Shown here piece after piece: positions 1 to 64,000 of a stretch of DNA of 64,000 nucleotides. The DNA is from Desulforapulum autotrophicum. Its GTDB lineage: Bacteria > Desulfobacterota > Desulfobacteria > Desulfobacterales > Desulfolunaceae. Location: positions 62,001-126,000 of the forward strand of contig DYJE01000005.1 in the NCBI GenBank assembly GCA_020723285.1. Direction: 5' to 3'. The translations under genes and the position numbers were made by a program. Below the pieces are notes generated by a model. The model did no database searches. It had not been told where the DNA came from and saw only the letters and a program-made list of their open reading frames with translations. The stretch's first letter is position 1; each line of letters begins with the position of its first letter.

Positions 1-1
1 A

Positions 2-373
2 TCCCTCACGATCCGGCAGATGATTTCCAAGGACATGAACGGCAATCCAAGATTCCCAACAGAAACAACATATGTCGATGCTTTGAATCTGTCGGTGGTC
101 CTCCCGGAAGAAGATGCCGCCCCGCTCAAACAGTGGATGGGGACGGTGGCTGAAAAAAATGGTTCCATCGAAGTTTTATCCGCCAACATGCAGGAGACCC
201 TGTTTACGCTGAACCTGTCCAATATCGGGTTGATCCGGCTGGCACCCGAACCCACCACACGTGGAGCCGATGTTCAACTGAACATCAAGGCTGACATGTT
301 TCTGGAAAAAGTGGATTTCAACATCACATCCGAGGATGACGAACCTGCCACTCCGTCACGCCGAAGCAGTTAA
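2..373 (+). CDS. Unrecognised protein, C-terminal part
   Basis: The reading frame is open from base 2, so the gene probably begins before the window; an ATG at 20 is the first in view but has no convincing ribosome binding site. The visible 124 codons encode a mixed alpha/beta segment without Cys clusters, membrane segments or a motif I recognise, ending in a polar tail (ATPSRRSS). A strong intrinsic terminator follows at once, so this is the last gene of its transcript. I cannot assign a function. Confidence 0.55.
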   Translation, partial: SLTIRQMISKDMNGNPRFPTETTYVDALNLSVVLPEEDAAPLKQWMGTVAEKNGSIEVLSANMQETLFTLNLSNIGLIRLAPEPTTRGADVQLNIKADMFLEKVDFNITSEDDEPATPSRRSS

Positions 374-413
374 GAATTGTGCACGGACCGGGCTTGCTTC
401 ACCTAAACATGAA

Positions 414-448
414 AGCGGTTGAAATCTTTCGTTCAACCGCTTTTTTTT
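414..448 (+). terminator. Rho-independent terminator
   Basis: A perfect 10-bp stem (AGCGGTTGAA at 414-423 with TTCAACCGCT at 432-441) encloses an 8-base loop and runs into eight T residues. It ends the transcript of the partial gene and separates it from the sigma-factor operon that starts at 485. Confidence 0.9.
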
Positions 449-484
449 CGAAACTTTTTGAATCGTGCCGGGTTTAACGAGGTA

Positions 485-1060
485 ATGGGGACGGATTCCG
501 ACATAGAGCTGATGATTCGATTCGCGAAGGGCGACGAAAGTGCGTTCCGGATGCTCTATATGGCCTACAGGAATAAGATCATCACATACTGTTACCGGTT
601 CTTTTACGATCAGGGGGTTGCGGAGGAGATCAGCCAGGAAGTTTTCCTAAAAGTCTACAAGGCCGGATCGGGTTACAGACCCACGGCCCGGTTTTCAACC
701 TGGATTTTCACCATCGCCACCCATGCCTGCCTGAACGAGCTGAGACGCGAGAAATACAGGCACCGTGTGGATTCCATAGACTCTGAAGAGGGTTCGGCCG
801 CCAGAGACATCCCGGACCGTGGCGAAAGCGCCCATGAGCGGATGGAATCACGGGAAAGAAGAAAACGAGTGGGGGCGGCCCTCAGGTCCCTGCCGGGAAA
901 CCAGCGGGCGGCCCTGCTTCTGAGAGAGTACCAGGGGTTTTCCTACAAGGAAATCGGCGAGCAGCTGAACATGAGCGAGGCCGCCGTCAAATCCCTGATT
1001 TTCAGGGGAAGGGAAAACCTCAAGATTGCGCTTTACAGTGAATTCGGGGAGGATTCATGA
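485..1060 (+). CDS. ECF-type RNA polymerase sigma factor
   Basis: This 191-residue protein has the two-domain plan of group 4 (ECF) sigma factors. Region 2 (about residues 15-90) contains the core-binding and -10-recognition helices, including the AEEISQEVFLKVY stretch and the STWIFTIATHACLNELRR segment. Region 4 (about 133-183) carries the helix-turn-helix FSYKEIGEQLNMSEAAVKSLIFRGR. The ATG at 485 is preferred because GAGG lies a few bases upstream and because in-frame codons further upstream fall inside the terminator hairpin. The stop overlaps the start of the zinc-finger anti-sigma gene by four bases (ATGA), so the two are translationally coupled. It likely controls an envelope response, judging by the secreted products of the same operon; that is inference. 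No clear autoregulatory promoter was found. Confidence 0.93.
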   Translation: MGTDSDIELMIRFAKGDESAFRMLYMAYRNKIITYCYRFFYDQGVAEEISQEVFLKVYKAGSGYRPTARFSTWIFTIATHACLNELRREKYRHRVDSIDSEEGSAARDIPDRGESAHERMESRERRKRVGAALRSLPGNQRAALLLREYQGFSYKEIGEQLNMSEAAVKSLIFRGRENLKIALYSEFGEDS

Positions 1061-1524
1061 ACAGACCATGCCCGCACAGTGATTTGCTTAATCCCTACAT
1101 GGACGGTGAACTGCCGGAGGAAAAGAGACGTTTTGTCGAAGACCATCTTGAATCATGCCTGGCCTGCGCGGATGAATTTCAAAACCTTAGAAAACTCAGA
1201 GACCTTCTGATGGATTGTGAGGAAGTTTCGGTCAGCCCGGATTTTGACAGGCTTTTCTGGAAAAAAGTGGATGCCTTTGAAGAAAAAAAGCTGAAAAACG
1301 CATTTCGCCGCTGGCTCGGCAAAAACTGGCGCTTGGGGTTCGCCCCTGTTTTTGCCACCGCAGTCCTTCTCATCGGAACCACTTTTGTGAAAGACACCCG
1401 GACCATGATGGGCCGGGAAACCATGTTTTTTGACCAGATGGAGCTTTTTCAGGATTTTGATGTGGTCAACAATCTGGACCTTCTTGAAGACGTGTCTGGC
1501 GATGGTGATCTGGAGGGTCTGTGA
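1057..1524 (+). CDS. Membrane-anchored zinc-finger anti-sigma factor
   Basis: The 155-residue product starts with an anti-sigma zinc-finger domain (zf-HC2 type): His30, Cys34 and Cys37 form the HxxxCxxC signature. One transmembrane helix follows at about 93-111, leaving a short C-terminal segment of about 45 residues on the outer side. By family knowledge the cytoplasmic domain holds the sigma factor encoded just upstream, with which it overlaps by ATGA. The C-terminal tail (about 125-150) is acidic and hydrophobic in alternation (MELFQDFDVVNNLDLLED) and closely resembles the end of the next protein in the operon. What signal releases the sigma factor is unknown. Confidence 0.9.
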   Translation: MNRPCPHSDLLNPYMDGELPEEKRRFVEDHLESCLACADEFQNLRKLRDLLMDCEEVSVSPDFDRLFWKKVDAFEEKKLKNAFRRWLGKNWRLGFAPVFATAVLLIGTTFVKDTRTMMGRETMFFDQMELFQDFDVVNNLDLLEDVSGDGDLEGL

Positions 1525-1781
1525 TGGGGGCGAGGGTTCTGGTGTCGATACTCGCCGTGCTCATGCTTTTTGTTACAGGCGCCAAAGCGGATGAACAACG
1601 CCATCATAGGGCCGCAAGCCCTGATAAAAAGCAGGGCCGCGTTGAAAAAGAAAAAAAAGAAGCTAAGGTCAAGGACGAGGATGTGGCTTCGGAGCTTGAA
1701 ATGCTTAAAATGATGGAGATGCTTGAGCATATCGATATGCTGGATGATATGGATGTTTTAGACGGGGGGGATTCCAAATGA
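1524..1781 (+). CDS. Small secreted protein with acidic tail
   Basis: An 85-residue protein with a signal peptide (about residues 1-22, ending near AKA), a highly charged Lys/Glu/Arg middle and a repetitive acidic-hydrophobic end (MEMLEHIDMLDDMDVLDG). The start is the ATG at 1524, seven bases after GGAGG; a GTG at 1521 is in frame and possible. It overlaps the anti-sigma stop by one base and the next gene by ATGA, so it belongs to the sigma operon. The tail aligns residue by residue with the C-terminus of the anti-sigma factor. I do not recognise a named family. A periplasmic interaction with the anti-sigma factor would be a natural guess, but it is only that. Confidence 0.75.
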   Translation: MGARVLVSILAVLMLFVTGAKADEQRHHRAASPDKKQGRVEKEKKEAKVKDEDVASELEMLKMMEMLEHIDMLDDMDVLDGGDSK

Positions 1782-2290
1782 ACATGAAAAAAATAACAGG
1801 TTGGCTTGTCTGCTTCCTCATCCTCACTGGAATCCAGACCTTTGCGATAGCGGATAACCCAAACGCATCCGGTGATTCACCGTCCTGGCAATCCCTATCT
1901 GAAAACGAAAAGGATTCATACAGGGATCTTTACAAAAAATGGCGGGATCTGCCGGAGAGCCGGAAGTCGGAGCTTAAAGAAAAACTTCGGCGTTTTAAAA
2001 ATCTTCCCCCGGAGGAAAAAAACCGAATCCGTGAAAATTACAAAAGGTTTCAGGGCCTTTCCGAGGATCAAAAACAGAGCCTTATGAACAGATATCGACG
2101 CTGGAAAAGCCTTCCGCCGGAAGAGAAGCAGCGGCTGCGTGAAGCGTTGAAAAAACTCGAAAGCCTTCCCATGGAAAAAAGGCGTCAGATCCTGAAGCGT
2201 CACAGAACCTGGCTGAACATGTCCCCTGAGGAGAGAGACGTTTTGAAAGGCAATCTCAAAAACCGGATAAAAAACGGACGTCACGACTGA
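1778..2290 (+). CDS. Secreted DUF3106-type repeat protein
   Basis: After a signal peptide (about residues 1-25) the 170-residue protein consists of about seven tandem helical repeats of roughly 18 residues with the pattern LPPEEKxRxRExxKRF (for example LPPEEKNRIRENYKRF and LPPEEKQRLREALKKL). This is the DUF3106 signature, a periplasmic family often found beside ECF sigma/anti-sigma pairs. The protein is very basic and rich in Lys, Arg and Glu. Its start overlaps the preceding stop (ATGA); a second in-frame ATG lies two codons later. It is the last gene of the operon and converges on the HD-domain gene with only 18 bases between stops. Its biochemical role is unknown. Confidence 0.82.
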   Translation: MNMKKITGWLVCFLILTGIQTFAIADNPNASGDSPSWQSLSENEKDSYRDLYKKWRDLPESRKSELKEKLRRFKNLPPEEKNRIRENYKRFQGLSEDQKQSLMNRYRRWKSLPPEEKQRLREALKKLESLPMEKRRQILKRHRTWLNMSPEERDVLKGNLKNRIKNGRHD

Positions 2291-2308
2291 TGCCGTGTAT
2301 CATCGTTT

Positions 2309-3070
2309 TCAAATCATGGCTGAAGGGAATTCCGTCTGGATGACCTGATAAAGCCTGGTGCCGATCATCATGCCGATGTCGATAAACTGCGGACCGTACT
2401 GTTTGCCCGGTTCGGACCTGAAGGTGTTTCGGACTTTACCCACCGTTTCAAGCCCACGTGGAAAATGACGCATGAAAACGTTCAGTGGAATGTTGGCCTG
2501 ACTGACCATGTCCCACACCGTATGGGTGAAATTATCCGGGCCCCATCTGAATTTATCTGCGTCGTAAAGACAGTCGGACACAATCTGTCCGTTAATCGAC
2601 AGCCGGCCATCACAATTCTTGAACGCTTCATGATGGCGGATGGCTTCACAGATATCCACGATCTCCATATCGTCGAACGGATAATCCGGGAGAAGTCCAC
2701 AGGCGTAGTCCGCGCTTTCCAGGGCGTGATTCGGTTTTTTCCTCATGACATCATGAAGAAGTCCCGCGCAATGGGCCAGCAGAAGAAGCCGGTCCGAATC
2801 GGTCCTGTTCCTGTTTTCCAGGGCACAGACAATGATGACAAGGGCCCCGGCGTCCACTGCGACTTTTTCGGCATGATGGAGACCATGCCCGAAATTCTCG
2901 GCCATCATTTCCGCGACATGCTTTTTCAGCTTCCGGATAATGGGGTGAGTGGAATAAAATTCCTGTGAAAAGCGGTTCGCTTCTACCTGATCACGGTAAA
3001 AATCCGGAGAAGGGGACGCTTCGACAATCTGCCTGGCGCGTTTTCTGATGAGAATGTATTCGGAATCCAT
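2309..3070 (-). CDS. HD-domain metal-dependent phosphohydrolase
   Basis: This 253-residue soluble protein has the HD-superfamily metal-binding pattern: His65/66, the His106-Asp107 pair in AGLLHDV, His115 and the His146-147 pair in AIRHHEAF. It lacks the GYP extension of cyclic-di-GMP phosphodiesterases and has no receiver domain. HD proteins of this size hydrolyse phosphate esters of nucleotides or related substrates, but the substrate cannot be told from sequence. It is the last gene of the minus-strand signalling operon, 90 bases after the receiver-kinase gene, and could be an output of that pathway (inference). Confidence 0.8.
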   Translation of the reverse strand: MDSEYILIRKRARQIVEASPSPDFYRDQVEANRFSQEFYSTHPIIRKLKKHVAEMMAENFGHGLHHAEKVAVDAGALVIIVCALENRNRTDSDRLLLLAHCAGLLHDVMRKKPNHALESADYACGLLPDYPFDDMEIVDICEAIRHHEAFKNCDGRLSINGQIVSDCLYDADKFRWGPDNFTHTVWDMVSQANIPLNVFMRHFPRGLETVGKVRNTFRSEPGKQYGPQFIDIGMMIGTRLYQVIQTEFPSAMI

Positions 3071-3160
3071 GGTGTAAAACTACCACGGTCAACCGGGATA
3101 TTCAAGAACAGGTTCACCTTGGGACGCACAAAACACCGCGCAATCGTGAAGAGGTTCGGG

Positions 3161-4684
3161 TCATCCATGCTCTTTCATCGGTTTCGGCAGAGTGACACTG
3201 ACTTGTGTTCCGGCACCTGAAACACTGCGGATGTCGATGGAGCCCTTGTAGAGTTCAATGATTTTTTTAGAAATGGTCAGGCCCAGTCCCAGGCCATCCT
3301 GGGTTCGGGTTGAGTAATCCTCAACCTGGTAAAACGATTCGAAAATCTGACCGAGATGTTTTTCAGGTATGCCTTTCCCATGGTCCGTGCAGATGAACTG
3401 AACATCATCCGGCCGGGTCTTCAATGTGATCTCCACACTTCCATAGTCGTGGCTGAACTTGATGGCGTTGTCCATGATCTGTTTCAGAATTTCGAACAGA
3501 TGTTCGTTCTTTCCGTGAACCACGGGCTCGGGTCCGGAGACGCTTATCGAAACGTTGAGATTTTTCTTGTTCTTTTTTTCCGATAACGTGTCAAGAACGT
3601 AATCGGCCAGGGTATCGAGCCGGATGTCCAGTTCATCGGGTTCGCCCATATCGCTGTAAAACTCCACAAACCGGAGAAGTTCATCCACAATGGTCTCAAG
3701 CTTTCCCCCGCATTCGTTGATCAGGCCCAGGTATTCCCTGTAATCGTCGGGAAGGGACTGGGGGTCTAAAAGCATGATTTCAGAAAAACCTTTGATTCCG
3801 TTCAAGGGCGTTCGCAGCTCATGGGAAAGGATGGAAAGAAACCGGGCTCTCTGTTCATCCGCCTGCTTTTTTTCCGTGATGTCACGCATCATGAGGATAT
3901 GCCCTTTTTCACCTGTGGGGGTGGCGAGAACTGAAAAGATCCGCCATCCCCACTGGGGGAATTCCATATCCATCTCCGCCGTGATGTCAGATCTGGATAA
4001 CAGTGACGAGAATCCTTCAAGCTGGGGTTTTCCCACAAGAAGATTACGGATGGGCATGCCTTTCAGCGATTCCTGGTCTTTTCCGCAGATTTTCGCGAAA
4101 GCCTGGTTTGTATCGCTGATGATCGAATCCCTGTTGAGCGTGACCATGCAGTCGCTCATGCCGTTCAACACGGCCTGAAGCTTCTGGAGGGTGGTGTTCA
4201 GAGCGAAAGTCTTTTTTTCCACAAGATGTTCGAGCTCTTTCTGATAGCTCCTGACTCTGTCCTGGGCTTCTTTCATCTTGAGCATGGAATTGATCCGGAC
4301 GTTCAGCTCGACCTTGTCCACGGGTTTGGTGATGAAGTCGTTGATCCCCACTTCCACGGCTTTGATCCTGTCTTTTCGTGCGGAAAGAGACGTCACCATA
4401 ATGACGGGGATATGGCTGATGTGGGGTGTTTCCCTGACCGTCCTGACAAAATCGAAACCATCCATGCCGGGCATGATACCGTCGGCGATGATCAGGTCCA
4501 GGCGGTCGTCCACCAGCTCAAGGGCCGTGGCCGCCGAATCCGCAAGAACCACTTCATGATCGAAACCCGCAACCAGCTTACCGACGTAATGAAGATCGGT
4601 GCGTATGTCGTCCACGATAAGCACCCGTTTCTTCATGACGCCTGTTCCGTTTGATTCGTATGGAACTGGATTCATAGCGTTCAT
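3161..4684 (-). CDS. Receiver-PAS histidine kinase (cytosolic)
   Basis: The 507-residue protein has an N-terminal receiver domain (about 19-135, acceptor Asp68 in IIADGIMPGMDG, Lys120 of TKP), a coiled coil (about 136-170), a PAS domain (about 170-270), a HisKA domain with His288 in LSHELRTP, and a HATPase domain to the end with the GLGLGLTISKKI lid. It has no membrane segment. The first ATG overlaps the stop of the upstream kinase (ATGA), but its AGGA is almost adjacent; the ATG at 4675 (codon 4) has better spacing. It is probably phosphorylated through the Hpt domain of that upstream kinase, making a two-stage relay (inference from order and domains). Confidence 0.92.
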   Translation of the reverse strand: MNAMNPVPYESNGTGVMKKRVLIVDDIRTDLHYVGKLVAGFDHEVVLADSAATALELVDDRLDLIIADGIMPGMDGFDFVRTVRETPHISHIPVIMVTSLSARKDRIKAVEVGINDFITKPVDKVELNVRINSMLKMKEAQDRVRSYQKELEHLVEKKTFALNTTLQKLQAVLNGMSDCMVTLNRDSIISDTNQAFAKICGKDQESLKGMPIRNLLVGKPQLEGFSSLLSRSDITAEMDMEFPQWGWRIFSVLATPTGEKGHILMMRDITEKKQADEQRARFLSILSHELRTPLNGIKGFSEIMLLDPQSLPDDYREYLGLINECGGKLETIVDELLRFVEFYSDMGEPDELDIRLDTLADYVLDTLSEKKNKKNLNVSISVSGPEPVVHGKNEHLFEILKQIMDNAIKFSHDYGSVEITLKTRPDDVQFICTDHGKGIPEKHLGQIFESFYQVEDYSTRTQDGLGLGLTISKKIIELYKGSIDIRSVSGAGTQVSVTLPKPMKEHG

Positions 4685-7332
4685 TCCTTCTCAACAAATT
4701 CGACCTCAACGGTTTCAAGATAGCGCCGTGCCCGTTTCATATGGAACAGGGCGTCATCAAGATGTTTATCCGCAGCCGCTTTTTCAATTTCAAAAAAAAT
4801 ATCACCCAGATGAGTGAATTCGTAATTTCTTGCCGAGCCTTTCAAACCATGGCCCAGGCGGTAAAGACTCTCAAAATCCATACCATCCGCGGCGGTGTCC
4901 ATGGCTGAAAGAGATTCATTGAAGTATTCAAAAAAACCTGCGATCAGATCTTCGAACATCACGTCGATATACACTTTTTCGTGTTCGTCCTGGGAAATAT
5001 GGACTGGGGCCTGATTCCCCTTGTGCACAGAGTCTTCGATCGGATCGTGCTGATCGGGTGGCTGAGAGACGCCGGGTGCTTCTTTATCCATGATATGGCA
5101 TATGGCGTTGACCAGATCAAGTTTCCGGATGGGTTTGACCAGGAGGTCGTTGCATCCCGCCGCAAAACACTGTTTCCTCTGCTCACCAAATGCGTGGGCC
5201 GAAAGAATGATGAGGGGTCTGGGTTCCATGCCGTTGTCCATTTCCCAGGCCCTGATTTTTTGTGTGGCCTCAAGACCGCTCATCACAGGCATTTCCACAT
5301 CCATCAGCACAAGATCGAAGCGCCCGGTTTTATAGGCTTCGTATGCTTCGAGACCGTTGGTCGCATCCACAAGGGTCACCGGGGCTTTCTGGAGAAAGCG
5401 GTGCACCACCGTCCGGTTCGGCTCGATATCGTCTGCCAGAAGAATGGTCAAAGGAGGTATGGCCTCTTCGGGGTACAGATGGCCGATTTTCTCGATTTCC
5501 ACCTTTTCCACGCTTTTTTTGAATTCCACATTGAAATAAAAGCTGGATCCTTCTCCTTCGGCGCTCGTGACCCCCAGACTCCCGCCCATCAGTTCGACCA
5601 GTCGTTTGCAGATGGATAACCCGAGGCCCGTTCCTCCGAACTGACGCTTGATGAAGCTGTCCGCCTGGGTGAAGCTTTCAAATATCGATTCTTGTTTGGA
5701 TGGCGGAATACCGATGCCCGTATCGCTGACTTTGAAAAGAACGCCCTCGTGGGTGGCCCGGTTCGTGCTCTGGGCAAAGCGTTCCACCTCGATTTTCACA
5801 TGCCCTGACCGTGTGAACTTTACGGCGTTTCCGCCCAGATTGATGAGAACCTGTTTCAAGCGGACAGGATCACCTTCAAGGATTCGGTGAATGCCGGGAT
5901 CAATGGAAAATGTCAGTGGAAGGTTTTTCTCACGTGCCCTGACATTGACAAGGGCGGCCACCTCTTCAACGATTTTGAACACATCAAAGGGGATTTCGTC
6001 GAGAACGAGCTGCTGTGCTTCAATTTTTGAAAAATCGAGAATATCGTTGATGATGGATTCCAGAAACTCTCCGGAAGATTGCAGGAGCTTGATGTATTCA
6101 ATCTGATCCGCTGACAGTTCCGTTTCCATGAGCATTTCCGTCATTCCAAGAACCGAGTTGAGAGGGGTTCTGAGCTCGTGACTCATCCGCGCGATGAAAA
6201 GAGTCTTGGCCTGACTTGCGGCGTCAGCCTCTTTCTGCCGTCGTTCCGCATCCTCCTTTTTTTTCCGGTCGGAGATGTCCATGACAGAACCTTCATAATA
6301 CAGAACAGATCCTTCAGGATCCCTGACCGTTCGAGCGCTTAATGAAAACCAGAATGTCTCGCCGTTTTTTCGAATGCCCTTTGCTTCATAAGCGGTAATG
6401 ACATTGCCTGTCATGAGATCGCTGCTGATTTTTATGAAGTCTTCTTCGTCTACAAAACACTGACGTAAAAGATCATGGACCCCAGAGATCAGATCATTGA
6501 CAGTCTGATAGCCCATGATTCCGGCCATGGATGGGTTGGCACTCAAAAAAAAACCTTCGCGTGAAACCTGGAAGATGCCTTCCACCGCATTTTCAAAGAT
6601 GCCCCTGTATTTCTGTTCCGCCTGTTTCAGCTCTCCGATCTGAATGACGATCTTCCGGCCCATGGAGCGAATGACATCCACCACCGGCTGGAATTCGATG
6701 TAGGGCAGCTGGGCTCCGGGGTTGCCATAATCACCTCCGGCGTAAGAACTGACGATGTCACTCAGGATGTTGAGCGGATTTTTAAGAAACAGTCTGAGAA
6801 AAAATCCCGTGATCAAAATCAGCACCGACAGGTTGATCACCATGGTGATGATCCCGGACCAGAGAAGCTGCCGGATGGCCTCCCTGTACTTCCGGGAAGA
6901 AAGGCCCATTTCCACAGTGCCCGCGATTTTCCCCTCGAACATGACTTGCCGAGTCTTGATCACAGGGGAACTCTCTTCTTTTTTTCTTGTCTTGAACAGG
7001 GTTTTTCCCAGGGAATCGACGATGGTCAATGCAACCACATCTTCGTTTCCTGCATAAAGATTGCCTATATCTTCAATGGTTTCCTGATCGTATGTCCATA
7101 AGGGGACCTGAAGGATGTCGGCGATGGCCGTGATGTTTTTCTCAACGCTTTTCCCCAGTTCAGAACTGGCTTTATCCTTGGCGTCCTTGTAACCGATGAA
7201 AATCGATATGGCCGAAACACAGGTGACGGTCAGAATAATGCTTGTCGTGAGCCTGAAGGAGATGGACCGGCCTTTGGTTTTCCGGCGGCCCTGCTCCTGC
7301 TCTGTATCCGGCGCATTGAAAGAAGTGGCCAT
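4681..7332 (-). CDS. Membrane hybrid histidine kinase with Hpt domain
   Basis: An 883-residue sensor. Two transmembrane helices (about 28-47 and 158-182) bracket a periplasmic sensing segment of about 110 residues, followed by a HAMP-like linker. Then come a PAS domain (about 240-355), HisKA with SHELRTPLNS, HATPase with the N box LINLGGNAVKF and G boxes DTGIGIP and GGTGLGLSI, a receiver (ILLADDIEPNR, acceptor Asp in VLMDVEMP), and a C-terminal Hpt domain whose phosphorylated His sits in LGHGLKGSARNYE. The set is complete for a BarA/ArcB-style phosphorelay. The solute-binding protein encoded just upstream may feed its periplasmic domain. The start has a poor ribosome binding site, so the N-terminus is less certain. 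Confidence 0.93.
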   Translation of the reverse strand: MATSFNAPDTEQEQGRRKTKGRSISFRLTTSIILTVTCVSAISIFIGYKDAKDKASSELGKSVEKNITAIADILQVPLWTYDQETIEDIGNLYAGNEDVVALTIVDSLGKTLFKTRKKEESSPVIKTRQVMFEGKIAGTVEMGLSSRKYREAIRQLLWSGIITMVINLSVLILITGFFLRLFLKNPLNILSDIVSSYAGGDYGNPGAQLPYIEFQPVVDVIRSMGRKIVIQIGELKQAEQKYRGIFENAVEGIFQVSREGFFLSANPSMAGIMGYQTVNDLISGVHDLLRQCFVDEEDFIKISSDLMTGNVITAYEAKGIRKNGETFWFSLSARTVRDPEGSVLYYEGSVMDISDRKKKEDAERRQKEADAASQAKTLFIARMSHELRTPLNSVLGMTEMLMETELSADQIEYIKLLQSSGEFLESIINDILDFSKIEAQQLVLDEIPFDVFKIVEEVAALVNVRAREKNLPLTFSIDPGIHRILEGDPVRLKQVLINLGGNAVKFTRSGHVKIEVERFAQSTNRATHEGVLFKVSDTGIGIPPSKQESIFESFTQADSFIKRQFGGTGLGLSICKRLVELMGGSLGVTSAEGEGSSFYFNVEFKKSVEKVEIEKIGHLYPEEAIPPLTILLADDIEPNRTVVHRFLQKAPVTLVDATNGLEAYEAYKTGRFDLVLMDVEMPVMSGLEATQKIRAWEMDNGMEPRPLIILSAHAFGEQRKQCFAAGCNDLLVKPIRKLDLVNAICHIMDKEAPGVSQPPDQHDPIEDSVHKGNQAPVHISQDEHEKVYIDVMFEDLIAGFFEYFNESLSAMDTAADGMDFESLYRLGHGLKGSARNYEFTHLGDIFFEIEKAAADKHLDDALFHMKRARRYLETVEVEFVEKE

Positions 7333-7384
7333 AGGTGCTTTGTCGATTCCTCGAATGGGTTCACGCCTTGATATAACGTCCCTG

Positions 7385-8104
7385 CTATTTGATTTTGCCT
7401 TGCTTTTTCATTTTTTCGTAGGCTTTGTCCAGGCGATTGACAATGTCCTGGCCTTCGGGGAGTTTTTTCGTCACCACAAAATAACAGGGCAGGGCTGAAA
7501 TCTGGTTGTAGGATAGATCCGGAATCCTGATTTTCTGCAAGGCCGCTTCCGAAGGTTCTTTATAGTCGAGCAGGTAATCCGCCCTTCCTGCAAGAAGCAT
7601 ATTGAACGCGGCGTCATGCTTGTTCGCCTTGATATGATTGACGTTGTTTTTCGGATCTTCGATGAAAGTAATCCACCCACCGTAACTGTACCCTCTCATG
7701 ACAATCAGGGATTTTCCTGAAAGATCGGCCTGAGAAAGTATGGGGGGTTTCTTTCCCCGGGTGTAGGCTCTTAAGACAAGTTCGGCAATGACGGATTTCC
7801 CGATATACGATTTCCCCTCGAATTCAGGGAGGGTTTTTAGACCCATCCAGATGTCCAGATCCCCTGAACCGATGTAGCTGGCCAGCCGTCTGACCGGGTA
7901 TGAGACAGCCACAAAATCACAGCCGGCTTCGGGATAGACCTTTTGGGCCAGTTCGATGAGAATACCCGCCGGCTTTCCCTTGTCATCGGTATAGGTAAAC
8001 GGCGGGAATTCGATGTATCCCAGTTTGAGTGTGATGGCGTGGACATCCGCCGATAAAAAAAGAAACAACAACGCCAGTGTCGACGCTATCTTCCGACCGT
8101 TCAT
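7385..8104 (-). CDS. Periplasmic solute-binding protein, SBP_bac_3-like
   Basis: A 239-residue secreted protein: signal peptide about 1-23 (ending VHA), then a mature domain starting with LKLGYIEFPPFTYTDDKGKP, the typical opening of family 3 solute-binding proteins, and SGDLDIWMGL in the first lobe. No permease or ATPase gene is nearby. It lies between a patatin-like gene and the hybrid kinase in the same direction, with short gaps (23 and 52 bases). That suggests it works as a sensory input for the kinase rather than in transport, which is inference. The start has a long G-rich ribosome binding site. Confidence 0.85.
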   Translation of the reverse strand: MNGRKIASTLALLFLFLSADVHAITLKLGYIEFPPFTYTDDKGKPAGILIELAQKVYPEAGCDFVAVSYPVRRLASYIGSGDLDIWMGLKTLPEFEGKSYIGKSVIAELVLRAYTRGKKPPILSQADLSGKSLIVMRGYSYGGWITFIEDPKNNVNHIKANKHDAAFNMLLAGRADYLLDYKEPSEAALQKIRIPDLSYNQISALPCYFVVTKKLPEGQDIVNRLDKAYEKMKKQGKIK

Positions 8105-8127
8105 AATCCCCCCCCGTTACACACGTT

Positions 8128-9141
8128 CTATGCAAGCAACGCTTTGTTTTTTTTGAAGAATTCAATTCCTGCTTCGTATCCGATATCACGAAGTTTCCTG
8201 AAATTCGAGGCGCTCCAGTCCATGACATAGGGCGCGTGGTCCTCCGGGATTGTAAACCCCACTTTAAGTAGATTTTTTTTACCTTTGTGTTTTGCTTCGT
8301 ATAGCTTTGTATCATCTTCCGCAATGGTTATAAAGGGCAACATGATGGAAAGGTTGTAAGCGTCATAAAGGCTGTTTGGCGTTCGAATCACGGCCTCTTT
8401 GTTGAGGATGTTCATCACTACGAGGGTTTCGATGTCGTCATTTTCCCGGGATTCCATCAATCCCTTGTAATTGAGGCTGTCGAGATAGGAGCCTTCGCCG
8501 TACCATTTGCCGTTGATCTTTTGCTGTGGGCAGATGTAAAACAACGAGGAGCCCGCGATCAAATGCTGCATGGTGATTTCGTTCTTGTCGAATATTTCGA
8601 TGCGTTTGTCCGTGACGTTCATGGCGTTGATGTAGACGTCCCGATCCAGGTTTTTGATATTTTCGAAATCGATGAACGCTTCGAGGAACGGAGCGATACG
8701 GCTGATGGAGGTCTGTTCGGGCAACATGAAGCCGGGGGTCAGGGCCGTCAGCCAGTACAGATACGTATCACAGAAAAACCGCTGTATTTCGTTTTTTGGA
8801 TCGATGGTGTAAAAGGGGTTAAAGCTTGTCATGGCACTGATCCAGGCATCGGCCATGGGATTCAAGGCTCCGCCGTTTTTCTGGAACACCTTGTAATTGG
8901 ACTGGCACACCGTATGGTATATCATGTCCGAAAGACCCGAGGCGTTACACCACATCTCAAGGGCTTCCCTGCCGGTCATGCCCGCAGCCGGGCTTGTGTA
9001 CGTCAGGGTAAGCACCGATCCGATGCAGGCCCCTGAAATGATGTCGAATCGGACGCCCATTTCATCCAGAGCGATAAGAGCTCCGGCTTCCAGTCCTCCC
9101 AACGGGCCTCCGGCCCCCAGCAGCAATGCTTTTTTCTTCAT
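8128..9141 (-). CDS. Patatin-like protein with Cys/Glu in place of the dyad
   Basis: The 337-residue protein has the patatin fold pattern: an oxyanion loop near the start (GAGGPLGG, residues 9-16), the nucleophile elbow at 37-41 and the region around 196-221 that carries the catalytic acid. In patatins the elbow is GxSxG and the acid sits in DG[GA]; here the elbow reads GACIG and the acid motif reads YGEGSYLD, so Ser is replaced by Cys39 and Asp by Glu216. Both codons are unambiguous (TGC and GAA). Family members hydrolyse acyl esters of lipids; whether this one is active as a thiol enzyme or is a binding protein is open. The ATG at 9141 is chosen over one 11 codons upstream because AAGGAG lies six bases before it. 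Confidence 0.82.
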   Translation of the reverse strand: MKKKALLLGAGGPLGGLEAGALIALDEMGVRFDIISGACIGSVLTLTYTSPAAGMTGREALEMWCNASGLSDMIYHTVCQSNYKVFQKNGGALNPMADAWISAMTSFNPFYTIDPKNEIQRFFCDTYLYWLTALTPGFMLPEQTSISRIAPFLEAFIDFENIKNLDRDVYINAMNVTDKRIEIFDKNEITMQHLIAGSSLFYICPQQKINGKWYGEGSYLDSLNYKGLMESRENDDIETLVVMNILNKEAVIRTPNSLYDAYNLSIMLPFITIAEDDTKLYEAKHKGKKNLLKVGFTIPEDHAPYVMDWSASNFRKLRDIGYEAGIEFFKKNKALLA

Positions 9142-9406
9142 GGCGTTCTCCTTCACACAGCGACGAGTTTTCATCGCGTTTCATGGGTTAGCGTACCAGC
9201 CTGTAAGATTGTATTCCAAAAAAAAGTGTCAATAATATGAAACTAAAGATTCTTAACGAATGTCAGATTCAATTTGGTGTTTACCGGGATGCCTGATGTC
9301 TACATGCCAAAGGCTCCTGGGCATTGATGGATAGGATTGAATGAGTTTCAGATATTATAGCAGAGAATGAAGGAAAATCAACACGAGATCTCTTCCCTTT
9401 CAGGCA

Positions 9407-10030
9407 TCATTGTTCTGTAAGGACAAGCTTGACCGCAAGGACCATGAACACAATCCCGGCGATTCGGTTCAATACGGTCTGCACCCTGGGTGATCCCGTA
9501 AGCCACTCCCCCAGGATTCCGGCGCTGAGAGCAATGCCTCCGAAGACCATAAGGGTCGCACTAATAAAAAGGCAGCCCAGAACAGCGATCTGGCCGGGCA
9601 GAGAGCCGTGAGACGGATCGGCGAACTGAGGGAGATAGGCGAGAAAGAATATGGACACCTTGGGATTTGTGACGTTCATGATCACGCCACGACGATAAAG
9701 TTTAAGCCGGGTCATCCGGCCTTCATCCACTGTTTCCATTGAGTTGTTCTCACTTCGGAATGCCTGAAACGCGAGAAGCAGCAGATAAGCAGCCCCGATC
9801 AGTTTAAGCGCCGTAAAAGCTATGGCGGACGCTTTGAACACCGCCGCAACCCCCAGCGCCACGGCGGAGGTGTGAAACACCAGCCCCGTGCACAGTCCCA
9901 GTGTCACCATCAGCCCCGCAGACCGTCCGTGGAGCGCCGACTGGGTGAGGACAAACAGGTTGTCCGGGCCTGGGGAGAGGGCGAGGAGGAGAGATGTGGC
10001 AAAAAAAGGAATGAAGGTATCGTATGTCAT
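9407..10030 (-). CDS. LysE/RhtB-family exporter
   Basis: A 207-residue integral membrane protein with six predicted helices and the family opening FFATSLLLALSPGPDNLFVL. LysE/RhtB proteins export amino acids or similar small metabolites by exchange with protons or sodium; the substrate cannot be read from the sequence. It stands alone on the minus strand, separated from the lipoprotein gene by a terminator at 10050-10080 and from the patatin operon by about 265 bases. Confidence 0.88.
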   Translation of the reverse strand: MTYDTFIPFFATSLLLALSPGPDNLFVLTQSALHGRSAGLMVTLGLCTGLVFHTSAVALGVAAVFKASAIAFTALKLIGAAYLLLLAFQAFRSENNSMETVDEGRMTRLKLYRRGVIMNVTNPKVSIFFLAYLPQFADPSHGSLPGQIAVLGCLFISATLMVFGGIALSAGILGEWLTGSPRVQTVLNRIAGIVFMVLAVKLVLTEQ

Positions 10031-10049
10031 AAAATGATCATTTGAATAG

Positions 10050-10080
10050 AAAAAACGCGGCTAAAAAAACCGCGTTTTTT
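10050..10080 (-). terminator. Symmetric intrinsic terminator
   Basis: AAAAAACGCGG (10050-10060) pairs with CCGCGTTTTTT (10070-10080) around a 9-base loop. Read on the minus strand it follows the stop of the lipoprotein gene by 30 bases and ends in six T. The A/T flanks make it work in both directions. Confidence 0.85.
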
Positions 10081-10109
10081 CATCTTCTTAAAGCAGATTC
10101 AATATTATT

Positions 10110-10826
10110 TTAAATATCAGGGACATCAAAGACAGCTGTCGTCGTATCGGTTGCTCCATCGTTTCCTAAGATGGTCAGGGTTGCAGAGCATCTGTGCCCG
10201 GCATTTGTCAGAAAGCCATATGAAAATGGCTGGAGGCTTGTCTGAACAATGGTGTCGATGGTCGTACCGGTCGTCACATCGGTTAAAACCCACGTCCAGC
10301 GTGTGATCGTCTGACCAGCTGCATCATTGAATCCAGATTCGTCACTAAAAACGACCTGCAAGGTGTCTTCATCAATATAATAAGAGAAATCAGCGTTAAA
10401 AGTCCCGTTAACGACCCGGATGGTTGTCCTTACCACAGTGTCATGAGGATAACCCGGACAATAAGCTGAAACGACAACAGTTTCAGGTTTATTTGTCGCT
10501 TGATACCAGACTTCCGGGATATCTCCTTTTGAAATATCAACTGACAGTGATTTTACAGCTTTTTCATTTTTTTCATCCCATAAATAGCCAGAGGCATTGG
10601 AACTCAATGAAAAAGACATACTACCACCGGTCATTGGGTTCCCTTTTGTATCAAAAAGAGTGACAGCTATAAAAGTTCCGGATGGACTTGAAGGGTTTGA
10701 CAAATCAATGACCGGGTCCAAAGCTTCAATCTGGTAGGGCAGGCCTTCATCATCACCGCAGCCTGTTAAGATCGAAAGGCACATCACAAACAATATTACT
10801 GAAATACCTTTACCGATTATTTTCAT
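10110..10826 (-). CDS. Lipoprotein with Ig/PKD-like domains
   Basis: The 238-residue protein has a lipoprotein signal peptide with lipobox LTGC (Cys23) and then beta-rich sequence that resembles Big/PKD-type immunoglobulin-like repeats: an early segment with VTLFDTKGNPMTGG (typical of inverse-autotransporter-like Ig repeats) and a later PKD-like segment with ITRWTWVLTD. It is therefore probably an outer-membrane or periplasmic surface protein. It lies 46 bases downstream of pilQ on the same strand, so it may be cotranscribed with the pilus operon. Base composition is somewhat richer in A+T than its neighbours. Confidence 0.7.
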   Translation of the reverse strand: MKIIGKGISVILFVMCLSILTGCGDDEGLPYQIEALDPVIDLSNPSSPSGTFIAVTLFDTKGNPMTGGSMSFSLSSNASGYLWDEKNEKAVKSLSVDISKGDIPEVWYQATNKPETVVVSAYCPGYPHDTVVRTTIRVVNGTFNADFSYYIDEDTLQVVFSDESGFNDAAGQTITRWTWVLTDVTTGTTIDTIVQTSLQPFSYGFLTNAGHRCSATLTILGNDGATDTTTAVFDVPDI

Positions 10827-10872
10827 AACACGTACTCCTTATGATGTTCACTCATTATCATTTTTCGAAACG

Positions 10873-13800
10873 TTAGCGTTCTGTCTCTTCATAACTAACA
10901 ATCCTCGGAGTCAGGAAAACAAGGAGTTCCTGCTTGTCTTCAGACTGAATCCTGGATTTGAACAGCCAGCCCAGAACCGGGATATGCTGGAGAAGGGGGA
11001 ATCCCTCTTCCGTCATGCTCTTGTTGGACTTGATGATACCGCCGATGACGATGGTGTCGCCGTCGCTGATGAGAAGTTCGCTTTCCACTTTTTTCGTGGT
11101 GATGGTGGGGCCGAGGTCCGTCACACCGCCGACGTCGTTCTTGTCGATGAGAACCTTCAAGGCAATCTTGTTGTCCGCCGTTACATGGGGGGTCACCGTC
11201 AGTTTCAATTCGATTTTTTTGAAGGTGGTCTGGGTGCCATCACTGCTCACCGTGGAGAAGGGAACTTCAACGCCCTGCACGATGGTGGCTTCCTTATTGT
11301 CCATGGTCAGGACTTTGGGCGCGCTGATGATTTTTCCTTCACCCTTGGATTCCATGGCTAGGAGTTTGGCGTTCAGCAGGAACTGGGCGTTGCTGAGCTT
11401 AGTGAAATTGATGCCGATGCTGGATTCGGCGGCCACGGTATTGTTCATGGCCACTTTGTAACCGTAGGTTCCGCCCAGGGTGTCGTTGTAGATGTCGTAA
11501 TTAGGGTTGGAATTGATGCCCCACTCAGTTCCAAGGTTTCGCGAAAACGTGGTGGTGGCCTCGACAATCCGGGCTTCAATAATCACCTGGGGTGTTATCT
11601 TGTCCAGCTTTCGAATCAGGTTTCGGGCCTGCTTGATCACATCTTTTGTATCGGTGAGAATCACCTGATTCGTCCGAGTGTCCACACTGGCTTTTCCTCG
11701 GTCCTTGGTAATAATCTTTTCAAGGTGAGGCAGGATTTCTTTATCCGCATTGGAGTAGTTGATGAGGATGTATTCCGTGATTAGCGGTTCAAGATCCTTT
11801 TTCTTCATCTTGGTTTTTTCTTCAGCGGCAATATACTCCAGCCGTTTTTCTTCTTCTTGTTTCAGGGTCTCAAGGGTGGCGATGCGGTGGATTCCGCCTT
11901 CGGTGGTCATGCCGAGCATGTTCATCTTGAGAACCAGATCAAGCACCTGATCCCAGGGCACAGGTTTGTCCAAAGTCATGGTGACTTTGCCGCTTACATC
12001 CTTGTCGATGGCAAAGTTCTGGCCGCTGACCGCACGGATGATCCGGAACACGTTTTTGATGTCGGTTTCAAAAAAATCCACGGAGATTTTTTCACCGGTG
12101 TAGCGTTTCTTAGGAATAAAGCTGGAATATCCGGGATCCGGTGCCTTGATGTCCAGGTCGGCGTCGGAAGGCGCTCCGTATAGAGACCCGGAAGACTTGG
12201 AGTCCATGCGTGATTTGGATAAGTCAGCTCCCCGGTCCAGTTCACGAACAGGGTCTGTCGATGATCCGGCCCTCAGTTCCACGACTTTCCCGTCGGAAAC
12301 CGAACCGGCTGAGGATACCCTCGGGCTTTCAGCGCCTGATGCTTCCATTTCAATGTCACGGATTTCGGAAGTCCGGCTCAGCACCGCTTTCCAGGGAGCA
12401 AGACCCGCTTTGCTTTCCGGTTTGGGTCTTACGGATGATTTGGCAAAGTCGATTCTGATGATACCGTCCTGTTGGTTGACGCTGAAAGGAACCGCCTGGC
12501 GAAGTTCAATGATAAACAAGGCGTTGTCTTTCATTCGGCGGGTCTGGACGGGGATGATCCTGTTAACGGCACTGTCGAACCGGGTGGTGATGAACGGAAA
12601 CTTCCTGCTTTTTGGAAGTGTGGTATCGTACAGCCTGAAATGGATGGTCTTTTTATCTTTCTTTTTTGTCGTGTATTTAACGGGATAAGCCGTTTCGATG
12701 GTAAAAACAGACTTGCCGTTTTTCTCCGAGGTAAAATCAACCCGTTTGACCCAGTTTTTTTCCTGAGCAACATGGGCCTCCTTTTCAGCCGGGGCCGGAG
12801 TGGCATCGCTGGTGGCTTCAGAGACAGCGGGTGTCGGTTCCGCTTTTTCAACGGGTGGAGTTTCTGAAACGGTTTCCTTAGCCACCGGTTCACTGACCGC
12901 GATGGCTTTAACGGGCTCATCGGCCATCACCGAACCGTGGGGCTCTTTGTCAATGCTGCCCGAATCAGCCAGAAGGCGGGTACCGATCTGTATTTCAATG
13001 CCTTCGTCATGTGCGCTGGCATTGTAGGTTTTGAGGTTGTCGTTGTTGGTGTCCACCACAACCCGTGTTTTTGAAGCGGTGCTGCAGTATCTGACCTGTG
13101 TCACGCCTTTGGAGTTGACAGCGATCTTCTGTTCACCCTTGGCTTTGATTCCGTTCAGTTTGTATATGTCGCAGACGATTCGGGCAGAAGTCTTCTTATC
13201 ACCGGGTATGGTGAATATTTTGTAGTCCTTGATTTTCCCGTCGGCCTTGATATCCACAACAACATGGTCGCCTTCAACTTTCTTTTTGACGGCAATGACT
13301 TTGGTGGCATTTTTTTCTGTTTCAACGACAGTTGATACTGCAGGTGGGAGTGTTTCACTGTCTGGATGAGCAACAGTCTCTGAAATGTCGATGACCGGAT
13401 CGGCTGTGACCTCGGCTTTTACCGTACTGCCCTCCGCTGATGCAGAAGCCATATCACCGGACGGGGTTTCGGGTTTGATTTCCGAAACCGGTTCAACTGC
13501 TTGCGCTTCGGCTGATTTTGAATCAGAGGTATTATCCGCCGTTTTATCAATGGATGCAGCCTCTTCGGTTTTTAAAGACTCGGTCGGCGATTCAACCGGA
13601 CCGTTGTCGGGTGCGGCGGCCACTTCGGTGCTTTCAACGGTGGGATTGGTTGCATCCGCTGTTTTTTCGACGGTTTTTTCTTCAACGCTCTGCACGGATA
13701 CTTCTTCAAGTTCTTCTTTGTCCGTTGAAGCGGCTTTTAGAGCCTCTGTTCCTTCGTTCGCCGTAACAGGTTCTTCCGTGACGGACGAGGCATCATTGGC

Positions 13801-14313
13801 AGTCACAGGCTCTGTTTCTGAAACCACAGCCGCTCCATTTTCCGCATGAGCGTCTGGTTTTGCCAGGCTGATCACAAGGCTGTTTTCTTCTCTGACCACA
13901 TCGTAGTCCACGTCTTTGGTAAGAAGAATTTTTATCCGTGAATCGGAGCCCGAGGCATGATCCTGCTGCGATGTCTTGACCGAATCAAGAAGTTCGCCCT
14001 GGGGGGGGTAGTCAGGCTGGACCCCTTCGAGTTTCGTTCCGGGGAAATAAAGAACGATACCCAAAGGGGAAGACTGCTTGACCGATGTATAACGCAAGGG
14101 ACTGTTCCCCAGAATACGGACTTTGACTGCACCTGCCTCATCGGATGTGGATATGCCCGTGATGGACCTTTCGCCGCTGGTGCCTGCTGCACCGGGAGCT
14201 GCAACGCCGCCTGTCTTTGTAGAAGCGCAACCCGCTCCGATCAACATGATTGTAAAGGCAAGCAGCATCGCCTTTGACCTGATGTTAAAACATTTCGAAA
14301 TAGTGTAAAGCAT
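10873..14313 (-). CDS. pilQ: Type IV pilus secretin PilQ
   Basis: This 1146-residue protein is the outer-membrane secretin of the type IV pilus. It has a signal peptide with lipobox-like GAGC (Cys29), a first AMIN domain (about 55-150), a long low-complexity linker rich in Ala, Glu, Thr and Val (about 150-335), two further AMIN-like domains (about 340-440 and 520-620), an STN/N0 domain near 750 (VDFFETDIKNVFRIIRAVSG), a secretin N domain and the secretin pore domain to the end (VEVPFSTVSSDG, GDTIVIGGIIK, LLVFLTPRIV). It is larger than most PilQ proteins because of the linker and repeated AMIN domains, which bind peptidoglycan. The ATG at 14313 begins one base after the pilP stop, with GGAG nine bases upstream. 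Confidence 0.95.
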   Translation of the reverse strand: MLYTISKCFNIRSKAMLLAFTIMLIGAGCASTKTGGVAAPGAAGTSGERSITGISTSDEAGAVKVRILGNSPLRYTSVKQSSPLGIVLYFPGTKLEGVQPDYPPQGELLDSVKTSQQDHASGSDSRIKILLTKDVDYDVVREENSLVISLAKPDAHAENGAAVVSETEPVTANDASSVTEEPVTANEGTEALKAASTDKEELEEVSVQSVEEKTVEKTADATNPTVESTEVAAAPDNGPVESPTESLKTEEAASIDKTADNTSDSKSAEAQAVEPVSEIKPETPSGDMASASAEGSTVKAEVTADPVIDISETVAHPDSETLPPAVSTVVETEKNATKVIAVKKKVEGDHVVVDIKADGKIKDYKIFTIPGDKKTSARIVCDIYKLNGIKAKGEQKIAVNSKGVTQVRYCSTASKTRVVVDTNNDNLKTYNASAHDEGIEIQIGTRLLADSGSIDKEPHGSVMADEPVKAIAVSEPVAKETVSETPPVEKAEPTPAVSEATSDATPAPAEKEAHVAQEKNWVKRVDFTSEKNGKSVFTIETAYPVKYTTKKKDKKTIHFRLYDTTLPKSRKFPFITTRFDSAVNRIIPVQTRRMKDNALFIIELRQAVPFSVNQQDGIIRIDFAKSSVRPKPESKAGLAPWKAVLSRTSEIRDIEMEASGAESPRVSSAGSVSDGKVVELRAGSSTDPVRELDRGADLSKSRMDSKSSGSLYGAPSDADLDIKAPDPGYSSFIPKKRYTGEKISVDFFETDIKNVFRIIRAVSGQNFAIDKDVSGKVTMTLDKPVPWDQVLDLVLKMNMLGMTTEGGIHRIATLETLKQEEEKRLEYIAAEEKTKMKKKDLEPLITEYILINYSNADKEILPHLEKIITKDRGKASVDTRTNQVILTDTKDVIKQARNLIRKLDKITPQVIIEARIVEATTTFSRNLGTEWGINSNPNYDIYNDTLGGTYGYKVAMNNTVAAESSIGINFTKLSNAQFLLNAKLLAMESKGEGKIISAPKVLTMDNKEATIVQGVEVPFSTVSSDGTQTTFKKIELKLTVTPHVTADNKIALKVLIDKNDVGGVTDLGPTITTKKVESELLISDGDTIVIGGIIKSNKSMTEEGFPLLQHIPVLGWLFKSRIQSEDKQELLVFLTPRIVSYEETER

Positions 14314-14314
14314 A

Positions 14315-15079
14315 TCACATTTCTCCAAGAGGTTTTTGAAGCTTCAGTTCCCTTTTTCGCACAATGATCTTACCCAGCAAATCTTCCACTTCTTCTTCAA
14401 TAATGACTTCATTTAGTCTAATATCAACAACCCGACCCGAGTTTATTCCGATAAATGTTCCTTTCTTAATTACATGCCCTTTGCCGGTGGATTCCTGAAC
14501 CATGGCGATATTTCTTTCCGGTCCGACGATAATGGCCGTCAGTTTCATCTGGCTGATATCGAGATTTTCAAGGGGTGTCAGCTTTCCTTTCCTGGCATCC
14601 CGGATGGTCTGCTGCCTGATGCCGGTGTTTCCTCCTTTACCCGGCTTGGTCTGAAACAGGGGCTCAAAAGGATCGATCCGGCCCTTTGGATCATAAGTTG
14701 GCAGCGCATCGGTTTTCGCATCACCACCCAAGGCAAAGGCGGGAGGCATCATACCCGCGGGTGAGACTGCAAGGCCAGGTGCAGGGGATGACATGGACAA
14801 ACCTGGGTCCGACGGCAGGGCGGGAGTGGAAGAAGCGCCCCCTGGAAGTGGTGTCACGGCAACGCCTGAACCTGGAGGAGGAGATGCCGCGTTTGTCACC
14901 GGACCGGGCCCTGGTGGAGCTGGCGGTGGTGTTTCAGCTGGCTTAACCGGCTTCTCGATTTTAAATGACTTGACTTCCGGTTCCTGAACCGGATCATCCT
15001 GCTTTCCGCAACTGGAGAAACAGACCATAAGAATCAAGAGAATGGGCAGACTGATTACTGCTGTTGTTTTTTTAAACAT
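14315..15079 (-). CDS. pilP: Type IV pilus assembly lipoprotein PilP
   Basis: A 254-residue lipoprotein (lipobox FSSC, Cys24). After a proline/glycine-rich linker (about 40-120) comes the conserved PilP domain: GRIDPFEPLF, TPLENLDISQMKLTAII, a segment on cofactor-like strands (AMVQESTGKGHVIKKGTFIG) and EVIIEEEVEDLLGK. PilP links the inner-membrane PilMNO platform to the N0/AMIN region of PilQ. It sits directly before pilQ, as in most bacteria. Confidence 0.93.
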   Translation of the reverse strand: MFKKTTAVISLPILLILMVCFSSCGKQDDPVQEPEVKSFKIEKPVKPAETPPPAPPGPGPVTNAASPPPGSGVAVTPLPGGASSTPALPSDPGLSMSSPAPGLAVSPAGMMPPAFALGGDAKTDALPTYDPKGRIDPFEPLFQTKPGKGGNTGIRQQTIRDARKGKLTPLENLDISQMKLTAIIVGPERNIAMVQESTGKGHVIKKGTFIGINSGRVVDIRLNEVIIEEEVEDLLGKIIVRKRELKLQKPLGEM

Positions 15080-15115
15080 AGAGGCACTTTAATTCTTTGA
15101 TGGTGTTAAAAGTTA

Positions 15116-15790
15116 TTATGCTGATCCTGATTTAGCTGATTTTTTCTTTTTGGGTTTTGCCTTGTCAGCTTTTTGGTCCGCACTTTGTTCTATAAATTTA
15201 TAAGTTACGGCCTCACATATCGTTTTCAGCTTTGTTCCCGATCCCTCTTTGTTATCTTTGGCCTGGGCAGCATCGATTTTGATGTTTCTGAAGTTGACAA
15301 TGCGATTCAGGCTCGAAACCTTGTCGAAAAACATCACCGTATTGTGAAAGTTGCCTATGATTTCCATATGGACGGGAATTTCTCCATAAAAACCTTTTCC
15401 GACTTCCGCTTTGGGTTCGAAGGTCGCAAATTCGATGCCTGTGTCCTGACCGACCTGGGAAATGCTGGTGAGCAACGCAGGAATTTCTTTGGTTTCCGGG
15501 AGAGCCTTCATCACTTTCCGGAATTCCGTTTCCTTCATGGTCCGCTCGTTTCTCAGGGATTCCAGCTTCATGGCCTTTTGTTTGGCAAGAGTCAGTTTGG
15601 CGTTAGTCGCTTCATATTCGGTATTGTACTGATCCGTTTGATCGATGATCGGAGCCACCAAAACCCAGAAGCCACCGAGAACAATGATCAGGGTCAATGC
15701 GCAAATCAGGAGACGGGTCTTTCGGTCGAATTCCTCGATTTTTTTGTAAAGCTGTTCCATGGATCGCGAAAAATTGAAGTTTTTCATCAT
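15116..15790 (-). CDS. pilO: Type IV pilus inner-membrane protein PilO
   Basis: A 224-residue bitopic protein: short cytoplasmic start, one membrane helix (about 28-50), a coiled coil (about 60-110) and a periplasmic ferredoxin-like domain containing the VHMEIIGNFHNTVMFFDKVS segment typical of PilO. A Lys-rich C-terminus (KPKKKKSAK) is unusual in length but not disruptive. Two consecutive ATG codons could start it; the first overlaps the pilN stop (ATGA). Confidence 0.94.
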   Translation of the reverse strand: MMKNFNFSRSMEQLYKKIEEFDRKTRLLICALTLIIVLGGFWVLVAPIIDQTDQYNTEYEATNAKLTLAKQKAMKLESLRNERTMKETEFRKVMKALPETKEIPALLTSISQVGQDTGIEFATFEPKAEVGKGFYGEIPVHMEIIGNFHNTVMFFDKVSSLNRIVNFRNIKIDAAQAKDNKEGSGTKLKTICEAVTYKFIEQSADQKADKAKPKKKKSAKSGSA

Positions 15791-16368
15791 TTTAGCGCCT
15801 TGCCGGATTCGGTGGTTTTTGTTTCAATGCGTTTGACGGTGCCCGTGAGTTCAAAGGATTTCAGTTTGATATTTGCCGATTCGCTTTGCTTCAGAACCTT
15901 AAGGGAAGCATCGGTGAACAGGGGGGATGCCTGGAGCCGCTTGTTGAAATCAGCCACAGTGATCTCGTCCAGGGCAAAGCCGTTGAGACTCACGCTACTG
16001 CCCTTGACTTCGAATTGGGTTAACCACATCCGTTCTTCGACAATAGAGTCTGTGAGAAGGGAAAGTAGGGTCACCGGTTCTTTACGGACTTTTTCAAGAT
16101 CGTTGATGATATCGATCTTCCGTTGAAGAACTTCGTTCTCCTTGTTGATTTCATCCACTTCCTTGGCCTGCTGGGTGTATTTGACCAGATCCTGATTGAC
16201 CGCTTCCACCTTCAGGCGCGCATCTTCCTCGTTGCTTGCAAGAAAACCGTAAACGCCAAACAGCACCACCACCAGGAGGCCGATCATCAAAAGGAAAATC
16301 GTAACCTGGCGTCTGACGTTTTCTTTCGTTCTGGCTGCTCGGAACGGCAGTAAGTTAATTCGTATCAT
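15787..16368 (-). CDS. pilN: Type IV pilus inner-membrane protein PilN
   Basis: A 193-residue bitopic protein opening with MIRINLLPFRAARTKEN, the conserved cytoplasmic PilN peptide (INLLP) that binds PilM, followed by a membrane helix (about 25-45), a coiled coil and a periplasmic domain similar to PilO. It overlaps pilM by ATGA at its start and pilO by ATGA at its end, so the three are translationally coupled. Confidence 0.95.
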   Translation of the reverse strand: MIRINLLPFRAARTKENVRRQVTIFLLMIGLLVVVLFGVYGFLASNEEDARLKVEAVNQDLVKYTQQAKEVDEINKENEVLQRKIDIINDLEKVRKEPVTLLSLLTDSIVEERMWLTQFEVKGSSVSLNGFALDEITVADFNKRLQASPLFTDASLKVLKQSESANIKLKSFELTGTVKRIETKTTESGKALK

Positions 16369-17432
16369 TTGTCATCCACTTTCCTGATTGCTAATCCCAT
16401 GCAGATTGCGCTCTGAGGAGCCATCTGGTCCATATAGTCTTTGTCAAAGCGATCGTTGTTAACAAAAACCCGCTTAAAAGGATCTATCACCTCGACTTCC
16501 GTGGAGGTTCTCAAGGCAAGCAGCTTTCTGAAATCGGCGATGTTTCCTCCACCGCCGCTCAATATAATCCGGTTGATACGCCCTTCGGGGTACGTTGAGT
16601 AGAAAAAATCGAGAGCGCGGCTGATCTCCGTGCACCAGTCGCTTGTCACCGTCGAAATGATCTCTTTCAGATCTTCCGTGGAGATTCTGGAGCGGTCTTC
16701 CTCCATTTTGATATCCTCGGCATCTTCGATGGAACAATCGGCAATGGATGCAATTTTTCGGTTGATCTGATTGCAGCCCAGGGATACGTCGCGCATGAAA
16801 AGGGATGTTTTGCCTTTCAGGATGTTCAGGGTTGTTTTTCCGGCCCCCACATCGATCAGGGCGACATATTCCTCGCCGGGATTATCCTCGTCCAGATAGC
16901 ATTCCTCATAGATATTCTGGAGGGCGAAAGCGTCGACATCCACAATGCACGGACTGAGCCCGGCCATTTCAAGAACGTTGACATAGTCGGATATCATCTC
17001 TTTTTTTGCGGCAACCAGAAGGACGCTCATTTGATTGGGATTGTGCTCGCTGTCGCCCAGAATCTGAAAATCGAGGTTCACGTCACTGATATCGAAGGGG
17101 ATGTACTGTTCCGCCTCGAAATGTATCGTGGACTGAAGAGCCTCTTCCGTCATGGTCTGGACATTGATTTTTTTGACCACCACCGAATAGCCGCCGATGG
17201 AGATGGCCACATTACTCTGTTTGATGTTGAAGGTTCTGAACAGTTGCCGGATGGCATCGGCCACCTCTTCAGGATCTTTGATCACCCCTTCTTCAATGGC
17301 CCCATGGGGCATGTCGACGATGCCGAATTTTTTCAGGACAGGTCCGTTTTTCGAGTCGATGATTTCCGCGACTTTGATAGCACTGGAACCGATATCCAGA
17401 CCAACCAGGTTTTTTTTGTTTCCAAATCCCAT
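16365..17432 (-). CDS. pilM: Type IV pilus actin-like ATPase PilM
   Basis: A 355-residue cytoplasmic protein of the FtsA/actin fold: phosphate 1 loop VGLDIGSSAIKVAEI near the start, VALIDVGAGKTTLNIL as phosphate 2 and IILSGGGGNIADF as the adenosine motif. PilM binds the INLLP peptide of PilN and forms the cytoplasmic ring of the pilus platform. AAGGG lies seven bases before the ATG. It follows the small HTH gene by nine bases. Confidence 0.95.
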   Translation of the reverse strand: MGFGNKKNLVGLDIGSSAIKVAEIIDSKNGPVLKKFGIVDMPHGAIEEGVIKDPEEVADAIRQLFRTFNIKQSNVAISIGGYSVVVKKINVQTMTEEALQSTIHFEAEQYIPFDISDVNLDFQILGDSEHNPNQMSVLLVAAKKEMISDYVNVLEMAGLSPCIVDVDAFALQNIYEECYLDEDNPGEEYVALIDVGAGKTTLNILKGKTSLFMRDVSLGCNQINRKIASIADCSIEDAEDIKMEEDRSRISTEDLKEIISTVTSDWCTEISRALDFFYSTYPEGRINRIILSGGGGNIADFRKLLALRTSTEVEVIDPFKRVFVNNDRFDKDYMDQMAPQSAICMGLAIRKVDDK

Positions 17433-17441
17433 AATTTGCCC

Positions 17442-17639
17442 TTATTCGCCAAAAATCTTGTCTTTGTCAGAAAGTTTATAGTTCAAGGCCAAAATAATTT
17501 TTCTCTTGGTCTCCATACGGCATGGCAGCCCTTTTTCTATACGATCAATGGTAATTGGAGAAACGTTTGCTTTCTTGGCAAGTTCCGCTTTACTCATCAA
17601 CATAGATTCGCGAATTTTTTTTAGAGAGTTCTTTGCCAT
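17442..17639 (-). CDS. Small HTH (XRE-like) protein heading the pil operon
   Basis: A 65-residue protein made almost entirely of a helix-turn-helix domain: LKKIRESMLMSKAELAKKAN, then VSPITIDRIEKGLP, which is the XRE/Cro recognition arrangement. The ATG at 17639 with AGGAT upstream is preferred over one 25 codons earlier, because the extra residues lie outside the domain. Being nine bases before pilM and in the same direction, it may autoregulate the pilus operon. The gene is more A+T-rich than pilM. Confidence 0.75.
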   Translation of the reverse strand: MAKNSLKKIRESMLMSKAELAKKANVSPITIDRIEKGLPCRMETKRKIILALNYKLSDKDKIFGE

Positions 17640-18136
17640 GAGTCCATATCCTGTATGACCTGCCTTATAATAATGATATACAGCGGATAATATTTCAATA
17701 TTGGTTGATGTCATCTTCTTGTGTTTGTTAAAGATAATTATATGTTATTATTTTTAAGTCAAGAAAATTATATTGGAATTTTAGTCAATTAGCTTATGTT
17801 GTTCTTTTATGTCATCCAAGACACCATATCTTGTGTTGTTCATATTGTTAATTTTTAAAAAATTCCATAAATAAGGGCTGTTAGTGACACTTTTTTAAAG
17901 CTTTGCAATAGATATTTCGCACATGCCCGATCGGACAGACGCACAGAATTCAGACATAGAAATAACGATCAGGAATGGACAACCGGTACAGGATGAAAAG
18001 AGCCTCAGCGCAAGAGATTATTTGGATAACACGGGAATGCGTGTTATGACATAATAACAAATTCAACCGTTGAGCAAAACAAAAAAAAAGAACACACAAA
18101 ACAAACCACGGGCAGGCAACCCTTTGTTCAGGAGTT
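17640..18136. other. A+T-rich divergent intergenic region
   Basis: About 500 bases without a gene separate the pil operon from the NtrC-class regulator. Apart from the minus-strand promoter candidate, a plus-strand TTGTTA (17845-17850), 17-base spacer and TAAATA (17868-17873) could drive the regulator. I see no -24/-12 sigma-54 site, RNA gene or coding frame. Confidence 0.5.
17737..17762 (-). promoter_or_regulatory. Possible promoter of the HTH-pilMNOPQ operon
   Basis: On the minus strand TTGACT (17762-17757) is followed after 14 bases by TATAAT (17742-17737). The -10 is perfect and the -35 has one mismatch, but the spacer is short. It lies about 100 bases upstream of the HTH start. Confidence 0.35.
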
Positions 18137-19528
18137 ATGGATACCATTCTCATAGTCGATGATGAAATCAGTTACTTGAAACTGCTGAGAGCTGTACTTG
18201 AAGAGGAAGGTTACGCCATCGTCACGGCCGAACACGGTCCCGAGGCCATGGAGATCCTGAAAAATTCGGATATTGACCTTATTATTACAGACATGCGGAT
18301 GCCTGAAATGAATGGACTTCAGCTTCTGGATGCGGTCAGAAACGGATGGCCGGATATTCCGGTGATCATCATGACGGCACACGGGTCCATAGAAAAAGCA
18401 GTGGAGGCCATGCAGAAAGGGGCCTTTACCTATATTCAGAAGCCTTTTGAAAACAACAGCCTGCTCGCATTTGTGACGAAGGCCCTGACGCTGTCCCATG
18501 TCTTGCAAGAGAATAAACGTCTACGGAGTACCATTCAGACCCAGTTCCGCTTTGGCAATATTATCGGTAAAAGCAAAGGCATGCACGATGTCATGACCCT
18601 TGTGAACAAGGTGGCCCCATCATCTGCCAGTGTACTTGTGGAGGGGGAAAGCGGAACAGGCAAAGAACTTATCGCCCGCTCCATTCATTTCAACAGTCCG
18701 AGAAGAAACGCGGCGTTTGTCGCTCTTAACTGTGCTGCGCTGGCAGAAAGCCTGTTGGAAAGCGAACTTTTCGGCCATGAAAAAGGGTCATTTACAGGTG
18801 CCGCAAATACGAAGAAGGGCCGTTTTGAGTTGTCGGACAAAGGCACTCTGTTTCTCGATGAAATCGGCGAGCTGAGCCCAAATCTCCAGGTCAAATTGCT
18901 TCGGGTCATTCAGGAAAAAAGCATCGAACGGGTGGGGTCGACCCAGTCCCTGAAAGTGGACTTCCGCCTTATCGCCGCGACCAACAAGAATCTGAAAGAA
19001 GAAGTGATGGCCGGTCGTTTCCGGGAGGACCTGTATTATCGTCTGAAAGTTGTATACATCCATCTCCCGCCATTGAGAAAAAGACCTGAAGACATTCTTC
19101 CTCTGGCGCAGCACTTCTTTCATACGTTTCTGGATAGAAGTCCGGAAATGAAGCACATCAGGGGTTTCGACGCGGAGTGCGAACGGATGCTGCTGCGTTC
19201 TAAATGGCCCGGAAATGTCCGGCAACTGGAGAATTCCATCGAAAGCGCCATGATTCTTTGCGCCGGAGATTTGATCTCCACTTCGGATCTTCCTTCGGAG
19301 ATTTTTGATGAAGCTGTCCAGCTCCCCAAGGCAGAAACCCTTGATTTGAGTCGGGGGTTGTACGAATCTCTTGAGATGTTTGAGCGGAACATGATTGTGC
19401 ATGCATTGAAAGCCGCCAACGGGGTTCAGTCCCAGGCGGCAAAAATCCTGAAAATCGGAAAAAGCGGCTTGAACCAGAAGATTAAAAAAATGGGGATCGA
19501 GTTTGCACCGCCCCCCAAAAAAAAGTAA
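18137..19528 (+). CDS. NtrC-family sigma-54-dependent response regulator
   Basis: The 463-residue protein has a receiver (Asp52 in IITDMRMPEMNG), a sigma-54-interacting AAA+ domain with Walker A GESGTGKE (170-177), the sigma-54 contact loop GSFTGA (217-222), Walker B LFLDEIGE and the arginine-finger region, and a Fis-type HTH (about 425-455, SQAAKILKIGKSGLNQKIKK). It should activate sigma-54 promoters when phosphorylated. No kinase gene is adjacent. Its position beside the pilus operon suggests a PilR-like role, but there is no PilS partner and no visible sigma-54 promoter before the pil genes, so the target is open. Confidence 0.93.
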   Translation: MDTILIVDDEISYLKLLRAVLEEEGYAIVTAEHGPEAMEILKNSDIDLIITDMRMPEMNGLQLLDAVRNGWPDIPVIIMTAHGSIEKAVEAMQKGAFTYIQKPFENNSLLAFVTKALTLSHVLQENKRLRSTIQTQFRFGNIIGKSKGMHDVMTLVNKVAPSSASVLVEGESGTGKELIARSIHFNSPRRNAAFVALNCAALAESLLESELFGHEKGSFTGAANTKKGRFELSDKGTLFLDEIGELSPNLQVKLLRVIQEKSIERVGSTQSLKVDFRLIAATNKNLKEEVMAGRFREDLYYRLKVVYIHLPPLRKRPEDILPLAQHFFHTFLDRSPEMKHIRGFDAECERMLLRSKWPGNVRQLENSIESAMILCAGDLISTSDLPSEIFDEAVQLPKAETLDLSRGLYESLEMFERNMIVHALKAANGVQSQAAKILKIGKSGLNQKIKKMGIEFAPPPKKK

Positions 19529-19559
19529 ATCGCTGGCAAAGAACCTCTTTGCCAGCGAT
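19529..19559 (-). terminator. Hairpin between convergent genes
   Basis: A perfect 13-bp stem (ATCGCTGGCAAAG with CTTTGCCAGCGAT) around a 5-base loop lies between the stop of the NtrC-class gene and that of galU. On the minus strand it is followed after four bases by eight T, so it mainly serves galU; on the plus strand there is no T run. The right arm reaches the galU stop codon. Confidence 0.7.
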
Positions 19560-20425
19560 CATCCTATGATTTCCTTTAAAAAAGGCAGGAGCTTGTCTTT
19601 GATTTCAGGCCTGTCCATGGCAAACGCCACATTGGCCATCTGGAATCCGGCCTTGTTTCCACAATCGAACCTTCTTCCTTCGAACCGGTAACCGAAGATG
19701 GGTTGGGACTGAAGGAGAATGCTCATGGCGTCAGTGATCTGAATCTCATTGCCCGCGCCTTTCTTTTTTTCGCCAAGGATGGAGAATATTTCGGGAGTCA
19801 GAATGTACCGGCCGATGATTGCGAGGTTCGATGGGGCCTCCGCAGGTTTGGGTTTTTCCACAAGGGCATCCAGCTGAATAACATGGTCTTCGATGTCTTT
19901 CCCGCTGATGATTCCGTATTTATCCGTTTCTTCGGGCGCGACTTCCATCACGGCGACCATGGACGCCCTTAATCTGCAGAAACGCTGAATCATCTGCGAA
20001 AGGACAGGACGATCGGACTTGACCAGGTCATCCGCCAGGAGAACGGCAAAAGGCTCATCGCCTACAACATCCCTGGCACACCAGATGGCATGTCCCAGTC
20101 CAAGGGGTTCATTCTGACGGGTGTAGATGATGGTGCCCGTTTCAGGGACAAGGCTGGTGATAGCTTTGAAATCGTGGTCTTTATTTTTGGAAAGTAGGAT
20201 GTTTTCCAGCTCGAAGGATTTGTCGAAATGATCTTCGAGGGCTGTTTTGCCACGGCCTGTGACAAAGATGATCTGTTCGATGCCTGCGTTCAAAGCTTCT
20301 TCCACGGCGTATTGAATCAGCGGTTTGTCAACGACCGGCAGCATTTCCTTGGGCAGGGCCTTGGTTGCGGGAAGAAATCGTGTGCCAAGTCCGGCAACGG
20401 GGAAAACGGCTTTTTTAATCTTCAA
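19559..20425 (-). CDS. galU: UTP-glucose-1-phosphate uridylyltransferase
   Basis: A 288-residue nucleotidyltransferase that makes UDP-glucose from UTP and glucose-1-phosphate for polysaccharide synthesis. The signature loop GLGTRFLPATKALPKEMLP with the following VDKPLIQYAVEEA is intact, as are LLADDLV and VEKPKPAEAPSNLAIIGRYI. The start is read as TTG at 20425, because GGAGG lies five to six bases upstream and the next residues (LKIKKAVFPVAG) match the family start; an ATG ten codons earlier would add an unlikely extension. Single gene, with its own promoter at 20504-20532. Confidence 0.95.
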   Translation of the reverse strand: MKIKKAVFPVAGLGTRFLPATKALPKEMLPVVDKPLIQYAVEEALNAGIEQIIFVTGRGKTALEDHFDKSFELENILLSKNKDHDFKAITSLVPETGTIIYTRQNEPLGLGHAIWCARDVVGDEPFAVLLADDLVKSDRPVLSQMIQRFCRLRASMVAVMEVAPEETDKYGIISGKDIEDHVIQLDALVEKPKPAEAPSNLAIIGRYILTPEIFSILGEKKKGAGNEIQITDAMSILLQSQPIFGYRFEGRRFDCGNKAGFQMANVAFAMDRPEIKDKLLPFLKEIIG

Positions 20426-20503
20426 ATCAGTCCTCCATGAGTCAAGGGCAAGCATATGTGAAAGTAAGAAGGCTTAAAACGCCTTTTTTCTGTCGGTCAC
20501 AAA

Positions 20504-20532
20504 TCTATAAAAGGTATTGATGCCAAAATCAA
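20504..20532 (-). promoter_or_regulatory. Sigma-70-type promoter of galU
   Basis: On the minus strand TTGATT (20532-20527), a 17-base spacer and TATAGA (20509-20504) predict a transcription start near 20497 and a leader of about 70 bases. Confidence 0.5.
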
Positions 20533-20630
20533 CAGCCTAAAAAAAATATTGAATAAAACAAAAAATACGTTTACCCTACGTGTTCTATTTACTCGAATAA
20601 TTATGAATATTTATCAATGAATACAAGGAT

Positions 20631-21455
20631 ATGATGGACATGAATTCCAACGATGCACAAAACAAGGCCCAGATAACCCCGGTTAAGTTCGGACTTGACA
20701 ACACATTCAAATTTGAATGCCACAAAAATATCAGCTGTTTTACAAAATGCTGCCGTGGAATCGACATCATGCTGACGCCTTATGACATAGTTCTTCTGAA
20801 AAACAAACTGGGATTGAGTTCCGAAGAGTTTCTCGCCATATACACTGAACCCAAACTCCTCGAAAAAACCGATCTTCCTGTGGTCACCCTTAAACTTCTC
20901 GACGACGACATCCGGTCCTGTCCGTTCGTCAAGGATGAGGGCTGCATCGTTTACGACTCCCGCCCCACCACATGCCGGTACTACCCTCTGGGTGTGGGAA
21001 CCCTGAGCCACAAAGAGGGCACTGATGAGGACGCCTTTTATTTTTTTGTCCATGAACCCCATTGCAAAGGATTTGAAGAACAGAAAGAATGGACGGTGCG
21101 TGAATGGCGAAAAGACCAGGGTGTGGATATCCATGACGAAATCAATGAAGGCTGGGCTGATCTTCTTGTTCTGAAACGCTCGTTTCCTCAAAACGTCATG
21201 CTGACAGACAAGGCCAAACAGATGCTTTTCATGGCCTGTTACAACATAGATAAATTCAGGGAATTTGTTTTCGGGAGCTCGTTTCTGAAACTTTACGCGA
21301 TAGACCCCGATACAGTGGAAGCCATCCGCAGTGATGAAGTCGCTCTGCTGGAATTCGGGTTCAGCTGGCTCAAGGATGTCTTTTTCAACAAGGAGGAAAA
21401 GGTCTATCCCATGAATGGCCAGGAAGTAGAGAAAAGGAAAAAAACCGGCGAATAG
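20631..21455 (+). CDS. YkgJ-type cysteine-cluster protein
   Basis: This 274-residue soluble protein carries the zinc/iron-chelating cluster pattern of the YkgJ family (CxxCxxxCC-like): a first group CFTKCC near residue 40 and later Cys in RSCPFVKDEGCIVYDSRPTTCRYYP. Such proteins bind Zn or an Fe-S cluster; some act in protein modification, but most are uncharacterised. Several ATG codons lie at the start (20631, 20634, 20640) after AAGGA; spacing favours the second or third. It is a single gene, convergent with dapA. Confidence 0.8.
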   Translation: MMDMNSNDAQNKAQITPVKFGLDNTFKFECHKNISCFTKCCRGIDIMLTPYDIVLLKNKLGLSSEEFLAIYTEPKLLEKTDLPVVTLKLLDDDIRSCPFVKDEGCIVYDSRPTTCRYYPLGVGTLSHKEGTDEDAFYFFVHEPHCKGFEEQKEWTVREWRKDQGVDIHDEINEGWADLLVLKRSFPQNVMLTDKAKQMLFMACYNIDKFREFVFGSSFLKLYAIDPDTVEAIRSDEVALLEFGFSWLKDVFFNKEEKVYPMNGQEVEKRKKTGE

Positions 21456-21460
21456 TCTGA

Positions 21461-21499
21461 TCAAACCGGCTTCCCCTTCATGAAGGGCAGCCGGTTTGA
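21461..21499. terminator. Hairpin between convergent genes
   Basis: TCAAACCGGCT (21461-21471) pairs with AGCCGGTTTGA (21489-21499), with a further inner CCCTTCA/TGAAGGG pairing. There is no T run on either side, so it may act as a bidirectional structural terminator or 3'-end stabiliser. Confidence 0.5.
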
Positions 21500-21514
21500 C
21501 GTTCACTATGAACA

Positions 21515-22549
21515 TTACAGTTCAGAATAATGCAGATCTGAGAAAACAGACGGATCAGAAAGCCTTTTTTCAATATCCACCGCAAAAAAATCTCCAACAG
21601 GCTTCAGAATTTCCGGACTTTCCCTGAATACACGACGAAGAGTGTCCATCACATAATCAAACCCTCTTGGTGTCATTTTACCCAGGGGTTTTCTGCAAGG
21701 GCCTGCGGGCATTCCCAGGATATTCATGGCTGTTTTCACCCCCAGGGGGTTCCGGGCGCGGCACTGGACATCGCCATAAGGTGTTTGTTCCGTAGTGACC
21801 ACCGTGGTCAGTCTGAACAGAGGCTCCAGTTTTTCAAAAAGAATCTTAGCTTCAGAAAGACGATTGTCGCTGATCAAGCGAACAAGAGCCGTCACATGGC
21901 CGGGAGCTATGTTCGAGGCCACGGAAATCAGGCCGCAGGCACTGATGGACCCATCGGTCATCATATCGAAGACAAGGGCGTCGTCACCCGAAAAAATCCG
22001 GTAACCCGGTCCACAGACATTCCGAGTCCGTCTCATGTTATCCAGGTTGCCCGTGGCTTCTTTGACACAGTTGACGTTCGGGTATTTCTCATTGAGCAGC
22101 GCCAGGTCTTCCGGTAAAAGCTGGGTTCCGGTTCTCCCCGGAATCACGTAAGGAATGATCGTCAGATTCGGAAACGCTTCGGCAATGGGTGAAACATATT
22201 CGCGGCGGATCTCCAGGGAGCTTGGACCATTATAATATGGGTCGACAAGAAGGACCGCATCGACTCCGGAATCTTTGGCATGCTGGGTCGCCACCAGGGC
22301 CTCCCTGGTGTTGTTGCTTCCTGTTCCGGCGATACAGATGCACTTGTTTTTTGTTTTTTGAGCAACGGTTTCAATCACCTTGTTATGCTCGTCCCAGACT
22401 AGAGTCGGGCTTTCACCTGTGGTACCCACGGCAAGGATGCCCGTGATTCCGTTGATAATCTGAAACTCAGTCAGCCGCTCAAGACCGTCATAATCGACGT
22501 CATCATTGATGAAGGGCGTGGCAATCGCTGTGTAACAGCCGGTTTTCAT
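21515..22549 (-). CDS. dapA: Dihydrodipicolinate synthase-family aldolase
   Basis: A 344-residue class I aldolase of the DapA family, which condenses pyruvate with aspartate semialdehyde in lysine biosynthesis. Visible landmarks are GTTGESPTL near residue 45, the Tyr of IPYVIPGRTG and the Schiff-base Lys in NCVKEATG. It is about 50 residues longer than most DapA proteins, with a C-terminal extension after AGPCRKPLGKM. That extension leaves room for a different substrate within the DHDPS/NAL family. The start at 22549 has AGGAGG upstream; an in-frame ATG 29 codons earlier is unlikely because it lies in the promoter region. Confidence 0.85.
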   Translation of the reverse strand: MKTGCYTAIATPFINDDVDYDGLERLTEFQIINGITGILAVGTTGESPTLVWDEHNKVIETVAQKTKNKCICIAGTGSNNTREALVATQHAKDSGVDAVLLVDPYYNGPSSLEIRREYVSPIAEAFPNLTIIPYVIPGRTGTQLLPEDLALLNEKYPNVNCVKEATGNLDNMRRTRNVCGPGYRIFSGDDALVFDMMTDGSISACGLISVASNIAPGHVTALVRLISDNRLSEAKILFEKLEPLFRLTTVVTTEQTPYGDVQCRARNPLGVKTAMNILGMPAGPCRKPLGKMTPRGFDYVMDTLRRVFRESPEILKPVGDFFAVDIEKRLSDPSVFSDLHYSEL

Positions 22550-22592
22550 ACTGCCTCCTGTTCTTTTTTGTGGTTCGTCGCGTAACTTGGAA

Positions 22593-22621
22593 AGATAAAA
22601 AAAGTTCAGACTTTTTGTCAA
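22593..22621 (-). promoter_or_regulatory. Sigma-70-type promoter of dapA
   Basis: On the minus strand a perfect TTGACA (22621-22616), a 17-base spacer and TTATCT (22598-22593) place the transcription start near 22586, about 37 bases before the dapA ATG. Confidence 0.55.
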
Positions 22622-22778
22622 CGAAATATATTCCAAATATGAATTTTATTTAATCCGGTCTTTATCATGACCGGTCCTTCTTTTTCAGCGGAACTCATTT
22701 TATGGATTGTAAATAACCCATGAATAATGATAGATACTTCTGTTTTTAATAACTTTAAGAAGAATAGAAGGTGTCTCC

Positions 22779-23402
22779 ATGGTCAAAGCAAAAAACGCCG
22801 ATGAATACATCGCCCAAATCCGGCAGGGAATCGCATCAAATCCCGAATGCGGAACAAGCCACTACAATCTTGCCGTCGCCTTGATGGGCCAGAGAAAATA
22901 TGAAGAAGCGGAAAAAGAGCTCCAGGAAGCGGTGGGGTGCAGTCCGACCCTGGCCGAAGCCTATGTGCAGTTAGGAGCCATCTGTCTTCAGCGCGAGGAT
23001 GTGGACGGGTGTCTTTATTACAACAAACTCGCCACCAAATCCCGCGCCGGATTTTCAATAGGATATGGAAACATCGGCTTTCTGGAACTTCAGCGTGGCA
23101 ACATTGACGAGGCGATCAAAAACCTTCATAAAGCCATTGTTTACAATTCCCTTTTTCTTCAGGCCTACACCACTCTGGCCAATGCGTATCTCATGAAGGG
23201 TCTTGTTGACGAGAGCATCGAAACAAGCCGTAAAGCGCTCGAAATTGAACCGGATTTTCCCATTGCCCACAACAACATCGCCATCGCTTATCTTGAAAAA
23301 AACGAATACAAGAAAGCGGTTGAACATTTTGACCGCGCCAGGGAACTGGGGTACGACGTAGCCCAGGAGCTTCTGGCCGAAATTGAAAAATACAGGGATT
23401 GA
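22779..23402 (+). CDS. TPR protein upstream of the dsr genes
   Basis: A 207-residue cytoplasmic protein made of about five tetratricopeptide repeats; clear units are AHNNIAIAYLEKNEYKKAVEHF and SHYNLAVALMGQRKYEEAEKEL (each split here only by wording). TPR arrays mediate protein contacts and give no enzymatic hint. The stop overlaps an in-frame TTG of the next gene (TTGA), so both are probably cotranslated. The pair lies directly before dsrAB on the same strand, with a promoter in between. Confidence 0.85.
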   Translation: MVKAKNADEYIAQIRQGIASNPECGTSHYNLAVALMGQRKYEEAEKELQEAVGCSPTLAEAYVQLGAICLQREDVDGCLYYNKLATKSRAGFSIGYGNIGFLELQRGNIDEAIKNLHKAIVYNSLFLQAYTTLANAYLMKGLVDESIETSRKALEIEPDFPIAHNNIAIAYLEKNEYKKAVEHFDRARELGYDVAQELLAEIEKYRD

Positions 23403-23410
23403 TCAACGAC

Positions 23411-24550
23411 ATGACCCCTGTCATCACGTTCTCTGTGTCCAGTCCTGACAACTGTGTGACTCCGGCTTCAAGTGAATGGGGTATCCGTTTGCCAGCCGAG
23501 GGAAACCCTGACCTTCCACAAGGGAGGATGCGAGTCACTGTGGGGGACTATTTCCGAACTTCGGAAATATTTCTGGCGGAAAACGACTATTCGGTCATAA
23601 AAAAAGCGGCGCTGCACAACCTGAATCAGTCTATCACTCCATCGGACATAAAAACCGTTAATATTTGCCTTGTGAAGCACGGCCGATTTTATCATCCCGC
23701 AAAAGTCATTCTGGGTATGATCGATGGAAATTTTTTTTCCATGGCCCTCAACATGGCTTTTTCATCCGAAGGCATTGCCTGTGCCGGCAGAGAATACCGC
23801 TCGCTTTCAGCATTGGGTTTCATGACGGACCAGATCCCGAAGGTTTACGGTCAATTCTCATTATCTTCCAAGGCTGAATTCGCCTGTGTGGCTTTTTTGG
23901 CCGAGTGGTTTGAAAACTATCACGAGTTCCATCTCAGCCTTGATCATGCCGGAGCGCAGAAGCTTATAGTCTGGGACTCGGGAACCGGTCATTATTTTCT
24001 TTCAGATGATGACACGTACTCGGTTTACAGACAGGCTGCAGGGATCATGACCCGCTGCTATAACCCCTATACCTGTGAGCTGGTTCAGCCCTGGCATCAC
24101 GCTGCGGGTGATTTTGTCGTTAAACGATGTAACGGGACAGTTGACGTCCGGTTGATCACCGTTCGTCAGTACACCTCCCTTTTCCAGGATGCCCCGGACG
24201 CCGATGATCTGGAAAGCCTTTCAGAAGCAGCGGTTATGTTTCTGATCGGTCTTTCGATCCGAATGCGCCTTGACAGACTGGACGGTGTCGGGGAGCCGGC
24301 CTGGGCGGCACCCTCAGCAGTTGCCGCCACGGTTGACGGTTTTTTGGATGGCTTACAAACCCGTTCGCCCGAACAGAAACAACATATCATAAAAACGCTG
24401 GGCACCCTGAGCCTTGATGACATTCAGGAGTATGCGGAGATGATCATGGATTCGTACAACCCCATGTCACCTGATTTAAAGCTTATTGAAAAAAACATTA
24501 TAAATCATGGGCTCGAGCTTTATCAATCCATGCTTTGTTACCGAACGTGA
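23411..24550 (+). CDS. Unrecognised protein upstream of dsrA
   Basis: A 379-residue soluble protein (start at ATG 23411; a TTG at 23399 overlapping the TPR stop is the alternative). It has no signal peptide or membrane helix. The middle loosely recalls a lipopolysaccharide- or aminoglycoside-kinase-like fold: GREYRSLSALG like a helix C with its Glu, then QPWHHAAGDFVVK where such kinases have HxDLxxxNxL, then VRLITVRQY where they have LIDF. The catalytic Asp, Asn and metal Asp would all be missing, so at best this is a degenerate relative; I offer it only as a hint. The last 120 residues are helical. Translational coupling to the TPR gene suggests a joint function. Confidence 0.7.
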   Translation: MTPVITFSVSSPDNCVTPASSEWGIRLPAEGNPDLPQGRMRVTVGDYFRTSEIFLAENDYSVIKKAALHNLNQSITPSDIKTVNICLVKHGRFYHPAKVILGMIDGNFFSMALNMAFSSEGIACAGREYRSLSALGFMTDQIPKVYGQFSLSSKAEFACVAFLAEWFENYHEFHLSLDHAGAQKLIVWDSGTGHYFLSDDDTYSVYRQAAGIMTRCYNPYTCELVQPWHHAAGDFVVKRCNGTVDVRLITVRQYTSLFQDAPDADDLESLSEAAVMFLIGLSIRMRLDRLDGVGEPAWAAPSAVAATVDGFLDGLQTRSPEQKQHIIKTLGTLSLDDIQEYAEMIMDSYNPMSPDLKLIEKNIINHGLELYQSMLCYRT

Positions 24551-24663
24551 ACGATGAACACAATATATTCCGGAAAAACGTCAGGCGTCCCCAATATCGT
24601 GTCCGCTCCCTGGTTTTCAGGGCGTGGAAACACCGTAAAAACGTGAAAAGAAGACCTTTTTTA

Positions 24664-24692
24664 TTGACAATGAAAACCAATCCCTTTATACC
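24664..24692 (+). promoter_or_regulatory. Distal promoter of dsrAB
   Basis: TTGACA (24664-24669), a 17-base spacer and TATACC (24687-24692) form a near-consensus vegetative promoter. Transcription would start near 24699 and give a leader of about 170 bases. Between the preceding stop (24550) and this site I see nothing else. Confidence 0.65.
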
Positions 24693-24729
24693 ATGTACTT
24701 TGAATATCAGGGTAATGCATATCGAATAA

Positions 24730-24756
24730 TTGTAAAAGGCGATAAATATTTATAAT
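24730..24756 (+). promoter_or_regulatory. Possible proximal dsr promoter with palindrome
   Basis: TTGTAA (24730-24735), 15 bases and a perfect TATAAT (24751-24756) could form a second promoter. A 12-bp perfect palindrome, ATAAATATTTAT (24742-24753), overlaps the -10 and could be an operator. It does not match the Rex, FNR or HcpR sites I know. Confidence 0.35.
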
Positions 24757-24784
24757 TATTTTAGTTAGTTATAGTCTAGTGGAG

Positions 24785-24839
24785 TAGCTCGACAACCCGG
24801 TGTACGGGATAAACGAAGGTCCTTCGTAGTGTCGAGTTG
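24785..24839 (+). promoter_or_regulatory. Structured dsrA leader, three-way junction
   Basis: The transcribed leader can fold as a closed three-way junction. Stem P1 pairs 24785-24794 with 24830-24839 (core CTCGACA with TGTCGAG, extended by A-U and G-U pairs). Hairpin P2 is CCCG/CGGG (24796-24799, 24805-24808). Hairpin P3 is ACGAA/TTCGT (24813-24817, 24823-24827). It ends 18 bases before the GGAGG of dsrA. I do not recognise it as a known riboswitch class. It could regulate translation or stabilise the messenger. Confidence 0.5.
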
Positions 24840-24869
24840 AGAACATTTTTATCAAATGGAGGTAAGGTA

Positions 24870-26246
24870 ATGGCAAAGCATAAAACACCTTTGTTAGACC
24901 AGCTTGAATCCGGTCCGTGGCCAAGTTTTGTGTCCGACATCAAGCAGGAAGCAGCTGCAAGGGCAAAAAACGTCAAAGGTCTCGACTATCAGATTCCCGC
25001 TGACGTGTGTGAAGATCTTCTCGGTATCCTTGAACTTTCATACAAAGACGGTACGACCCACTGGAAACATGGCGGTATCGTAGGCGTTTTCGGTTACGGC
25101 GGAGGTATCATCGGCCGTTACTGCGACAAACCCCTTGATTTCCCCGGCGTAGCCGCTTTCCACACCGTTCGCGTGGCTCAGCCCGGCGGTAAATACTACA
25201 CCAGCGCTTACCTGAGACAACTCATGGACATCTGGGACCTCAGAGGCAGCGGCCTTACCAACATGCACGGTTCCACCGGCGACATCATTCTTCTCGGAAC
25301 CACCACTCCCCAGCTTGAAGAAATCTTCTATCAGCTGACCCATGAAATGAATCAGGACCTCGGCGGTTCAGGCTCCAACCTCCGTACTCCTGCGGACTGT
25401 ATCGGCAGTTCACGCTGTGAATATTCCTGCATCGACACCCAGGAACTCTGCTACTACCTGACCATGAGATACCAGGATGAACTCCACAGACCGGCATTCC
25501 CCTACAAATTCAAATTTAAATTTGACGGTTGCCCCAACGGCTGTGTATGCTCCATCGCCCGTTCCGACCTTTCCTTCATCGGTACCTGGAAAGACGCCAT
25601 CCAGATCAACCAGGCTGAAGTCAAAGCATATGTTGACGGCCAAAGCCCCGCAGGCGGCGGTTCACACAGCAGCCGTGACTGGGGTAAATTCGACATCCAG
25701 AAAGAAGTGATCGATCTCTGTCCCACCAAATGCATGGCCTATGTTAACGGCGAACTGAAAATCTATGACAAAGAATGCACACGCTGCATGCACTGCATCA
25801 ACGTCATGCCCAAAGCCCTCAAACCCGGTAAAGAAAAAGGCGTTTCCATTCTTTGCGGCGCGAAAGCCCCCATCGTTGACGGTGCCCAGATGGGTACACT
25901 GATCAGACCATTCATCGCCGTTGATCAGACCATGGACAAACAGCTTTCCGATTTCGACAGTGAAGACGAATGGGTAGAATACCTCGACGAAAAATACGCC
26001 GACATCACCGAATTCGTGGAACTGGTCTGGGATTACTGGATGGAAGAAGGTAAAAACCGTGAACGCCTGGGCGAGCTGATGATTCGGGAAGGTCTCCAGA
26101 AATTCCTTGAAAAAACCGAAACTGACCCCATGGCTGTCCATGTTCAGCATCCCCGTACCAACCCCTACATCTTCTGGAAAGAAGATGAAGTAGACGGCGG
26201 CTGGGAACGTGACATCGAAGAATACAGAAAAGCGCATGCTCGCTAG
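24870..26246 (+). CDS. dsrA: Dissimilatory sulfite reductase, alpha subunit
   Basis: The 458-residue alpha subunit of the cytoplasmic enzyme that reduces sulfite, the last stage of sulfate respiration (with DsrC as partner). The siroheme-[4Fe-4S] ligands are in place: Cys177 and Cys183 (CIGSSRC) and Cys221 and Cys225 (CPNGC), numbers that match characterised DsrA proteins. The inserted ferredoxin domain has CPTKC (284-288) and CTRCMHC (303-309). The ATG at 24870 is supported by GGAGG at 24858-24862; an ATG 11 codons upstream would place the ribosome site inside the gene. Codon use is strongly biased to C-ending codons, as expected for a very highly expressed protein. Confidence 0.99.
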   Translation: MAKHKTPLLDQLESGPWPSFVSDIKQEAAARAKNVKGLDYQIPADVCEDLLGILELSYKDGTTHWKHGGIVGVFGYGGGIIGRYCDKPLDFPGVAAFHTVRVAQPGGKYYTSAYLRQLMDIWDLRGSGLTNMHGSTGDIILLGTTTPQLEEIFYQLTHEMNQDLGGSGSNLRTPADCIGSSRCEYSCIDTQELCYYLTMRYQDELHRPAFPYKFKFKFDGCPNGCVCSIARSDLSFIGTWKDAIQINQAEVKAYVDGQSPAGGGSHSSRDWGKFDIQKEVIDLCPTKCMAYVNGELKIYDKECTRCMHCINVMPKALKPGKEKGVSILCGAKAPIVDGAQMGTLIRPFIAVDQTMDKQLSDFDSEDEWVEYLDEKYADITEFVELVWDYWMEEGKNRERLGELMIREGLQKFLEKTETDPMAVHVQHPRTNPYIFWKEDEVDGGWERDIEEYRKAHAR

Positions 26247-26258
26247 GGAGGAATAATA

Positions 26259-27407
26259 ATGGCTTTTATATCCGCAGGATACAATCCGGACAAACCCATG
26301 GAAAACCGTATCACCGATATCGGTCCCAGACATTACGATGAATTTTATCCGGAAGTGATCAAAAAGAATAAAGGAAAATGGTCACATCACGAAATTCTTG
26401 AGCCCGGTGTTCTTGTTCATGTGGCGGAATCCGGTGACAAAATCTTCACCGTTCGCTGCGGTGGTGCCCGTCTCATGACCGTCACCCACATCCGCGAAAT
26501 CTGCGACATCGCCGACAAATACTGCAACGGTCATGTCCGTTTCACCACCCGTAACAACATCGAATTCCTCGTTGATACCCTGGACAAAGTCAACGCCCTC
26601 AAAGCGGACCTCGCCCAGAGAAAATTCGACGGTGGAAGTATGAAATTCCCCGTGGGCGGTACCGGTTCCGGTATCTCCAACATCGTTCACACCCAGGGCT
26701 GGATTCACTGCCACACTCCGGCAACGGATGCTTCCGGTACCGTTAAAGCCACCATGGACGCCGTATTCGAAGATTTCCAGAGCATGAAAATGCCTGCAAA
26801 ACTCAGAATCTCCATGGCCTGCTGCCTCAACATGTGCGGCGCGGTTCACTGCTCCGACATCGCGATCCTCGGCTACCACAGAAAACCGCCAATCCTGGAT
26901 CACGAATATCTGGACAAAGTCTGTGAAATTCCTCTGGCCGTTGCGTCCTGCCCCACGGCAGCCATCAGACCTTCCAAGGTCGAGCTTCCCAACGGTACGA
27001 CGGTTAACTCCGTGGCCGTTAAGAACGAACGCTGCATGTACTGCGGTAACTGCTACACCATGTGCCCCTCAATGCCCCTTTCCGACAAGGAAGGCGACGG
27101 TATCGTTCTCATGGCCGGTGGTAAAGTTTCCAACAGAATCTCTGCTCCCAAGTTCTCCAAGGTTGTTGTGGCCTTCCTCCCGAACGAAACTCCTCGTTGG
27201 CCGACCATGACAGAAACCATCAAAAAAATGATCAACGCCTACTCCAACGGCGCCAACAAATACGAACGTCTCGGTGACTGGGCAGACAGAATCGGTTGGG
27301 AAAGATTCTTTGAAGTCTGTGAACTCGATTTCACACATCACCTGATCGACGACTTCCGTGATGCGGCTTACCACACATGGCGTCAGTCAACTCTGTTCAA
27401 ATTCTAA
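26259..27407 (+). CDS. dsrB: Dissimilatory sulfite reductase, beta subunit
   Basis: The 382-residue beta subunit, 12 bases after dsrA with GGAGG before its ATG. Ligands for the active siroheme-[4Fe-4S] centre are Cys151 and the Cys188/Cys189/Cys193 group (ACCLNMCG). The ferredoxin domain has Cys231 of CPTAAI and the [11 protein letters not shown] run (259-269). Together with DsrA it forms the alpha2beta2 enzyme that passes sulfur to DsrC. Length and composition are typical of sulfate reducers using the reductive pathway. Confidence 0.99.
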
Positions 27408-27440
27408 TGAATCTAAACAGAGCGTTATAAGTAAACGTGC

Positions 27441-27472
27441 TGACCGGGGCCTGTATTTTCAGGCCCCGGTCA
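27441..27472 (+). promoter_or_regulatory. Hairpin between dsrB and dsrD
   Basis: A perfect 13-bp G+C-rich stem (TGACCGGGGCCTG with CAGGCCCCGGTCA) around the loop TATTTT lies 33 bases after the dsrB stop. No T run follows, so it is more likely to protect the dsrAB messenger from 3' decay or to attenuate read-through into dsrD than to end transcription fully. Confidence 0.75.
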
Positions 27473-27496
27473 CTCATTAAAAAGGGAGAAACAAAC

Positions 27497-27745
27497 ATGG
27501 CATTAGATAAAGCGGAAGCTCAAAAAGTCATCGTTGACCAGCTCGAAAAAAAAGGTAAATCCAAATCTAAATTCTATCTGAAAGACTTTTACGCTTTTTT
27601 TCCTGATGAAAAACCCAGAACCGTTAAAAACATCGTGAATGAACTTGTTGGTGACGGGATTCTTGAATACTGGTCAAGTGGAAGTACAACGATGATCGGT
27701 CTTAAAGGCGCTGGAAAACAAGCCGGTGCAGAAGGCGAAGATTGA
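27497..27745 (+). CDS. dsrD: DsrD winged-helix protein
   Basis: An 82-residue protein matching DsrD: KKGKSKSKFYLKDFYAFFP followed by RTVKNIVNELVGDGILEYW and a GSTTMIGLKG beta hairpin. DsrD is found almost only with reductive-type DsrAB and has been reported to stimulate sulfite reduction by DsrAB allosterically. The start at 27497 has GGGAG upstream; a TTG/ATG-like start further upstream would read through the hairpin. Confidence 0.97.
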   Translation: MALDKAEAQKVIVDQLEKKGKSKSKFYLKDFYAFFPDEKPRTVKNIVNELVGDGILEYWSSGSTTMIGLKGAGKQAGAEGED

Positions 27746-27783
27746 TCCGTTTTTAGTTTTTGAAGGACCTTAAACGCAAGTGA

Positions 27784-29211
27784 ATGACCATGTCTGATTC
27801 GAAGGTGGGATGTCCTGGTTTTTTTGTCTCCGCCCTTCGGGGAGGTTCCGGAAAAACCCTGCTGACCCTTGGTTTAACCGCAGCGTTCAGGGCCCTTGGC
27901 AAACGAACAGCTCCTTTCAAAAAAGGTCCTGATTATATCGATGCCGGCTGGTTATCTCTGGCAGCCGGCCGGCCTTGCTATAATCTTGACACCTATCTGA
28001 TCCCCGAAGACCGTGTCCTTCAGTCATACATCGCAAACACAACACCTGATCATACCGACCTTGCCGTCGTTGAAGGCAATCGCGGTCTTTTTGACGGAAT
28101 TGATCTGTCCGGTCGAACCAGCACGGCTGAAACGGCCAAGTTGTTAGGACTTCCCATCATTCTATGTCTGGACTGCACGAAGTCCACGCGAACCATGGCC
28201 GCTGCTGTGCTGGGCTGTTTGCACTTCGATCCGGACGTGCGAATCGGCGGTGTGATTCTGAACCGCGTGGCAGGGCCGAGGCATCGTGACAATGTGGCCG
28301 ACAACATTCGGTATCATACCGGTGTGCCAGTTTTGGGGGCTATTCCCAAGCTTCGAAGTCATGATTTTCCGGAGCGACACATGGGCCTTGTCCCGACGGC
28401 TGAGCATGACTGGGCCGCTCACTCCATCTCTTCCGCTGAAAAACTGATACGCGACAACGTTGACCTTGATCAGGTTTTATCCCTTGCACGGCAATATTCT
28501 CGTGTTTGGGATCAACATGAAACCGTGAATAAAATACAACCGTCATATCCGAATTCCGATAAGCCGCTCATTGGTGTTATTCGTGATTCGGCATTTCAGT
28601 TTTACTACCCGGAGAACATCGAAGCACTTGAGCTTGCTGGTGCCCGTATCGCATATATCAGTCCCCTCAAGGATTCGGTGTTTCCGGATCTTGACGGCCT
28701 TTATATAGGTGGTGGTTTCCCGGAAACACACGCTCAGGCTTTATCGGCCAACACAGTTTTCCGGTCACGAATTAAAGCTCTGGCGAACCAGGATTTTCCT
28801 GTTTATGCCGAATGTGGCGGACTGATGTACCTGGGTCGAGAGTTGGTCATCAATGGAAAACCATACCCCATGACCGATGTTTTTCCCATATCCTTCGGAT
28901 TATCGGAAAAACCTCAGGGGCATGGGTACGTCGTGGCTGAAGTCATTCGTGGCAACCCGTTCTTTGCTATGGGACAAGAGGTTCGCGGTCACGAATTCAG
29001 GTACTCAAAAATCCTCGAATGGGAAGAAACGCCGGATGAAACCGTTTTTTTCATGAAACGCGGAACTGGGATGCGTGATAAAAAAGATGGGATCTGTTAT
29101 CGAAATGTTTTTGCCAGCTATACCCATATTCATGCCCTGGGTGTTCCGTCCTGGGCTCCCGGGTTTGTTCAGAAAGCCCGAGACTACAAAGCCCGGCGCG
29201 TTGCGGGCTGA
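27784..29211 (+). CDS. dsrN: Cobyrinate a,c-diamide synthase homologue (siroheme amidase)
   Basis: A 475-residue CbiA/CobB-family protein with an N-terminal ATPase domain (P-loop ALRGGSGKTLLTLG, then PDYID) and a C-terminal class I glutamine amidotransferase domain with Cys in YAECGGLMYLG and the RGHEFRYSKI segment. In B12 synthesis this family amidates cobyrinate. Directly after dsrABD it is the DsrN type, thought to amidate siroheme to the siro-amide found in sulfite reductases. Both roles remain possible because no other cobalamin gene is in view. It begins 38 bases after dsrD and ends the dsr operon. Confidence 0.9.
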   Translation: MTMSDSKVGCPGFFVSALRGGSGKTLLTLGLTAAFRALGKRTAPFKKGPDYIDAGWLSLAAGRPCYNLDTYLIPEDRVLQSYIANTTPDHTDLAVVEGNRGLFDGIDLSGRTSTAETAKLLGLPIILCLDCTKSTRTMAAAVLGCLHFDPDVRIGGVILNRVAGPRHRDNVADNIRYHTGVPVLGAIPKLRSHDFPERHMGLVPTAEHDWAAHSISSAEKLIRDNVDLDQVLSLARQYSRVWDQHETVNKIQPSYPNSDKPLIGVIRDSAFQFYYPENIEALELAGARIAYISPLKDSVFPDLDGLYIGGGFPETHAQALSANTVFRSRIKALANQDFPVYAECGGLMYLGRELVINGKPYPMTDVFPISFGLSEKPQGHGYVVAEVIRGNPFFAMGQEVRGHEFRYSKILEWEETPDETVFFMKRGTGMRDKKDGICYRNVFASYTHIHALGVPSWAPGFVQKARDYKARRVAG

Positions 29212-29234
29212 TCCTCCTTCGACCAAATAATCGT

Positions 29235-29271
29235 AAAAAAAAGGGAAAAACAGCGAACCGTTCCTCCCTTT
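29235..29271 (-). terminator. Terminator of the cytochrome c3 gene
   Basis: On the minus strand AAAGGGA and TCCCTTT can pair across an 18-base loop (with a weak inner GAAC/GTTC pairing) and run into a stretch of eight T. It lies 25 bases after the cytochrome stop, facing the end of dsrN. Confidence 0.5.
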
Positions 29272-29296
29272 GATCAGTCATAATTCCACGAAAATA

Positions 29297-29758
29297 CTAT
29301 TTGATTTTGCCGCCGGGGTGGCAATCATTACAGCTCACTGGAGACTTTTTGCCCCCTTTGGGAAGGCTCTTGTTATGGGTTTTGTGACAGCCAATGCAGT
29401 TGTCATGAAGTGCTTCGGCGTGGTATTCGCGTTTCTGCTGGTCGGTGAGCTTGGCACCGCCGCTGGGTTTTTTGCCTGGTTTTTTATGGCATTCGGAACA
29501 CTTCTGAACGTTGGAACCGGCTTTGAGGTTGGCAAGGGGCTTGCCTTTACTGTCATGATGACAGTCACCGCATTTGGCTTTGTAGTCATCCACATGCTTT
29601 TTATGAGAAAGCGTGGGGGCGGCATAAGTATGTTTCGTGTAGATCTTTGATTCCATTTTGAAACTGTCTTTCACCGCCGTTCCCGCGAAAAGACCGGCTG
29701 CGACAAACATTGAGGAAAAAACAACGGCACAAACGACAAGGACGGATCTTTTGCTCAT
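29297..29758 (-). CDS. Tetraheme cytochrome c3 (class III)
   Basis: A 153-residue secreted protein with a signal peptide (about 1-25) and four CxxCH heme sites: CGDCH, CSECH, CIGCH and CNDCH. Extra His residues (SHKKHVDDY, HDN, HKTH) provide the distal ligands expected for bis-His class III cytochromes. These shuttle electrons in the periplasm from hydrogenases or formate dehydrogenases to membrane complexes. The protein is longer than the classic c3 (about 105-120 residues mature) because of a Gly/Lys-rich linker around residues 85-100. It converges on dsrN. Confidence 0.92.
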   Translation of the reverse strand: MSKRSVLVVCAVVFSSMFVAAGLFAGTAVKDSFKMESKIYTKHTYAAPTLSHKKHVDDYKAKCGDCHHDSKGKPLANLKAGSNVQKCSECHKKPGKKPSGGAKLTDQQKREYHAEALHDNCIGCHKTHNKSLPKGGKKSPVSCNDCHPGGKIK

Positions 29759-29856
29759 AGCTCATTCTTCTCCTGCTGAAGTTATAAAAAAATATGAATT
29801 ATATTGTGAAACGCGAAAACATGAATGCGAAACAATAACAGGGGCGTTGGGTGATG

Positions 29857-32800
29857 TCAACGACAATCATCGGCGCGATTCATGGCTTTTCTGGCATAGT
29901 CTCCCACGGATCGTTGCTCCTGGGCAATACCCTTTTTGATATGGCATTTTTCCGAAAAAACGGCGATTTCCGCTTCAAGGTTGGATAATTCTGAATCGCC
30001 GAATATCGCATCCATGAACGGGATGATTCTGTCGTTCATGGTGCATGACGATTGTCTGATACGGCGGATGACAGACTGGATCTGTGATGTGGCGGCGGTT
30101 TCCTGCATGCATCCAAATGGGCCGATATGAAATATGCCGGATATGTCCTCGAGTTTTCCGGAGGCGAACATATAAGCCTCGCCGATGGACAGCGGGGATT
30201 CACCCAGAATGCTTCCGTCATAAACCAGATCTTTTTCAACCTGATTGATGATATGCACGGAATCATGGGGTTCTCTGCCTTTAAGATAATCTTTGAACGG
30301 TGCGTACAACGCTTTGGAAACATGATCCATGTATTTTTTTTTAAGAATGGCTTTAACATATTTTTTCCATCGGTTGGCCATTTTAAAATGCATGATGCTT
30401 GTTTTATTCGTGTATTCCATCCATAGAGACAGAGGGGCCAATCTGGCCTCAAGACCATATTTTTCAAGCTTGAGGATGGAATGGTTGTTGGCGTGCGGGT
30501 TGAGACGCATGTATATTTCACCTGTAACGGCGATGATGGGTTTTCTTGGGATGTCCGGGTTTAATAGATTTTCGTAGCTTATTTTCGCCGCGGCCATGAA
30601 ATCCACCAGGGTTTTCAACCTCGCCCGTTTTTCAATGAATGTCACAAGTTTCATCGACAGCTCGTTATAAACCGCCATGACCGCCCCATGTTTTTTTTCG
30701 TACGGCCTTGTTCGCAGAAGTCCATCGTACAGGACATCCATACAGAATATGCCTTTGAATAAATCGCGGGCCTGGGAGATGATTTCGCGGTCGCTTAAGG
30801 GCAGGTTTGAATAATCCTTTTCCGCATCAGGGCTCAGGATGTCAAGTCCGGGGAAACCGTATTCCGATATGATTCTTTTCAAAAGCACATGGTACTGGCC
30901 GAAGCGGCAGGGACCTTTGGCCATGGGTTCCATGATCACGGCATTGATTTCAGGATCGATTCCCATGTTTTCGAGCCTGTGTATCCAGGCCAGGCTGTCG
31001 CCCACCTGATGGGCAAAGGGCTGGCAAATGTTGGCACCTCCCAGTTTCCTGCTGTACAACTGAGCTTCAGCTGTCCCGGTTGGCATGACTTCCGAGCCGT
31101 ATCCAAGGGCCCTGAACGTTGCGGCAAGAATGTGGGAGTGATCGCCCATGAAGGGGATGCCGATGATTTTATTCTCAAGCACCACCTGGGGAGTCTGACG
31201 CCTGAAAGCGTTTAACGTCAGCGATTTTGCCTGGCAGGATGTCACGACTTCGTGATTGGCAAGAATGCGTGTTCCGAACTGGGCGTTGCTAGAATGTCCA
31301 TCTGTCTGGAGGACCAGATGGGGTTTTCCCGCTTTTTCCATGATGCGCTCCTCATGGAACAGCAGCATGGAATCACTGCCGCAGTTGAAATTGGTCAGCC
31401 TGACAGGAAAAAGATCAGGATTTATGGCTGCCTGAAGAGTGTGCTTTATGATGTTACGGCCTTGAACCCAATACATGTTTTCAGCATAGGGCTCCACATC
31501 GTAAGTTTTATTCTTGAAAAAATGTGCCGGAATGTAATGCAACCCGTTTTTAACAAAAATTTCGTGAACGCGGGAACTCGATTTTTCGTCAAACAGGGTG
31601 TAACCCCGTCCAATACCGATATAAATGGTCGCCTTTTTCGTCATGAGTCGGGCCAGCAGAGATTCTCCTGTTCGATGGATCTCTTCCAGAAAACTGAATT
31701 CCGAACGTTTGGCACAAGCAATCGCCTGACGTACCTGTTTTAATGAAAAACGCTTTCCATAGACCCTTAAAAGGTCTTTATGAAACGCTCTCTCAAGGGG
31801 ACGGGTTGGATCATTGAAGTGGAGAACCGGAACAAGGACATCACTGTCGCTCATGCCAAGTGCATCTTTGATAAGAAAACCGGCGGCCGAGATATAGGGG
31901 CAGTACTTGAATTTTTCTTTGCCTTCGCCGATGGAACATACCGCAAATAATTTATCTGAACCCGGACGCAGGTGACGTTTTAAATGGGCGGCATGCCCGT
32001 GGGCGATTTTGACTGGAAAACAAGCCTCTGAATGAGCGGTCGATAAACCCAGTTCGACGATTTCATCGTCAGATTCCGGGGACAGGACCACATCAAAACC
32101 GAGGTGTTTGTAAAATGATACGAAAAACAGAGCTTTTTCGTTCCAGAAACTCAGAGCCCTGGGTATAAGAATTCGCTCTTTTTCTTCGTTGATTTCATCG
32201 GATTGAAGGCAGTCAGTCAGATGCCTGTCTAGAATATCCTTGTAAAGAGCCACATAGTCCGGAGCCTGCTTCACGGTAATGTCGGTGTTTCCTTTGGGGC
32301 AGGACCCGCCCGAGATGATCCGTTCATCGCATACAGAATACACGGAAAGCCGGCAATCCTTGATCCCGCAAGAGTTGTTGATAGTCTGTCCGCAGTTTTT
32401 TACGGTTTTCATGAATGAGAGCCCACCCGTGGCAAGCCCCCTGAAGCGGCATTCGTAGGGCAGGCCGGCTTTCTCCAGGGCATCCATGGACTGGTTTGCG
32501 GCAATAGCAGCGCCCAGGGCACCGAAAAGCTGGCGATGGGGGAATGCGTGGATGTCCAGGTCTGTGTGTATGGCCAGGGCCGCAAGCGGAGCAAGTCCCG
32601 TGAAAGGACCGCCCTGGGCGGAAGCGCACTGGCCGAAGGATTCATTGCCAATGAATGTGTTCACGTAACCGCCCATGAATCCGTAGGCGATGGCCGCTGC
32701 GATTTCGTCTTTGGGAAATCCCAGGGCTATCAGCCGTGCAATCCCCGCTTCCGTGAAAACACCGCAGGTGTCGTCCACCACCGGAGTTCGTTCGGCGGCC

Positions 32801-34380
32801 AGAGCGTACTCGTGGAACGTTGATCGGATGTCCAGCCCGATCATTTCCACCATGTTCTGCATGGTCTGGCCGGTTCCAGCCATGCACGACAGGTTCATCC
32901 GTGATTTTTTAACGGTTCCGTCCGTGTTGAAGCGTGTAAACTTGGCGTCTTGCCCCCCAAGCTCGAAAATGGTGTCGGTCTCATCGTTGTAATGCTTGAC
33001 GCCAAGGGCATGGCAGGTGATTTCGTCTTTGACGAGATCGATGGTTATGGCGCGGTTTCCGTTGGGCACCCGAGTGAACAGCTTGTGATAAAACGCGCCG
33101 GATGATCCGGTGTAAGCTGCGGCTCTGATGTCAAGGACGCTTCCCAGGCTCTGATTCAACTGTGAAAAAATGGTCTGGATCGTTTCAAGAGGTTTTCCAT
33201 TCGTGTAAAGACAAACACGCGCGATAATCCGAAGATCGCCCTTGCTGACCACCACAGCCTTGGTCGTGGTGGAGCCTCCGTCAATGCCAAGGATAACGGG
33301 GATTTTTTCAGGGGTGGAAAAACCGGTCGAAAAAATTTCAAGGGGACCCCACTGCTGAACGGGTTGCTCTTCGTTGTATATGTGCACTTTTTTAAGCGCC
33401 GATTTCAGGGAGGGAGCCATTTTGATGCTGTTTTTCTCGGAGTCGTTCAGCAGATCGAGAGCCTTGCGTTTAAATGAGGCCGGTTTGTTTTTGGATTTGA
33501 TAACCGATCCTACGGCCCCTGCAAGGCGGAAATGGTCCGGAACCCGTATATTGAGGCCGAGAATTCCTCGGGCCATGGCTGAAAAATGAGGGCTTTCGAA
33601 TAAACCGCCGATAGCCAGGGTCACGGCATCGGATTCAAGAAAACGGGATTTCAAAACGTCCGCCTTGAAGTTCTTCATGATTCTTCGGTACAGCCCTTCA
33701 AGAATGTCGCTGACTTTTTCGCCGTTATTCTGAAGGTGGATCATATCGGATTGAATCACCACGCCGCATCGCCCCCCCACGTCAAGTGATCGGGTCGACA
33801 TATCGATTTCCTCGTCAGCTCTCCGGTATATGCGGCTTAAGCGCATGTTCATGGCGGATCGGATTCTGTGTTCGTCGTAGTCACCCATATCCAAGGGGAT
33901 TTCGTGTTCAAAAAACCGGCGGCACTGCTTTGTGATCAGGATGCCGCTGCCTCCCCCGCATTTTGTCCCGGTTCCGTGGTCCGGGATAAAAATCAGGTCT
34001 CCCTGTTCGGAGGTAATGCGCTCGATTTCAAAAAAATAGGAGTCTTTGGCACCCATGTGTATGACATATCGGGCCGATGGATCCAGATGTGCGGCTCCGG
34101 CAGGAATGGTGATGGTGTCGTGATGGTAAGGAACATCCAGAATCCGTGCGAAACGGTCCCCGCAGCTACCGGTAAACGATGAAAATATCCGGGCGGATGG
34201 GCCTAAAAAGTTTCGAATGTCATCGTACAGATCTTTGAGAGCAAGCGCTGGATTTCCAAAATGAAACAGAGGTTTAGGTGCGTAAGCGATTTTCATCCCA
34301 CGGTACGGGGACTCACTGAAAAGAACCACTGCGGATACGGAGTCCGTCCCCACATCGAAACCAGCATGAAATCGGGTCAT
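29857..34380 (-). CDS. Large acyl-CoA dehydratase activase-like protein
   Basis: At 1507 residues this is a fusion of several modules. The first 300 residues form one actin-like ASKHA domain (HAGFDVGTDSVSAVVLF). A second ASKHA domain, about 355-620, carries the typical activase start ILGIDGGSTTTKAVVV and the Cys pair that holds the bridging [4Fe-4S] cluster in HgdC/BadG-type activases (LSCMAGTGQ and VDDTCGVF). Then follow a DUF2229-like segment (RALSFWNEKALFF) and a region similar to the dehydratase D component. Such proteins couple ATP hydrolysis to low-potential electron transfer. The substrate is unknown; no CoA-ester genes adjoin it. A possible promoter lies at 34444-34472. Confidence 0.88.
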   Translation of the reverse strand: MTRFHAGFDVGTDSVSAVVLFSESPYRGMKIAYAPKPLFHFGNPALALKDLYDDIRNFLGPSARIFSSFTGSCGDRFARILDVPYHHDTITIPAGAAHLDPSARYVIHMGAKDSYFFEIERITSEQGDLIFIPDHGTGTKCGGGSGILITKQCRRFFEHEIPLDMGDYDEHRIRSAMNMRLSRIYRRADEEIDMSTRSLDVGGRCGVVIQSDMIHLQNNGEKVSDILEGLYRRIMKNFKADVLKSRFLESDAVTLAIGGLFESPHFSAMARGILGLNIRVPDHFRLAGAVGSVIKSKNKPASFKRKALDLLNDSEKNSIKMAPSLKSALKKVHIYNEEQPVQQWGPLEIFSTGFSTPEKIPVILGIDGGSTTTKAVVVSKGDLRIIARVCLYTNGKPLETIQTIFSQLNQSLGSVLDIRAAAYTGSSGAFYHKLFTRVPNGNRAITIDLVKDEITCHALGVKHYNDETDTIFELGGQDAKFTRFNTDGTVKKSRMNLSCMAGTGQTMQNMVEMIGLDIRSTFHEYALAAERTPVVDDTCGVFTEAGIARLIALGFPKDEIAAAIAYGFMGGYVNTFIGNESFGQCASAQGGPFTGLAPLAALAIHTDLDIHAFPHRQLFGALGAAIAANQSMDALEKAGLPYECRFRGLATGGLSFMKTVKNCGQTINNSCGIKDCRLSVYSVCDERIISGGSCPKGNTDITVKQAPDYVALYKDILDRHLTDCLQSDEINEEKERILIPRALSFWNEKALFFVSFYKHLGFDVVLSPESDDEIVELGLSTAHSEACFPVKIAHGHAAHLKRHLRPGSDKLFAVCSIGEGKEKFKYCPYISAAGFLIKDALGMSDSDVLVPVLHFNDPTRPLERAFHKDLLRVYGKRFSLKQVRQAIACAKRSEFSFLEEIHRTGESLLARLMTKKATIYIGIGRGYTLFDEKSSSRVHEIFVKNGLHYIPAHFFKNKTYDVEPYAENMYWVQGRNIIKHTLQAAINPDLFPVRLTNFNCGSDSMLLFHEERIMEKAGKPHLVLQTDGHSSNAQFGTRILANHEVVTSCQAKSLTLNAFRRQTPQVVLENKIIGIPFMGDHSHILAATFRALGYGSEVMPTGTAEAQLYSRKLGGANICQPFAHQVGDSLAWIHRLENMGIDPEINAVIMEPMAKGPCRFGQYHVLLKRIISEYGFPGLDILSPDAEKDYSNLPLSDREIISQARDLFKGIFCMDVLYDGLLRTRPYEKKHGAVMAVYNELSMKLVTFIEKRARLKTLVDFMAAAKISYENLLNPDIPRKPIIAVTGEIYMRLNPHANNHSILKLEKYGLEARLAPLSLWMEYTNKTSIMHFKMANRWKKYVKAILKKKYMDHVSKALYAPFKDYLKGREPHDSVHIINQVEKDLVYDGSILGESPLSIGEAYMFASGKLEDISGIFHIGPFGCMQETAATSQIQSVIRRIRQSSCTMNDRIIPFMDAIFGDSELSNLEAEIAVFSEKCHIKKGIAQEQRSVGDYARKAMNRADDCR

Positions 34381-34443
34381 GAATGTACCACTCAGGAAAT
34401 GTTGAAGGGATCTCTCGCCTGTTAAAAGGCGGAAAAAAGAGAA

Positions 34444-34472
34444 TTATTAACCGGAAAAGGGATTCAAGGCAA
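34444..34472 (-). promoter_or_regulatory. Possible promoter of the activase gene
   Basis: On the minus strand TTGCCT (34472-34467), 17 bases and TAATAA (34449-34444) would start transcription about 57 bases before the ATG at 34380. Confidence 0.35.
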
Positions 34473-34895
34473 TAATAAACCCATATGAAACAAAGATAAA
34501 AAATTAAATAGGATACCCCAAGGGTAGGTTCCAATCTGACACATGGCAGGGCCAGTGGATGACCCATAGAGGTTCAAAAATATAAACCACAAGTTCATTA
34601 TGTTAAACCGATTTGGGTCGGGTGGGAAAAATTCGGTTGAGAATACAGCGGTCTATGAATGTTGTTCAATATTATAAACTACTGGGGTTTAAGGGGGGAG
34701 GGATTTGTTATCGGCAGCCTTAACAATCATGGGCCATTTAAAAAAATGAAACTTATCTGGCTGAAAATAAAGATATAATTGCAACTCAAAACATCTGTTG
34801 GAATTATAACAATCAGGCACGGCAATTGCTAAAGAAGGTAAGCTGAACAGCGCACAACACAAACAAAAATGCAGTTTTTTTTCTTCTCCTCTCGA

Positions 34896-34972
34896 GTCAG
34901 ACAGCCCCCCTTCCCTATGTCTGACTCATTCTATTTACCATGCCATCATGGACCTTGCTCCATGATGGCATG
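34896..34972 (-). terminator. Two tandem hairpins after the TPR gene
   Basis: Reading from the TPR stop on the minus strand, a 14-bp perfect stem (CATGCCATCATGGA at 34939-34952 with its complement at 34959-34972) is followed by a 10-bp stem (GAGTCAGACA at 34896-34905 with its complement at 34920-34929). Neither is followed by a T run, so they may terminate by structure or stabilise the 3' end. Confidence 0.5.
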
Positions 34973-34982
34973 CGTCTTTAGA

Positions 34983-35669
34983 TCAGGCGGAAATCTTATC
35001 CTTGGCGATGTCTTTGAACATGGAATCCGGAAACTCGTCCACAATGCGTGAAAAAGCTTTCTTGCTTTTTTCAGTATCCCCTTTGCTTTCGTAAATAAGG
35101 CCCATGTGGAACAGGGCTTCATCTTTTTTCAAGGGGCAGGAGCTGTCCACAAGGGTTTCGAAATTTCTGAGGGCTTCTTCCGGTTTGTTGAGGGCTTTGT
35201 AAGACTGACCCAGGGCGCACAAAGCCAGATTGATCAAACCTTCATCACGACGAACATTGCCGAGAAATTCCGTGTAACGCTTGACGGCCTCGTTGTAGTC
35301 GCCTTTCAGGAAAAACAGCTGGGCGTAATTGGCACGGGCCAGCATGGAAGCGGATGTTCCGGAATAATCGTCGAAAAACGCATCGCTTTTCTTTTTTATT
35401 TCTTCAAGGGAAACGGCGTCGGCATTGGTCTGCGTGGCTTTTTCATACCAGGCCATATCCTGGGACAGCTGGAAAAAAGCTTTGTCCTCCTGTGTTTTCG
35501 AATAATAGAGGTACAGGGAATAGCCGACAATCAGGGCCAGAATCACACATACGCCATTTACAATTTTTTTCTGATTGGCTTTGAGATATTCCAGGGCCTT
35601 GTTGGACGCTGTGATGAATTCATCGGGCTGATTCAGTTCTTTTTTTCGCGCAAGCGATATTTTTGCCAT
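34983..35669 (-). CDS. Membrane-anchored TPR protein, YfgM-like
   Basis: A 228-residue protein with a short cytoplasmic start, one membrane helix (about 35-55, VNGVCVILALIVGYSLYLYY) and about four TPR units outside (for example LALCALGQSYKALNKPEEAL and MGLIYESKGDTEKSKKAFSR). This is the plan of YfgM/TolA-type TPR proteins that assist envelope protein folding. The ATG at 35669 is chosen because GGAGG lies five bases upstream. It ends the minus-strand run htpG - SH3 - PfkB - TPR. Confidence 0.85.
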   Translation of the reverse strand: MAKISLARKKELNQPDEFITASNKALEYLKANQKKIVNGVCVILALIVGYSLYLYYSKTQEDKAFFQLSQDMAWYEKATQTNADAVSLEEIKKKSDAFFDDYSGTSASMLARANYAQLFFLKGDYNEAVKRYTEFLGNVRRDEGLINLALCALGQSYKALNKPEEALRNFETLVDSSCPLKKDEALFHMGLIYESKGDTEKSKKAFSRIVDEFPDSMFKDIAKDKISA

Positions 35670-35733
35670 TTTTCCTCCGCACAAGAATTTCAATGAATGA
35701 TAAAAATCTTAAAAAACGGTCGTTTCGTCAGAT

Positions 35734-36720
35734 TTAAAGAAGTTTCCTGATCCGTGCCCAGCCAGCGTCTGGGATGCTCGCCCCCGTCACCTGGCAAACC
35801 TCGTAACCACAGACCGAACCGATGCGGCCTGCATCGGACAGGCTGTAACCATGAGTCAGTCCATAAAGAAAACCAGCGGCCCAGAGATCACCGGCCCCGG
35901 TGGTGTCCACAGCATCTTTACCCGTAAACGGATCTATACGGGTTATTGTTCCGCCGCGCGCGATCAGACTTCCGCGTTTGCCAAGCTTCAGCACCGCCGT
36001 ATCCGCGAATGATGCAAGTTTGGAAAGCGCTTCCGTTTCATCGTCCGTTCCTGAAAAGGCACGGGCTTCGTCTTCATTGGCGATCAGAATGTCCACATGA
36101 TCCACAACATGTGAAAGAATGAAATCCAGCGATGACTCCACCACGGTGAAACTGGCCAGATCCAGGGCCACGGAGGCTCCCGCCGCCTTGGCAGCGGAGA
36201 GCGCCGACACCATCAGATCTTGATTGAAAACCAGGTAGCCTTCGATCACGACCACGGCAGCATCTTGAAAAAAATCGGCCATGATGGACTTGGGGTCCAT
36301 TTCCGCCGAAGCTCCAAGATACGTGAACATCGAACGCTGTGCATCGGGAGTGATCAGTGAAAGCACACGGCCCGTCGGGGTCTGAGATTTGAACAGTCGG
36401 GGCTTCACACCGCTTTGCGCAAGGCCTATTTCAAAAAAACGGCCCATGTCGTCATCTCCGCATTTCCCGACAAAACAGGAATCGCCGCCCAGCTTTCCAA
36501 TGCCGATCATGGTGTTGCAAGCCGCACCTCCCGGAACAATGTCCGGAGCCCCTGGGAGGCGCTGAGTCACGGTGTGTATAAAGTCGTTCTCCACCAGCGT
36601 CATTCCACCTTTGATGTCACTGACACCGGACAGAAATTCGTCGTTCACCTGGGCCAGGACATCGATCAGGGCCGAACCGATGCCCACCACGCGACGACCC
36701 GGGTTCTTGAAAATAGACAT
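35734..36720 (-). CDS. PfkB-family sugar/nucleoside kinase
   Basis: A 328-residue ribokinase-fold kinase. Motif 1 is GGAACNTMIGIGKLGG near residue 60 and motif 2, with the catalytic Asp, is DTTGAGDLWAAGF near residue 275. The start (VVGIGSALIDVLAQVND) and the GGMTLVE segment resemble adenosine-kinase-like members. Substrate could be adenosine, another nucleoside or a sugar. AAGGA lies seven bases upstream of the ATG. It shares direction and short spacing (31 bases) with the SH3 gene. Confidence 0.9.
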   Translation of the reverse strand: MSIFKNPGRRVVGIGSALIDVLAQVNDEFLSGVSDIKGGMTLVENDFIHTVTQRLPGAPDIVPGGAACNTMIGIGKLGGDSCFVGKCGDDDMGRFFEIGLAQSGVKPRLFKSQTPTGRVLSLITPDAQRSMFTYLGASAEMDPKSIMADFFQDAAVVVIEGYLVFNQDLMVSALSAAKAAGASVALDLASFTVVESSLDFILSHVVDHVDILIANEDEARAFSGTDDETEALSKLASFADTAVLKLGKRGSLIARGGTITRIDPFTGKDAVDTTGAGDLWAAGFLYGLTHGYSLSDAGRIGSVCGYEVCQVTGASIPDAGWARIRKLL

Positions 36721-36751
36721 TGTATATCCTTAATTATAGAAGCAAATACCG

Positions 36752-37204
36752 TTACCAGACCATGTTCCGATGAATCCAGCCTGCGTCACCGTCAGCATGC
36801 TGAATCTGAATCCATTCCCCTTCCGTCTTGATCACACGAAACGGCACACCGCTGTCCACCATGAAAACGGATGTGTTATCGGAGCCAGGGCCGGAACGGA
36901 CATTCACACGTTCCTTTTTGGTGATCACCGTTTTCCAGGTGTTGACGAAAGACCGGTTGATCCAGCTTGTGTCGCCAGCGTAATCTTTCACATAATACCA
37001 GCTGTCTTTTTTACCAAGAACTTCCAGGGGATAGTTCTTGTCTATTTTGTCCCAGACGATTTCATAACGTTCGCCCGGACCTCTTCTGGAGCTGGCGGAT
37101 GCCACGGCCACACAGACCCTTTCCGCAAAGGCCTGGCCTTCGAACAGGACGAAGAACACCATCAGAACGAAAAAAAGCTTGTAACGCAAACCCGTGATAA
37201 TCAT
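36752..37204 (-). CDS. Secreted protein with two SH3-like domains
   Basis: The 150-residue product has a signal peptide (about 1-27) and two bacterial SH3 domains: one around 30-85 (ASSRRGPGERYEIVWDKI and the INRSFV end), the other around 95-150 (VNVRSGPGSDNTSVF ... AGWIHRNMVW). Such domains bind peptidoglycan stem peptides or serve as targeting modules. A GTG three codons upstream is an alternative start. Likely periplasmic, role unknown. Confidence 0.85.
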   Translation of the reverse strand: MIITGLRYKLFFVLMVFFVLFEGQAFAERVCVAVASASSRRGPGERYEIVWDKIDKNYPLEVLGKKDSWYYVKDYAGDTSWINRSFVNTWKTVITKKERVNVRSGPGSDNTSVFMVDSGVPFRVIKTEGEWIQIQHADGDAGWIHRNMVW

Positions 37205-37258
37205 ATCAACCACTTCCCGTGTGTCGGAATCTTAAAAAAACAGGACCCTGTATCATGT

Positions 37259-37297
37259 AAAATCCGCTGCCTGCAATAAATGCAGACCGCGGATTTT
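37259..37297 (-). terminator. Terminator after htpG
   Basis: AAAATCCGC (37259-37267) pairs with GCGGATTTT (37289-37297), enclosing an inner CTGCA/TGCAG hairpin. On the minus strand the stem ends in four T, 43 bases after the htpG stop; on the plus strand it ends in eight T. Confidence 0.65.
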
Positions 37298-37339
37298 TTT
37301 TATGAAGACGGTATTACAAGAGAGGAAAGAAGTCAATCT

Positions 37340-39265
37340 TCAGGAGATGACCTGGGCCATCAAATCACCCACGATCTGAGAAAAACGGGAGGGGTCGTCA
37401 ATTTTCCCGCCTTCTCCGATAATGGCCATGTCAAGAAGCAGGGTGCAGTAATCATCGAGCTTCATGTTTTTCGTGTCCGTTTCGAACAGGGCTTTCATCT
37501 TGGACATCAAAGGATGATCCACGTTAAGCTCAAGAACCCGTTTCTGTTTGGGAACATCCTGGCCCGAGGCTTTCATGATTTTTTCCATGTACGCACTCAT
37601 GGCGTAATCATCACCGGCAAGACAGGACACCGAGTTTTTCAGACGTGTGGACGGTTTTACCTCTTTCACGGTCTCATCCAGCTTGCCTTTGATGAAATCG
37701 AAAAGTTTGGCGTACTCCTCTTTTTTCGAATCATCCACCGTGTTCAGGTCGAGATCGCCTTTCTCCGCGCTTTTCAGTTTTTTCTTCTCGTATTCGGTGA
37801 GATTCTGCACCACCCATTCATCCACAGGATCGGTCATCAGAAGCACTTCGTAGTCTTTTTCCTTCAGGGCTTCAAGGTGGGGGCTGTTCATCAGGGCGGT
37901 GAGGTTTTCACCGGTGATATAATAAATGAACTCCTGGCCGTCCTTCATCCGCTCGATGTAATCTTTCAAAGACACCAGTTTGCCTTCACTTTTGGTCGTC
38001 TTGTAGCGGACAAGATGGGACAGTTTTTCGGTGTTTTCGTAATCCATGGGAATACCGGACTTGATGGCCTGGCCGAATTCCCCGAAAAATTGATCGTATT
38101 TTTCCATGTCCATGGCAGAGAACAGGTCGAAGACCTTTTTCACCAGGTTTTTTCGGATGTTGGTGACCAGCCGGTTCTGCTGGAGAATCTCACGGCTGAC
38201 GTTGAGGTTGAGGTCCGGTGCATCCACCACGCCGCTGATAAAACCCAGGTATTCGGGCATCAGCTCTTTGCAGTCGTCCATGATGAACACTCGTTTGCAG
38301 TAGAGGTGCATGCCGTTTTTACGGTCTTTGTAGAACATGTCAAAGGGGGCTTTGGACGGGATGTACAGCAGGGCCGTGTATTCGGTGGTGCCTTCGAACT
38401 TGAGGTGGAGGCGTTCCATGGGAGGATTCCAGTCATGGCTGAGGTGCTTGTAGAATTCCTCGTGCTCGGCGTCGGTGACTTCGTCTTTGTCACGGGCCCA
38501 GATGGCTTTCATGGAGTTCAGCGTTTCGTCAACCCGGCTTTTTCTGAACGTGTCTCCGATGGGTTTTCCGTCAGCGTCCTTGATGATCTCTTCGTCTTTC
38601 AGGTATTCGGTTTTCTCCACGTTCATGATGACGGGGTAGTTCACAAAGTCCGAATGCTGTTTCACGATGCGGCGGAGGGTCCACTCGTCGGTGTAATCAT
38701 CATCCTCTTCCTCGGTCTTTTTCAGGAAGAGGGTGATGGTGGTTCCCCGGCTGTCTTTTTCCGTTTCCTCGATGGTGTAACTGCCGTCACCTGTGGACTC
38801 CCAGCGTACGGCCTTGGCGTCACCGGCAGCCCGTGTCACCAGCTCAACTTTTTCAGCCACGATGAAGGCGCTGTAGAAACCCACGCCGAACTGGCCGATG
38901 AGCTCCGGTGAAAGCCCTTCTTTTTTCTTGGCTTCTTCCATGGCGGCGACAAAGGCGGCGGTGCCGCTCTGAGCGATGGTTCCGATGTTCTCGTTTACTT
39001 CGTCATACGTCATGCCGATGCCGTTGTCACGGATGGTAAGCGTGCGTTTCTCCTTGTCGGCCTCAAGACGGATATGAAGGTCGGTGTCATCGCCCATCAC
39101 AGCCGGATCGGTCTGGGCCTTGAACCGCAGTTTGTCTAATGCGTCCGAAGAGTTGGAGATCAGCTCCCTCAGAAAAATTTCCGAATGGGAATAAAGGGAA
39201 TTGACGATCAGGTTCATAAGCTGCTGAACTTCTGTTTTAAACTGCCGGGTCTCTTTTCTTTCCAT
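37340..39265 (-). CDS. htpG: Chaperone HtpG (Hsp90)
   Basis: A complete 641-residue Hsp90. The N-terminal ATPase has the GHKL motifs [17 protein letters not shown] and [11 protein letters not shown]; the middle domain carries the arginine region ([11 protein letters not shown]); the C-terminal dimerisation domain is present to the end. Hsp90 assists folding of stressed or assembling proteins, with ATP turnover. The gene is alone with its own upstream region; its sequence is normal for the family. Confidence 0.98.
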
Positions 39266-39611
39266 GTTTGCTCCTGTCTGTTTTCCTGGTTTTCATTAAG
39301 GCGGTCGATATATCGATCGAAACCGAAACCCTTCGAAAATCACAAAGGTTGAGTGTTATTTTTATTTTATAATAAACCTTGACGTTTAACGATTCGGGCA
39401 TAAGAATTTAGGGATAATTTTGTACAAAATTTTAAAATGTCAAGCCCCGACGCTGAAAAGACGATCATGGAATGGAGAATCCGGAACGTCACGGCCATAA
39501 TAGTGTTGCGGAAACATCGCGTGATAAGGTATGAAGGGGCGGTCATTTTATGAATCATATAAAGGTCTTCGCCGGAGTGAAACCGGTGTCGGGAAAAAGT
39601 GGGAGCGCATT
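39266..39611. other. Divergent region between htpG and the radical SAM gene
   Basis: About 350 bases without a gene. On the minus strand a perfect TTGACA (39443-39438) with AATTAT 18 bases on (39419-39414) may drive htpG, with a leader of about 145 bases. A heat-shock (sigma-32) promoter or a CIRCE inverted repeat was looked for and not found in full. The radical SAM gene has GGGAG at 39601-39605 as its ribosome site. Confidence 0.4.
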
Positions 39612-40499
39612 ATGGTGGATGACGGCATGGATTACGAGGGTATGATTTTCAGGCCCCCTTCGGAGGCGTACAGTATCCTTCTTCAGGTGACGGTGGGGTG
39701 TTCCCACAACAAGTGCACGTTCTGCGAGATGTACAAGGCCAAAAAAATATTCAAGATCAAAAGCGATCAGCAGATCATGGCGGACATCGCCTGGGCCGCG
39801 AAACACAACCGCTACAGCGACCGGCTGTTCCTTTGCGACGGCGACGCCCTCATCGTGCCTCAGAAACGGCTGGTCACCATCCTGAAAGAAATCAAACGCC
39901 AGCTGCCCTGGGTGAAACGGGTGGGAACCTACGCCAACACCAAAAGCATCGCCAAAAAAACCGTGGAAGAGATGAAGGAGCTGAAGAGTCTGGGTCTCAC
40001 CATCGCCTACATGGGCCTTGAAACCGGTGATGATGTGACTCTTTCCGCCATCAACAAGGGTGCCGATTCCCAGCGCATGATCGAGATGGGCCGGAAACTC
40101 CGCTCCGCGGGCATCAAGCTGTCCGTCACCGTGCTTTTAGGCATCGCCGGACGTGAACGGTCCATGATACACGCCCGGGAAACAGGCCGGGTTCTGTCGG
40201 CCATCGACCCGGAATTCGTGGGGGCCCTGTCTTTGATGCTCACGCCGGGAACGCCTTTGTACCAGGATCACCAGAAAGGTAAATTCCCGGTGCTGGACGC
40301 CAAGGAGCTGCTCACCGAACTGGGGGTGATGATATCGGCCACGAACCTGAGTAACGGCCTGTTCCACTCCAACCACGCATCCAATTACCTGCCCATCCGG
40401 GCCAAGCTGCCGGAAGAAAAAAGCAAGACCCTGGAGCTGATCGAAAAGGCTCTGGCCGGAAAAGTGGGATTGAAGCCGGAGCATCTGCGGGCGTTGTAA
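39612..40499 (+). CDS. Radical SAM protein with CX4CX2C cluster motif
   Basis: A 295-residue radical SAM enzyme. The cluster motif is GCSHNKCTFCEMYK (Cys-X4-Cys-X2-Cys), one residue longer than the usual CX3CX2C; it is followed by the SAM-binding landmarks AYMGLETGDD (GE motif region) and VTVLLGIAG. The C-terminus is short and there is no B12-binding or extra Fe-S domain. The reaction cannot be assigned. The start at 39612 has GGGAG seven bases upstream; longer forms lack support. It lies 15 bases before the AlbA-type gene. Confidence 0.88.
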   Translation: MVDDGMDYEGMIFRPPSEAYSILLQVTVGCSHNKCTFCEMYKAKKIFKIKSDQQIMADIAWAAKHNRYSDRLFLCDGDALIVPQKRLVTILKEIKRQLPWVKRVGTYANTKSIAKKTVEEMKELKSLGLTIAYMGLETGDDVTLSAINKGADSQRMIEMGRKLRSAGIKLSVTVLLGIAGRERSMIHARETGRVLSAIDPEFVGALSLMLTPGTPLYQDHQKGKFPVLDAKELLTELGVMISATNLSNGLFHSNHASNYLPIRAKLPEEKSKTLELIEKALAGKVGLKPEHLRAL

Positions 40500-40514
40500 G
40501 ATGGGAGAACTTGT

Positions 40515-42050
40515 ATGGATACTCTAATTCTTGTAGAACGTATCAAAAATACGGTTTTACTGGGGGAAAGCCATTTCAGGGAATTTAAAAGCGCGTTGGA
40601 AGGCCCTCCGGACCATAAGAAACCAGGCAATGTGAAACATCTTTGCCGTTACATCGGAGAGGCGCTCGTGGCTTTCGCCAATGCGGATGGGGGTGAACTG
40701 CTCATAGGGGTTGAAGATGATGGAACCATCACAGGGGTAGATCATAGTGACACGGAAATTGAAAACATGCTTTCAGCTCCTGTTTCCCATGTTCATTCCG
40801 GCAACACTCTGCCCCTTGTCTATGCTATAAAAATAATGATTGAAGATAAACGTGTGTTGTTCTTCTCTGTAAATAAGGGAACTTCGGAAATCTACCAATT
40901 GCCGGATGGCAAGTGCATGAGAAGAAAAGACAAAACCACGGTGCCTGTGACGTTTCGTCAAATCACATTTGACAGGCAGGAAATCAGATCTCGTGAGTAT
41001 GACCGTCAGTTTGTGGATGGAGCCACCGTCGCCGATCTTGATATCCCTTACGTTCAGGCCATTGCCGACAGTTATATCCCAGGGCTGAGCGTCGAAAGAT
41101 ACTTGCAGCAGACAGGTCTCGCTGAGTACACTCCAAACGGCATTCGCCTAAGAATGGCCGCCCTGCTTCTTTTCGCTAAGGATATTCAAAGATGGCATCC
41201 GCGTTCCCAGGTCAGAATTCTTAAGGTATCAGGAACGGAATTTAAATCCGGAGAACATTACAATGTCACATCGGATGAAATCGTAAGAGGCAATATATTT
41301 CAACTTGTAGAACAGTCATGGGAGCATCTTCGACCGTTTCTGGCTTATAAAACGGAATTTTCCCCCGATGCTAAGTTCGAACAAAAATACATATATCCTG
41401 AATGGACCTGCCGTGAAGGGATGATAAACGCCATTGCCCATCGCGATTACAGCATTCAAAACGGAATTGAGATCTATATCTTCGACGACTCCATGAAAAT
41501 CAAAAGCCCCGGAGCTTTGCTTTCCACTTTGACGTTAAAAAATCTTGAGGAGCTTCAGGGTGCCCATGAGTCACGCAATGTATTTGTTGCAAAAATATTA
41601 CGTGAAAACAGATATATGCGTGAATTAGGAGAAGGGATTCAGCGGATGTTTGAACTGATGGAGCAAAGGGAACTGAAAAAACCCATTCTCTATTCCAACG
41701 ACATCTGGTTCAGTATCACCCTTTTCCATAAATCCGTATTTAATCAACATCAGCAAGCGTGGCTGTCGGGGTTTGAACCTTTCGGGTTATCCGCTCGTCA
41801 AAAACGGATTGTCGTCCTTGGAATCGACGGCAACGAAATATCACCGGGTGAAATCGAAAAAGCTCTTAATACCAAAGAACTCAGAATTTATAATGAAGAA
41901 GTAACGTATTTAAGAAACAAAGGGATTCTTGTTGAGATCCGGACAAATTCTCAAGCCAATCAGTTCGCAAAAAAGCAGAATATTCTAAAAAAACAGGTTA
42001 AACGGTTTATTGCCAAAATTCCTGACAGGAATGATACCGCAATAAAATAA
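40515..42050 (+). CDS. AlbA_2 (Schlafen-like) domain transcriptional regulator/ATPase
   Basis: A 511-residue protein with an N-terminal AlbA_2 domain (about 15-140; EFKSALEG, then [17 protein letters not shown]), a central region, and a C-terminal HATPase_c_4-like domain with [22 protein letters not shown] and the [11 protein letters not shown] helix, then a winged-helix-like end. This plan is that of the COG2865 family, annotated as transcriptional regulators or helicase-related proteins and sometimes found in defence islands. No other defence gene is nearby, so a regulatory role is as likely. A+T content is a little higher than in transketolase next to it. GGGAG precedes the ATG. Confidence 0.85.
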
Positions 42051-42100
42051 TCATAATACAACAATACCTTGAACGAATTACTATGTATGGGAGAGAAACC

Positions 42101-44110
42101 ATGACAGATAAACAGAAGCTGGACGCCCTGTGTGTCAACACCCTGCGCACCCTTGCCATGGACGCGGTGGAAAAGGCCAATTCGGGCCATCCCGGAGCGC
42201 CCATGGGGCTTGCCCCGGCGGCTTACGTCCTATTCACACGGCACATGAAGCACAACCCGAAGAATTCCTCGTGGCCGGACCGGGACCGATTCGTTCTTTC
42301 CGGCGGTCATGCCTCGGCCCTTCTTTACAGCGTGCTTCATCTCACCGGTTACGGTCTTACCCTGGATGATCTCAAGAATTTCCGTCAGTGGGGCAGCAAG
42401 ACTCCGGGGCATCCCGAATACCGTCACACCAACGGCGTGGAAGTCACCACCGGCCCACTGGGACAGGGCGTGGCCAACGCCGTGGGCATGGCCATGGCCG
42501 AACGCCACATGGCGGCCCGTTACAACCAGACCGGCCACACCATCGTGGACCATCACACCTACGTGATCTGCGGTGACGGTGACATGATGGAAGGCGTGGC
42601 TGCCGAAGCCGTGTCTCTGGCCGGTCACCTGGCCTTAAGCAAACTGATCTGCCTTTACGACGACAACGGTATTTCCATCGAAGGCAAAACGGACATCACC
42701 TTTACCGAAGACGTGGAAGCCCGGTTCAAAGCCTGCAACTGGAACACCATCACAGTTGCCAACGGCAACGATCCCGACGCCATCGACGCGGCCATCACGA
42801 AAGCCAAATCCCAGGATGAAAAACCCACCCTGATCCTGATGAAAACCAACATCGCCTATGGCAGTCCCGGCAAGCAGGACACCGCCGATGCCCACGGCGC
42901 ACCCCTGGGCAAAGATGAAATCCGGCTGACCAAGAAAAACCTGGGCTGGCCCGAAGACGCCGAATTCCTGGTGCCCGAGGAAGCCGCAGCCGTGTTCGCC
43001 GCCTGCATCGCCAAAGGGGCCGATGCGGAAAACCTCTGGCAGGACCGTTTCAGCGCCTACACCAAAGCGCATCCCGATCTCACCAAACTCTGGGTGGATG
43101 GCGTCAGCGGTTTTCTCACCTTCGGATGGGACGAAGGTCTTCCCACCTTCGCAGCCACCGACGCAGCCATCGCCACCCGGGCCGCCTCGGGCAAGGTGCT
43201 GAACGCCCTCGCCGAAAAACTCCCGGCTCTCATCGGTGGAAGCGCGGACCTCGCACCCTCCAACAACACATTCATAAAAAATGAAAAGGAATTCCAGAAA
43301 GGGTCCTATGACGGCCGGAATATCCGTTTCGGCGTCCGTGAACATGCCATGGGCGCCATCATGGCGGGTATGTTCGTCCACGGCGGTGTGCGCCCCTACG
43401 GCGGGACGTTCCTGGTGTTCGCCGACTACATGCGTCCCGCCATCCGGGTGGCCAGCCTCATGCATCTTCCGCTGATCTACGTGTTCACACACGACAGCAT
43501 TGCCGTGGGCGAGGACGGCCCCACCCATCAGCCTGTGGAACACGTGGCCTCACTTCGGGCCATCCCCAACCTTACGGTGATTCGTCCCGGCGACGCATCG
43601 GAAACCCTGGACGCCTGGAAAGTGGCGTTGAAACTCACCGACGGACCCACAGCCCTGATCCTGAGCCGTCAGAACCTTCCTGTGTCCGACCGCAGCCAGG
43701 CCGAAGGGTCGGTTCGAAGCGGTGCGTACATTCTGAAAAACACAGATGGCAAACCCGACGTGATTCTTATCGGAACCGGTTCCGAAGTGCATCTTTGTGT
43801 CAAAGCCGCCGACATTCTCGCGGAAAAAGGCGTGAAAGTCCGTGTGGTCAGCATGCCCAGCTGGGAGCTGTTTGAAATGAACCAGCAGAACTACAAGGAC
43901 TGGGTCCTTCTTCCCGACGTGAAAAAACGTGTGGTGGTGGAAGCGGGCATCAGCATGGGCTGGGAAAAATACGCGGGTGACGAAGGCGTGATCATCGGCG
44001 TGGACACATACGGCGCGTCAGCCCCCGGCGGCACCGTTCTTAAAAACTACGGGTTCACCGTGGATAACGTGGTGGAAAAAACCCTCACACTTCTGGGCAA
44101 AGCCGAGTAA
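42101..44110 (+). CDS. tkt: Transketolase
   Basis: A 669-residue thiamine-diphosphate enzyme that moves two-carbon units between sugar phosphates in the pentose phosphate pathway. Landmarks are the substrate His in [11 protein letters not shown], the ThDP motif [20 protein letters not shown] ending at the DDNGIS metal site, GVREHAMG with the catalytic Glu, and [15 protein letters not shown]. Full length for the family. The ATG at 42101 follows GGGAG. Codons are rich in G and C, indicating high expression. A terminator follows. Confidence 0.98.
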
Positions 44111-44132
44111 GGATTATTGCAGTGAATCATCA

Positions 44133-44167
44133 GGCCTCCGGCGGTCCTGCCGGAGGCCAAACTTTTT
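44133..44167 (+). terminator. Terminator after transketolase
   Basis: A perfect 10-bp stem (GGCCTCCGGC with GCCGGAGGCC) around a 6-base loop is followed by AAAC and five T. Confidence 0.85.
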
Positions 44168-44249
44168 GAAAAAGATTGACAAAACACATTATGGGGTAGT
44201 GTTTGAAATTAAAAAACGATAGGTTTTTTTCAAACGTTACAAAGTCAAA

Positions 44250-46772
44250 CTAATCATGAGCCCGTAGCTCATTCCTCACGGCCAGCCCCAGGGTTTCCAT
44301 CACATAAGGTTTTTTCACATAGCTTCCCGCTCCCAGGCTCTGAGCTTTGGCCACGCGGTCTGTGGACGAATACCCGCTGACGATGACGGCTTTCTGGTCG
44401 TTCCTGATTTCCCGGATTTTTACAAAGGTATCCAGACCGTCCATGCCGGGGTCCATGATCATGTCCAGAATCACCAGGTCCACCACCGCCGATTTCAGGT
44501 ATTCCACGGCTTCTTCGCCGCTGGCCACGGTTTCCACGCGGTAATTCAGGCGGTTCAGCATCTGGGCAGCCAGCATCCGCTGCTCTTCCACATCGTCCAC
44601 CACCAGGATCGTTTCACCGTTTCCGGCGTAATCGTAAAAGGGAAGGGCCTCAGGGCCTGTGGCGGCATCTTCCCGTGTCACCGGAAAGTACAGGGTGAAG
44701 GTGGTGCCCTTGCCGGGTTCGCTTTTCACATCGATGAATCCGTTGTGATCTTTCACCGTGCCCCAGACCACGGCAAGGCCAAGGCCCGTTCCGCTTCGGC
44801 CCATGACTTTTTTGGTGTAAAAGGGTTCGAAGATATGGGGGATATCCTCCTCGCCAATGCCTTCGCCTGTGTCTCCGACCGTCAGCACCACATAATCCCC
44901 CTCTTCAACGGTGTCGTAACCCAGCATCTGACGTTCAAGATGGCTGTTTGACGTGGTTACGGTGAGGGTTCCTCCCGCTCCCATGGCTTCCACGGCGTTG
45001 GTGGTGAGGTTTAGAATCGTTTTGAAAAGATGGGGCTGGGACCCTTTGATTTTGAGAAGATTCGGAGCGAGATCGATTTCAAAACGGACCCGCTGGTTTC
45101 GTGACAGCAGGGCTTCCCCTTCCGGTGTGCTCATGAATTCCGCGATGACGCTGTTGAGATTCACCACACTGTCCGACTGGACGCCACGCCGTGCCATGGT
45201 CAGAAGGTCCTGGACGATGGCTGCGGCACGCATGCCGCCTCTCATGATCTGTTCCACATGGTTGCGGAACGGACTGTCTGACGGTATGTCGTCGAGCAGA
45301 AGTTCCGAATACCCCACAAGAATGCCCAGAACATTGTTGAGATCATGGGCCACCCCGCCGGCCAGGGTTCCCAGGGCTTCCATTTTTTCCGCCCTCTGGA
45401 GCCTTTCGGCCAGCTGTTTCCGTTCATGGTCCGCCCGCTTTCGCTCGGTGATTTCCTCTAATAAAATCTGCCGGTTCTGCCTTAAATCGTCCTCCATTTT
45501 TTTTCGCTCGGTGATATCCCGGGCGATGGCCTGAAAGCCCAGGACAACCCCCTCGTTTTCAAGGATCTGAGAATTCTGGCCCAGCCAGATGACGGTGCCG
45601 TCTTTCCCGATCACGGGGAATTCGTGGTACAGGTTGTTCAAACGGTGGTCAAACTGATTCTGATAAAAAGCGGCCACGTCTTTCAGATAATCGGGGTGTA
45701 CAAAGTCGTAAAACCGTTTGCCCATCATTTCATCGATCTTATAACCCAGGAGGGTTTCGGCGATGGGGTTGATGTACAGGATGTAGCCGTTGTTGTCTGT
45801 AACGCTCAAAATGTCGCTGGCGTTCTGGACCAGGTGACGGTACCGGCGCTCACTGATCATCAGTTCATGGGTTCTGCGTTTGACCTGAATACGGAGAAAC
45901 CATGTAAAACCCGTGATTCCGGCCAAAAGCACCAGAATCATCGCAAGGACGATACCAAATTCCTTGGAGGTCTCCCAGAATGTCTTCTCAACATACACGC
46001 CGAACCAGCGGTCTGACAGAGCCTGGTATTTTCCGGTAAGCTTGAGAACGGATAAACCCTCGTTCAGCCGGTTTACAAGATCTCCTGCATTTTTACGCAC
46101 GGCGAAGCAGTATTTTCGAGGCGTGATGCCTGTGTCCACGGCGCGCAGGCCCTTGAGTCCTTTTTCATGGATGAAGTAATGGCCCTGGAGCCGTGAGGAC
46201 AGAAGCACCGCGTCGTGCCTGCCTTTTGAAAGAAGTTCCAGGGCCTCCGCCGGATCGGCAACGGTGACAATGCGGTCCGTGAAGCTGTTTTTCACCAGGA
46301 AATCATGCATGATATCGCCTTTTTGAACGATGATTGTCCTGTTTTTGGCCTGGGCGAAAGATACGATGTCCGAACTGTTGCGGACGAACAGCGCTGAAGA
46401 CACCCGGTTGTGGGGTGTTGAAAAATCCACGGTTTTTTCACGCTCGGGCGAAAAGTACATCCCGGCAATCACGTCGATGTCGCCTTTCGCCAGTTGGCTT
46501 CGGACCTCGTCCCAAACCCCGAGGCGGATCTCGGCTTTCAGTCCCTCGGCTTCGCAGACTGCTTTGATCAGTTCCACATTGAATCCTGTGGATTCACCGT
46601 TCGGGCCAATGAATTCGTAAGGAGGATAGTCATGATCGCTGCCCACCCGAATCACGGAATGTTCATTTCCGTCGCCTTCCGGCGTTACGGGGATGTCCGA
46701 AGCCCACGGTGGCACAGCTGACACGATCAGGATTATGAACAGGCATAAAAAAAATGATACAGACCGCTTCAT
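44250..46772 (-). CDS. Hybrid histidine kinase with periplasmic SBP domain
   Basis: An 840-residue sensor. After a signal/membrane segment (about 5-25) comes a family 3 solute-binding domain (about 40-260; IRVGSDHDYPPYEF, GMYFSPEREKTVDF), a transmembrane helix (about 280-305), a PAS domain (about 330-440), HisKA with GGVAHDLNNVLG, HATPase with NLTTNAVEAM, VGDTGEGIG and SGTGLGLAVV, and a C-terminal receiver (ILVVDDVEEQR, Asp in VILDMIMDPGMDG). BvgS-like in plan: it senses a small ligand in the periplasm. The start at 46772 is preferred over the upstream ATG because GGGAG is then six bases away. It follows the Mrp-linked genes on the same strand. Confidence 0.92.
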   Translation of the reverse strand: MKRSVSFFLCLFIILIVSAVPPWASDIPVTPEGDGNEHSVIRVGSDHDYPPYEFIGPNGESTGFNVELIKAVCEAEGLKAEIRLGVWDEVRSQLAKGDIDVIAGMYFSPEREKTVDFSTPHNRVSSALFVRNSSDIVSFAQAKNRTIIVQKGDIMHDFLVKNSFTDRIVTVADPAEALELLSKGRHDAVLLSSRLQGHYFIHEKGLKGLRAVDTGITPRKYCFAVRKNAGDLVNRLNEGLSVLKLTGKYQALSDRWFGVYVEKTFWETSKEFGIVLAMILVLLAGITGFTWFLRIQVKRRTHELMISERRYRHLVQNASDILSVTDNNGYILYINPIAETLLGYKIDEMMGKRFYDFVHPDYLKDVAAFYQNQFDHRLNNLYHEFPVIGKDGTVIWLGQNSQILENEGVVLGFQAIARDITERKKMEDDLRQNRQILLEEITERKRADHERKQLAERLQRAEKMEALGTLAGGVAHDLNNVLGILVGYSELLLDDIPSDSPFRNHVEQIMRGGMRAAAIVQDLLTMARRGVQSDSVVNLNSVIAEFMSTPEGEALLSRNQRVRFEIDLAPNLLKIKGSQPHLFKTILNLTTNAVEAMGAGGTLTVTTSNSHLERQMLGYDTVEEGDYVVLTVGDTGEGIGEEDIPHIFEPFYTKKVMGRSGTGLGLAVVWGTVKDHNGFIDVKSEPGKGTTFTLYFPVTREDAATGPEALPFYDYAGNGETILVVDDVEEQRMLAAQMLNRLNYRVETVASGEEAVEYLKSAVVDLVILDMIMDPGMDGLDTFVKIREIRNDQKAVIVSGYSSTDRVAKAQSLGAGSYVKKPYVMETLGLAVRNELRAHD

Positions 46773-46910
46773 CATCGTCTCCCTGCAACGAAACAATATC
46801 GAAAACCGGCGTATCCTCCCCCCTGCATGGCGGGAAAGATCACATAAACCGGGCGAAACCTTTGAATTATTTTGAAGATAAATGATTTCCAACAGGTTGA
46901 TTGAACTGTC

Positions 46911-48116
46911 TCATACAGTAGCGAAACTGTCAATTGCGGACTTGGGATCGTCATGGTCCCGAGTTGTCCGACATGACAGTCGGAAAACCGTATCGATTTC
47001 CTGGACAGCCTGATCAAAACAGCGGCCGAAGAAAAGAACCAGCAGGGTCTTGCGGCCTGCATACCATCCGGCGTCCGCCGCGAATTTCCAGAAAACGCCG
47101 CTGCTTGTCATCAGATAGACTTTAAGGGGCCACTTCAGCCAGCCGGATACACGGAGGGTTTTTTCAAGACGTTCCTCGATTTTTCGGGGAAGGAGCCTGT
47201 CGCTCAAACGGCCCGGGTTGAAAAGCGTGGACAGGCGCAGGGACAGAATTCTTGCACGAAGGGGATAATCCTCCCTTCGGCTCACAGATGACAGAAACAC
47301 TCCGAGCCTGGAAACCAACGGGCCGATTTTCGCCTCGTGCAGCGGAACGGAAGAATCCGGGAAACAGCTTGCCGCAAGAATCTCGGAAACGCTGACCAGA
47401 GCAACTCCCAGTTCGGCCGGTGTGGGTTCTTTCACGAGAATGCCGGGGATGCCCACCAGGGAATTACGGATACGCTGGATATTTTCCGGGTACGTCATTT
47501 GTGTGGACGGCTGGAGGGAGCTGATTTCCCGCAGCGTTTCCTCCACATCAGCCGCCACGCCCCCATTGGGTGAAGGGTGTTGTTCACTGTAAACGGCAAC
47601 AGCCAGTTCGCCGAGGTACAGCAGAAGGTCGGCCACCAGGTACCGCATCAGCCACAGGCTGCGGAATCGCCGGATAAATCCCGTGAATCCCGGAGTTTCG
47701 GCGATGTCCCTGATGGAAAGTCGGGCCACATGGTGAAAACCGGGACGGCGCAGAATTTTTTGATACCGGGGAAGGGAGGCTTCGACGCTGCGGATGATCC
47801 GTTCGGGCGTTGCCTGGAGACAGGGCTCTGACTCGCCGGGGTAATAACATCCGGCGAGGGTTGTGAGCCAGAGGGGAATCTGGCGGATGGCTGATTCGCT
47901 CCGGCTGGAAATGGAAAGGGCGCTGAGGCTCTGGTTGGCCACAAGCAGCAGGGCTTTCCGGGTCTGGGGCGGGCATGTTTCACGTTTTTTGGCAAGCCCC
48001 GCCAGCTCGCGCTTTAAAGCCTTGCGCCAGAGAAACACGTCTTTCAGGCAATATAAGGTGACGGTGATAAGAACAGAGACGCCGAAAAGTCCAAAGGCCA
48101 TGGAAAACGCGGTCAC
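46911..48116 (-). CDS. Unrecognised membrane-anchored protein
   Basis: A 401-residue protein with one clear N-terminal membrane helix (about 4-26), a basic stretch (LKRELAGLAKKRE) and a mostly helical remainder. Near the middle two Leu-rich segments (LWLMRYLVADLLLYLGELAVAV) could be a second membrane-associated helix pair, and near the C-terminus TLLVLFFGRCFDQAVQEID may be another. I recognise no family. Its start overlaps the stop of the cyclic-nucleotide-binding gene (ATGA), so the two proteins are very likely partners. Confidence 0.75.
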   Translation of the reverse strand: MTAFSMAFGLFGVSVLITVTLYCLKDVFLWRKALKRELAGLAKKRETCPPQTRKALLLVANQSLSALSISSRSESAIRQIPLWLTTLAGCYYPGESEPCLQATPERIIRSVEASLPRYQKILRRPGFHHVARLSIRDIAETPGFTGFIRRFRSLWLMRYLVADLLLYLGELAVAVYSEQHPSPNGGVAADVEETLREISSLQPSTQMTYPENIQRIRNSLVGIPGILVKEPTPAELGVALVSVSEILAASCFPDSSVPLHEAKIGPLVSRLGVFLSSVSRREDYPLRARILSLRLSTLFNPGRLSDRLLPRKIEERLEKTLRVSGWLKWPLKVYLMTSSGVFWKFAADAGWYAGRKTLLVLFFGRCFDQAVQEIDTVFRLSCRTTRDHDDPKSAIDSFATV

Positions 48117-48592
48117 GACCCCAGTTCATGGATTTCGGGATGACTGGTCACAGCCCTCAAAAACTGCTCGGTTCTCCGGCTCAATCGTTTGGCGAACACG
48201 GCCACGATCCTTTTGAGCACCATAAACCCCATGGTGCAGTCGTTGTTGAGGACATCCATCATGGATTCCCCGTTGATCACGATAAGCTCGCAGGGGTCGG
48301 CGGCCACGGCGTTGGTGCTGTATGTTCCTTCTTCGAACATCGACGAATACCCGAAACATTCCCCCACGGTTACTGTTCCCGCGGTGACGGTCATTTTATC
48401 GGAAAGGCGCTGTTCGATGAGGACCGTACCCCGCTTGATGATGAACAGGTTTTCCACGCGGTCGCCTTCCTTGAACACGTAATCCCTCGCCTCGACGTTG
48501 ATACGCTTTCCCAGCGGAAGAAGTTTTTCGATCATATCGTCCGTGAGATCACTGAAGATGGAGTTGTTTTTGAAATCGTCTGTTGAGAGCAT
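48113..48592 (-). CDS. Single-domain cyclic-nucleotide-binding protein
   Basis: A 159-residue protein made of one cNMP-binding domain: the beta roll with VFKEGDRVENLFIIKRGTVL, then the phosphate-binding region VGECFGYSSMFEEGTYSTNAVA, then helices to the end. There is no HTH, so it is not a CRP-type transcription factor. In the phosphate-binding cassette the usual Arg (RSA/RTA) is replaced (YSTNAVA), so binding of cAMP or cGMP is doubtful. It lies 31 bases after the last Mrp D-like gene and overlaps the unknown membrane protein; regulation of that transporter complex is a plausible guess. Confidence 0.85.
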   Translation of the reverse strand: MLSTDDFKNNSIFSDLTDDMIEKLLPLGKRINVEARDYVFKEGDRVENLFIIKRGTVLIEQRLSDKMTVTAGTVTVGECFGYSSMFEEGTYSTNAVAADPCELIVINGESMMDVLNNDCTMGFMVLKRIVAVFAKRLSRRTEQFLRAVTSHPEIHELGS

Positions 48593-48623
48593 GCACTTTT
48601 CCTTCTTGTCTTGTTCTTACTTT

Positions 48624-50429
48624 TTAGATGAAACAGAACAGTATCACGATGAAAAACGTCGAAAGGGCCGCTGTAATGCCCACGGGAACCGAGCCGGTGG
48701 CAAAGGCCCTGTCAATGGTTTCTTTCAAGGGACGGGATTTTTTATCCGTCGGTTCCATCAGGGTTTTCAGGGGATACAGCAGAATATAGGCGATACGGGC
48801 CGGAGCGTCCTTGGCGGCCTCGTTCACCGTTGATGTGATCCGCCCGACGAACAGAGCGGACGCCAGCGCGTTCAGGGAGTTCATTCCCCTGTCGGCGGCC
48901 GTATTGAAAAGAACCGCCGCTTTCCTGTAGAAAAGGTCCGTATCCGGGAGTTCTGAAGCCGCGGGTGCCGGGAAAAGATTTTTCCGGAGAAGGACAAAGA
49001 AAGCCAGGGCTCCGAACATCAGAAGCTGCAGCTGGGCGACCACATGGGCCAAGGTGTATGGCTGGTACTCCGCCGTAAACGGCAGCAGGCGGTACAGACT
49101 TTTGTAATCCACGGCCAGATACACGCAGAGAATGGCGGCGACGCCCATGGCGATCAGCATGGGAGCCGGGGCCTCCTCGGGTTTCAGACTCTTGTCGTCT
49201 CCGAAAAACATGAACCAGGGAAGGCGCATTCCCGCGTATACCAGGGTTCCGGCCGAGGCCAGCTCCAGCAGAAGCCATACCGCTGTCATATGCTCATGGG
49301 CTGCCGCGCTGATGATCATGGATTTGCTGACGAATCCGTTGAACAGGGGGAACGCGGAAATGGAGGCCGAAGCCACCAGACCGAACAGGCAGGTGATCGG
49401 CATGGTTTTGTACAGGCCGCCCAGTTCGGAAAGCCGGGTTTTTCCCGTGGCATGAATCACAGCTCCAGCCACCATGAAAAACAGGGCCTTGTAAAGAATA
49501 TGGCAGAAGGCGTGGGCTGCGGCTCCGTTCAGCGCAAGGGGCGTTCCGATGCCTACGGCGCAGACCATGAAGCCCACCTGGCTGATCAGGCTGTAGGCCA
49601 TAATCCGCCGGATATCGTCTTCGAGAATGGCGTAAAGCACTGGAATCAGAGCCGTGGCCACGCCGATCCAGACCAGAAACTCCGTTCCCGTGAACATCCG
49701 GGCCAGGACATACACAGCGCTTTTGGTGGTGAACGCGCTCAGGAATACGGCACCGGCCAGCGTGGCTTCCGGGTAGGCGTCTTTCAGCCAGCCGTGGAGG
49801 GGAAACACCGCCGCGTTCACCGCGACGCCGAAAAGGATGAACCACGACGCAGGGCTGCCAAGTCCGATGACTGAAAATTCCGTGGTGTTGAACGCCTTGA
49901 CATACAGCACGATGCCCGCCAGAAGGGAAAGCCCCCCCACGATATGGACCATCACGTATCGGAACGCCGCGGCCTGAGCCGCCTGTGTCCGCCGGGCCAG
50001 GACAAGGAACGTGGAGGCCACCGCCATGATTTCCCAGAAGATGTACAGGGTGAAAAGATCACCGGCAAAAGTGACACCCAGGGCTCCGCCCACATAACAC
50101 AGGCCCGACACACGCTGAAGATCGTCCGCCACGTCCAGGGAATAGATCAGGGCCACGAAAGAAATGAGGATGAAAACCGTTCCGAAAATCCTGCTGAGGG
50201 CGTCGATCCGGCCGAAAATCATGTCAAAGCCCGGTCCGAAATCAAGGAGAGGCACGATCCATCGCGCTCCACCGTTCACATCGACTCCGGCCATGCTGGC
50301 AAAGGCCAGAATGGGGAGCAAAAGCAGATACGCCGATTTCACCCTGCCGGTGAGGAACGGCACGAGGATGGCCCCGAAAATAAAGACCAGTGAAGGAGGA
50401 AAACCGCTTTGGATAAGGGTGGGTATCAT
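48624..50429 (-). CDS. MrpD/NuoN-like proton-translocating subunit (third copy)
   Basis: A 601-residue protein with about 14-16 membrane helices and the antiporter-like fold of Complex I subunits L/M/N and Mrp A/D. Conserved features are the Glu of YIFWEIMAVASTFLVLARR, Lys in PLHGWLKDAYPEA, Lys in AFTTKSAVYVLAR and the discontinuous helix DIRRIMAYSLISQVGFM. It has an extra C-terminal extension of about 90 residues ending in one more helix, longer than MrpD. It is the last of three D-like subunits in this cluster and likely forms a proton or sodium path. Confidence 0.88.
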   Translation of the reverse strand: MIPTLIQSGFPPSLVFIFGAILVPFLTGRVKSAYLLLLPILAFASMAGVDVNGGARWIVPLLDFGPGFDMIFGRIDALSRIFGTVFILISFVALIYSLDVADDLQRVSGLCYVGGALGVTFAGDLFTLYIFWEIMAVASTFLVLARRTQAAQAAAFRYVMVHIVGGLSLLAGIVLYVKAFNTTEFSVIGLGSPASWFILFGVAVNAAVFPLHGWLKDAYPEATLAGAVFLSAFTTKSAVYVLARMFTGTEFLVWIGVATALIPVLYAILEDDIRRIMAYSLISQVGFMVCAVGIGTPLALNGAAAHAFCHILYKALFFMVAGAVIHATGKTRLSELGGLYKTMPITCLFGLVASASISAFPLFNGFVSKSMIISAAAHEHMTAVWLLLELASAGTLVYAGMRLPWFMFFGDDKSLKPEEAPAPMLIAMGVAAILCVYLAVDYKSLYRLLPFTAEYQPYTLAHVVAQLQLLMFGALAFFVLLRKNLFPAPAASELPDTDLFYRKAAVLFNTAADRGMNSLNALASALFVGRITSTVNEAAKDAPARIAYILLYPLKTLMEPTDKKSRPLKETIDRAFATGSVPVGITAALSTFFIVILFCFI

Positions 50430-50471
50430 GGATTACCTTTTATAGTTGTTTCGATGTTGGGCGTTCATGGG

Positions 50472-50783
50472 TTATTTCCGCTTCAGAGTGAACAGAAGCC
50501 GAAGGCCTTTTGCGGCAAACACCAGAAAAACGGCGCTCAGAAAACCGTAAACGGCATAAAATTCAGGAGCATTTCCAATGCCAACAGGCTCGTGCTTGTG
50601 AACCGCAAAGTCAAGGATAAGGAGCAGTCCCAGTACCGCGAAGAAGACGGACATTACCGGATTGTCTTTCACTTTGTCCATGAGGGCCCTGTCATCCATG
50701 GCCGTGGCCGTCGGAGCCTGTCTGGATTTCCGGGTCAGATCCTGGGTCATGACCTTGCCGCCTTTCTGTTTTTTTTTCGTCAT
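50472..50783 (-). CDS. Small two-helix membrane protein in the Mrp cluster
   Basis: A 103-residue protein with a Lys/Arg-rich N-terminus and two membrane helices (about 45-63 and 73-95). The start at 50783 lies directly after the stop of the upstream D-like gene, with GGAGG six bases before the ATG (and overlapping that stop). It does not match a Mrp subunit I know. Its place between two D-like subunits suggests an accessory subunit of the complex. Confidence 0.75.
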   Translation of the reverse strand: MTKKKQKGGKVMTQDLTRKSRQAPTATAMDDRALMDKVKDNPVMSVFFAVLGLLLILDFAVHKHEPVGIGNAPEFYAVYGFLSAVFLVFAAKGLRLLFTLKRK

Positions 50784-50785
50784 GA

Positions 50786-52270
50786 TCAACCTCCGATAAA
50801 AGCCTGGACGCCCATCTGCGCCAGTTTGAGAAAGGGCTGGGGCACAAAGAACAGAATCACCGAAATGGAGGCCGTGATGCAAAGGGGCACCAGGCACCAG
50901 ATGGGAACCTCATCCACTTTTTTCTTGAACTGGGCTTCTTCGTCCGTACAGAAAAACGCCTTGTACACGATGGGCAGGAAATAGGCCGCGTTCAGCAATG
51001 AGCTGACGAGAAGCACCGCGAGGAAGACGGGTTTGTCCGCCTGGAGCGTCCCCAGAACAAGATACCATTTGCTGATGAACCCGCCGCAGGGCGGAAGTCC
51101 GATGACCGAAAGCACCCCGATGAGAAAGGCGGTCATGGTGTAGGGCATGCGCCGTCCGATGCCCACCATCTGGCTGATGTTTTTGACGCCGGATGCCGCG
51201 TAGATGGCCCCGGCACAGAAAAACAGGGTGATTTTACCGAAGGCGTGCATCACGATGTGAAGCATGGCCCCGGTCACCGCGTAAGGTGAAAGCAGGGCCA
51301 CGCCCAGAACGATGTAGGACAGCTGTCCGATGGTGGAAAAAGCCAGCCGCCGTTTCAGGCCGTCCTGGGACAGGGCGATCAGTGATGCGGCGATGATGGT
51401 GACCGAGGCGATGGTGCAGACCACCGTGTTCAGGTTAAACGATAAAAGAAGATCGGAGCCGAAAACCCCGGTGATCACCCGGGCCACGCAGAACACGCCC
51501 ACTTTCACCACCGCCACGGCGTGGAGAAGGGCGCTCACCGGCGTGGGGGCCACCATGGCCGCAGGCAGCCAGGAATGGAGGGGCATGATCCCGGCCTTGG
51601 CGAATCCGAACACCAGCATCAGCACAAGAACCAGAAGGGTTGATTTTGAAAAAGCCCCGCCCATGAAGCCATGGGCGGCGAAATCCAGGGTGCCTGTTTT
51701 GGCGTATATGAACAGCATGGCCGGAAGCACCAGGGCTATGGACGCTCCCAGGATGTAGAACAGATAGGTCCGGCCGGAACTTTTGGCCTCCTGATCCTGA
51801 TGATGGGTGACCAGAGGGTAGGTGGCGAGGGACAGCATTTCATAAAACAGGTACAGGGTCAGGAGGTTGGCCGAAAAGGCCACGCCCACGGTGGCGGACA
51901 GGGACAGGGCAAAGTAGCAGTAATACCGCGTCTGGCCGTGCTCGTGGAGGGATCGCATATACCCGATGGAATAGGCCGAGGTGATGATCCACAGAAAGGA
52001 CGACACCAGAGCGAACATCATGCCGAAGGCGTCCACGCGAAACGCGATGGGAAGGCCCGGAAGCACATCGAACACGGTGAAGCGGATCTCGTTCCCCGCA
52101 AGAATGAGGGGCAGCATGGATGCCACCACGAGAAACTTCAGAGTTGCCGCGATGAAGGTCCAGGTTTCCCGGATATCCTTGGTCCGGCAGGACAACAGCA
52201 CGGGAACCGCCAGAAGCGAGATGAGGACGGCGACAAGGGGTCGTGATGAAAATACCGTTTGCGTGATCAT
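50786..52270 (-). CDS. MrpD/NuoN-like proton-translocating subunit (second copy)
   Basis: A 494-residue, 14-helix antiporter-like subunit: LTLYLFYEMLSLATYPLV with the conserved Glu, MPLHSWLPAAMVAPTPVSALLHAVAVVKVGV with its Lys (residues quoted in two parts of a longer stretch), LKRRLAFSTIGQLSYI and PPCGGFISKWYL. This is the most canonical MrpD/NuoL-M type of the three. It overlaps the upstream copy by ATGA. Confidence 0.92.
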   Translation of the reverse strand: MITQTVFSSRPLVAVLISLLAVPVLLSCRTKDIRETWTFIAATLKFLVVASMLPLILAGNEIRFTVFDVLPGLPIAFRVDAFGMMFALVSSFLWIITSAYSIGYMRSLHEHGQTRYYCYFALSLSATVGVAFSANLLTLYLFYEMLSLATYPLVTHHQDQEAKSSGRTYLFYILGASIALVLPAMLFIYAKTGTLDFAAHGFMGGAFSKSTLLVLVLMLVFGFAKAGIMPLHSWLPAAMVAPTPVSALLHAVAVVKVGVFCVARVITGVFGSDLLLSFNLNTVVCTIASVTIIAASLIALSQDGLKRRLAFSTIGQLSYIVLGVALLSPYAVTGAMLHIVMHAFGKITLFFCAGAIYAASGVKNISQMVGIGRRMPYTMTAFLIGVLSVIGLPPCGGFISKWYLVLGTLQADKPVFLAVLLVSSLLNAAYFLPIVYKAFFCTDEEAQFKKKVDEVPIWCLVPLCITASISVILFFVPQPFLKLAQMGVQAFIGG

Positions 52271-53784
52271 GCGATCCCTCCCGGAATGGCGGCCTGGATG
52301 ACGTGTGTCACGATGTCTCCTGTGTAAATGCCAAGAGCGATGAGGCCAAGGGCGGTGATCATCAGGGGGACGATCATGGACACCGGGGCTTCGACCATCT
52401 TGTTTTTGTGTTTGTGGTGTTTGTGATGTCCGTGATGATGGCCTTTGCCGTCACCGGGCTGATCGAAATAGGCGGTTTCAAAAATTCTGAAAAAAAGAAC
52501 CGCGTTGACAAGACTGCTGAAGATCAGAGCGGCCGCGTAACCGTAGTGGCCCGCCTGAATGCCGCCGATGATCAGATACCATTTGGAAAAGAACCCGCAG
52601 GTGGGGGGCACGCCGATCACCGCCAGGGCTCCCACGGTGAACGCCGTCATGGTAAAGGGCATCTGGTGGAAGAGGCCCTTGAGATCCTTGAAATCATCAC
52701 TTTTAGTCCGGTAGGTGATGGCCCCGGCCGCGAGAAACAGGCAGAGGGTCATGGCCGCGTCGTTGATGATGTGAAGGGCGGAGCCTGTGATTCCCATCCG
52801 GTTGCCGAGAAAGAAGCCGCCCACCATGTAGCCCACTTCGGCGATGACAATGTAGGTCAGCATTTTAAAAAGGCTTTTCTGCGCGAGGGCAAGGAGGGAT
52901 CCGAAGACGATGGCAGCCACGGCGATCCACACCATGGCGCCGCCCACCTGGAGTCTGCCGAAGACATAGGCCGGAGTGAACACGTAAAGTCCCACCCGGA
53001 TCATGGCATAGATCATCACTTTGGTGGTTAAGGGGGCCACAAGGGCCGATGATGCCGGAGAAGCGTAGCTGTAAGCGTTGGGAAGCCAGCCGTGAAGCGG
53101 AAAAAGACCCATTTTGATAAAAAGGCCGGTCATGCAGATGATGAACGCGAACATCACCATGGTGCTCGTGCCGTGTTCGGGCATGGCCATGAAACGGGCC
53201 AGGTCCGCCATGTTGAGAGAACCCGTGGCGATGTACAGGTAGCCCACGCCCAAAAGGTAGAAGGAAGCCCCGATGGTGCCGATGAACAGGTAGTTCAGGC
53301 TTGAAAGGGGGGCCCGCTCGTGGCCGATGCCGATGAGGGAATAGCCGGTCAGGGCCGCGATTTCGAGGAGCACGTACAGGTTGAAGGCGTCTCCCGTGGC
53401 CACGATGCCCACCATGCCGGTGACGAAGAGGATGTAAAGGGTGTAGAATGTCCCTTTTTTGTCGCTGAAATCCCGATCAATCTGTTTACTGCTGGCGATC
53501 AGGTTGATCAGAGCCACGGCGGTGACCACCACAAGAACCGGTGCCGACAGGTAGTCGATGACGTAGACGATGCCAACGGGGGCGCTCCAGCCGCCCATGG
53601 TGTATACCACGGGACCGCTCTTGATCACTTCCACGAGAATTCCGATGGACGAAGCCAGCGAAGCGCCGATACATCCGAAGGTCAGGGGAAGGCACAGCCG
53701 GGGGGCCACCCAGGAAAGGGCCGAGACGGTCAGGGCCGTGAGAAGGGGAACGATGACGAGAAGCGCGGGGAGATGCCGGATCAT
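52267..53784 (-). CDS. mrpD: MrpD/MbhH-like subunit with His-rich loop (first copy)
   Basis: A 505-residue antiporter-like membrane protein next to mrpC, the place of MrpD/MbhH. Features include LYVLLEIAALTGYSLIGIG with the Glu, FPLHGWLPNAYSYASPASSA, APLTTKVMIYAMIR with the Lys, and PPTCGFFSKWYLI. A cytoplasmic or loop segment near residue 450 is strikingly His-rich (GHHHGHHKHHKHKNK), unusual for the family. It overlaps mrpC and the next D-like gene by ATGA. Confidence 0.92.
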   Translation of the reverse strand: MIRHLPALLVIVPLLTALTVSALSWVAPRLCLPLTFGCIGASLASSIGILVEVIKSGPVVYTMGGWSAPVGIVYVIDYLSAPVLVVVTAVALINLIASSKQIDRDFSDKKGTFYTLYILFVTGMVGIVATGDAFNLYVLLEIAALTGYSLIGIGHERAPLSSLNYLFIGTIGASFYLLGVGYLYIATGSLNMADLARFMAMPEHGTSTMVMFAFIICMTGLFIKMGLFPLHGWLPNAYSYASPASSALVAPLTTKVMIYAMIRVGLYVFTPAYVFGRLQVGGAMVWIAVAAIVFGSLLALAQKSLFKMLTYIVIAEVGYMVGGFFLGNRMGITGSALHIINDAAMTLCLFLAAGAITYRTKSDDFKDLKGLFHQMPFTMTAFTVGALAVIGVPPTCGFFSKWYLIIGGIQAGHYGYAAALIFSSLVNAVLFFRIFETAYFDQPGDGKGHHHGHHKHHKHKNKMVEAPVSMIVPLMITALGLIALGIYTGDIVTHVIQAAIPGGIA

Positions 53785-54179
53785 GATTTCCCTTCCTCGG
53801 ATCTTAAATCTTCGTGAATATCGTCTTCCTCAAGGGTCCCGTACTGGCGGTAGATCTTCATGGCCAGGGCCAGGGCCACGCCCAGGGTGGCCACGGACAC
53901 CACGATGGCGGTCAGCATGAGAACATGGGGAAGCGGGTTGATGAAATCGGCGGCCTGAACCGCCGCGTGAGCGTCATAAGGCACGATGGGAATGGTTTTT
54001 CCCGTCTTGTACGCCGTGCTGACATAGAAAAGGATGATGGAGGTCTGGAAGATGCTCATGCCGATGATCTTCTTGACCAGGTTGCTTTTCACGATCATGG
54101 CGTATAGACCGACCATCATCAGGATGATGTAGGCGACGTAGTTGTACTTGGCGCCCATGGCTGTAAAGATCTGTTCCAT
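53781..54179 (-). CDS. mrpC: MrpC/NuoK-like subunit
   Basis: A 132-residue protein with three membrane helices, homologous to MrpC/MnhC and NuoK: YIILMMVGLYAMIVKSNLVKKIIGM, then ILFYVSTAYKTG and PLPHVLMLTAIVVSVATLGVAL, which is the family core (each quoted in part). It is slightly extended at the C-terminus with a charged tail (EEDDIHEDLRSEEG). GAGGGG precedes its ATG. Confidence 0.93.
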   Translation of the reverse strand: MEQIFTAMGAKYNYVAYIILMMVGLYAMIVKSNLVKKIIGMSIFQTSIILFYVSTAYKTGKTIPIVPYDAHAAVQAADFINPLPHVLMLTAIVVSVATLGVALALAMKIYRQYGTLEEDDIHEDLRSEEGKS

Positions 54180-54180
54180 A

Positions 54181-55020
54181 TCAGAGCCCCTCGTCGTGTT
54201 TGCCTGCCGAAGACAGGTTGTAGTAGATCCAGATCATCACCGACATCACCGCGAAGGCCACGCCGATTTCCACGCTGAAGATGCCGTGGGATCGGGCCAT
54301 GGGATCTCCGGTTTTTAAACCCAGAAGCGGTGAGAGGGCTTCGTAATTCAGAAAATGCGCCCCCATGAGAAGGCAGACAAAACCGGTGCCCGAATAGATC
54401 AGGACCCCGATGGCACCGAGAACGGCCGCTGTCTTTTCCCTGAACCGTTTCAGGGTCCGCCGCAGGTCGTTGGATATGGAGAACAGAATGATGGAGGACC
54501 CCAGCAGCACGCCGCCCTGGAAACCGCCTCCCGGACTGTAATGGCCGTGAGCCACCACGTACAGGGCGAAAAGCTGGACAAAGGCGATGATCAGGCGGCA
54601 GGTGTTCCGGATGATCAGGGAGTCCGGAGCCCAGAGGCTGTCAATGCGGGTGAATACTTTGGAATTTTCCGCAGGCAGCTTGCCGCCCTCTTCGATACGC
54701 AAAGTGAGTCCGGTGGGGACATGTCTGAAGAAACGTGCCGGAGGACTGGTGCTTTCTTTGCGTCTCAGGAGAAAGAAACAGGCGAGCCCTGCGGTGAGCA
54801 CTACGGTGGTTTCATACATGGTGTCGTACCCTCGGTAATCGGCGAGAATGGTGGTCACCGAATTGGGCACATGGGCGTCATGCATGGTGTTTTCAAGGAA
54901 ATGGGGGGACAGGTAGGTGTTGGCCGGAGACCGTCCGTCTCCGAAATCCGGGAAATCCATGGCGTAATAGGTCAGAAGAGCCCCGCAGATGATGACGGTG
55001 AGAAGTCCTGTGATTTTCAA
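54181..55020 (-). CDS. mrpB: MbhE-MrpB fusion subunit
   Basis: A 279-residue membrane protein in which an N-terminal MbhE-like part (membrane helix, then TTILADYRGYDTMYETTVVL as in the C-terminal end of MrpA) is joined to a complete MrpB/MnhB domain (ALYVVAHGHYSPGGGFQGGV, then LLGSSIILFS). In Mrp the first part belongs to MrpA, in Mbh it is the separate MbhE. The start is TTG at 55020, overlapping the stop of the MbhD-like gene (TTGA) and eight bases after GGAGG; ATG alternatives upstream are out of the domain. Confidence 0.88.
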   Translation of the reverse strand: MKITGLLTVIICGALLTYYAMDFPDFGDGRSPANTYLSPHFLENTMHDAHVPNSVTTILADYRGYDTMYETTVVLTAGLACFFLLRRKESTSPPARFFRHVPTGLTLRIEEGGKLPAENSKVFTRIDSLWAPDSLIIRNTCRLIIAFVQLFALYVVAHGHYSPGGGFQGGVLLGSSIILFSISNDLRRTLKRFREKTAAVLGAIGVLIYSGTGFVCLLMGAHFLNYEALSPLLGLKTGDPMARSHGIFSVEIGVAFAVMSVMIWIYYNLSSAGKHDEGL

Positions 55021-55262
55021 TCCTTGGTCCTCCTTGTGCTGTGGAACACAGCGGCCACGCAGAACACGGTGCTGACGCCGGCGCCCACGGTGGCTTCGGT
55101 GAACGCCACGTCCACGGCCCCCATGACAGCCCAGGACAGGCACATGAGAAAGCTGTAGGCACTGAACACAATGGCGGCCGCCATAAGATCCTTGACCGAG
55201 ATGGCCACGATGCCGCAGATCACCACCAGGGCGAGAACGATGAAATCGATGGGAAGGCTCAT
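55017..55262 (-). CDS. MbhD-like subunit (DUF4040)
   Basis: An 81-residue protein with two or three membrane helices and the DUF4040/MbhD core: KDLMAAAIVFSAYSFLMCLS and DVAFTEATVGAGVSTVFCVA. In Mrp antiporters this segment is part of MrpA; here it is free, as in membrane-bound hydrogenases (Mbh). It overlaps the following fusion gene by four bases. Confidence 0.9.
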   Translation of the reverse strand: MSLPIDFIVLALVVICGIVAISVKDLMAAAIVFSAYSFLMCLSWAVMGAVDVAFTEATVGAGVSTVFCVAAVFHSTRRTKD

Positions 55263-55268
55263 GGGTTT

Positions 55269-55604
55269 CTACATGTCCTTTTTTTTGGTCCAGGGTTGAA
55301 GCCCGGCTCTCATCCCCGCATCGATGATGGCGTGGGTGGCCGTGGGGCTGGTGATATAGATGAACACGACGATCAGAACGATTTTGGCGAAATTCAGAAA
55401 CGAGGCAAGGGAGATTCCCCCGTCGAACAGGGCGAACAGGGCCAGCCCCCCCATGGTGAGAAGAACCCCCATGCAGTCGATCATTCCTGCGGGATGAAGC
55501 CTGGAGTAAAAATCCGGAAAGCGGATCATTCCCACGGCGGCGGTAAGGAAGATGAACAGTCCGACGGCCATCAGAAGGCCGACGATAACGGTGAGGACAA
55601 TCAT
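55269..55604 (-). CDS. mrpG: MrpG subunit
   Basis: A 111-residue, three-helix protein of the PhaG/MnhG/YufB family: GLFIFLTAAVGMIRFPDFYSRLHPAGMIDCMG (quoted in parts: GMIRFPDFYSRLHPAG is the family signature). It precedes MbhD with six bases between. GGAG precedes the ATG. Confidence 0.93.
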   Translation of the reverse strand: MIVLTVIVGLLMAVGLFIFLTAAVGMIRFPDFYSRLHPAGMIDCMGVLLTMGGLALFALFDGGISLASFLNFAKIVLIVVFIYITSPTATHAIIDAGMRAGLQPWTKKKDM

Positions 55605-55629
55605 GATATCTGCTCCGAGCTTGAAAGGG

Positions 55630-55923
55630 TTACCGGTCCTTGTTCTCGTTCTCGTCGTACAGCCCTTTTTTCTTGTGGAAATAGCGGGCCGCAGCCAGAA
55701 CGGCGATGAAGTTCAACAGCGCATAGGCCAGGGCGATGTCGATGAACATGTCGACTTTCCTGTAAAGAATGCCGATGATGATCAGGAGAACCGTGGTTTC
55801 ACTGCCGATGGCGTTCACGCCCATCAGCCGGTCCAGGATGGTGGGGCCCACCACGGTGCGGTAGAGTGAGACGGCCATAATCACCGCCAGCGCAATGCCT
55901 GAGTACAGAATGACGTTTTCCAT
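55630..55923 (-). CDS. mrpF: MrpF subunit
   Basis: A 97-residue, three-helix protein of the MrpF/PhaF family: VVGPTILDRLMGVNAIGSET is the signature, with DIALAYALLNFIAVLAAARYF at the end of the last helix (quoted in part). It begins three bases after mrpE. Confidence 0.93.
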   Translation of the reverse strand: MENVILYSGIALAVIMAVSLYRTVVGPTILDRLMGVNAIGSETTVLLIIIGILYRKVDMFIDIALAYALLNFIAVLAAARYFHKKKGLYDENENKDR

Positions 55924-55925
55924 AG

Positions 55926-56471
55926 TTATTCCCCGAATATGTGACCCGATTTCGTTTCCATGTCTCCGGGAAGCCCGCCCGCAGTGGTGTCGTCAATGGC
56001 ATGGACGGCGTAATCCCCGTAAACCGAAAGGGCCACGGTGATGGTACCCGGCGTCAGGGTGATGGAGTTTGCGAAAGTGACCAGGGCCATGTCGTTTTTC
56101 AAACGGCTTTTGAAATAGACCATCTGGGGGTTGATTCGCGTAAGAGGATCACGGCTGTACACCAGCTTGAGCACATGGATGTTTGAAAGGACGATCTGCC
56201 AGAGCAGCCAGGGGAAATACATGAGAAACCGGCCCCAGAGTCCCGGAATGGTCGAAAACGTGGTGTTTGTGATAAGAAGGTCCGATGACATGGCCGCCAC
56301 AATCAGGCAGGAGATCACCCCAAGGCCCATGTGGAACGCATCGAATTTGCCCGAAAGCACCAGCCACAGGGCGAACATCACAAGAAAGGTGATGGCGAAG
56401 GGAATGGGTTTCAGACGTCTTTCATCTTTATCCACGCTGACCGACCTGTTCTTCTCGTTTTTATCAGACAA
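55926..56471 (-). CDS. mrpE: MrpE subunit
   Basis: A 181-residue protein of the MrpE/PhaE family, first gene of the cluster: two membrane helices near the start (after a charged 22-residue cytoplasmic leader), the LPWLLWQIVLSNIHVLKLV-like membrane segment and the conserved ANSITLTPGTITVALS. The start is a TTG at 56471, eight bases after AAGGA; an ATG eight bases upstream is in another frame. A weak start on the first gene may limit synthesis of the complex. Confidence 0.9.
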   Translation of the reverse strand: MSDKNEKNRSVSVDKDERRLKPIPFAITFLVMFALWLVLSGKFDAFHMGLGVISCLIVAAMSSDLLITNTTFSTIPGLWGRFLMYFPWLLWQIVLSNIHVLKLVYSRDPLTRINPQMVYFKSRLKNDMALVTFANSITLTPGTITVALSVYGDYAVHAIDDTTAGGLPGDMETKSGHIFGE

Positions 56472-56539
56472 TGCTCCATTCCTTTCCCGATCATGTTCAT
56501 TGATGAAAAAAGAAGACTGCTCATAAATGATATAATTTT

Positions 56540-56689
56540 GATGGACTCGTAAAAAGTCGCCCGATGGCTATGGAAAAAGGCCCAGAGGCAAGGCATAGTG
56601 TTTGGCCACTTGCTACGGCATACATATAGTATGTCGAGTGTCTGGCCAAACACTATAACGCCGCATATGGGACTTTTTACGACGCCATC
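56540..56689. repeat. 150-bp imperfect palindrome, MITE/REP-like
   Basis: Outer arms GATGGACTCGTAAAAAGTC (56540-56558) and GACTTTTTACGACGCCATC (56671-56689) are inverted copies with two mismatches. Inside, ATAGTGTTTGGCCA and TGGCCAAACACTAT pair, and the centre (GCATACATATAGTATGTC) is itself nearly palindromic. It has no coding frame and lies between mrpE and the kinase-receiver gene. The form is that of a miniature inverted-repeat element or extragenic palindrome; I recall similar GACTTTTTACGA ends from other sulfate reducers but cannot confirm it here. Confidence 0.75.
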
Positions 56690-56757
56690 AATTTTGGACA
56701 TTCCCCGTTTCAGGGTAATTCCGAATAAAAAAAAACAGCCTTCGATGTCAATGTTTT

Positions 56758-57984
56758 TTATCTCTGCTCATTGATTTTTCTCATCCTGATTTTTTCATGG
56801 GCTTTTCGCATGGTTTCGGCGAGAACGTCGATGTCCACGGGCCGTTCAAGAAACGCGAAAGCTCCAAGCTCAAGGCAGGCCTTTTTGTCGATGGCCGAAC
56901 CCCGTCCCGTGAGGATAATGACTTCCACCTGGGGTTTTGTCGCCTTGATCCGCCGTAAAACCTCGAATCCGTCGATGCCCGGCATTTTGAGATCGAGAAC
57001 CATGACTTCCGCGGTCTGGGTGTCCAGATAGGTCAGGGCGTCTTCACCGCTGTGGGTCACACGGGTGTCCATTTTCCGGATCTTCAGACGTTCGGACAAG
57101 GTGTTGACATAGCGGACTTCGTCGTCCACCAGCAGAGCAGGAGCTTTTTTATCCTGTTTTCCCTGAATCGGGGATCGATGATACAACGCCGATTTCCCGG
57201 CCCGGACATCCACCTGGATCACGCCCGGAACAGAACTCGCGGTTTCCGTGATGATCCGTCTGAGACGGTTTTTGAAGAAAGCCCCCTTGTCGATATTCAC
57301 CACAACCCGGCCTTGTTCGGCCCAGACATGGTTGACGCCCCGGGTTGAAAAAAGAACCCTGCCCACCGCTGCCGCAAGGGTAAAATCCGACCGCTCCTTA
57401 CGGATGAATTCTTCGGTGAGTCCTTTGAGTTTTCCCACATGCCGCATGACCAGGTCGTATGCCCCGTTTTCCCCGAGCTTGTCGGCATGGATGACCACAT
57501 CGTACAGGGATTTGTCCATGGGGTCCTTTTTGAACAGCCCCCGGGTCCATGTTGCAGCGGTCATGTCCATCGACTTGATTCGGGCCGGGGCCTCGGTTTC
57601 ACCGATTTTATGGTGTGTGACGGCCTGGATGATGCGGAAGGGTTTTTCACCGGTGATGAAGAACCTGGGAACATGGGTCACCCAGGCGGGAATCAGAAGG
57701 CCGGTAACACCGAAAAAAAGGCAATGGCCTTTTTCAACCTGTTCAGCCACTTCGGAAGTCAGGAAAGCCAGGGCCTTTTCACGGGAACAGGACACCCCGG
57801 AAAAGAAGCCCTGATGCCCTGTCAGGGATTTTTCAAGAACGCTTTGGGTGAGGCCGATACGCTCAGCGGTTTTTGAAAGGACATCCCCATCGGTGACCAG
57901 AGAAAGGCCCTGTTCGTATGCGATCCGTTCCGCTGTTCGCCGCCCCTGGGTAAACGCCGCTCCGTGGATCACCAGTGTGGTCAT
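56758..57984 (-). CDS. Nucleotide-kinase-like / receiver fusion protein
   Basis: A 408-residue protein with three parts. Residues 1-190 resemble the cytidylate-kinase-like (Cytidylate_kin2) fold: MTTLVIHGAAFTQGRRTAERIAYEQ is in the place of the P-loop (quoted in part: AAFTQGRRTAERIA), followed by GVTGLLIP and a late Asp/Arg-rich lid region. Residues about 200-270 form a BON-like alpha/beta segment (GRVVVNIDKG, VPGVIQVDV). Residues 285-400 are a receiver (PALLVDDEVRYVNTLSERLK in part; Asp acceptor in VMVLDLKMPGIDG; Lys in ERPVD is replaced by Arg-Pro). The Lys of Walker A is not present, so kinase activity is doubtful. AAGGAG precedes the ATG. Confidence 0.8.
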   Translation of the reverse strand: MTTLVIHGAAFTQGRRTAERIAYEQGLSLVTDGDVLSKTAERIGLTQSVLEKSLTGHQGFFSGVSCSREKALAFLTSEVAEQVEKGHCLFFGVTGLLIPAWVTHVPRFFITGEKPFRIIQAVTHHKIGETEAPARIKSMDMTAATWTRGLFKKDPMDKSLYDVVIHADKLGENGAYDLVMRHVGKLKGLTEEFIRKERSDFTLAAAVGRVLFSTRGVNHVWAEQGRVVVNIDKGAFFKNRLRRIITETASSVPGVIQVDVRAGKSALYHRSPIQGKQDKKAPALLVDDEVRYVNTLSERLKIRKMDTRVTHSGEDALTYLDTQTAEVMVLDLKMPGIDGFEVLRRIKATKPQVEVIILTGRGSAIDKKACLELGAFAFLERPVDIDVLAETMRKAHEKIRMRKINEQR

Positions 57985-58171
57985 GGCTGCACTCCTTTTT
58001 CGTTCTCATTTGGGCGCGGCCCTGAATTGAGAGGCCCGCCTGGATCGAAACCCTAAACTACTTGGATGGCATTTCGAAATCAAGGGTTTGTATGCATCAT
58101 GAGCATTTTTTTTCTTGCCCATCGGTTTCAGACCTGATAATTTTTCCGGTTTCAATAGGATTGCAGTTCTT

Positions 58172-58212
58172 CGTCTTTTCCCTGTTTTTGAAACAGGGTT
58201 TTGGAAAAGACG
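58172..58212 (+). terminator. Hairpin upstream of the MoxR gene
   Basis: CGTCTTTTC (58172-58180) pairs with GAAAAGACG (58204-58212) and, inside, CCTGTTT with AAACAGG, with a six-base bulge. No T run follows. It lies 70 bases before the moxR-like start and could be an attenuator or just structure in the leader. Confidence 0.35.
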
Positions 58213-58283
58213 ACCATGAAAAGCCGTATTCCGGTATGTCAAGGATTTACGGAACAACTAAAAAAGCCGGGGGAAAGGCGGAC

Positions 58284-59195
58284 ATGGATTTTCAAAGTGT
58301 TCAAGACGTGCAGGAACAGCTGGAAGCTTTCAGTTACATTGCGTCCAAGGAAATATCGACGGTTGTTTTTCTGGCCCAGGCCACGAAAAAGCCCATTCTG
58401 GTGGAGGGGCCCGCAGGGGTCGGTAAAACGGAGCTGGCCAAAAGCGTGGCCAAATGCCTGGGCCGGGATCTGATCCGCATGCAGTGTTATGAAGGCTTAG
58501 ATGAAAGCAAGGCACTCTATGAATGGGAGTACGCCAAACAGCTTCTGTACACCCAGATGGTCAAGGAAAAAATCCACGACGTGGTGTCCCAGTCGGCAAC
58601 CCTCAAGGAGGCTGTGGACCAGATCGCCGAGCATGAAGACGCCTTCTTTTCGGAACGGTTCATCCAGACCCGGCCCCTTCTCACCGCCATCCGTTCCGAA
58701 GAACCGGTGGTACTCCTTATCGACGAGGTGGACAAATCCGACCCCGAATTCGAAGCGTTTCTCCTGGAGCTGCTCAGCGATTTCCAGGTGTCCATTCCCG
58801 AAATCGGAACCATCAAGGCCAAGACCCATCCGTTCGTCTTTCTGACCTCCAACAACTACCGGGACATGAGTGACGCCCTGAAACGCCGATGCATTCATCT
58901 TTACATCGATTATCCGGCCATCGAAACCGAAGTCAACATCGTGAAACTGAAGCTGCCGGGGATGGACGAAAACCTTCTGACCAAGCTGGTCAAAATGGTG
59001 GCGCGGATCAGGGACCTTGATCTGAAGAAAAAGCCCTGCATCTCCGAAACTCTGGACTGGGCCAAATCCCTGGTGATTCTCCAGATCGAAGACCTTTCCG
59101 CCGAAATCGTGTCGGAAACCCTGAACACCATCTGCAAGCACCGCTCCGATTACGAAGTGGTCCGGCGCAACATCCTCAAGGTGGTAAAAGACTGA
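58284..59195 (+). CDS. MoxR-family AAA+ ATPase
   Basis: A 303-residue AAA+ protein: Walker A EGPAGVGKTELAKS, Walker B VVLLIDEVDKSDPEFE, sensor 1 VFLTSNNYRDM and the arginine-finger region KRRCIHLYIDYP. MoxR ATPases act as chaperones that insert metals or mature enzyme complexes together with a VWA protein. Here the VWA partner starts one base after the stop. The ATG at 58284 is chosen since the protein domain begins there; upstream in-frame ATG codons lie in leader sequence without a ribosome site. Confidence 0.93.
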   Translation: MDFQSVQDVQEQLEAFSYIASKEISTVVFLAQATKKPILVEGPAGVGKTELAKSVAKCLGRDLIRMQCYEGLDESKALYEWEYAKQLLYTQMVKEKIHDVVSQSATLKEAVDQIAEHEDAFFSERFIQTRPLLTAIRSEEPVVLLIDEVDKSDPEFEAFLLELLSDFQVSIPEIGTIKAKTHPFVFLTSNNYRDMSDALKRRCIHLYIDYPAIETEVNIVKLKLPGMDENLLTKLVKMVARIRDLDLKKKPCISETLDWAKSLVILQIEDLSAEIVSETLNTICKHRSDYEVVRRNILKVVKD

Positions 59196-59196
59196 C

Positions 59197-60579
59197 ATGG
59201 TCAACCTGACACTGAGATTCGTCGCCTGCTGCCGGGCCGCAGACCTTCGCATTTCCACGGCGGAAGTGCTGGACTGCGTGAGTCAGCTGGATCTGATCCA
59301 GCCCCTTGACGAAGAGGAGTTCAAACTCGTCTTACGGAGCAATTTCGCGAAAAGCAGGCGTGAGCAGAGCCGTTTCGATCAGATGTACCATCTGTTTTTC
59401 CACGAAATGCAGAAAGATCTTTCAAAGGTGACCCATGATCCGGATTCGGAACAGGCCCGATCGGTCATCGACATGCTGAGAACCGAGGAAAGCGACGACG
59501 CCCTGGGCAAAGCCCTGACGGATTTCATGGATGGAGACCCCATGGCCTTCGTGGAAGAGGTTCACCGCATCCATACCCAGGAGGAGCAGGAGGCACGGGC
59601 CCTGAGATCCAACATGAGCCAGCTGGCCAGCCGTCTTCAGGTCATGCTCCGGATCAACCGGATGAAAAACAAGGTTCTCAATTTCCAGGGCGGCAACCAC
59701 GCCGTCATCGACAAGGACAATGCCCGGCGCATCGCCGACAGTCTGAACGAAAAACTGGACAACGCCCTGGATCTTCTGAACAATGAACCCCAGCCAGACA
59801 ACTACAGTCTGAGGGAAATCAAGCATCACGATGTCAAGTACAACACCATCGGTGAAATCCCCTTTGCGTCATTGAGCCAGGAAGAAATTGAAGAAGTCCG
59901 TGACGTGATCTGGAAGCTTGTGAAAAAACTGGAAGAGATCGCCACGCTCCGGTTTTCGGTTTCCAACCGGGGTGTCATCGACATCAAGAAAACGCTCCGC
60001 CGTTCAGGCAAGTATCTTGGCGTTCCCATGGAGATCATTTTCAAGGACCGTCCCCTACGCAAGGGGAAAATCGTGGCACTCTGCGATGTGTCCGGTTCGG
60101 TCTGGTCCACGGCCAGGTTCATGCTGAACATCCTGTATTCCCTTCAGGAATGTTTCAGCAAGATCAAAAGCTACATCTTTGTGTCGGACCTTGCGGAAGT
60201 CACCGACTTTTTCAGGGACAACGACGTGAACGAGGCCATTGAAAAAATCATGAACGACGCCCCGGTGAATTATTATGTTCCCACGGATTACGGCATGGCG
60301 TTCCAGCATTTCAGAAACCGTCACATGCAGGAACTGGACAAGAAAACCACCCTGCTGATTATCGGGGATGCCCGGTCCAATCACATGAATCCCCAGGATC
60401 TGATTTTGAAAAGCATGCGGGAACGCTGCAAACGGGTCATCTGGCTGAATCCCGAACAGGAAAAATTCTGGGGATCGGGGGACAGTGAAATGCGGACCTA
60501 CAAATCCCACTGCCATGAAGTCCGCCCCTGCGGGAACCTGAACCAGCTCATCGACTTCATCGAAGACCTGATCATCTGA
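59197..60579 (+). CDS. VWA-domain protein, CoxE-like
   Basis: A 460-residue cytosolic protein with a helical N-terminal two thirds and a C-terminal von Willebrand A domain (about 290-455). The MIDAS metal site is complete: DVSGSVWSTARFM (DxSxS), Thr in PTDYGMAFQHF and Asp in IIGDARSNHMN. CoxE/YehL-type VWA proteins work with a MoxR ATPase to mature metalloenzymes; the pair is coupled here (one base apart). The client is not obvious: the following gene is an acyl-CoA dehydrogenase with its own promoter. Confidence 0.9.
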   Translation: MVNLTLRFVACCRAADLRISTAEVLDCVSQLDLIQPLDEEEFKLVLRSNFAKSRREQSRFDQMYHLFFHEMQKDLSKVTHDPDSEQARSVIDMLRTEESDDALGKALTDFMDGDPMAFVEEVHRIHTQEEQEARALRSNMSQLASRLQVMLRINRMKNKVLNFQGGNHAVIDKDNARRIADSLNEKLDNALDLLNNEPQPDNYSLREIKHHDVKYNTIGEIPFASLSQEEIEEVRDVIWKLVKKLEEIATLRFSVSNRGVIDIKKTLRRSGKYLGVPMEIIFKDRPLRKGKIVALCDVSGSVWSTARFMLNILYSLQECFSKIKSYIFVSDLAEVTDFFRDNDVNEAIEKIMNDAPVNYYVPTDYGMAFQHFRNRHMQELDKKTTLLIIGDARSNHMNPQDLILKSMRERCKRVIWLNPEQEKFWGSGDSEMRTYKSHCHEVRPCGNLNQLIDFIEDLII

Positions 60580-60618
60580 ACGCTCGGAAAAGAAGATGAA
60601 CTCCGGCCATTCCCGTCG

Positions 60619-60647
60619 TGGACATCCTTAAATATGTCTGGTATAAG
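60619..60647 (+). promoter_or_regulatory. Promoter of the acyl-CoA dehydrogenase-NUDIX operon
   Basis: TGGACA (60619-60624), a 17-base spacer and TATAAG (60642-60647) predict a transcript starting near 60654, about 70 bases before the ATG at 60724. Confidence 0.5.
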
Positions 60648-60723
60648 GAACCCGATTCATCTGAATTTTTCACACGAATTTCTAATCACATGACACGAAT
60701 GGTAGCACACCGGGGGGTTGGGC

Positions 60724-61866
60724 ATGGCCACGGCATTGAACAGGGAATCACATGAATGGATGGCGGATGTCTCCGATTTCGCCCGTCAGCATCTGCCGCC
60801 TGAAAAAAAACTGCATCAGCTGAAAACGTTTCCCATGAGCATCTGGCGCAGCATGGGCGAAGTGGGGCTGCTTGGCGTCTCAGTCTCACCGGAGTTCGGT
60901 GGGCTGGGGAAGCGGGCCCTGGACATTTCCACCGGGGGGCTTGCCCTTGCCCGTGAAAGCGGTAACCTGGGATTTTGTCTGAGCTACCTCATCCACCAGC
61001 TTGTGTCACGATTCATCATTGAAAATCTGGGAACGGACGCCCAGAAAAAAATGTACCTGCCGGACATGGCCGCCGGCCTTTCCACAGGCTGCCTCGCCGT
61101 TTCCGAACCCAAGACCTTCGCCCACCCCAAGCACATCAAAACCCAGGCGGTGAAAAAAGGCGCAGGCTTTGTCCTCAACGGCGAGAAGACTTACCTCACC
61201 AACGGCCCCATCGCCGATGTTTTCGTGGTAATCGCCTTCACGGACATCGTGTCGGAACGAAAGCGGTTTTCGGCGTTCCTTGTTCCAAAGAACACACCGG
61301 GTCTCACGGTGACAGCCCTTCCCATTCCGTTCTTCAAACCTGCGCCCCACGGAAGCCTGAAACTCGACAACTGTGAAGTTCCTGCGGATGCGGTCATCGG
61401 CCGGGAAGGTTCGGCTTACGAGGAAATTGTACTTCGTTTCCGTGATCTTGAGGACGCGCTGATGATGGGGACGGTGACAGGGGCCGTTGAGCGCCTGTCG
61501 TATCTTCTGACCGAGGCTCTTCGAAAAAAATATCCCATTCCGCCGGGTAATGTCAGCCTCGATCTGGGCAAATTGAAAATCATGCTGGACATGGCGCGGA
61601 TCATCACCTACGAATCGGCCCTGATGGTGGACAGCGAAAGGGGACACCGGGAAAAACCCTCCCTTCATCTGTATTTCAGGGATCTTGTGAAAGACATCCT
61701 GGTTCAGATCGACATGATCATCCGAAACACTGGCGCTGAACCGGGCCCTCTGTTCAAAGTCCTCCTCGACGACCTCACGGCGTCCTCCCGCATCGGCGGT
61801 CAGGTGGCGGAACTCAAGCAGATGAAAATCGGCCGGTTGTTTTTCAACCCCCAGGAAAGGGATTGA
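60724..61866 (+). CDS. Acyl-CoA dehydrogenase-family flavoprotein
   Basis: A 380-residue flavoenzyme with the three-domain acyl-CoA dehydrogenase plan: N-terminal helices with MGEVGLLGVSVSPEFGGLG, the beta domain with GCLAVSEPK and GEKTYLTNGPIADVFVV (FAD contacts), and C-terminal helices. The usual catalytic Glu near the C-terminus (in YEG-type motifs) is not visible; the Glu of GAVERLSYLL may take the role as in isovaleryl-CoA dehydrogenase. The substrate is therefore open. The ATG at 60724 has GGGGGG upstream; a TTG two codons before is in frame. The NUDIX gene follows four bases later. Confidence 0.85.
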   Translation: MATALNRESHEWMADVSDFARQHLPPEKKLHQLKTFPMSIWRSMGEVGLLGVSVSPEFGGLGKRALDISTGGLALARESGNLGFCLSYLIHQLVSRFIIENLGTDAQKKMYLPDMAAGLSTGCLAVSEPKTFAHPKHIKTQAVKKGAGFVLNGEKTYLTNGPIADVFVVIAFTDIVSERKRFSAFLVPKNTPGLTVTALPIPFFKPAPHGSLKLDNCEVPADAVIGREGSAYEEIVLRFRDLEDALMMGTVTGAVERLSYLLTEALRKKYPIPPGNVSLDLGKLKIMLDMARIITYESALMVDSERGHREKPSLHLYFRDLVKDILVQIDMIIRNTGAEPGPLFKVLLDDLTASSRIGGQVAELKQMKIGRLFFNPQERD

Positions 61867-61870
61867 CCCC

Positions 61871-62404
61871 ATGGAATGCGTGGACGTGCTCGATGAACAG
61901 GGGGAACCCACCGGCGAAGTAAAAGCCAGAAAGGCCGTTCACCGAAGCGGGGAACTCCACCGCACCGTCCATGTGTGGATCATGAACGACAGACGTGAAG
62001 TTCTGCTTCAGAAAAGGGCGCAGTCGAAAAACACCCATCCCGGACTGTGGGACATGGCCTGCGCCGGTCACATCGTCCACGGGGACACGAGTCTTGAAAC
62101 GGCGGTCAAGGAAATCCAGGAGGAACTGGGAGTCGATATCCCCGAATCGGACATCGCCTATCTTTTTTCCATCCGGAGCCGGTATTCCCACCGCCATGGA
62201 CGGACGGTCGATTACGAACTCCACGATGTGTATCTGGTGAACAAGAACATTCCCCTTACCTGCTTCACACTCCAGGCTGAGGAGGTTGAAGCCGTTCGGT
62301 ATGTCAGTCTCGCTGATTTTCATCGGATGGTCCTTTCAAAAGATCCCGGCCTTGTGCCCCATTTTGAAGAGTTCGAAAAAATCTGTCAGCTGCTTTCATC
62401 GTGA
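61871..62404 (+). CDS. NUDIX hydrolase
   Basis: A 177-residue NUDIX protein resembling the isopentenyl-diphosphate-isomerase/YfcD type: EVLLQKRAQSKNTHPGLWDM, then the box GHIVHGDTSLETAVKEIQEE followed by LGV. The box follows GX5EX7REUXEEXGU with Asp for the first Glu and Lys for Arg, so metal binding is largely kept. Its start is four bases after the acyl-CoA dehydrogenase stop, so the two are one operon. The substrate (a nucleoside or other diphosphate) is unknown. Confidence 0.87.
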   Translation: MECVDVLDEQGEPTGEVKARKAVHRSGELHRTVHVWIMNDRREVLLQKRAQSKNTHPGLWDMACAGHIVHGDTSLETAVKEIQEELGVDIPESDIAYLFSIRSRYSHRHGRTVDYELHDVYLVNKNIPLTCFTLQAEEVEAVRYVSLADFHRMVLSKDPGLVPHFEEFEKICQLLSS

Positions 62405-62440
62405 ATGCGATCTGGAATGATACGAATGTTATAAATCGAT

Positions 62441-63118
62441 ATGAATGTTTCTAAATCATATATATTTTTCTTAAGCGCGATTCTTGTATTTATTGCAAGT
62501 ACAACTTGTCATTCGAATGAGATTGAAAGGAAGTTCATCGAAGCAGGGCTTGTTGATATACATACCATTGAAGAATCGATAAAAATTGATCTTGTAAATT
62601 CTGATCCTGATAAAAATTATTTTCGGGAAAGTTTTTATGGTGGCCTTAATAAGGCTTATCTCCGTAGAGAAGTCGCTCAGAAATTATCATTGGCTCAAAA
62701 ATATTTGAAATCTGATTTTCCTGAATTCTCACTTTTGATTATGGATGCTGCTCGTCCAAGAAGTGTATCTCAACTTATGTATGATAAAATGAAGGGCACC
62801 AAGTTTGAAAAATTTGTTGCCAATCCTGATAGTGGATCAATGCATAATTACGGAATCGCTGTTGATGTAACAATAGTGGATGGAAATGATAAAAAAATTG
62901 ATATGGGATTTACGCCTTTTTACAAGAGCAACCTTTCAATCTACTGGGGTTATGCAAAACTCAAGATGTTTGATCTCACCGAAGCACAAAAAAAGAACAG
63001 AAAACTGCTATCCACTATCATGAAAAAAGCAGGTTTTTTTCCTTTAAGCTATGAATGGTGGCATTTCGACGGAATGCCAACGGACAAAGCCAGGAAACTC
63101 TATAAAATTATAGAATAA
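62441..63118 (+). CDS. D-alanyl-D-alanine dipeptidase, VanX-like
   Basis: A 225-residue secreted metallopeptidase of family M15D. It has a signal peptide (about 1-24), the zinc motif SMHNYGIAVDVT (SxHxxGxAxD), the Arg in MDAARPRSVSQ and the second zinc and catalytic motif YEWWHFDG. It cleaves D-Ala-D-Ala in VanX relatives; in Gram-negatives such enzymes recycle cell-wall peptides. Base composition is plainly more A+T-rich than the neighbours on both sides, with AAA, ATT and TTT codons, which points to acquisition from elsewhere. No vanH/vanA genes adjoin it, so a resistance role is not indicated. Confidence 0.92.
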   Translation: MNVSKSYIFFLSAILVFIASTTCHSNEIERKFIEAGLVDIHTIEESIKIDLVNSDPDKNYFRESFYGGLNKAYLRREVAQKLSLAQKYLKSDFPEFSLLIMDAARPRSVSQLMYDKMKGTKFEKFVANPDSGSMHNYGIAVDVTIVDGNDKKIDMGFTPFYKSNLSIYWGYAKLKMFDLTEAQKKNRKLLSTIMKKAGFFPLSYEWWHFDGMPTDKARKLYKIIE

Positions 63119-63194
63119 TTTATAACATTTTGCTGCACGGGAGCGTAATAATCGCGCCCCGTGAGCAATGTGTTGTGCGCTTACAAGAAACCCC

Positions 63195-63223
63195 TTGAAA
63201 ACGTTACGATATATCTATAGTAT
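63195..63223 (+). promoter_or_regulatory. Possible promoter of nrfHA
   Basis: TTGAAA (63195-63200), 17 bases and TAGTAT (63218-63223), or TATAGT at 15 bases, lie about 140 bases before the nrfH ATG. The remainder of the 242-base gap holds a weak hairpin (63136-63163) and nothing else I can identify. Confidence 0.45.
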
Positions 63224-63360
63224 GGATGGAACTTTCATGATTTCACATCGGGTCAGTATGAAACAGGCACGGTGTGCAAGAGCCCGGACAGGCTTAAGGC
63301 CCTTATTCCCAAAGACATAACGTTTTTCCATAAACCATTCCGACTAAAAAAGGAGGATTT

Positions 63361-63837
63361 ATGCCGTTATCATGGAAATTCAAAGGCGACGGATCGTGGC
63401 GATTTGTTCTGTTGCCTGTGGCTGCCGGTGTGGTCATCACCGTCGCCGCATCTTTCGCCATGACGGTGACGGATTCGGCCCGATTTTGCGGGAGCTGCCA
63501 TTCAATGTCCGAGGCGGCTTTGACCCACAGCCGTTCCGTCCACGCCAGTCTGGCCTGCAACGAGTGCCACGCGCCCCACAGCCTCATCAGTAAAATTCCC
63601 TTCAAGACCCAAGAAGGGATGCGTGACATTTACAAAACAGCCACAAGCAACGTTCCGGACCTGATACATCCCGGCGAGGACACCCTTGCGGCTGTTCAGA
63701 AAAACTGTCTTCGCTGTCACGGTGCCGTGATAAAGGAAGTGAACATGCTGTCCAAACCCCACTGCACGGACTGTCACCGTCATGTTCCCCACAGCCCCAA
63801 AATTCCCGTATCGAAAAGGAGCGCCGCCGATGCTTAA
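63361..63837 (+). CDS. nrfH: NrfH-type tetraheme cytochrome c
   Basis: A 158-residue membrane-anchored cytochrome of the NapC/NirT family: one N-terminal helix (about 14-34) and four heme sites CGSCH, CNECH, CLRCH and CTDCH. NrfH takes electrons from menaquinol and passes them to the NrfA nitrite reductase. It has an excellent ribosome site (AAGGAGG, four bases before the ATG) and overlaps the next gene by eight bases. The order nrfH-nrfA is the standard one in these bacteria. Confidence 0.92.
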   Translation: MPLSWKFKGDGSWRFVLLPVAAGVVITVAASFAMTVTDSARFCGSCHSMSEAALTHSRSVHASLACNECHAPHSLISKIPFKTQEGMRDIYKTATSNVPDLIHPGEDTLAAVQKNCLRCHGAVIKEVNMLSKPHCTDCHRHVPHSPKIPVSKRSAADA

Positions 63838-64000
63838 TTCTCGTTACTTCAAATCCTCGATCATCGTCATGTTTCTTGTTGCCGCCGCATGGCTTAACGC
63901 CTGTTCCAAAGCCGTGGAACCGGTTCCCCCGGTGTTCGACACCGGGCTTTCCGATACGGAAATCAGGAATTCCGTGTTCAAAAGCCTGTTCCCCCTTCAC
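63830..64000 (+). CDS. nrfA: Probable NrfA nitrite reductase, N-terminal part
   Basis: The gene starts at ATG 63830, overlapping the nrfH stop, and runs off the window end after 57 codons. The visible part has a signal peptide with a lipobox-like LNAC, then a Pro/Val-rich segment and SVFKSLFPLH, which fits the start of the mature pentaheme nitrite reductase (the FxxxFPLxY pattern). No heme motif is in view, so the call rests on the nrfH context and this opening. Confidence 0.75.
   Translation, partial: MLNSRYFKSSIIVMFLVAAAWLNACSKAVEPVPPVFDTGLSDTEIRNSVFKSLFPLH

Follow-up and report, generated by a model that had tools for sequence, protein, structure and literature searches.

DsrAB is both a marker and the terminal enzyme of sulfate reduction. 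In the window (the whole 64-kb stretch of DNA analysed here, positions 62001–126000 of contig C67 in the genome coded G000; relatives and leaders carry G and L numbers), a preliminary description had proposed that a structured RNA in the leader of the dsrAB operon could control translation or stability. The question raised by this locus is whether such a fold is kept in related leaders, how widely it is distributed, and which role it may have.

The dsrAB operon and its promoter

The operon was borne out as dsrA-dsrB-dsrD by Pfam matches (NIR_SIR, DsrD), and it is preceded by an intergenic region at 24551–24869, the preceding open frame stopping at 24550. Table 1 reports the features of the locus. 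The closest named relatives of the window belong to Desulfoluna, while the dsrA leader region of a sister genus, G001, is 82% identical to that of the window.

Table 1. Positions of the dsrAB genes and of the leader features in the window
Feature	Position	Strand	Basis or remark
dsrAB promoter TTGACA-N17-TATACC, CTTTTTTA immediately 5'	24664..24692	+	common to ten relatives
Inferred 5' leader, about 171 nt	24699..24869	+	start placed from promoter sequence
Weak A/U hairpin, leader 5' half	24724..24761	+	predicted fold; segment z 0.26
Closing stem, 5' strand	24785..24794	+	RNAfold, alignment, RNAalifold
Inner hairpin 1, CCCG/CGGG	24796..24808	+	RNAfold; retained only in sister genus
Inner hairpin 2, ACGAAG/CUUCGU	24813..24827	+	RNAfold; one pair fewer in sister genus
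Closing stem, 3' strand	24830..24839	+	RNAfold, alignment, RNAalifold
A/U-rich linker, fold to Shine-Dalgarno	24840..24857	+	retained in relatives
Shine-Dalgarno of dsrA, GGAGGU	24858..24863	+	conserved
dsrA	24870..26246	+	open frame, Pfam, DsrA relatives
dsrB	26259..27407	+	open frame, Pfam
dsrD	27494..27745	+	Pfam DsrD

Leaders of dsrA were gathered from whole genomes and contigs, and 165 distinct ones were retained. A ten-leader alignment comprised those of the window, G001, six Desulfoluna, G053 and G020. In an alignment of the 330 bases upstream, CTTTTTTA-TTGACA-N17-TATACC appeared, with minor variants, in all ten relatives; in the window, TTGACA maps to 24664–24669 and, following N17, TATACC to 24687–24692. 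In addition, TTGACA-N17-TA lies 100–280 nt before dsrA in 81 loci, and the form CTTTTTTA-TTGACA-N17-TATA(T/C)C (window 24656–24692) is strongly conserved across Desulfobacterales. Of two promoter candidates proposed for the leader, this one proved strong and order-wide, whereas the other, TATAGT at 24770, is without a good -35 box and is absent in Desulfoluna.

By setting the transcription start 7 nt after the -10 box, we place it near 24699, so that the stem would begin at about +87, in the middle of the leader and not at its 5' end. The conserved promoter therefore indicates neither a start 3' of the fold (a start downstream of 24839 would have spoken against a structured leader) nor a 5'-terminal stabiliser. 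The stretch just past the putative start (24699–24735, TTTGAATATCAnGGTnnTGCATATC) is also conserved and common to G001; it forms an imperfect inverted repeat and could be an operator.

A closing stem retained in one clade

RNAfold reproduced exactly the proposed fold at 24785–24839, namely a closing stem of ten pairs, U-G and G-U wobbles both included, enclosing two hairpins. The minimum free energy was -22.9 and the z score -3.99, none of 200 shuffles being equal, and the probabilities of the closing pairs were 0.77–1.0. The gap of 18 bases between the fold and the dsrA ribosome site was likewise correct, the Shine-Dalgarno (SD) sequence beginning at 24858. Folding energy alone, however, proves little: in a scan of both strands of the 64 kb, in which the leader fold scored z -3.75, 157 of 12,790 segments 55 bases long (1.2%) had z <= -3.5, so that about 1% of them score as well.

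The ten genomes of the alignment represent the window's own family and two further family-level groups, and in the DsrA tree they form one clade (local SH-like support 99). MAFFT, which is blind to pairing, lined up both stem arms across the ten leaders, and 97 of the 100 closing-stem cells are paired, compared to 25–47% when the partners are slid by 1–3 columns. Across the clade, 8–10 of the ten pairs are retained, although the loop sequence is hard to align; the RNAalifold consensus consists of the closing stem alone, and two stem positions hold invariant C-G pairs. The stems of the window and of Desulfoluna differ at six bases without the loss of any of the ten pairs, an outcome with a P of 0.004–0.10 under random placement, as set by the share of transitions.

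Specifically, seven pairs vary on one side and one on both, and 77–106 of 500 column shuffles reach the observed two-sided change. Stem conservation is therefore consistent with selection for pairing and not proof of it. Of the compensatory change for which the preliminary description had proposed a test, little was seen: pairing is kept in ten genomes, but only one pair is two-sided and the shuffle control is unbeaten. From the alignment, selection appears to keep the closing stem paired, while the interior drifts.

The three-way junction was present in the window as described, but among the relatives the sister genus alone retains it: the two inner hairpins are common to the window and G001, whereas Desulfoluna has one long inner hairpin, in which a double change, U-A/G-C, leaves pairing intact (26 of 500 shuffles reach the same value). 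No conserved ligand-binding core was found, since the interior differs between genera and the closing stem alone is shared. A structured yet non-conserved interior fits an obstacle better than a ligand pocket. The upstream half of the Desulfoluna leaders (L103, L004–L007, L009) holds a second, very stable hairpin, AUAGCAGC...GGCUGUUAU, with a segment z of -2.8 to -6.0 and 98% pairing; at this position the window has a weak A/U hairpin only.

How far the stem extends was assessed with covariance models. The ten-leader model gave one match per genome, at dsrA, in all ten (E <= 7e-9), with no second strong match beyond dsrA in the same genomes and no convincing match in 379 further genomes of the order (best E 0.015). 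The leader L082 matched weakly (E 0.14), at the expected position. An own-family model, unfiltered, put the held-out G053 dsrA leader first of eight loci (12.1 bits, E 0.78), compared to 7.2 bits for a sequence-only score. The same model did not recover the G020 leader with filters off, and recovered neither of the two with default filters. An order-wide closing stem was rejected: in leaders with the orphan SD sequence described below, the two strands of one leader paired no better than strands taken from different species (z 0.18), and the overall z of -2.1 leans on G+C-rich leaders. The mean fold z over the 165 leaders was -0.4. Model matches and strand-pairing test across the order thus define the closing stem as a feature of one clade.

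An orphan ribosome-binding sequence in other dsrA leaders

An SD-like sequence, GGAGGUGA, mostly GAGAGGAGGUGA, was found 76–105 nt before the dsrA start in 68 of the 165 leaders. Many family-level groups have it, and in one large DsrA clade it predominates (39 of 44 rows). The orphan sequence extends over 12 bases, GAGAGGAGGTGA, with the core GGAGGTGA (examples are L054, L115, L106 and L043), and the exact 12-mer is present in 0–3 copies per genome in the eight genomes searched. At the equivalent place the window leader reads GGAGUAGCUCGACA, and the orphan site is missing.

The possibility that this sequence starts a leader peptide was rejected, as an ATG follows 4–11 nt downstream in 0 of 58 cases, compared to 10% at control positions, and any start codon in 5 of 58, compared to 36%. 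A constant spacing between the sequence and a promoter close by was also discarded, no such promoter signal being found, as was a dsrA-specific pattern phylum-wide: GARAGGAGGTGA...GGAGG...ATG is common and includes true ribosome sites. Leaders carrying GAAAGGAGGTGA, with a second SD and an ATG 50–80 nt later, were observed in several members of the phylum (G463, G389, G409, G524, G747); reversed-pattern controls were near zero, and some of these sites are true starts while others look orphan. The pattern for the 16S 3' tail was unmatched in these genomes, and pairing with the tail was considered for the CCUCC core only. By analogy, the orphan SD may bind 30S subunits without initiating translation, in the manner of a STAB-SD.

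Possible roles of the fold and comparison with known systems

The reading that we tentatively prefer, without giving it an even chance, is that the fold is a lineage-specific structured mid-leader segment, acting as an obstacle and insulator that slows mRNA decay. Such a fold would slow 5'-end-dependent decay, by RNase E scanning or RNase J, of a heavily used dsrAB mRNA, and would leave the A/U linker and the ribosome site unobstructed. The genome of the window has two genes for RNase E/G and one for RNase J. Ribosomes or sRNAs are among the obstacles that hinder scanning by RNase E (PMC7509114), and 5' structures stabilise mRNAs (PMC3997798); the position of the fold, about 86 nt past the putative start, weakens classic 5'-end protection as an explanation. 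The fold sits about where other Desulfobacterales leaders keep the orphan site and may have replaced it, and we infer both slower decay and functional equivalence to that site. By a doubtful extension, an obstacle in the middle of the leader would set the lifetime of dsrAB mRNAs in Desulfobacterales, being in many families the orphan GAGAGGAGGUGA, which would recruit 30S subunits but not start translation, and in the window's clade the stem fold. If true, two unlike solutions would serve one task at one locus.

A passive spacer, in which the stem merely stops the leader from folding onto the ribosome site and decay is unaffected, is an unlikely alternative. In its favour, the fold includes neither the linker nor the SD, and the SD was slightly more open with the natural than with a shuffled element in seven of the ten leaders, but the effect was small and, in three Desulfoluna leaders, went the other way; in silico, the stem had no consistent insulating effect on the ribosome site across the ten. 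We attach a similarly low probability to a stem with little or no function, arisen by chance and surviving through short divergence and tolerant G-U pairs. Equally good folding in about 1% of the 55-base segments of the 64 kb, mostly one-sided changes, the unexceeded shuffle control and the failure to find the stem elsewhere in the order are all in line with it, but 8–10 of ten pairs are retained across the clade next to a loop that is hard to align, and the slid controls fall far lower.

Rather improbable is regulation, whether through a protein or small RNA that binds the element or through a switch, in which CCUUC of hairpin 2 could hide the SD by pairing with GGAGG. The invariant C-G pairs, the placement of the covariance model at dsrA only and the lack of a predicted dsrAB regulator in Desulfovibrio (PMC545781), so that one may yet be discovered, would all accord with this reading; against it, the interior sequence is unconserved and no terminator-like site was found at the leader. 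In addition, CCUUC is missing in Desulfoluna, and the closing stem forms with a probability near 1. A protective stem at the very 5' end, as in ompA, with a start near 24782, is very improbable: TATAGT lies at a plausible distance and the sister genus has TATATT there, but the absence of this box in Desulfoluna, its lack of a good -35 box and the order-wide conservation of the TTGACA-N17-TATA promoter further upstream speak against it. This candidate was dropped, since the conserved promoter would place the start about 86 nt upstream of the stem.

Of the two roles first suggested for the structured leader, mRNA stability is thus the better half: no ligand core, terminator or consistent effect on SD accessibility was found. 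Downstream, a hairpin of 12 pairs lies between dsrB and dsrD in the window (27442..27471, + strand). Of 61 loci, 57 have a strong hairpin at this place (z < -3); the sequences differ and only 2 of the 61 show a U-run, so that the hairpins represent a conserved intercistronic structure and not a terminator. This is in keeping with protection of the dsrAB portion of the transcript. Our literature search found nothing relevant on dsrAB leaders or start sites, nor any described control of dsrAB expression for these bacteria, and the regulon prediction for Desulfovibrio omits dsrAB, which is absent from the HcpR regulon (PMC545781). All together, the conserved promoter, a mid-leader element that is either structured or ribosome-binding, and the dsrB hairpin suggest that mRNA stability, and not a dedicated regulator, may set the dsrAB level.

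Compared with known systems, the fold resembles the riboswitches and cis-regulatory motifs of Rfam 15 in being a junction-like structure in a leader, but neither a conserved core nor an expression platform was found in the window leader. The Rfam search matched no family in the window (best sub-threshold score 17.4 bits, compared to the 54 needed) and none in six relatives. Like the fold, the STAB-SD of cry3A in Bacillus thuringiensis (PMC4113751) lies in the leader at a distance from the start codon and would protect mRNA against 5'-dependent decay, and the orphan-SD dsrAB leaders of the relatives look much alike. The element of the window leader, by contrast, has a stem and lacks a full SD-like sequence: upstream it offers GGAGU only, no site of the GGAGG type, and G000 gave 0 pattern matches. 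Moreover, the cry3A site is near the 5' end, while the dsrAB elements are mid-leader. The 5'-terminal stem-loop stabilisers (ompA, papA, aprE leader; cited in PMC3997798) likewise combine a folded leader with an unobstructed ribosome site downstream; their stems stand at the mRNA 5' end, whereas the dsrAB stem lies about 86 nt past the putative start. In conclusion, the dsrAB leader fold fails the tested features of riboswitches, STAB-SD elements and 5'-terminal stabilisers. We take it for a local protective fold more probably than for a known kind of RNA switch, and would class it as a new instance of a structured mRNA leader whose role is putative.
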